The notes under the pieces are model-generated. The model did not search any database, had not been told where the DNA came from, and saw only the letters and a list, made by a program, of their open reading frames with translations. A stretch of 20,999 bases of DNA from a virus, in IMG/VR virus record IMGVR_UViG_3300025094_000035, positions 1 to 20,999 of that record. The stretch is one strand, 5' to 3'. Below are positions 1 through 20,999 of this stretch, piece by piece (the first letter of the stretch is position 1; each line of letters starts with the position of its first letter). The position numbers and the translations under genes are program-made.

Positions 1-273
1 CTAATAGCCCGTTGTTAGGTGGTAGACCAAATAACCCATAGCCCCGCCCAAAAGGGCGGCCATGACCCCTGCCCACCACGGATGCCTTCGGGCCCACGCC
101 AGAAACTGCCCCGAGATGGTGAGCCCAGTGCGGCGCACGGCCCACAGCTCCACGATCCCAAGCCAAAGGATCAGGCCGCCTAGGAAGAGCAGCCACCACC
201 AGAGGCCCGCCAACGCAAAGGCGACAGCCAGTGTCGCAAACATGAGCAGGATGCCCCAAGGAAGCTCCCTCAT
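1..273 (-). CDS. Small three-TM membrane protein (last gene of virion operon)
   Basis: A complete 90-residue protein whose TAG stop is the first three bases of the window. I chose the ATG at 273 because it overlaps the stop of the upstream transglycosylase gene as ATGA; the longer open frame reading back to 393 lies over that gene. Residues about 8-45 are almost continuously hydrophobic and very Trp-rich (two TM helices with a short turn). A third TM helix follows a basic/aromatic segment near the C-terminus and ends LVYHLTTGY. Lying directly after a cell-wall lytic enzyme, it could be a holin or spanin-like partner, but no family is recognised and a virion membrane protein is equally possible. 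Confidence 0.75.
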   Translation of the reverse strand: MRELPWGILLMFATLAVAFALAGLWWWLLFLGGLILWLGIVELWAVRRTGLTISGQFLAWARRHPWWAGVMAALLGGAMGYLVYHLTTGY

Positions 274-962
274 ACCTTCAGCTCCGTGTAGAGGTTGGCC
301 CGGTCGATGATGGCGCACGCGTACTTCGGGTTTCGCTTGCCCTGGCGGAAGGCGGTGGGCCCCACGTTGTAGGCCTGGAGGAGCTCGTACCACGAGGCTC
401 CAGGGAACTGCCCCCTAAGCCACTCCAGATAGGCCAAGCCCGCCCCTACCGCGTACCAGATGCGCCCGGTCATGTCCATACCGAGGAGCTTCTGCGGGTC
501 CTGGTTCACCTGGCAGAACGCTGCGGGCTTCACCTGCAGGGGGCCGATCTCGGTCCCCTTCGCCGAGGTGCAGCGCCCCTTGACCAGGGCGGCACGTATG
601 CGCTCGCTCTCCAGGTACAGGTTGAAGCGGCTCTCCCGCCAGGCCAAGGCGGTGGCGATGTCCGGAGGAATGCCGTAGTTGATGGAACTGGCTAGAGCGG
701 AGGCCAGCACCATGGTGCACGGAGTGCCCGATGCGGGGATGCACGTGCCCAAGGCGGGACGCACCTCGCGAATGCGCTCGTGGATACGGTAAATCAGCTC
801 CTCATAGCTCTTGGAGAGGCCGCTACCCGGGGAGTACGGGCACGTGGCCGGAGTAGGGGAGGGGCTGGGCGACGATGCAGGCGCCGGGCGGGGCCGAAGG
901 AGGAGGAAGGCGGCCAGGCCGCCCAACGCCACCACCCCCCAGCTAACCCCTCCGGTGCGCAA
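270..962 (-). CDS. Membrane-anchored lytic transglycosylase (SLT-like lysozyme fold)
   Basis: A 230-residue protein predicted to cleave the peptidoglycan glycan strand during genome entry or exit. Residues about 7-23 form an N-terminal TM anchor or signal, followed by a Pro/Ser linker (24-45) and a goose-lysozyme/SLT-like domain. The visible family motifs are the catalytic Glu in AWRESRFN (E110), GPLQV (about 140-144, the GLMQ-type motif) and the C-terminal QAYNVGP (AYN motif, about 197-199). Several Cys residues (41, 74, 82, 131, 150) suggest disulfides outside the cytoplasm. The start is probably TTG at 962, with a weak purine tract upstream; it overlaps the preceding gene by 20 bp and the following gene by 4 bp. 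Whether it is packaged in the virion or acts only at lysis cannot be told from sequence. Confidence 0.85.
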   Translation of the reverse strand: MRTGGVSWGVVALGGLAAFLLLRPRPAPASSPSPSPTPATCPYSPGSGLSKSYEELIYRIHERIREVRPALGTCIPASGTPCTMVLASALASSINYGIPPDIATALAWRESRFNLYLESERIRAALVKGRCTSAKGTEIGPLQVKPAAFCQVNQDPQKLLGMDMTGRIWYAVGAGLAYLEWLRGQFPGASWYELLQAYNVGPTAFRQGKRNPKYACAIIDRANLYTELKV

Positions 963-1209
963 CGTCTTCCACCCCCCTAGCCGTGCGGCGGATCCGCTTC
1001 ATGCCCCGGTTCAAGGTCAACATCCCGCCGGCGTGGTACCAGACAAAGCCGTGGATGTCCCAGTAACGCGCCATGCCCCCTTTGGCCTCTGCTCCCGGGA
1101 CGTGCCGTCCATGTTTGCGGGCCAACGGGAATAGCCCAACGTCCAAAACGGGCACCCCCTGATCCGGGGGTACAACCAGGTCTCGGATTGCCCATCCTTG
1201 CGGTATCAT
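943..1209 (-). CDS. Hypothetical 88-aa protein between spike and transglycosylase
   Basis: Starts at the ATG at 1209, sharing one base with the TGA stop of the upstream spike gene (TGATG); a GTG at 1212 is an alternative start. The protein begins MIPQGWAIRDLVVPPDQGVPVL and has no TM segment. It contains Trp/Tyr/His-rich stretches (MARYWDIHGFVWYHAGG) and a basic C-terminus. No family is recognised. Its position between a putative attachment protein and the lytic enzyme suggests a minor virion protein or spike cofactor. The same frame is open further upstream, but that part overlaps the spike gene and is not needed. Confidence 0.6.
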   Translation of the reverse strand: MIPQGWAIRDLVVPPDQGVPVLDVGLFPLARKHGRHVPGAEAKGGMARYWDIHGFVWYHAGGMLTLNRGMKRIRRTARGVEDVAHRRG

Positions 1210-2318
1210 CACGGCCCCCAGGTAACGGTGAACTCTCCAATGGTCAGCTTGTACAGGTCGGTCTTGGTAAACTCCTGGCCGGGATCGAGCACAAAGCGGA
1301 AAGCGCCGCCCAACGGCGGCCCAAGCCCAATGGTGCGTATGGTACCATTGCCTTCGTTGCTGAGGAACGTAACCGGGTTCGTTTTCCTCTGCCGGGAGTT
1401 TGGGGTGTACCCCTTGACGCCAGACCATTTACTCGCGAGTGCACCGCCTAGTGACATTGTTGTGCTAGCATAAGAAGTCTCAAAGGCAACGGAGTGCAGA
1501 TAGACGCCCTGGTAGGCCGAATTAGGGTTGCCTCCGCTGTTTATGACTCGGCCCGTCATGACAACTTCAACTACGACCAAATCCGGGAACAACCCACTAC
1601 CCCACGCGCTGGATAGCGTCAAAACCGCAAGGCCGCTCCTTATTCCGATGCCGCTGATGTCTATGGACACCGGAACTGGAACTACTGGCGAAAGGGTGAT
1701 TCGGGTTTTGTAGATAAGGCGAAGGCGCTGGTCGGAGGCAGGGGAAATCACAATCGGGTTGCCGTTCCCGTCCCGGAACAGCTCGCGGCTCATCAGGTTG
1801 CCCCCTGCGGTATCTACCGGGCTGAAACCCCACTCCGTCAGGTTCCGGTTGCCAACCTCCGTTTCCAAGAACTCCCGCACAACGGTTTGTTCGTAAACGC
1901 CGTCCGCAACCCTGGTATAGGAGAACGACCCAGAGGTGGACCCTGTGTGGTCCATGATGGTCCGCACCACTTCGTTTGCCAACGCCAGCTGGCTAGGGTC
2001 CGGAGGTGTAGAGCCAGTACCGACGACTGCATAGCGCGTCAAGAGGGTTATGCCGTGGACGGCCATGAGCTCATAGGCATTGTTGAGCACGATGTTGTGC
2101 TGCTCCGCCTCCATGTCCACCACCCAGCGCTTGCGCCTGCCGCGCCCGCCAGGGCCGAAGCTGAGGTCCTCCTTGTAGCGCCCGATCTGCCAATGCAAGT
2201 GCTGAGGCTGGAGCCGCACGCCCGCTTGCGGTGGCGGCGGGAGAAGTGGGCGCACGCGCACCACCGAGACAACCGGGACAACCTTGCCAGCATCATCGGG
2301 CTTCCAGAGCTTGCTCAT
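1209..2318 (-). CDS. Putative vertex spike / receptor-binding protein
   Basis: A 369-residue, beta-rich, Ser/Thr/Gly-rich protein without TM segments. Residues about 75-120 carry a signature seen in many phage distal tail and fibre proteins: HNIVLNNAYELMAVHG, then YAVVGTGSTPPDPSQ, then ALANEV. In that class the conserved GTG-TPP segment precedes a variable binding region. The start is ATG 2318, preceded by GAGGAGGTGTCAG, a far better ribosome site than that of the in-frame ATG at 2333. The C-terminal third (bases about 1340-1740) is visibly AT-richer than the rest of the operon, as expected of a swapped host-recognition module. It follows the repeat-bearing spike gene with a short overlap. 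The attachment role is inferred from motif, composition and position. Confidence 0.65.
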   Translation of the reverse strand: MSKLWKPDDAGKVVPVVSVVRVRPLLPPPPQAGVRLQPQHLHWQIGRYKEDLSFGPGGRGRRKRWVVDMEAEQHNIVLNNAYELMAVHGITLLTRYAVVGTGSTPPDPSQLALANEVVRTIMDHTGSTSGSFSYTRVADGVYEQTVVREFLETEVGNRNLTEWGFSPVDTAGGNLMSRELFRDGNGNPIVISPASDQRLRLIYKTRITLSPVVPVPVSIDISGIGIRSGLAVLTLSSAWGSGLFPDLVVVEVVMTGRVINSGGNPNSAYQGVYLHSVAFETSYASTTMSLGGALASKWSGVKGYTPNSRQRKTNPVTFLSNEGNGTIRTIGLGPPLGGAFRFVLDPGQEFTKTDLYKLTIGEFTVTWGP

Positions 2319-2329
2319 CTGACACCTCC

Positions 2330-3427
2330 TCATGCGGGTTCGTAGGCCCCTGTGGTGGGGGCGCTCAGAGTAGCCGTCCCTAGGACGTCGGGGCTCGTGT
2401 AGCCCGGTTGGGTAATAGTGTCCACGCGGACGACTACAAGGGCATAGCTGCCAGTAGTAGGGGCAGCAAGGCTGGCGGTGCCCAAGGCGTCCATCATGCC
2501 ATCAGAGACCAGAACCACGGGTACATAGGCCCCCGCAGTGGGTGCGGCAAGTTGGGCCTGGCCCAAGGCATCCGCACCAAGATCTTGGACGATGACGATG
2601 GGAATGTATGCCCCCGTTGTAGGAGCGCTCAGTGTGGCTGTGCCCAGCAGGTCTACAACGCCGCCTTGCGTGATGACCACCGGAATGTAGGCACCTTCGG
2701 AGGGCGGGACCAACGCAGCTTGCCCAAGAGCGTGGTTCAAATACACCGGGTACAGCCCGGACCGTAGGACGTAGCCGGTGGTGTCTAGGGCGCTGACCAG
2801 GCTCCCCAAGAGCTCTATCTGGTAGGGCAAGGCGACCGCCTGGTCCAAGACCACGGGCTCCTGGAAGGTCTGGAGCACCTGGGCAGTAGCGTAGAGCTGC
2901 CTTTGTACCCGTTGGACCAGCGTTTTGCGGTCTGGGGTACGGTGCCAGACCAGGACGTCCGAGTCCGGGGGGAAGTAGCCCACCACGGCGTCGTTGAGGA
3001 CTACCGGGTCGTGGCCGGGAAAGGGCCCCCGCATCACAAACTGCTGGATCACGGGATCCCACTGGCGGATCCATACTTCCCCCTGGCGCTCATAGACCAC
3101 CACATGCCGGGCCGCCTGGTCGAAAGCCACGCCCATATGGGCGATTTCCTCCACGGGGTGGGGGAGCGGGGGCACCTCTACTTCTACCCACACCGCTGCC
3201 CCCGGCCCGCGGGGGTCGTTGAGGGGCCAGGGTCCTTCCCCAGGCACCTGGGCCTGGAAGAGCCGGAAGCGGCGCTCTGCCCTGTCCAGCACAGCTGCCC
3301 ACGCGTAGCCGTATAGGGTGGTGTAGCTTCCATCCCCAGTGTCGCCCATGGCCCGTGGCCCCGCAGTTAGGCGCACTTCAGGGGCAAAGGTACTTCCACG
3401 CTTGTAGGTCTTAGCCCTAGCTCTCAT
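2330..3427 (-). CDS. Putative spike/fibre protein with five C-terminal beta repeats
   Basis: A 365-residue protein. I chose ATG 3427 because it overlaps the upstream stop (ATGA) and begins MRARAKTYKRGSTF; the longer frame back to 3565 runs across the neighbouring gene. Residues about 1-220 look like a beta-rich domain with Trp/Tyr-rich strands, reminiscent of beta-propeller or viral attachment proteins. The C-terminus is five consecutive repeats of the form LGTATLSAPTTGAY followed by a short beta-strand (PIVIV) and an Asp/Gly linker. The unit is 27 residues, one copy is stretched to 34, and the last is truncated to 17. Such repeats suggest an elongated stalk or trimeric fibre. With the adjacent gene it probably forms the vertex spike. 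Function is inferred. Confidence 0.65.
   Translation of the reverse strand: MRARAKTYKRGSTFAPEVRLTAGPRAMGDTGDGSYTTLYGYAWAAVLDRAERRFRLFQAQVPGEGPWPLNDPRGPGAAVWVEVEVPPLPHPVEEIAHMGVAFDQAARHVVVYERQGEVWIRQWDPVIQQFVMRGPFPGHDPVVLNDAVVGYFPPDSDVLVWHRTPDRKTLVQRVQRQLYATAQVLQTFQEPVVLDQAVALPYQIELLGSLVSALDTTGYVLRSGLYPVYLNHALGQAALVPPSEGAYIPVVITQGGVVDLLGTATLSAPTTGAYIPIVIVQDLGADALGQAQLAAPTAGAYVPVVLVSDGMMDALGTASLAAPTTGSYALVVVRVDTITQPGYTSPDVLGTATLSAPTTGAYEPA
2333..2728 (-). repeat. Five tandem coding repeats, 81-bp basic unit
   Basis: In the 3' part of the fibre-like gene the encoded copies (minus strand, 5' to 3') occupy about 2728-2648, 2647-2567, 2566-2486, 2485-2384 and 2383-2333. All share L-G-x-A-x-L-x-x-P-x-x-G-x-Y; the fourth copy is expanded to 102 bp and the fifth stops after 17 codons. 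The repeats have diverged at DNA level, so they are old rather than a fresh slippage product, but they could still recombine to change copy number. Confidence 0.8.
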
Positions 3428-3873
3428 TGCAACAAGAGTTGCACCACTGCAGGACCTTCCCCAGCGTCCGACACTTCCAGGACCTCCAACGCGAAGGACA
3501 GTTCCACCGCCGCCGCGGGCAGGAGGACGTATGGGCCTACCCGTTGGGGCCCGAAGGTCCACCACAATAGCGCCTTCGCGTCCCCAATATTCACAATGTG
3601 ACCCCGGGTCGCAGGCTTACCCAGCAAGCCTGTAACGTCTATGCGCCGGGTTTCTGCTTCCACTTGCACTTGGGCCACCAGGGGCATCCGAGCTGGGTCG
3701 TGGCCTTGCAGGTCCCGCCGGGGCCTGCCGAACTCGTACTCCAAGGTGCGCTGGATCGCTCCCAACTGGTCCTTCAAGCAGGCCAAGTCGTCCCGCAAGC
3801 CCGTTAGGGCCTCCTGAACGCGCTGGGGGAGATTAGCCAAATCCTCTTGCTTCAAACCCAAGAGGTTGAACAC
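3424..3873 (-). CDS. Coiled-coil plus beta-domain protein, possible spike base
   Basis: A 149-residue protein starting at GTG 3873 behind a strong AAAGGAGGT site, overlapping the previous gene by 22 bp. Residues about 7-50 are heptad-like (LKQEDLANLPQRVQEALTGL onward), predicting a short coiled coil. The rest (about 60-149) is a compact beta-rich domain with hydrophobic strands (HIVNIGDAKALLWWTF, then VGPYVLLPAAAVELSFALEV). There is no TM segment or signal peptide. A trimerising coiled coil ahead of a beta domain, followed immediately by two fibre-like genes, suggests a spike base or connector. No family is recognised. Confidence 0.6.
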   Translation of the reverse strand: MFNLLGLKQEDLANLPQRVQEALTGLRDDLACLKDQLGAIQRTLEYEFGRPRRDLQGHDPARMPLVAQVQVEAETRRIDVTGLLGKPATRGHIVNIGDAKALLWWTFGPQRVGPYVLLPAAAVELSFALEVLEVSDAGEGPAVVQLLLQ

Positions 3874-4040
3874 GCGCCACCTCCTTTAGGTGCACTCTGG
3901 CCAGGGGCGCTCAAATTTTCAAGTGCGGGACGTACTACGAATGCCCCGATCAGGATGAGAGCCACGAGGTAAATGGTGAGGAGCCCTAACCCCACCCCTA
4001 GACCCTGTTTGTAGGCCTGCCAAAAGGTCTTCTCCTCCAC
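3852..4040 (-). CDS. Small single-TM protein
   Basis: A 62-residue protein starting at GTG 4040 (MEEKTFWQAYKQGLGVGLG), just after the upstream stop with a GGAGTGAGGG purine tract. A hydrophobic helix covers about residues 12-37 (LGVGLGLLTIYLVALILIGAFVV), then a polar tail with one Cys. Predicted N-in, short C-tail membrane protein. It fits the group of tiny membrane proteins in internal-membrane phages; the specific role is unknown. Confidence 0.65.
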   Translation of the reverse strand: MEEKTFWQAYKQGLGVGLGLLTIYLVALILIGAFVVRPALENLSAPGQSAPKGGGACSTSWV

Positions 4041-4043
4041 CCC

Positions 4044-4166
4044 TCACTCCTTCTGAACGCCCAACAGGGCTCCTACTATGGCCAGAATGAGGGCCAGGCC
4101 AACCCAGACCAAAACGGCTCCCACGATGAAGCCAGCCCCGAACCGGACCCCATCTATTAGTTGCAC
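4044..4166 (-). CDS. 40-aa single-TM micro-protein
   Basis: A short ORF starting at GTG 4166 with a strong GGGAGGTG site, overlapping the upstream stop by 10 bp and ending TGA at 4044. It reads MQLIDGVRFGAGF, then an uninterrupted hydrophobic helix (IVGAVLVWVGLALILAIVGALLGV) and ends QKE. It fills the whole gap between its neighbours, has a good ribosome site and encodes a clean TM helix, so it is very likely real. A virion-membrane or lysis-related micro-protein is possible. Confidence 0.65.
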   Translation of the reverse strand: MQLIDGVRFGAGFIVGAVLVWVGLALILAIVGALLGVQKE

Positions 4167-4951
4167 TGTGCCACCTCCCATAACCGGATTGCTTGTGTCG
4201 TCAACACTTCGTTTCGCCTAGCCCAGTTTTTCTCCCCTATAACTGCATCCTCTGGTAACACCTCCACACCGGCACTGCGCAATAGAGAGACGGCCACAGA
4301 GAGGGACGGCTCTTTTGGTGTATCGGGGTTTATCACCCCCCAGAAGGTTGCGGGCAAGGGCAGTTCCGCTTTTCGCATACGTACGAGAATGTCTTCTACT
4401 TGCGATGCGACCTTACTATCCGGCGCAAAATAGTCGGAGTTCCTATTAAGCCATGCCACTTGACGAACAGGCCCCCACAGGAACTCACTTACTAGTTCAT
4501 CCGCACGCTCTTTATATTCGCTAATAAACTCTATGCGGTCAAAGTTAGCCAAATCGCTAAGGGTGCTTGCGTAAAGTTCACAAAACACTGCCGAGGTTTT
4601 ACAACGGGCGTATGCATCCTCCAAAATCCTCAGGGCCTTATCTCTCCCACCACGACTTTTCCAGCAATGCCCTAAGATGCGCTGCTTTAGAGCAGAGTAC
4701 CACTCAGGGCCATGGCGCTGAGTCATGGGTTGGCCTGGGTTTTGGTATCGCGGATCATCTGTTTGCGTGGGCGTTGTCGGTTGTAAAGGCGTTTGGTTGT
4801 TTATGGAAGGTGTGGTTGGTGTCGAAGGCGCTTGGTTGTTTGCGGAAGAGGTCGCAGGATTGGTGGTAGTGGGCGTTCGGCTAAATACTCGTGCACTTAC
4901 CACTGCCACAAGTACCGCCATCGCTCCACCAAAAACTAGCCAACCCTTCAT
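4157..4951 (-). CDS. Membrane-anchored protein with Thr/Pro linker, unlike its neighbours in composition
   Basis: A 264-residue protein from ATG 4951, overlapping the holin-candidate stop as ATGA. Residues about 4-22 are an N-terminal TM anchor, 25-75 a low-complexity Thr/Pro/Asn/Gln linker, and 80-264 a helical domain with several Cys (CWKSRGGRD, ARCKTSAVFCELYAS, terminal CN). The DNA at about 4180-4620 is clearly AT-richer, with codons such as TTA, ATA and AAA that are rare elsewhere here. This suggests recent acquisition, or a variable surface-exposed role. No family is recognised. The anchor-linker-domain architecture repeats in other genes of this operon (6291-6989, 5367-5792). Confidence 0.7.
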   Translation of the reverse strand: MKGWLVFGGAMAVLVAVVSARVFSRTPTTTNPATSSANNQAPSTPTTPSINNQTPLQPTTPTQTDDPRYQNPGQPMTQRHGPEWYSALKQRILGHCWKSRGGRDKALRILEDAYARCKTSAVFCELYASTLSDLANFDRIEFISEYKERADELVSEFLWGPVRQVAWLNRNSDYFAPDSKVASQVEDILVRMRKAELPLPATFWGVINPDTPKEPSLSVAVSLLRSAGVEVLPEDAVIGEKNWARRNEVLTTQAIRLWEVAQCN

Positions 4952-5370
4952 TTGCCACCTCCCGCTTTCTGCTCCATGCCCATGGCCCGAACACGGGCCA
5001 GGGCGGCCTCAATCTGCCGCTGGGCGATATCCCGCGACAGACCCGGGGCCAACGTTTGCAAGATTTGGATGGCCTCCTCCAGCTTCTGGCTAGCCCGCTC
5101 AGCCGGCGGTAGCTCACTCCGCCGGTACTTTTCTTCCACCGCCAGCACCGCCTGCTCAGCCAGCTTGGGAACCCGCTCGGAGAGCCAACGCTCGTAGTTG
5201 CCGGCGATCATGCGGATGATGCCTGCCAGAATCGGCCCAACCACCGGAATCCCGGCCACCAGACGCACCAGGAGCCCGGCCACGAGAGCGATGACCCCCA
5301 CGGCTAGCAGGGCTTGCACCAGCCAAATCATCCACAGGTCCTTGGGCGGGATCAGGTCCAAGGGACTCAT
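4948..5370 (-). CDS. LLH-type phage holin candidate
   Basis: A 140-residue protein from ATG 5370, overlapping the upstream stop by 4 bp. Residues about 12-60 contain one long or two short hydrophobic helices (WLVQALLAVGVIALVAGLLV, then VVGPILAGIIRMIAG). The C-terminal half is helical and charged: AVLAVEEKYRR, SQKLEEAIQIL, IAQRQIEAALARVRAM. An N-terminal TM segment followed by VEAAE/VEEK, a K..A...L segment and Q..IEAAV is the pattern I associate with the LLH holin superfamily, which permeabilises the membrane so that wall enzymes reach peptidoglycan. The assignment is by eye; a structural membrane protein is the alternative. Confidence 0.55.
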   Translation of the reverse strand: MSPLDLIPPKDLWMIWLVQALLAVGVIALVAGLLVRLVAGIPVVGPILAGIIRMIAGNYERWLSERVPKLAEQAVLAVEEKYRRSELPPAERASQKLEEAIQILQTLAPGLSRDIAQRQIEAALARVRAMGMEQKAGGGK

Positions 5371-5792
5371 GCCATCACCCCCCAGGGCTTGCTAGCTACC
5401 CCCCCACGGCTACGGCAGTCGCACGGGGTGGGGGCCCAGGATCCATCCCCACACTGGGTCATCACCTGAGGGCACATGACCAGATCCCCGGGAAGCGGAC
5501 TAGGGGAAGGGGAAGGCAGTTTCCCGACCCTGGGAAGCGGACTAGGGGGGACCGAAGGGGAAGGCAGTTTGACTTGGCTCCCGACCCCGGCTACGCCTCC
5601 CCTTGAAGCGCAATCGCATGGGGTCGGAACCACCGAGCCGTCCTTACAAGTGGCCATCACCTGGGGGCAGAGCACGCCCTGTGATGGCGATGGGGCTTGC
5701 ACTGGCGGTTGGCTCTTAGCCGAACGCCTGGCTAGCCACGATCCGGCCACCCATCCTCCAAGAACAGCCGCCAGGATAAAGAGTCCCTGCAT
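5367..5792 (-). CDS. Membrane-anchored protein with duplicated CPQVM/PTPCDC cysteine motif
   Basis: A 141-residue protein from ATG 5792, preceded by GGGGGTGAGG (in-frame GTGs at 5804 and 5798 lack a ribosome site). Residues 1-20 are a TM anchor. Two near-identical cysteine modules of about 27 residues sit near residues 38-67 and 104-132. Each has CPQVM, a second Cys, DGS, then PTPCDC and SRGGVA, giving four Cys spaced C-x6-C-x8-C-x-C. They are separated by a Ser/Pro linker that itself contains duplicated PSPS segments. The modules could bind a metal or form disulfides on the non-cytoplasmic side. No family is confidently recognised. Confidence 0.7.
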   Translation of the reverse strand: MQGLFILAAVLGGWVAGSWLARRSAKSQPPVQAPSPSQGVLCPQVMATCKDGSVVPTPCDCASRGGVAGVGSQVKLPSPSVPPSPLPRVGKLPSPSPSPLPGDLVMCPQVMTQCGDGSWAPTPCDCRSRGGVASKPWGVMA

Positions 5793-5794
5793 CC

Positions 5795-6073
5795 TCACCC
5801 CCACAGCCCGTTGCCGGCATAGCTAGGGTTGAACCAGCCACACAGGCTAGGAGCCACCCGGCACAGGGCCCCAGGATCCAGGACCCCTAGGCCAAAGGGG
5901 CTGGGGGCCTGATCCACCACATAGGGCGGAGAGCCACCCGGAACCTCCGAAGGGGGCTGCTCAGGAATCTGACTCGGAGCCGGCTCCTGAGCCCGCCCTT
6001 TGGCCAGGGAGTAGGCCAAATACGCCGCAATCCCGCCCCCTAACAGCATCAATAGCAGTGTCCGGCTATCCAT
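5795..6073 (-). CDS. Small N-anchored, proline-rich membrane protein
   Basis: A 92-residue protein starting at ATG 6073 (MDSRTLLLMLLGGG), with GGAGGAGG upstream; a GTG at 6076 is the alternative. One TM helix covers residues about 5-23, followed by a Pro/Ser/Glu linker and a C-terminal segment with two Cys (LCRVAPSLCGWFNPSYAGN). It overlaps both neighbours by a few bases. Same anchor-plus-linker architecture as the next gene. Role unknown, probably virion membrane-associated. Confidence 0.65.
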   Translation of the reverse strand: MDSRTLLLMLLGGGIAAYLAYSLAKGRAQEPAPSQIPEQPPSEVPGGSPPYVVDQAPSPFGLGVLDPGALCRVAPSLCGWFNPSYAGNGLWG

Positions 6074-6297
6074 CACGCTTCCTCCTCCTTCCGAAGGCGA
6101 ACGCCGTGCCGAAAGGTGATGGCTTCCGCCGCGTTCACCAAGCGCGCCAGCAGGTTATTGGACTTCTGCTGAGCCTCTTCCAGGCGGGACATCCTGGCTC
6201 GGATTTCGGCCACATCCACGAACACGAGGCGCAAGAAGGCCAAGAAGGCCACGACCGCCACGCCCGAGTCCAGTACGTCCTTCCACTCCATCAGCAC
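6073..6297 (-). CDS. Small TM plus coiled-coil protein (possible accessory holin)
   Basis: A 74-residue protein with start GTG 6297 (MLMEWKDVLDSG) or ATG 6291. A hydrophobic helix lies at about 12-29 (GVAVVAFLAFLRLVFVDV), followed by a charged amphipathic helix with heptads (IRARMSRLEEAQQKSNNLLARLVNA) and a basic/acidic tail. Size and topology resemble small phage holin-like or haemolysin-type XhlA proteins, but no diagnostic motif is present. It is translationally coupled to both neighbours. Confidence 0.65.
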   Translation of the reverse strand: MLMEWKDVLDSGVAVVAFLAFLRLVFVDVAEIRARMSRLEEAQQKSNNLLARLVNAAEAITFRHGVRLRKEEEA

Positions 6298-6989
6298 ACC
6301 ACCCCTTCGCTCGCGAGTTGCGTCAGTTGCTTACGCAAAGCCTCTATCTGGGTTTCGTAGGTGGCCAATTCATCCTTCAGTTTCTTGTATTCTTGAGCCG
6401 CGGCATCCACGGCTCGAGAATCATCGAAGTTGAAGAGGTTGCCAGGCCTGGACCCCTCGCCTTTTACGTACTTCATGCAGGCGTCGTAGTTTCCGCCCAG
6501 GGCAGGGGAGCAGATTTCCCAGAAGCACGCCTCCCGCTTGGCGTAGCTCCAGCAGTTAACATCCGCACTGGACCCCTTTGCCACCAGATCGTTCAGCTTC
6601 TTTCGCACATCATCGGCCAACGACTGAAGCTTTTGGAGATTTGCTTTGGTTTCAGAGCAAAGCTGCCCCTTGGTCACTGTAGGAGTTGGCGGGGGAGTCG
6701 TTGTTGGCGGGGGAGTCGTTGGCGGAAGAGTCTGAGGGGGTGGATAGTAAGGTGGAGCTACAGGAGGTTGAGGAGTAGGGGCAGGTGCGGGCAAAGCTGG
6801 TTGCCGGGAAGGGGGCAAAGCTGGTTGCTGGGAAGGGGGCAATGCCGGCTGCCCAGGGGGATACGGAACCTGCTGCCCTGGCGCGTAGGCCACCCGCTGG
6901 CGATTAGGATCCAACACCCTCCAGGCAATAAGGCCCCCGATGCCAACTGCCCCGATAGCCGCGATGCCTAAAAGGGTATCGCTGTTCAT
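6291..6989 (-). CDS. N-anchored protein with proline-rich stalk and Cys-containing coiled domain
   Basis: A 232-residue protein from ATG 6989, overlapping the upstream TGA as ATGA. Residues about 5-24 form a TM helix. Residues 35-105 are extremely Pro-rich, with three QPALPPS-type repeats and then PPTT/TPPP runs, which predicts an extended stalk. Residues 108-232 form a helical domain with conserved-looking Cys (CSETKANLQ, NCWSYAKREACFWEICSP, YDACMKYV, terminal VVC) and a C-terminal coiled coil (EYKKLKDELATYETQIEALRK). It is probably exposed from the internal membrane toward the capsid or cell envelope. No family is recognised. Confidence 0.7.
   Translation of the reverse strand: MNSDTLLGIAAIGAVGIGGLIAWRVLDPNRQRVAYAPGQQVPYPPGQPALPPSQQPALPPSRQPALPAPAPTPQPPVAPPYYPPPQTLPPTTPPPTTTPPPTPTVTKGQLCSETKANLQKLQSLADDVRKKLNDLVAKGSSADVNCWSYAKREACFWEICSPALGGNYDACMKYVKGEGSRPGNLFNFDDSRAVDAAAQEYKKLKDELATYETQIEALRKQLTQLASEGVVC
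6791..6862 (-). repeat. Three tandem 24-bp repeats encoding QPALPPS
   Basis: Copies begin at about 6791, 6815 and 6839 on the plus strand. The first two differ by a single base and the third is more diverged. They encode the proline-rich stalk of the overlapping gene, so copy number would set stalk length; the high identity indicates recent slippage. Confidence 0.75.
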
Positions 6990-7249
6990 GCTGCTCTCCA
7001 GATGAATGCCGCCACCACGACGGCTGCCCCAAGGGTTAAGGCGGCCACCATGATGGCCTGGGCCTGGCGGGCTTTAGCCGCGGCTTCCAACATGGCCCGT
7101 TCCTGAGCCAGTTTCGCGGCTTCCAGCTGGGCCTGGGCCATCTGTTGTTGGGACTCCAGGGCCATACGCTCCTGATCCGTAAAGATCCAGTCATCTAACA
7201 GATTGCCGATTGCACCGGCACCAGCTGCAATGCCCGCCAGGATCTCCAT
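6986..7249 (-). CDS. TM/coiled-coil protein, paralogue of the upstream gene
   Basis: An 87-residue protein from ATG 7249 behind GAGGGAGTAAGC. The N-terminus is hydrophobic and Gly/Ala-rich (ILAGIAAGAGAIGNLL), followed by DWIFTDQERMALE. A long Gln/Ala-rich helix runs over about residues 30-65, and a C-terminal TM helix over about 66-85 (IMVAALTLGAAVVVAAFIW). It shares order and motif (IFT-[DE]-QER, coiled coil, C-terminal TM) with the 107-residue product encoded just upstream. Both look like small virion membrane proteins that may stack or hetero-oligomerise through the coiled coil. Confidence 0.7.
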   Translation of the reverse strand: MEILAGIAAGAGAIGNLLDDWIFTDQERMALESQQQMAQAQLEAAKLAQERAMLEAAAKARQAQAIMVAALTLGAAVVVAAFIWRAA

Positions 7250-7253
7250 ATGC

Positions 7254-7577
7254 TTACTCCCTCAAGAGCAGGACCAACACGACCACGACAGCTCCCCCCG
7301 CCAGCAGCCAGGCCCAGATGGGGACGCGCGGCTGAGTTTCAATGCCGGCCTGACGTGCTTTCTCCATCTCGGCCAGATACTGGAGCCGCTGAAGCTCAGC
7401 CTGGGCCCTTTCCTGCTCGGTGAAGATGTAGGGATCGAGCACTGAAGATAACTGGCCTGCCCCTACAAGGAGCTGCTGCCAGAGGGGGAGGTCATTTCCC
7501 CCTAGAGGGAAGGGATTCGCCGTGGGGGAAGAGGCGTTGAAGGAATTGGCAATGCTGAAGTCGTAGCTGCCGCCCAT
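7254..7577 (-). CDS. TM/coiled-coil virion protein with IFTEQER motif
   Basis: A 107-residue protein from ATG 7577, preceded by a purine-rich GGGGGG tract. A Ser/Asn/Pro-rich N-terminal region (about 1-30) leads to a helix and then LDPYIFTEQERAQAELQ, a coiled segment, a short linker and a C-terminal TM helix (IWAWLLAGGAVVVVLVLLL). It immediately follows the large capsid protein gene. Its motif and topology match the next gene, pointing to duplication. Possible role: link between capsid lattice and internal membrane. Family not known to me. Confidence 0.7.
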   Translation of the reverse strand: MGGSYDFSIANSFNASSPTANPFPLGGNDLPLWQQLLVGAGQLSSVLDPYIFTEQERAQAELQRLQYLAEMEKARQAGIETQPRVPIWAWLLAGGAVVVVLVLLLRE

Positions 7578-7587
7578 AACGCCCCCC

Positions 7588-8472
7588 TTACAGGCCGCCC
7601 CTAGCCTCGATCTCCGCCAACCTCACGAGACGGCCCTTATCCACCACCTCAATCCGCCGAGCCAGGGCCGCGATCTGGATGTAGTGCCCGGCCCGCTCGT
7701 TCCAGACGATGGGGGTGTTCTGGGTGAAGACCTCCAGCACCAGGCGGGTGCCGGGCACCAGCTCCACCTGCTGGGGCCAGGCGATCATGGTTTCCAGGTT
7801 GTTCTGGTCGATGGCGTGCATTGTGGCAAAGGACTGGTTGAACACCGTGGCCACGCTGTCGTCCACCCCGCCCCCGTCCCGGGCCACCCGGAGGCGGAAC
7901 TGGCCATCCCCGTGCACGTAGTAGACCTCAATGCCCTGAGGATCAGTGACCCCGGCGGGCTCCTGGATGGTCACGTCTCCCGTGTTGTAGTTAACGCTCA
8001 CGATCGGGATTGCCTGCCATACCCCGCCCACTTTGGCCCAAGCGGCGATCTCTGGATGGTACACGCTGGGCAAGGTGGGCTTCCCTTGAGGAGTTTGCAC
8101 GAGACCAGGCAGGTTGACCGTGCGGTTGGCGGCAGAAGCCAGGTTCTGGCCTGCAAAGACCTTCTGCCCTTTGATGTAAATCCGCAAACGGCGCTCCTGG
8201 GCCAGGATGCGGAAGTGGGCAGTCTCCGGGGTGCGCATTTGGGCCACAGGGAAGTATTCGTTGGCCCGGTAGGCCAGACCCGTGGCCTCAAAATCCTCGT
8301 TGTCGATCCAGGTGAAGCCCCAGACCCCCACCTGCACCGCCGCCGGGGGAGGCGGGGGAGGGGCCACCGGGGCCTGGGCGGGTTGCACCTGGGGCACGTC
8401 CCCCCGGAAGACGTCCAGCCCCCGCCCGAAGGCCTGGCCCACGCCCCGACGGATCCGTTCAAGTAAGCTCAT
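7588..8472 (-). CDS. Large major capsid protein, P23-77 VP17-like (single vertical jelly roll)
   Basis: A 294-residue protein from ATG 8472 behind a strong GAGGAGGTG site. Residues 1-22 form a basic amphipathic helix (MSLLERIRRGVGQAFGRGLD) likely to contact the internal membrane. Residues 28-45 are a Pro/Ala linker, and the rest is beta-rich with no TM, consistent with a jelly-roll capsid subunit plus an insertion or turret region. In P23-77-type viruses the capsid is built from a small (VP16) and a large (VP17) single-jelly-roll protein encoded next to each other. Order, spacing and length (about 290 residues as I recall for VP17) all match. Identification rests on context and size rather than alignment. 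Confidence 0.75.
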   Translation of the reverse strand: MSLLERIRRGVGQAFGRGLDVFRGDVPQVQPAQAPVAPPPPPPAAVQVGVWGFTWIDNEDFEATGLAYRANEYFPVAQMRTPETAHFRILAQERRLRIYIKGQKVFAGQNLASAANRTVNLPGLVQTPQGKPTLPSVYHPEIAAWAKVGGVWQAIPIVSVNYNTGDVTIQEPAGVTDPQGIEVYYVHGDGQFRLRVARDGGGVDDSVATVFNQSFATMHAIDQNNLETMIAWPQQVELVPGTRLVLEVFTQNTPIVWNERAGHYIQIAALARRIEVVDKGRLVRLAEIEARGGL

Positions 8473-8481
8473 GACACCTCC

Positions 8482-9003
8482 TCAAAGGGTGGGGTTGGAG
8501 TTGTCCACGCCCACCGGAAGCTCAATGCGGGTCCTGGGATCATTGAGGTTCACCGTGACGCCCGCGGGGGCCTCCACGTACACCTCCAAGGTGTCCCCCT
8601 CCCGGAAGACCAGGCCCGTGGGGGGCGTGGGGGCCCGCAGGGGGGATGCGGTCTGCAGGATGTTCTGGTAGAACTTCGTATCCCTGAGCTGGGCCTCGCT
8701 TAAGTCGTAGTAGCTGGCGTACTGGGCCTTGATGAGGAACTCAGGGAAGTCAAAGCCCTTGGTGCGCTTGGCAAAGAAGACGTCCGTGGTGTGGGGAAGC
8801 TGGTTGCCCGCGGTGTCGTACAGCTTCAGGATGATGGGGACAGGGTTAGGGATCACCCAAGCTGCCCCCGCGGGCACCACGAACTCGCCCACCTTCACCC
8901 GCTGCGTGCCGCTGTAGGTCCGAAACTCGGGGCCGGACCGCAGGATGGTCACGGGCCGCGCCCCAGGCCGAAGTGCCTTGATCCGGTTGAACGCCTCCTG
9001 CAT
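8482..9003 (-). CDS. Small major capsid protein, P23-77 VP16-like (single jelly roll)
   Basis: A 173-residue protein from ATG 9003, preceded by AAGGAGGCAAAG. It is beta-rich, with no TM or signal, and opens with an N-terminal helix ([14 protein letters not shown]). It ends 9 bp before the large capsid gene. The length equals what I recall for VP16 of P23-77 (173), whose single vertical jelly roll forms the base of every capsomer and whose dimers stitch capsomers together. Segments such as [21 protein letters not shown] and [18 protein letters not shown] are alternating hydrophobic strands as expected. The strong ribosome site fits high expression. Confidence 0.75.
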
Positions 9004-9013
9004 CTTTGCCTCC

Positions 9014-9430
9014 TTAGTCGATGTTCAAAATCGCCATGACGAGGTTCGCAAACGACCCTGCCGCCACGCCTAAGCCGATGTAATCCACCATCGGGTCATC
9101 GGTCAGCTTGTTGTTGATGAGCAAGGAACCCAGGATCACCCCGCTGAGGTTCAAGAGGATGCGGTTGGTATAGGCGTTGCTCACCTCTTTCGTGGTGTCG
9201 GGCTTGCCGTCAGGACCTACCTGGTAGTAGTGGATGCGCCCATCCGGCCCCTTGGCCGCCCACCCGAAGAGGTCCCGCCGACTGGAGTAGAGGCTCTTCC
9301 TGGCCAGGTAGGCCCCTAGTACCCCCAGGCTCACCGAGACCACAATGGGGTTCTGCACCACCTCCAGCGGGTTGGAGGTTTGGGCCAGCTTGCGCATGTC
9401 CTGCGCCGCGATTGCCGCCGTGTCCGCCAT
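9014..9430 (-). CDS. Virion membrane protein, VP15-like by position
   Basis: A 138-residue protein from ATG 9430 behind AAGGAGGGCGA. Predicted hydrophobic segments lie at about 28-43 ([16 protein letters not shown]), 88-106 ([16 protein letters not shown]) and 115-136 ([19 protein letters not shown]). A polar loop between the first two contains [19 protein letters not shown]. It is the gene just before the two capsid genes and after the packaging ATPase spacer, the place where P23-77-type genomes have a small structural membrane protein. The VP15 name is positional, not based on sequence comparison. Confidence 0.65.
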
Positions 9431-9583
9431 TCGCCCTCCTTACGAGGGCCATGGTGGGCGGGGCAGGGGGAAAGAGAAAAGGGCGCGGCGGTGCGCTCAG
9501 CGGGAGGTGCGGGGCGGAGATGCAGGGCGACAAAGGTGCGAGGCGGAGATGCGCCGCGCACCTCCGCCTCGGGGAAACGGGCT
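9431..9583 (-). promoter_or_regulatory. 153-bp repeat- and hairpin-rich spacer between ATPase and capsid genes
   Basis: The largest gene-free stretch in the window. It holds two direct copies of AGGTGCGNGGCGGAGATGC (9505-9523 and 9534-9552, 29 bp apart) and an inverted partner (9557-9570). Two mutually exclusive stems are possible: 9534-9540 with 9557-9563 (7 bp), or 9540-9548 with 9562-9570 (9 bp). No convincing -10/-35 is visible on the minus strand. The 3' part carries the capsid operon ribosome site. A terminator, an RNA-processing site or a regulator-binding site upstream of the most highly expressed genes are the options. Confidence 0.55.
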
Positions 9584-10264
9584 CTAGGACGCTAGGGGCA
9601 CGTACACTCGCCGCCTGGGGTCCCGCGGGTCCCGCAAGACCAATCCTGCCCGGTCCCGGTCCAGGTCCTTCACCCCGTACTCAGGGGGGAGGCCTCCCTC
9701 GGGGCGCTTGAGCCCCGCCACCCGCTCCCCCAGCTCGGGAAACATCTCTGCCACCGCCCGCACCTCGTTGGGCTCCGACACCCGGAAGGTGACCAGGTGG
9801 GAGGCCTGGCGGCGCACCCCGGGATCAATGCCCCCCACTGCCCCCCGCATCATCTGGGTCACGAAGATCACAGAATGGCCGGCCTCGCGGCCTCCCGTCA
9901 GCACCTCGAAGAGCCCCCGGGGTACCTGCCCCCTGGGGAAGAACTGGTGGGCCTCGTCCACCACCAGGAGGACGTCTTTCAATCGCATGACCTCCTGGCC
10001 CAGGGCGTCCAGGAATCTGCGGGGGTCATAGCCCGTCACGTGGAAGTGCACCCGGGTGTGGCGCTTGAGGGCAGGCCCGGGGTCCCCCTCCTCCCCCACG
10101 CGGTAGCGCCCCTCTGCCAGATCCCAGAACTCCGTCTTGCGGTTCACGATGACCAGGCGGCGGAAGCGGCCTTCCATGCCCTGCACGATTTGCCGGGCCA
10201 GGGTGCTCTTCCCCGAGCCTGACTTACCGATGATGAGGATGCGGAAGGTCTGCCTACCGCCCAT
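9584..10264 (-). CDS. Genome-packaging ATPase (FtsK/HerA superfamily, A32-like)
   Basis: A 226-residue P-loop ATPase that would translocate viral DNA into the preformed membrane-containing capsid. The Walker A motif GKSGSGKST is at residues 13-21 and Walker B LLVVDEAH at 99-106. The segment TGGREAGHSVIFVTQ (123-137) supplies the Arg/His and sensor Gln typical of HerA/FtsK-type packaging ATPases of internal-membrane phages (PRD1 P9, P23-77 type). At about 225 residues it is the right size and lacks the extra domains of host HerA or FtsK. ATG 10264 lies inside the end of the PIN gene (11-bp overlap), so translation may be coupled. No terminase genes are present, consistent with this packaging mode. 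Confidence 0.9.
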   Translation of the reverse strand: MGGRQTFRILIIGKSGSGKSTLARQIVQGMEGRFRRLVIVNRKTEFWDLAEGRYRVGEEGDPGPALKRHTRVHFHVTGYDPRRFLDALGQEVMRLKDVLLVVDEAHQFFPRGQVPRGLFEVLTGGREAGHSVIFVTQMMRGAVGGIDPGVRRQASHLVTFRVSEPNEVRAVAEMFPELGERVAGLKRPEGGLPPEYGVKDLDRDRAGLVLRDPRDPRRRVYVPLAS

Positions 10265-10676
10265 AACGAGAAACGAGCTTCAAAAAACTGCTGAGGCCGA
10301 TAATCTTTGTCCCCGCCATCTTTTTGAGTTTAAGTAGGTCATCCTTATCCCCTGTCACCAGGTAGTTGGCCTCTCCGGCCAGGGCGATCCCTAGGATGAT
10401 ATTGTCGTCAGGATCAGGGGAGTGCTTCACCCCGGATTGGGGCTTGACCATCACGGCAACTTCCCGAAAGTGATTAATGAAAGTACCCACCTCCGCCCGG
10501 CTCAAGACCCCAGGGAACTTTTCCCGAAGCACCCGTTTCAGCTCAGCGATTTGCTCTTTGGAGGAGAGGATGTCAAAAGCCTCTTCCTCCAAACCGAAGT
10601 GGCGTACCAGCCGGTGGGCTTTGCCCTTGGTCAGCAGGGCAGCGATGAGGACGTTGGTGTCAAGAACGACCCTCAA
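10254..10676 (-). CDS. PIN-domain toxin (VapC-like putative RNase)
   Basis: A 140-residue single PIN domain, the usual length for putative TA-system PIN toxins. It has VVLDTNVLIAAL with the first catalytic Asp at D6, and an acidic cluster SPDPDDNIILGIALAG (D90/D91). LVTGDKDDLL (D110) supplies the last metal ligand, and a mid-protein Glu in SKEQIAELKRVL (E45) completes the acidic set. PIN toxins cleave RNA and are neutralised by a co-encoded antitoxin. The gene overlaps its antitoxin by 17 bp and the ATPase by 11 bp, an unusual embedding in virion genes. Probably an inserted stability or defence cassette. Confidence 0.85.
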   Translation of the reverse strand: MRVVLDTNVLIAALLTKGKAHRLVRHFGLEEEAFDILSSKEQIAELKRVLREKFPGVLSRAEVGTFINHFREVAVMVKPQSGVKHSPDPDDNIILGIALAGEANYLVTGDKDDLLKLKKMAGTKIIGLSSFLKLVSRYGR

Positions 10677-10869
10677 GATGGGCGAAAACCTCTTCCTCTG
10701 TTAACCCGGAACGCCCGGCCACCTGGCGCATGAACGCTGCCAACTCCTGCTTGGCCTTCTTCCGGCGGGCTTCCTCCCGCAGCAAGGCTTGGAGGCGGCG
10801 GCTCCAGCCGGGGCCGTAGGCCTCTTTGAAGCGCTCAATCTCCTTTTCCAAGGCGGCGGGCAAAGGCAT
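10660..10869 (-). CDS. Putative antitoxin partner of the PIN toxin
   Basis: A 69-residue, highly charged helical protein (MPLPAALEKEIERFKEAYG to GLTEEEVFAHLEGRS). Small size, a position directly upstream of and overlapping a PIN toxin, and a basic central helix fit an antitoxin, though no clear AbrB or RHH strand is visible. ATG 10869 has no Shine-Dalgarno sequence. Instead a TAGAAT box lies six bases upstream, so the mRNA probably starts at the A of the ATG, giving the cassette its own leaderless promoter. Antitoxins usually autorepress; no clear palindrome is seen at this promoter. Confidence 0.7.
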   Translation of the reverse strand: MPLPAALEKEIERFKEAYGPGWSRRLQALLREEARRKKAKQELAAFMRQVAGRSGLTEEEVFAHLEGRS

Positions 10870-10875
10870 ACTTCC

Positions 10876-10881
10876 ATTCTA
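10876..10881 (-). promoter_or_regulatory. -10 box of leaderless TA promoter
   Basis: The minus-strand sequence TAGAAT is followed by six bases (GGAAGT) and then the antitoxin ATG, placing the predicted +1 on the start codon. No good -35 hexamer is visible 16-18 bp upstream. The box lies in the 17-bp gap between the small membrane-protein gene and the antitoxin. Confidence 0.5.
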
Positions 10882-10886
10882 CGGGC

Positions 10887-11081
10887 TTACCTCTCTTGGT
10901 ACACCCGCCACAGCTCCCATCCGGCCCAGGCCGCTAAGGCAAAGGCCACCACCGCCTGGGCGGTCTCGCACTTGGGGCAACCCTTGCCCTCCCGCAGGTT
11001 CTTCGCCCGGCCCAGGCCCAGGTAAAGCCCCCCGGCCAGGACGGCCAGGAGGAAGGCGTTTTCCTTGGCAAACTCCATCAT
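10887..11081 (-). CDS. Small two-TM membrane protein
   Basis: A 64-residue protein starting at ATG 11081 (or 11078) behind AAGGAGGAGCAG. It is preferred over a longer overlapping frame because of its ribosome site and clean topology. TM1 lies at about 8-24 (NAFLLAVLAGGLYLGLG), followed by a basic loop with a CPKC pair (KNLREGKGCPKCETAQ). TM2 lies at about 42-58 (AVVAFALAAWAGWELWRVY). The loop Cys pair could bind metal or form a disulfide. Likely a virion or host-membrane component. Confidence 0.65.
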   Translation of the reverse strand: MMEFAKENAFLLAVLAGGLYLGLGRAKNLREGKGCPKCETAQAVVAFALAAWAGWELWRVYQER

Positions 11082-11092
11082 CTGCTCCTCCT

Positions 11093-11734
11093 TCAGGCGG
11101 TCCAGCGCGGCGGCTCAAAAAGCCTCCCCGCCTGGGCCTGCTTGGCCAAGAAGGCCTCGGGGTCCACGCAATAGGTGAGGACCTTTTGCCGGGCCTCCTC
11201 CCCGCCCCGGGGGAAGAAGCCCCAAAGCCCCTCACTAGCCGGGGGCTGACGTACGAATACGTCGAAGTGCAGGTGGCAGTAGCCGCCTATGGTCATCTTG
11301 CCGATGGTGCCGATCTGGGCTCCCGCAGGCACCACATCCCCACGGCGCACCAGGATGTCCCGCAGGTGGCCGTACCGGGTCCACACCGCGGCGTGGGGGT
11401 GCCAGATGACAACCACATTCCCCCACACGCCGGGCAGGCGGCCCGCGAAGACTACGCGGCCATCGGTCATGGCGTGGACGGGCTGGCCGCAGTCCGTGTC
11501 CCCTCCCCCAGGACCGTTTAGGTCTATGCCCGTGTGCCAGTATCCGGGCGGGACCAAGCCAGGTATGCCCCGGTAGTAATCGGGGTCCAAAAACCGCACA
11601 TCGGGCCTGGGCTTCCTGGGGTTGATGGGCCAGAAATATCGCCCGCTACGGGGTACTGTCGGCTCGCTCATCCGGGTCACCCCCATGAGGGCTAGGCCCA
11701 CTAGACCTAGCAGCACGTACATCCAGTAGGGCAC
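11093..11734 (-). CDS. Membrane-anchored M23 (LytM-type) endopeptidase
   Basis: A 213-residue zinc metallopeptidase predicted to cut peptidoglycan cross-links. The start chosen is GTG 11734, with GGAGG five bases upstream; ATG 11746 lacks a site. N-terminal TM at about residues 6-19. The M23 ligands are visible: HTGIDLNG (H67, D71), YGHL (H123) and HLHFDVF (H154, H156), with the usual G-G-V/N-V-V-x-I strand (VWGNVVVIWH) and VKxGDxV-like RRGDVVPAGAQIG. Cys residues may form a disulfide. Located among virion genes, it could be the entry hydrolase, while the transglycosylase at the operon end acts in lysis, or the reverse. Confidence 0.9.
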   Translation of the reverse strand: MPYWMYVLLGLVGLALMGVTRMSEPTVPRSGRYFWPINPRKPRPDVRFLDPDYYRGIPGLVPPGYWHTGIDLNGPGGGDTDCGQPVHAMTDGRVVFAGRLPGVWGNVVVIWHPHAAVWTRYGHLRDILVRRGDVVPAGAQIGTIGKMTIGGYCHLHFDVFVRQPPASEGLWGFFPRGGEEARQKVLTYCVDPEAFLAKQAQAGRLFEPPRWTA

Positions 11735-12194
11735 GCACACCTCCATACGCTGCCGCGGCCAACACCACCCCGCCCAGGGCTACCCGCACCCAGGGGGGCA
11801 GGTTTTCCGCCTGGCCCATGCCTGGCAAGCGGTTTTTCCCGATGCCGTACTGGGCCAGCGCTTCCCCCACCTTGAGCATGTCCAGCACCTGGGCCGGGGG
11901 CAGGAAGGTGCTGGCCTGAAAGGCCCGCTGGAAGGCCTCCACCTCCTCGGGGGACTGGAGCCTCAGGCCCAAGGCCAGGAGCATGGCGGTACCGTTCGCC
12001 AGCTCCTCCCCGGTGAAGGGGATTACGGGCTCCAGGGCCGGGGGCAGGTCCTGGAAGCCGGGCTCCCCGGTTACCTGCGTGTCGTCTATGGGCTGGAAGC
12101 CAGGCTCACTCCCAGAGTCTGGGGGCGGGGGCCCGGGGGTCACTGACCCCGGGGGCGCTCCCTGTCCCGGCGTGGGTTCCGCTACCGCCTCCAC
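11646..12194 (-). CDS. Proline-rich, C-terminally anchored virion protein
   Basis: A 182-residue protein starting at GTG 12194 with GGGAGGAG upstream. Residues 1-55 are Pro/Gly-rich and acidic. A helical region (about 60-125) with EEVEAFQRAFQAST and VLDMLKVGEALAQYGIGKN precedes a short TM segment (about 138-158, VRVALGGVVLAAAAYGGVRALL) and a basic/polar tail. It overlaps the upstream gene by 89 bp in a different frame and the M23 gene by about 90 bp, which is extreme even here. No family is recognised; a minor capsid or membrane-associated protein is likely. Confidence 0.6.
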   Translation of the reverse strand: MEAVAEPTPGQGAPPGSVTPGPPPPDSGSEPGFQPIDDTQVTGEPGFQDLPPALEPVIPFTGEELANGTAMLLALGLRLQSPEEVEAFQRAFQASTFLPPAQVLDMLKVGEALAQYGIGKNRLPGMGQAENLPPWVRVALGGVVLAAAAYGGVRALLDVRAARSSGPSPHGGDPDERADSTP

Positions 12195-12543
12195 TCACTC
12201 CTCCCTTCATGCCCAGGGCCAGGCCCAGGACTACCGCCACCCCGGCCCCGAGGGCCGCCAGAAACCCCAGGGGGGTTTTCTTGACAGGGGGTGTGGCCGT
12301 TTGGGGTGGGTTTGCGTCCTGGACGGGGCCGCTGCCCTCACGTTCACCGGAGAAGGCCTCCGCGGATCCTGCGAATACCCCCCCTCCCACCATGGGCTGG
12401 GACTCCACGGCCTCCTCTAGGACGGGGTCCAGGGGGCCTTCCAAGGGAATGGCCCGCACCTCCTGGCTCCCTTCTGAAGCCCCCTCCTGTTCCAGCACGG
12501 CCTTATCGCCCAAAAGCTCCTCCGGCAAGCGGAGCTTTAACAT
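12106..12543 (-). CDS. Acidic protein with single TM and Gly-rich C-terminus
   Basis: A 145-residue protein from ATG 12543 behind GGAGGTAGGCC. The acidic N-terminal part (MLKLRLPEELLGDKAVLEQE onward) leads to a TM segment at about 92-111 (GFLAALGAGVAVVLGLALGM) and then a Gly/Ser/Pro-rich tail read from sequence that also encodes the start of the next gene. The tail after the TM looks low-information, so the gene might functionally end near the TM or be joined to the next frame by +1 shifting. Function unknown. Confidence 0.6.
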   Translation of the reverse strand: MLKLRLPEELLGDKAVLEQEGASEGSQEVRAIPLEGPLDPVLEEAVESQPMVGGGVFAGSAEAFSGEREGSGPVQDANPPQTATPPVKKTPLGFLAALGAGVAVVLGLALGMKGGVSGGGSGTHAGTGSAPGVSDPRAPAPRLWE

Positions 12544-12546
12544 GGC

Positions 12547-12594
12547 CTACCTCCGGGACTTCCTGCTCTTCTTCCGGGTCTTCCGCTTAGGCAT
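12547..12594 (-). CDS. 15-residue polybasic micropeptide
   Basis: A tiny ORF, ATG 12594 to TAG 12547, encoding MPKRKTRKKSRKSRR: ten Lys/Arg in fifteen residues. It has an excellent ribosome site (AAGGAGGAGAAGGT) and overlaps the upstream stop by 8 bp. Its own last codons supply the GGAGG site of the next gene. It exactly fills the otherwise empty gap of about 43 bp between two genes, so translation is plausible despite its size. Composition suggests binding to DNA or acidic lipid, comparable in concept to small basic core peptides of other icosahedral viruses. This is inference only. Confidence 0.55.
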   Translation of the reverse strand: MPKRKTRKKSRKSRR

Positions 12595-13132
12595 ACCTTC
12601 TCCTCCTTCCGCCCACCAGGGCCAGGGCCACCACGCCCAGGGCGGCCAGGCCCATGGCGCCAGCGCCTATCCCTGCTCCCGCCACGGCGATCCCCCGTGC
12701 AGGGGCGGGCACTAGCTCAACCGCCTCCTTCAGCTCGGAAATGATCCGCCACACCAAATAGAGCACCGCCGCCACCGCCGCCGCAGTGAGTACCACAGGC
12801 AGCACCGCGGGGTAGACGTACTCCTCCGTGCCCCCGTACCACACCATGGGCTGCGGGCACCGGGTGGAGCCGCACCCCCCGCCCCCGTAGGTCGGTGGCG
12901 TGGAGGCGTTCTGCGTGGAGGCCACCTTCAGGCGGATGACCAGGTCCGCCCCCCGCTTGCCCCAGTCCAGGACCCGGACCCCGGGGCCGTAGCGCTGCTG
13001 GAGCGCTTTCTCCAGGCCCGAACGGGTCACGCGGGAGATGTCCCCACCCTTGTGGGCTAGGACAAGCTCGTAGAGCTTCCCCGGCTGCAGGGGCGCATCC
13101 TTGCCCACGGGCACCCGTTGGTACTCCGCCAT
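12587..13132 (-). CDS. Two-TM structural membrane protein with basic tail
   Basis: A 181-residue protein from ATG 13132 (MAEYQRVPVGKD). Residues 1-72 form a soluble alpha/beta domain. A Cys/Gly-rich region (GGGGCGSTRCPQPM, about 83-96) precedes TM1 (about 107-128, YPAVLPVVLTAAAVAAVLYLVW). A short amphipathic stretch leads to TM2 (about 148-173), and the tail is GGRRRRYA. It is the first gene after the terminator and repeat region at 13133-13234. By position it could correspond to the abundant VP11-type membrane-associated protein of P23-77, but I cannot verify that. Confidence 0.65.
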   Translation of the reverse strand: MAEYQRVPVGKDAPLQPGKLYELVLAHKGGDISRVTRSGLEKALQQRYGPGVRVLDWGKRGADLVIRLKVASTQNASTPPTYGGGGCGSTRCPQPMVWYGGTEEYVYPAVLPVVLTAAAVAAVLYLVWRIISELKEAVELVPAPARGIAVAGAGIGAGAMGLAALGVVALALVGGRRRRYA

Positions 13133-13164
13133 GCCCCCATGCTGGGCGGGCGCAATGGGCGCAC

Positions 13165-13192
13165 AAAAGCCCGCCCCGGCGGTGCGGGGCGG
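13165..13192 (-). terminator. Intrinsic terminator ending the early operon
   Basis: On the minus strand an 8-bp perfect stem CCGCCCCG / CGGGGCGG (13185-13192 with 13171-13178) closes a 6-base loop and is followed by GCTTTTG. It lies downstream of the helix-hairpin-helix gene and upstream of the first virion gene. The U-tract is short (four), but the stem is all G-C. Confidence 0.6.
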
Positions 13193-13230
13193 AGATGCGC
13201 GGGGGAGGTGCGTCTCGGAGATGCGCCGCG
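13181..13230 (-). repeat. Two short direct repeats shared with the 9.5-kb spacer
   Basis: Copies at 13181-13198 (GGTGCGGGGCGGAGATGC) and 13206-13224 (AGGTGCGTCTCGGAGATGC) match the copies at 9505-9523 and 9534-9552. CGGAGATGCGCCGCG is identical at 13216-13230 and 9544-9558. These two places are the only gene-free spacers inside the leftward block. Confidence 0.65.
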
Positions 13231-13234
13231 GAGA

Positions 13235-13519
13235 TTACCGATTCTGCACGAGCCTGCGGATGATTTCCACCAGCGCCACCAGCTTGCCCACCGTGCCCTG
13301 ACCCACCCCCGGAAGGGCCTCCAAGTCCCTCACGTCCCAGTTATGGATGTTGCGAATATCCCCGTTCAGAGCATCGGCGATGGCCTCCGCCGCCTTTTGG
13401 TTGCCAAGCAGGGAGTAGAGGAGTTCGGCCAAGGACATGCTTTCAGGGCGGATGGGATCGCGCTTGCGGCTCGCCAGCTCCACCAGACGCTTTGAGGGGC
13501 GGCCTTTTTTGAGTACCAT
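13235..13519 (-). CDS. Stand-alone helix-hairpin-helix protein resembling RadC N-terminal domain
   Basis: A 94-residue protein starting at ATG 13519 (MVLKKGRPSKRLVELASRKRD); in-frame ATGs at 13531/13528 lie inside the predicted -10 box. A basic N-terminus precedes SLAELLYSLLGNQKAAEAIADAL, then VRDLEALPGVGQGTVGKLVALVEIIRR, a classical HhH motif (LPGVGQGTVGKL) that binds DNA backbone. The arrangement L-E-L-L ... L..LPGVG...A..L.A..E..RR is that of the N-terminal region of RadC/UPF0758 proteins, but the JAB/MPN catalytic domain is absent. A DNA-binding accessory or regulatory role is inferred. Confidence 0.7.
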   Translation of the reverse strand: MVLKKGRPSKRLVELASRKRDPIRPESMSLAELLYSLLGNQKAAEAIADALNGDIRNIHNWDVRDLEALPGVGQGTVGKLVALVEIIRRLVQNR

Positions 13520-13526
13520 CACCCGC

Positions 13527-13535
13527 ATCATAGCA
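13527..13535 (-). promoter_or_regulatory. Extended -10 promoter for the HhH gene
   Basis: The minus strand reads TGCTATGAT, an extended -10 (TGnTATAAT-like). It places +1 at about 13520, one base before ATG 13519, so the message would be nearly leaderless. A TTGACA at 13546-13551 is only 13 bp away, too close to act as the -35 of this box. Confidence 0.45.
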
Positions 13536-13547
13536 CGCTTCTAGGTG

Positions 13548-13955
13548 TCAAGGCACTTTTACCCATGGGCAGGTATCTAGTGCGATTTGTACCTCCGAGA
13601 GGGTGGGCCGCGGCAACACCAAGCGGCACTCCGTGCCGGTGCAGACGTCGCTTATGCGGGCTAGGTACTGCCCGGAGGGCCACCGCGCGCGCAGCGCTTC
13701 AGCTTCCCCTTCGTAGGCAAACCGCACCTCTTCGCCTCCGCGCGTCAGCCACGTGATTCGTGCGCGGCAGAGATCCGGGACGACATGGGGTGCGCCCTGC
13801 TCCTCCGGGGCGGCGGTTTGCGTGCCTGGGGCCATTTCTCCGCTCTGCACCTCCGGGATGGAGGGGCGGGGTGTACCTCCGGGGCGCACCTGAGCCAGGA
13901 AGTAAAGCCCTATGGCGACCAAAGCGACCAGGCTTAACGCGGTGTTTCGGGTCAT
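13548..13955 (-). CDS. N-anchored extracytoplasmic protein, unknown
   Basis: A 135-residue protein from ATG 13955, overlapping the RHH gene stop as ATGA. Residues about 5-22 are a TM anchor or uncleaved signal (TALSLVALVAIGLYFLAQV). A Pro/Gly/Glu linker follows to about 58, then a small domain with four Cys (LCRARITWL, VCTGTECRLVL, TCPWVKV) consistent with two disulfides. No family is recognised. It sits at the end of the early block, so it may act at the host envelope. Confidence 0.65.
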   Translation of the reverse strand: MTRNTALSLVALVAIGLYFLAQVRPGGTPRPSIPEVQSGEMAPGTQTAAPEEQGAPHVVPDLCRARITWLTRGGEEVRFAYEGEAEALRARWPSGQYLARISDVCTGTECRLVLPRPTLSEVQIALDTCPWVKVP

Positions 13956-14107
13956 GGCACCTCCGACATGCAGCGCATTTCCTCTTCCGTTTGGGCGCGG
14001 TCCTGGGCTACAAGTTGCCTCAGGTACTCGCTGATGGTCAACCCCCTTCTTGCCGCTTCCCGGCGGATGAAGGCGGCTTCCAGAGGTCGTAGGCTCATGC
14101 TAAGCAC
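13952..14107 (-). CDS. Ribbon-helix-helix (CopG/Arc-like) DNA-binding protein
   Basis: A 51-residue protein starting at GTG 14107 with AGGAAAGG six bases upstream; an in-frame stop lies just before. The sequence MLSMSLRPLEAAFIRREAAR then RGLTISEYLRQLVAQD matches the beta-strand, helix A, GLTISEYLR turn and helix B layout of RHH proteins. RHH proteins bind operators as dimers and often control plasmid copy number or transcription. The gene lies two genes downstream of the putative replication initiator, so a CopG-like role is an attractive inference. Confidence 0.7.
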   Translation of the reverse strand: MLSMSLRPLEAAFIRREAARRGLTISEYLRQLVAQDRAQTEEEMRCMSEVP

Positions 14108-14129
14108 AACGCGCCTTTCCTCTGGCGGT

Positions 14130-14519
14130 TTAAGCTACCTGCCCATCTTCCGCCTCCAGCACCTCATCCACGCTCCGGCCTTCCCACACGGTGGGGTCCA
14201 GCTTGCAGCGGGCTACCAGGTAGCTCCTGCGGCCTAAGCCCGGGCGCACCTCCTTGCCCTTGGCGTGGTAGGGCTCCCCTGGAACTAGGCCCATGGCCTT
14301 GGCCAGGGCTAGCACTTCCTTAGGGTCCTCCTTGCCTCCAGGGCGGCGGATAGCCAAAAAGAGGACATCTTCCCCGGCCTTGAGGAACACCTGCACCCCG
14401 TCCGCGGGGCTGGTAGGCAGGGCCATGCGGACCACTTTCCCCGGTTCCATCATAGCCTCCTTCACCATGGCCCGCAGGATGTCCGAAACTGCCCGCAGGT
14501 TCACCCGATCCAGCCTCAT
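14130..14519 (-). CDS. Hypothetical 129-aa protein coupled to rep
   Basis: Starts at ATG 14519, overlapping the upstream stop by 4 bp. Mostly soluble alpha/beta. The N-terminal helix (MRLDRVNLRAVSDILRAMVK) is followed by strands (VVRMALPT, VQVFLKAGEDVLFLAIRR), a helix (DPKEVLALAKAMGLVPG) and a second basic region (GLGRRSYLVARCKLDP). No TM and no recognised family. Tight coupling with the putative initiator suggests a replication or regulation partner. Confidence 0.65.
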   Translation of the reverse strand: MRLDRVNLRAVSDILRAMVKEAMMEPGKVVRMALPTSPADGVQVFLKAGEDVLFLAIRRPGGKEDPKEVLALAKAMGLVPGEPYHAKGKEVRPGLGRRSYLVARCKLDPTVWEGRSVDEVLEAEDGQVA

Positions 14520-15778
14520 GCCACCACCCCCACCTTGAAGGCCCGGAAGGGATTGACCAGGTCCCAGTACCCTTCCCGACGGAGGAGGCCTTGGGCATAG
14601 GCCCCGGGCTTGCGGGCAAAGCCGTCCTCCTTAGCCTCCTGGGCCATGTAGATCACACGGGCCAGAACCCGCAGGGCTCCGTCCCCCCCGCCGAAGAGGA
14701 TCGCCTTCAGGGCCGCCCACACCACCCGGAGCCAGAAGCGGAAGCTTTGGGCGTCCCCAAGGGCGGCGCTGATGGCCGCGGCCACGTCCTGGGCCCACCG
14801 CCGCCTTCCCTCGCGGCCCCCCGGGATGCTGGCCGCCCGGAGGAGTGCCCGCAGGTTCCGGGCAGTGTCGGGATATAAGGGAAGTAACGGGTTTTGTTTT
14901 TGAACCAGGGTGGCTAACGGCGCACCTACTACACCTTGGAGAGTTATCCCTTGTCCTAGAAGAAGACTCTCTTTATATCCCGACATTGAGTCTGAGGTAC
15001 TCAGGACCCTTGCGGTTCTACCCTTGGCCTTGTCCTCCTTCAGGTCCCGCCAGGGAAAGCGCAGATAGGGGGCCAGGACCGTAAGGGGCCTGGCCCGGAA
15101 GATAGGGCGGAGCCGGACCCGCCAGACCGTGCCTCCCTTCACGGCATGGGCGCGCCCGATGCCTTCCCCATCCGTCCTCCAGACCTCCCAGGCTACCCAC
15201 ATGCGGGCTATCTGGCGGTACCGCTCATAGGCGGGGCCGTGCAGCCACCGCTCCACAGTACGCTCAGAAACCCCCAGCATGGCCGCCAGCTCCCATTGGG
15301 CCAAGAACACGTGAGCCTCGCGCGAAGGGTCCTGCCGGGCACCAAAGCGGATGGCGTGGGCCACCAAAAGGCGCACCATGGGGGCTAGGGGCCCAAGTCG
15401 CTCCCAGTGCCCCCAGCGCTTTAGGAGGTCCTCTGCTTTGGTGAGGAGGTCCTGCCACTCAAAGGCCCGCACGTCCCGCCAGGTGGGGTCGGCCTGGGGC
15501 ACTAGAGAGGGACTAGTGGTTTCCTCCGGGGCCTCCACCTGAGGGGCCTTTTCTGCCGTTTCAACACGGGTCGCTTTCCAGGAAACGGGGGGAGGGGAGT
15601 CCTCCGCCTGGTTTGCCTCCTCAACCCTGGCCTTTGTTCCGGTCTGGGCTTTGGCTTCCCGCTCCTTCTTGGCCTGCCAGATCCGTAAGAGGCCTTCCGC
15701 CATCTTTGGGGACTTCCGAGCCACTTCCTCTAGCTGGGCCCGGATGTCCTCGGGCATATCGGGAGGGAACTGGATCAT
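14516..15778 (-). CDS. Putative replication initiator with HTH
   Basis: A 420-residue protein, the longest gene of the early block, starting at ATG 15778 (ATGA overlap, AAAGGAGCAATC upstream). Residues 1-45 are helical, 45-95 a disordered Pro/Glu/Thr-rich linker. Residues about 157-190 are a helix-turn-helix (FLAQWELAAMLGVSERTVER followed by WLHGPAYERYRQ), within a domain resembling plasmid/phage Rep winged helices. The C-terminal third is basic and helical. No primase, helicase or polymerase motif is visible. The gene contains an AT-rich cluster of inverted repeats (14866-15004), as in elements whose origin lies inside rep. IN93-type phages carry a RepA-like gene in this region as I recall; assignment is tentative. 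Confidence 0.55.
   Translation of the reverse strand: MIQFPPDMPEDIRAQLEEVARKSPKMAEGLLRIWQAKKEREAKAQTGTKARVEEANQAEDSPPPVSWKATRVETAEKAPQVEAPEETTSPSLVPQADPTWRDVRAFEWQDLLTKAEDLLKRWGHWERLGPLAPMVRLLVAHAIRFGARQDPSREAHVFLAQWELAAMLGVSERTVERWLHGPAYERYRQIARMWVAWEVWRTDGEGIGRAHAVKGGTVWRVRLRPIFRARPLTVLAPYLRFPWRDLKEDKAKGRTARVLSTSDSMSGYKESLLLGQGITLQGVVGAPLATLVQKQNPLLPLYPDTARNLRALLRAASIPGGREGRRRWAQDVAAAISAALGDAQSFRFWLRVVWAALKAILFGGGDGALRVLARVIYMAQEAKEDGFARKPGAYAQGLLRREGYWDLVNPFRAFKVGVVA
14866..15004. other. Candidate replication origin: AT-rich inverted-repeat cluster inside rep
   Basis: TGTCGGGATATAA at 14866-14878 and its perfect 13-bp inverse at 14973-14985 flank about 94 bp that is AT-richer than the surrounding gene (including GTTTTGTTTTTGAA). 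Nested next to the right arm are AGACTC/GAGTCT (14964-14969 with 14988-14993) and CTGAG-GTA-CTCAG (14992-15004). Both long arms are coding, in different codon contexts, so the symmetry is not a protein constraint. No clear DnaA box or iteron series is present. Confidence 0.4.
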
Positions 15779-15975
15779 GATTGCTCCTTTGCAAACAAGA
15801 GATTCTCAATGGCCTTCCGTTCCGTTTCGCCTGTGGCCGCCCAGATACTCCGGTACTCGCGGTGGATCCCGTGCGCGATCCAGCCCGGACCATCCGGGTT
15901 CTTATAGACGTGGAAGGCGAAGAAGGCCTTCTCGGCCTGCTCGTACAACTGGGCTTTAGTCAGCCGCTTCCGCAT
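15775..15975 (-). CDS. Hypothetical 66-aa protein
   Basis: ATG 15975, with GGGAG seven bases upstream, overlapping the previous stop by 20 bp. The longer frame back to 16044 lies entirely over the preceding gene. The protein is basic at the N-terminus (MRKRLTKAQLYEQAEK), with an aromatic-rich middle (AFFAFHVYKNPDGPGWIAHG) and a helical C-terminus (GETERKAIENLLFAKEQ). No family is recognised. Confidence 0.6.
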   Translation of the reverse strand: MRKRLTKAQLYEQAEKAFFAFHVYKNPDGPGWIAHGIHREYRSIWAATGETERKAIENLLFAKEQS

Positions 15976-16783
15976 GGCCAAGCTCCCGGGCCAGGGCCAC
16001 GATGGCCTCGTCATGGTTCGTTCCCCAGGCCTCCGCCACCTCAACGCCGTCCACTAGGGCCATGGCAATCCATTCCCACGACTCCAACGATGAATCGCGA
16101 GGCTCTGGCCAAACGGTCACCTCGTACCCCAACTCCTGCAAGCGCATGAGCAGCCGTTCCGCCTTAACAGCTTCCTCGGAAATCTCCTGGCCCTTATAGA
16201 GCAGCTCGGCGATGCGGGGCGGATAGCCGGCGCGCACAAACGCCATTGGGTGGATGGGCGTGCTGGTCCAGCTCACCCCCCACCGGCTCAGCACCCACCA
16301 GTCCCCGGTCTCCGCGGTCTCAACAATTGCGCCGAGAGGGAGATACCGCACGACGCGCCGCAAGAGAGGGCCGATAAGGTTCACCGGCAGGCCAAGACGC
16401 TGCAGGGCTTGCCGGACCACCTGATCCTGGGCGAAGGGGTCGGAGCCCCCCTCCTCCATAAGTTCTTCGTTATGTTCGCTGGCCAGGATCCGCCCGGGGG
16501 CACTTATGGATACATGCCGTATTCCCTCGGCCTCTTCTACCGCTTCGAGCGCATTCAGCACGCGCTGCACGTCTGCCCATGAGGCCAGCCGGTCCAGGCC
16601 AAGATGGCGGTCAAAGGCGTTCAAAGCCCGAGCAGGCTCGGCCACGGGATCAACCTCTGCCGCCATCCGATCCAGGGCCAAGGCGATAACAGGGGGGTTG
16701 TCTGCCCGTCCAATCAACGCCCGCATCTCCCGTTTTGCCCGATCCAACGCAATCCCCAAAGCCCTTTCCAACCGCTCCTTCAT
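15956..16783 (-). CDS. Hypothetical 275-aa early protein
   Basis: ATG 16783 (GTG 16786 alternative) directly after the upstream stop, with GGGAGGTGAG as ribosome site. Soluble and largely helical N-terminal half (MKERLERALGIALDRAKREM and an acidic repeat-free region), with a Trp-rich central part (VETAETGDWWVLSRWGVSW). The C-terminal 65 residues (LLMRLQELGYEVTVWPEPRD to DEAIVALARELGHAEA) resemble a small alpha/beta domain of the phage DUF2591/ABA-sandwich kind (W-x-x-x-x-I--A..AVDG-E--G---DEAI--A). No catalytic motif is seen. Confidence 0.6.
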   Translation of the reverse strand: MKERLERALGIALDRAKREMRALIGRADNPPVIALALDRMAAEVDPVAEPARALNAFDRHLGLDRLASWADVQRVLNALEAVEEAEGIRHVSISAPGRILASEHNEELMEEGGSDPFAQDQVVRQALQRLGLPVNLIGPLLRRVVRYLPLGAIVETAETGDWWVLSRWGVSWTSTPIHPMAFVRAGYPPRIAELLYKGQEISEEAVKAERLLMRLQELGYEVTVWPEPRDSSLESWEWIAMALVDGVEVAEAWGTNHDEAIVALARELGHAEAAD

Positions 16784-16786
16784 CAC

Positions 16787-17053
16787 TCACCTCCCGCGCT
16801 GCTCCAGGCGCTTTATCTCCGCTTGCAGGTCCTTCGCGCTGGACCACCGCCGGCGCGGAATGCCCGCATCCGAACGCATCCGCATGAGCCATTCCTCCAC
16901 CCAGTCCTCCCGGGTCCAGATGGTTCCGCCCGCCCCCAGGCGTACATGGGGAAGGTGATGGGGATCAGCCGGAGACGACCGGGCTGCCCGATAAAGGCTG
17001 TCCATCGGGATGCCGTACATTTGAGACACTTCCCGAAGCCGCAAAAGCCGCAT
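16787..17053 (-). CDS. HTH DNA-binding protein (MerR/excisionase-type fold)
   Basis: An 88-residue protein. ATG 17053 is chosen, with AAAGGGG eight bases upstream; GTG 17062, overlapping the previous stop, is an alternative, and the frame back to 17185 covers another gene. It reads MRLLRLREVSQMYGIPMDSL then YRAAR, a MerR-like winged HTH, followed by HLPHVRLGAGGTIWTREDWVEEWL, the wing and C-terminal helix typical of HTH_17-like excisionase/AlpA proteins. A second regulator of the early block or the recombination directionality factor. Confidence 0.7.
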   Translation of the reverse strand: MRLLRLREVSQMYGIPMDSLYRAARSSPADPHHLPHVRLGAGGTIWTREDWVEEWLMRMRSDAGIPRRRWSSAKDLQAEIKRLEQRGR

Positions 17054-17058
17054 AACTA

Positions 17059-17178
17059 TCACCCCTTTGGAACGGGGGCAAGCATCAGGGCCAGGCCCAG
17101 AATCAGGCCCGCAATGATGCCCCCAAGGGCGTCCAGTCCCCACCGCCAGAGCCAGGAATCCTCGCTTATCCGCTTCAC
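17059..17178 (-). CDS. 39-aa single-TM micro-protein
   Basis: GTG 17178 overlaps the stop of the preceding small gene as GTGA; it ends TGA 17059. It reads MKRISEDSWLWRWG, then the hydrophobic helix LDALGGIIAGLILGLALMLA, then PVPKG. It exactly fills the space between two genes, is preceded by GGAGGTGGAAG and encodes a clear TM segment with a positive-in N-terminus. Probably real. Confidence 0.6.
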   Translation of the reverse strand: MKRISEDSWLWRWGLDALGGIIAGLILGLALMLAPVPKG

Positions 17179-17351
17179 CTTCCACCTCCCACGGCCAGCA
17201 CCACCAGCACCGCCGCCATGAGCCCCGCCAGGAAGGCCATGGCGGCGGCTAGGGCGGGCCCGGGCTGGCCGTACCGGGCCCGCACGTAGACGCCCAGCAG
17301 GGCGTAGAGGGCGAGGGCGAGGAGGAAGTAGGGGGCCGCCAGCTCAATCAC
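17175..17351 (-). CDS. 58-aa two-TM protein
   Basis: GTG 17351 with AAGGGGG five bases upstream, overlapping the end of the xis-like gene by 8 bp; stop TGA at 17175. TM1 is at about 7-22 (PYFLLALALYALLGVY), a basic loop (VRARYGQPGP) follows, and TM2 is at about 33-54 (ALAAAMAFLAGLMAAVLVVLAV). It fills a stretch of about 170 bp otherwise without a gene. An early membrane protein of this kind could act in superinfection exclusion or host takeover. Confidence 0.6.
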   Translation of the reverse strand: MIELAAPYFLLALALYALLGVYVRARYGQPGPALAAAMAFLAGLMAAVLVVLAVGGGR

Positions 17352-17535
17352 GGCTACCCCCTTTTACCAATCCATTGGTATCTGCGTTCAAAAAAAGGTC
17401 CAGGTCTTGCTCCGTAATCCTGTAACCCTTGCCTAGTTTGCGGGCTCGCAACCTGCCGTTCTTTATCCATCTCAGCACGGTGATGCGGCTGACCTTAAAC
17501 ATGCGGGCTACCTCGTCTACCCTGTAGACCTGCAT
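17344..17535 (-). CDS. Excisionase/Cro-sized HTH_17 protein, first gene of lytic operon
   Basis: A 63-residue protein, MQVYRVDEVARMFKVSRITV followed by LRWIKNGRLRARKLGKGYRI: a textbook MerR/excisionase-type (HTH_17) winged helix with wing GKGYRIT and C-terminal helix EQDLDLFL. I chose ATG 17535 because it is exactly +1 of a near-consensus promoter; GTG 17541 is in frame upstream. Being divergent from the repressor, it could be the Cro-like switch partner, the recombination directionality factor, or both. Confidence 0.8.
   Translation of the reverse strand: MQVYRVDEVARMFKVSRITVLRWIKNGRLRARKLGKGYRITEQDLDLFLNADTNGLVKGGSRD
17365..17380. promoter_or_regulatory. Operator-like palindrome A
   Basis: TACCAATCCATTGGTA: two perfect 7-bp arms around CC, inside the last codons of the xis-like gene and just upstream of the next start. 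It shares the core CCAATNCATTGG with the site at the repressor start, so it may be an auxiliary operator acting by looping or roadblock. Confidence 0.55.
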
Positions 17536-17541
17536 ACCCAC

Positions 17542-17570
17542 ACCTTACCAGCACATTAATGATTAGTCAA
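17542..17570 (-). promoter_or_regulatory. Leftward early promoter (leaderless)
   Basis: On the minus strand: TTGACT (17570-17565), 17-bp spacer, TAAGGT (17547-17542). Seven bases after the end of the -10 is the A of ATG 17535, so the transcript would begin at the start codon. It is the best promoter in the window. Operator-like sites cover its -10/spacer (17546-17561) and its -35 (17564-17579), so the repressor should switch it off. Confidence 0.7.
17546..17561. promoter_or_regulatory. Operator-like site B (degenerate)
   Basis: TACCAGCACATTAATG, 10 of 16 identical to site A, mainly in the left half-site TACCA and central CATT. It overlaps the -10 and spacer of the leftward promoter. Its centre is 18 bp from site C, close to two helical turns. 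Confidence 0.4.
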
Positions 17571-17579
17571 GCATTGGTA
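17564..17579. promoter_or_regulatory. Operator-like site C
   Basis: TAGTCAAGCATTGGTA, 11 of 16 identical to site A with a perfect right half CATTGGTA. It covers the -35 of the leftward promoter and the region where a -35 for the rightward repressor promoter would be, an arrangement suited to repressing one and activating the other. Confidence 0.45.
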
Positions 17580-17592
17580 ACGATGCGCCTAG

Positions 17593-17598
17593 TAAAGT
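17593..17598 (+). promoter_or_regulatory. -10 box of the repressor promoter (leaderless, weak)
   Basis: TAAAGT followed by GAGGGC and ATG 17605: the same -10/six bases/ATG geometry as the leftward promoter. The corresponding -35 (AGCATT) is poor, so the promoter may need activation by repressor bound at the adjacent site, like a maintenance promoter. Confidence 0.4.
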
Positions 17599-17604
17599 GA
17601 GGGC

Positions 17605-18309
17605 ATGCTTCTCCAATACATTGGAGACGTGGCCGTGAGGGTTAAGTCTAGGCCGCCATGGGCCGAAGCTTTGCGCAGAAGGCGCGAAGAACTAGGCTTG
17701 ACCCAAGAGCGTCTAGCAGAACTGACTGCTTTGGATGGACCGGAGCCTCTAGTCTCCCAAACCATGATTTCCGCCTTAGAAACAGGCTCCAGTTTGCCCA
17801 CCAAGCTTCAAGCGGAACGCCTATTTGCTTTGCTTCGCGCCCTCCGGTGGACCCCGGAGGAGTTCGCCGAAGCCACGGGCCTGGACGTGCCCCTGGTCTA
17901 CCGCCCCTCGGGGGAGCCTCGGGAGGATGTGGTCTGGGTGCCCGTGGTGGGCTCCGGCGTGGCGGGGCGGCCTTGGCCCGAGTCCGGGAGCATGCCCGTC
18001 CCCCGCCCCCTGGTACGCCCGGGCTCCGTGCTCATCCAGGTGGAAGGGGACTCCATGGACACCGGGGAGGAAGACGGTCTCCGGGACGGAGACCTTGTCC
18101 TGGTGGACCAGAACCTCAAGGAGCTTCGGGAAGGCCGGGTCTACGCTGTGGAGATCATCGGGGACGGCATCACCATCAAACGGGCCCGCAAGCTTGGCAA
18201 CCGCTGGATTTTGATTTCGGACAACCCGAAAGGCCCGCTTTTGGAACCCGAGGAGGTGCGCGTGATTGGGGAGGTCTACCGGAAGATCAGCATCCGGGAG
18301 GTGAAGTGA
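17605..18309 (+). CDS. LexA/CI-type self-cleaving lysogeny repressor
   Basis: A 234-residue protein that would hold the provirus silent. The N-terminal XRE-type HTH is at about 19-62 (WAEALRRRREELGLTQERLA, later SQTMISALETGSSLP). The C-terminal S24 peptidase domain begins at about 109. The cleavage site is Ala-Gly in GSGVAGRPW (A120-G121), the nucleophile Ser is in VEGDSMD (S150) and the general-base Lys in ITIKRARK (K192), all in the spacing of LexA/lambda CI, so DNA damage plus RecA should induce. The leaderless ATG 17605 is taken as start; GTG 17635, with GGAG eight bases upstream, is a real alternative and would put the palindrome 17610-17627 in the 5' leader. Confidence 0.9.
   Translation: MLLQYIGDVAVRVKSRPPWAEALRRRREELGLTQERLAELTALDGPEPLVSQTMISALETGSSLPTKLQAERLFALLRALRWTPEEFAEATGLDVPLVYRPSGEPREDVVWVPVVGSGVAGRPWPESGSMPVPRPLVRPGSVLIQVEGDSMDTGEEDGLRDGDLVLVDQNLKELREGRVYAVEIIGDGITIKRARKLGNRWILISDNPKGPLLEPEEVRVIGEVYRKISIREVK
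17610..17627. promoter_or_regulatory. Operator-like palindrome D at the repressor start
   Basis: TCTCCAATACATTGGAGA: two perfect 8-bp arms around AC, sharing CCAATNCATTGG with site A. Located at +6 to +23 of the repressor message, where binding would block its own transcription (negative autoregulation at high repressor levels). Confidence 0.6.
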
Positions 18310-18310
18310 T

Positions 18311-18775
18311 ATGAAACCATCAGGAATACGGTGGGGTTTAGTGGTCTTCGGCCTGGTACTGGCGGCATGCAGCTCCAACCCGCCCATAAACGCCACCGGC
18401 ACGTGGCTTGACCTCACGGCTAAAACTCGCCCCCTCAACAAAGCAGATTGCCCTGAAGACCCGATAAACACAGGGGAGTTAAGATTCTCCCTCAACCAAA
18501 GCGGCTCAAATGTGTCGGGCACCGTCCGAGCTTATACCCCCGGGCAACCCGCCGCTTACGGAGACGTGACCGCGCAAATAAGACAGGACGGCACCATAAA
18601 CGGCAACATGGTATTTAGCTCCCAGTCTGGAAACTCCGTCATTTCAATCGCTTTTGAAGGTCGGATACAAAGCACTTACTTCATCGGCAAAACCATCAGC
18701 CCCCTCACGAGCCAGTGCCCTTCCAACCAGAACATGGTGAGCGTTTACCTTGAATGGAACGCCCAGAAACAATAG
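18311..18775 (+). CDS. Small lipoprotein next to the repressor (candidate exclusion protein)
   Basis: A 154-residue protein from ATG 18311, one base after the repressor stop, with GGAGG upstream. It has a signal peptide with lipobox LVLAACSSNP (lipidated Cys at about residue 20) and then a beta-rich domain (TGTWLDLT, ELRFSLNQSGSNVSGTVRAY, DGTINGNMVFSSQ, SVISIAFEGRI) resembling small lipocalin/beta-barrel lipoproteins. Base composition is AT-richer than the genes around it. Co-transcription with the repressor implies expression during lysogeny, so it may alter the host surface or block superinfection. Inferred. Confidence 0.75.
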   Translation: MKPSGIRWGLVVFGLVLAACSSNPPINATGTWLDLTAKTRPLNKADCPEDPINTGELRFSLNQSGSNVSGTVRAYTPGQPAAYGDVTAQIRQDGTINGNMVFSSQSGNSVISIAFEGRIQSTYFIGKTISPLTSQCPSNQNMVSVYLEWNAQKQ

Positions 18776-18825
18776 GCACCTTGACTGAATCTTGGCTCAT
18801 AGGGGGGTCTTTCCCACGAAGTCAA

Positions 18826-19800
18826 ATGAGGCCCGATCCGCTGCTAAAACTGCTTGAGGACCCGGCCTATTTGGTCCAGGCGGATAGGGGGGAGCTTCTT
18901 GAGGTGGTGGTCCAGGCCCTCTTCGCCCGCCTGCCCGGGTGGAAGGCCTCCCGCCCAAGCCAGACCAACGCCCCGGACAACGGCCTTGACGTGGAAGCCA
19001 TAAGCCCCCAGGGCAAGCGCTACCTCATCCAGTGCAAAAACCTTTCCACGCCCGCAGATGCCAACCTGGTGAGGCTGACCCATGCGGCCAAAGACCTCCA
19101 CAGGACCCACAAGGGCATCCTCATCTGCCCCTCGGGGTTCACCAAGCCGGCGCTGGAAAACGCCGAAGCCCTAGGGGTGCTGACCTGGGGACCCGAGGAG
19201 TTGAGGCTTCTATACCAGGCGGCTTCCTCCGAGGCCGCCATGCGCAAGCTCGGTCTTTGGGAAGCGCCAAAGTCTCCGGGATTTTGGGATGGCCTCGCAA
19301 TCCACTTCAAAAACTGGCTTGCCCAAACCCGGAAGGAAACACTTTACGTGGGCATCGCCATCCTGATAGTCCTCGGTTTCCTCTTCCTTTTGACGCAGGG
19401 GTCTTCGCCCCAAAAGGCCAAACGCCCGGTCTCCTCACCCGAGGCCGTGGTGAGGGGCTACGACTCAGCCTATCGCTACGCCTTGAGCACCAACGACTGG
19501 GCCCCCCTCTACGAGTGGGCCTTCGCAGACTTCCTGGAACGGAAGGTTCTCCCCTTCATCCGGGAACGCCAGAGCCGGGGGTGCGTGCTTCGGACCGAAG
19601 AGCTTGAACCCATGCGGATCACCGCCGTGGAAGCCCTGCTCGACATGGCCGAAGTCTACGTCAGCAAGAAGTGGCAGCAAACCCTGGTTTGCCAAGACAG
19701 GCCCCCCAAGGAAGTGCTCAACAAAGCCTTCAGCACTTACTACCTCATCAAGCCAGATGCGGATGGCCGGCTGAAGGTCTGGCTTTCTGATTGGAACTGA
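18826..19800 (+). CDS. Membrane-tethered Mrr-like restriction endonuclease
   Basis: A 324-residue protein from ATG 18826 (the frame extends to 18754, overlapping the lipoprotein). Residues about 8-140 form an Mrr_cat-type PD-(D/E)XK nuclease: helix with LLEVVVQALFARLPGW, then NGLDVEAISPQGKRYLIQCK with D55, Q69 and K71, then a helix-strand with GILICPSGFTKPALENAEAL. A TM helix follows at about 174-191 (YVGIAILIVLGFLFLLT). The C-terminal domain of about 130 residues begins SSPEAVVRGYDSAYRYALST and looks NTF2/SnoaL-like, outside the cytoplasm, with two Cys. A DNA-degrading domain held at the inner membrane fits destruction of incoming DNA at entry. Expressed with the repressor, it is a strong candidate defence gene. 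Confidence 0.75.
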   Translation: MRPDPLLKLLEDPAYLVQADRGELLEVVVQALFARLPGWKASRPSQTNAPDNGLDVEAISPQGKRYLIQCKNLSTPADANLVRLTHAAKDLHRTHKGILICPSGFTKPALENAEALGVLTWGPEELRLLYQAASSEAAMRKLGLWEAPKSPGFWDGLAIHFKNWLAQTRKETLYVGIAILIVLGFLFLLTQGSSPQKAKRPVSSPEAVVRGYDSAYRYALSTNDWAPLYEWAFADFLERKVLPFIRERQSRGCVLRTEELEPMRITAVEALLDMAEVYVSKKWQQTLVCQDRPPKEVLNKAFSTYYLIKPDADGRLKVWLSDWN

Positions 19801-19826
19801 CAGAGGTTTTTGAGCAAAAGCCGCCT

Positions 19827-20999
19827 ATGAAGCGTAAACGAGGCAGGGGAGAAGGCTCCATCTTCCAGCGCAAGGATGGCCGCTGGGCCGGCTTCGTGAC
19901 CCTCGGGTACACCCCGGACGGCCGCCAGCGCAAAAAGTGGGTCTATGGCCGTACCCGCCAGGAAGTGGCTGAGAAGCTAGCCCGCCTCCTTCCCAAAGCG
20001 TGGACCGGCACCGTACCGGATCCATCTGGATTGAAGCTGGGGGACTGGCTCCTTCACTGGGTAGAAGAACGCGCGTTGCGGAAAGGGCTTCGCCCCACCA
20101 CTATCCGCAACTACCGGGTCTACATGGGCCACCTGGAACCCCTCCTGGGCATCCCCTTGCCACGCCTAACCTCCTTGCAGCTTCGGGCCTTTTTCGCTAA
20201 TCTAGCCCACTTTTCCCCTTCGCACCGCCGCCACATTTACCAGTTCCTTCGGGCCGCCCTACGGGATGCCGTCCGCACCGATTTAATCCCTTCCAACCCT
20301 ATGGACGCCGTAGATCCACCGGAAGGGGGTGCGGTAAGGCCGGCACGGGCCTGGACCCCGGAAGAAGTGGCCAGGTTCCTGGAGGCCTCCAAGGATCACC
20401 GCCTTCACACCCTTTTTCGGCTTATGCTGGCCACCGGGCTACGGATAGGGGAGGCCCTCGCTCTTCGCTGGGAGGATTGGCAAGGGGATCGCCTTTGGGT
20501 GCGCCACACGCTAAGAAGGGATGGCACCCTGGGGCCACCCAAAACACCGGGATCCATGGGTTACCTTTACCTTGACCCAGATACACAGGTGGCCCTGGCC
20601 ACCTGGCAGAAGCGGCTGGACGCGGAGCGGGAACAGGCGGAAGATTGGCAGGAGCACGGTCTTATCTTCCCTTCCCGTCGTGGAACACCCCTGGAGTACC
20701 GCAATGTTCTTAGGGCCTTTAACGAGCTTCAGGCCAAAGCCGGAGTTACCCCCATCAACCTTCACGGGCTCCGCCACACCTACACCTCCTTGGCCTTGCG
20801 GGCTGGCCTTCCCCCTAAGGTGGTGGCGGCCAGGTTGCGCCACAAGGATGTAAAGCTCACCCTCCAGGTCTATCAGCAGCTTATGGACGATGATCTGAAG
20901 GCCGGGGCTGTGCCCCTTGACACCTTGCTACACCTACAGGGGCCTCAAAAAGGGAATAAGTCCTCCCCCCAAAGAAGTAAAAAGAAGGCTCTTCTGTAG
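19827..20999 (+). CDS. int: Tyrosine integrase
   Basis: A 390-residue recombinase, full length, with TAG as the last codon of the window. ATG 19827 (MKRKRGRGEGSIFQRKDGRW) gives a typical arm-binding N-terminus; an upstream TTG at 19791 overlaps the nuclease gene. An AP2-like arm-binding domain lies at about 5-60 and a SAM-like core-binding domain at about 68-165. The catalytic domain has Arg in ATGLRIGEAL (R206), Lys in PPKTPGS (K239), HGLRHTY (H313, R316), LRHKD (H339) and the nucleophile in LQVYQQL (Y349). All are present, so it should be active. It lies at the end of the lysogeny cassette, so attP is expected just beyond 20999, outside this window. Confidence 0.93.
   Translation: MKRKRGRGEGSIFQRKDGRWAGFVTLGYTPDGRQRKKWVYGRTRQEVAEKLARLLPKAWTGTVPDPSGLKLGDWLLHWVEERALRKGLRPTTIRNYRVYMGHLEPLLGIPLPRLTSLQLRAFFANLAHFSPSHRRHIYQFLRAALRDAVRTDLIPSNPMDAVDPPEGGAVRPARAWTPEEVARFLEASKDHRLHTLFRLMLATGLRIGEALALRWEDWQGDRLWVRHTLRRDGTLGPPKTPGSMGYLYLDPDTQVALATWQKRLDAEREQAEDWQEHGLIFPSRRGTPLEYRNVLRAFNELQAKAGVTPINLHGLRHTYTSLALRAGLPPKVVAARLRHKDVKLTLQVYQQLMDDDLKAGAVPLDTLLHLQGPQKGNKSSPQRSKKKALL

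Follow-up and report, generated by a model that had tools for sequence, protein, structure and literature searches.

What do the two genes between the repressor and the integrase of this phage do, and do they belong together? The stretch of DNA analysed here (20,999 nucleotides, hereafter the window) is a virus record, from a phage of the IN93/P23-77 group, and is kin to the Thermus phages IN93, Tsatsa and P23-77. At the right end of the window a repressor, a lipoprotein, a nuclease and an integrase follow one another on the + strand, with the virion genes on the opposite strand. The features of this region are as follows.

17605 to 18309, + strand: LexA/S24-type repressor (HTH plus Peptidase_S24; Pfam Peptidase_S24 1.2e-14, HTH_31/HTH_3)
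Within 17605 to 18309, + strand: C-terminal half of the repressor, one edge of the shared cassette by nucleotide identity
18311 to 18775, + strand: lipoprotein, 154 aa, lipobox LAAC at 18359-18370, predicted lipocalin-like beta barrel
18826 to 19800, + strand: protein of 324 aa made of an Mrr-type nuclease, a TM helix and an outer NTF2/IMS-like domain (Pfam, hydropathy, AlphaFold, Foldseek)
18898 to 19179, + strand: Mrr_cat PD-(D/E)XK domain (Pfam Mrr_cat; Foldseek)
18988-18990, 19030-19032 and 19036-19038, + strand: nuclease motif codons D55, Q69 and K71
19339 to 19395, + strand: single transmembrane helix, residues 172-190 (hydropathy; helix 170-190 in the model)
19438 to 19797, + strand: predicted extracytoplasmic ARC6/PARC6-IMS-like (NTF2-like) domain, by fold match
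19582-19584 and 19690-19692, + strand: invariant outer-domain cysteines C253 and C289
19827 to 20999, + strand: tyrosine integrase (Phage_integrase 1.3e-22) from ATG 19827; as listed, the ORF begins at TTG 19791
From 19827, + strand: first ~55 codons of the integrase, the second cassette edge, with identity to five relatives dropping sharply near 20,000

The genes are closely spaced. The lipoprotein ORF begins 1 nt past the repressor stop, and a ribosome-binding-like stretch, GGGAGGTG, lies before it where the repressor gene ends. For the nuclease gene, 18826 is the most likely start because the same ATG abuts or overlaps the repressor stop in the lipoprotein-less phages of Thermus sp. 2.9, T. 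parvatiensis RL and IMG 3300020567; a start upstream at 18754 was rejected in its favour. A sigma-70 promoter scan from 17300 to 20000 returned no site, so no promoter of its own is demonstrable for the lipoprotein and nuclease pair.

The initial annotation placed a lipobox protein and a three-part nuclease protein directly behind the repressor, and both ORFs were confirmed at those positions. It took them for an undescribed system, which they are not. In IN93 (NC_004462), ORF37 and ORF38 are 99% and 96% identical to the window lipoprotein and nuclease, in the same order and slot and with the same architecture (a lipoprotein; a Type IV REase-like domain, a TM helix and an extracellular DUF4101). 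The pairs differ in nothing essential; it is the N-terminal half of the repressor and the body of the integrase that have diverged. The IN93 pair, its architecture including DUF4101, its operon and its variable slot have been described, with defence or superinfection exclusion proposed as the role (Viruses 2024;16:1410; PMC11437467, section 3.7). The authors cite an operon running from repressor through lipoprotein and nuclease to integrase that is presumed to be transcribed in the prophage. As predictions, the architecture, the lysogenic context and the defence or exclusion idea of the initial annotation hold, and we consider that the nuclease and lipoprotein probably shield the host cell from other viruses. 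The pair is real, conserved and already described as a prediction. What we add is the uncoupling of the two genes, a nuclease-TM form that lacks the outer domain, the fold of the outer domain at the level of PDB structures, support for the topology from a cysteine pair and flank charges, and sharp exchange boundaries.

The Mrr_cat domain occupies residues 25-118 of the 18826-19800 product (Pfam, E = 1.7e-9; 38.2 bits against a curated cut-off of 21) and is matched by eight of nine nuclease family members, the ninth being a fragment. D55, Q69 and K71 (motif D...QxK) are retained in all full-length relatives, and the nuclease part resembles AF1548, MspJI, EcoT38I and AspBHI when compared with the PDB using Foldseek. 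With the domain above cut-off and the motif intact, the earlier assignment to the Mrr-like PD-(D/E)XK nucleases stands. Sequence searches of the PDB returned nothing with the single protein as query and only AF1548 (E = 0.095) with the family profile. NCBIfam gave no match for the window protein, and PADLOC no strong one, only a weak hit to PDC-S02 (E = 0.0018) over the nuclease domain. Matches in plasmids and other phages cover the catalytic domain alone; the one that was domain-checked, in Deinococcus QL22, is an Mrr_cat protein of 197 aa. Other Thermaceae genomes encode Mrr proteins of a single domain (156-176 aa), which were set aside because their architecture differs.

Behind the nuclease lies one TM helix (core residues 172-190, Kyte-Doolittle 2.56), which is present in every member of the family. 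AlphaFold was run on eight sequences and block-mean pLDDT is reported. Most values lie at 77-92 for the nuclease core and at 79-91 for the outer domain (about 80-91 in the window protein), the linker is unsure, and the model of the whole protein is confident inside its domains but not between them (pTM 0.44). Based on Foldseek, the intermembrane-space (IMS) domains of PARC6 and ARC6 provide the first 18 PDB matches to the outer domain (E = 4e-7 to 1e-5), the best with E = 4e-7 and probability 1.0, and NTF2-like proteins take the next ranks. The TM-score to the ARC6/PARC6 targets is 0.55-0.79, and the deposited structures include a PARC6-PDV1 complex. Within the nuclease family, Pfam gives weak matches of NTF2 type (Lumazine_bd_2, SnoaL_4). 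The sequence profile of the IMS domain (PF13355, ARC6-like_IMS; DUF4101) has no match in the window protein or its family, nor any above cut-off over 50 Thermaceae genomes; the likeness is thus one of fold, and host, partner and role differ. We predict an ARC6/PARC6-IMS-like domain of NTF2-like fold, in agreement with the outside NTF2-like domain that the initial annotation had proposed.

Several features bear on the orientation of this protein in the membrane. It has no N-terminal signal peptide. In the window protein the K/R counts on the two TM flanks (3 vs 4) are not clearly asymmetric. Among relatives, some from G-numbered genomes of the family to which the T. parvatiensis genome belongs, the flanks are N-side positive in G011 and IMG 3300022554 (6 vs 2 each), G003 (5 vs 1) and IMG 2502171156 (4 vs 2) but not in G009 (1 vs 3). 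A spacing of exactly 36 residues separates two outer-domain cysteines in every member that has the domain, whereas cysteines of the nuclease domain are not conserved. As indirect evidence, the missing signal, the flank charges of several relatives, the cysteine pair and a tail-anchored variant that ends after its TM helix fit a protein with its nuclease inside and its domain outside, carrying a periplasmic disulfide.

The closest mechanistic precedent, by analogy, is SNIPE, a membrane nuclease able to cut phage DNA during injection (PMC13190303). Like SNIPE, the window protein is predicted to be a single-TM nuclease of the inner membrane with a cytoplasmic catalytic domain and a membrane part able to dock on a host protein, and its proposed action is likewise at DNA entry. 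Loss of the TM has been seen to make SNIPE toxic. The two proteins have no common domain: SNIPE is built as TM-DUF4041-GIY-YIG with its TM near the N-terminus, and the window protein as Mrr PD-(D/E)XK-TM-IMS-like domain. Neither GIY-YIG nor DUF4041 was found in the window protein by Pfam, so at most it works like SNIPE.

The reading that we prefer, which we rate close to an even chance though short of it, is that a membrane-tethered nuclease cuts incoming DNA near the inner membrane in the lysogen, a SNIPE-like function from unrelated parts. The slot between repressor and integrase would be a site for exchangeable cargo, expressed together with the repressor in the lysogen, and its main cargo an inner-membrane protein with a cytoplasmic Mrr-type DNase, one TM helix and a periplasmic domain. 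This ARC6/PARC6-IMS-like domain, probably disulfide-stabilised, would most likely bind an envelope protein. The tether would keep the nuclease away from the chromosome and place it where foreign DNA enters, and the enzyme would cut the DNA of superinfecting phages, or other DNA on its way in, close to or at the membrane; cleavage at the entry site itself is possible by analogy. The lipoprotein is a second, independent gene in the slot. A fuller version is more tentative: the periplasmic domain would dock on an envelope protein related to entry while the nuclease cuts the entering phage DNA, making this another nuclease of the SNIPE kind, assembled independently and distributed across matsushitaviral Thermaceae prophages by a recombination-driven slot. 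If the nuclease does act at the membrane, DNA cutting at the site of entry would have arisen at least twice, from nuclease folds and docking domains that differ, and also among thermophiles. A restriction enzyme active throughout the cytoplasm, or an abortive-infection effector, would look identical in sequence.

The first of these, a Type IV (modification-dependent) restriction enzyme that is anchored in the membrane incidentally and degrades modified phage DNA, was proposed for IN93 (PMC11437467). It accounts for the catalytic domain, since Mrr, MspJI and AspBHI share the PD-(D/E)XK Mrr_cat core with the window nuclease, and modification-dependent enzymes (MspJI, AspBHI) are among the fold neighbours. 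Unlike them, however, the window protein has a membrane anchor and an outer domain, and no modification-reader domain (SRA, Mrr_N or other) was found in it or its family, where Pfam gives only the catalytic domain. Only ~24 residues precede Mrr_cat, which leaves no N-terminal room for a reader; one outside the known families is conceivable. We consider this explanation unlikely.

An abortive-infection effector, whose outer domain would sense envelope disturbance and whose nuclease would destroy the host chromosome, agrees with the order sensor-TM-nuclease and with the neighbouring cargos of sister phages, which include HEPN proteins, a common effector type. However, a single short TM offers no obvious signalling route, and a natural form in G003 (L076:5717-6298, - strand) ends after the TM helix and still has nuclease and TM without the outer domain. 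This form sits in the same slot with the integrase directly behind it; thus the membrane anchor is retained even where the outer domain is not. Such an effector is improbable in our view, and tethered cleavage of incoming DNA in the lysogen is the reading that we carry forward.

We surveyed the cargo between repressor and integrase in related phages and prophages. In every readable slot a LexA-like repressor and an integrase flank the nuclease or lipoprotein cargo, as follows.

Window and IN93: lipoprotein and nuclease
T. parvatiensis RL: nuclease
Thermus sp. 2.9, IMG 3300020567 and IMG 2502171156: nuclease, two small proteins and a HEPN protein
G009, G011, G024 and IMG 3300022554 (L057): nuclease alone
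G020: contig near-identical to G024, ending just past the nuclease
G003: nuclease-TM without the outer domain
IMG 3300000383 and IMG 2758568001: lipoprotein alone
G046: lipoprotein, small proteins and a HEPN-like protein, no nuclease
Tsatsa: WD40-like lipoprotein, two small proteins and a HEPN protein
IMG 3300044960: starts inside a nuclease gene, so that the left side is not covered

When cargos occur together the order is lipoprotein then nuclease, or either of them followed by the HEPN block. Of the two genes, only the nuclease is present in Thermus sp. 2.9, T. parvatiensis, IMG 3300020567, IMG 2502171156, G009, G011, G024 and L057, which make at least seven slots in related prophages, and only the lipoprotein in the three slots of IMG 3300000383, IMG 2758568001 and G046. 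Both are together only in the window and IN93, and are thus apart more often than together. Since each occurs without the other in related slots, we conclude that lipoprotein and nuclease are separate cargos of a modular slot, not a fixed pair.

The block of two small proteins and a HEPN or HEPN-like protein recurs beside the integrase (L008:7535-8518, L007:10988-11968, L055:7058-8206 and L075:5567-6651), and PADLOC gave no match for the block members scanned.

Thermus is highly transformable, and the nuclease is conserved across matsushitaviral prophages of several Thermaceae, as would suit a role outside defence, either in maintaining or inducing the prophage, with DNA processing at the membrane as one example, or as a general limit on natural transformation. 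Yet the slot is optional: Tsatsa and the three phages with lipoprotein alone of the two genes have other cargo instead of the nuclease. We regard a non-defence role as improbable, to much the same degree as abortive infection. Least likely by far is a two-component exclusion system in which, as first suggested, the lipoprotein would serve the nuclease as its outer partner: the genes are adjacent, tightly packed and on the same strand in the window and IN93, but both of these pairs lie within one shared DNA block and so count as roughly one event, and co-occurrence, the check that the initial annotation had named, fails elsewhere in the survey.

The lipoprotein has a hydrophobic N-terminus and, by inspection, a lipobox at residues 17-20 (LAAC, in LVVFGLVLAAC/S) that is retained in its relatives. 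AF2 models it as a beta barrel (pLDDT 75), for which Foldseek gives weak lipocalin matches (E = 3.5e-4 for the best, TM-score 0.4-0.5). Like the superinfection-exclusion lipoproteins raised in PMC11437467 it is a small prophage lipoprotein behind a repressor, but it has no detectable homology to them and is predicted to be a lipocalin-like barrel. It is a separate envelope cargo and perhaps a surface-exclusion factor.

The preferred reading includes exchange of the slot, and nucleotide identity changes abruptly at its margins. Compared with IN93, T. parvatiensis, IMG 3300020567 and IMG 3300000383, identity climbs from ~55% to 80-100% near 17,850-17,900 and drops to ~52-55% at 20,000. Based on codon counts, the C-terminal half of the repressor is 90-98% identical in nucleotides among five phages and the N-terminal halves mostly 56-58%; Thermus sp. 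2.9 has the N-terminal half in common with the window too. The first ~55 codons of the integrase are 83-97% identical and the body 66-67% (against IN93, 97% falling to 67%). The more distant Tsatsa, IMG 2758568001 and G046 have no such boundaries. From these steps, the repressor C-terminal half and the integrase N-terminus mark edges of exchanged blocks, and they look like anchors for homologous recombination. A modular slot with such sharp edges is a practical route to more lysogeny-expressed exclusion genes in Thermaceae phages.

The DNA-binding half of the repressor (17605-17880) has been swapped between phages independently of the C-terminal half (17880-18309), and the swapped halves may correspond to different immunity types.

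Taken over its full length, the nuclease gene has pairwise dN/dS of ~0.13-0.28 among Thermus phages, indicating purifying selection. Values are mostly 0.07-0.26 in the nuclease and outer domains; the catalytic domain mostly has the lowest and the linker has higher ones. The value for the outer domain against IN93 is 0.92, on four changes only. These ratios indicate that the nuclease gene is maintained.

Two loci elsewhere in the window also deserve mention. At 2330-3565 (- strand), beside a virion/fibre protein, a 411-aa protein with repeated 'LGTATLSAPTTGAY'-like units and no Pfam match is possibly a spike. At 10254-10869 (- strand), flanked by the endolysin-side genes and the packaging ATPase, a PIN_3-domain protein preceded by a 69-aa ORF forms a toxin-antitoxin-like locus; at the comparable place in IN93, only two small ORFs are annotated.
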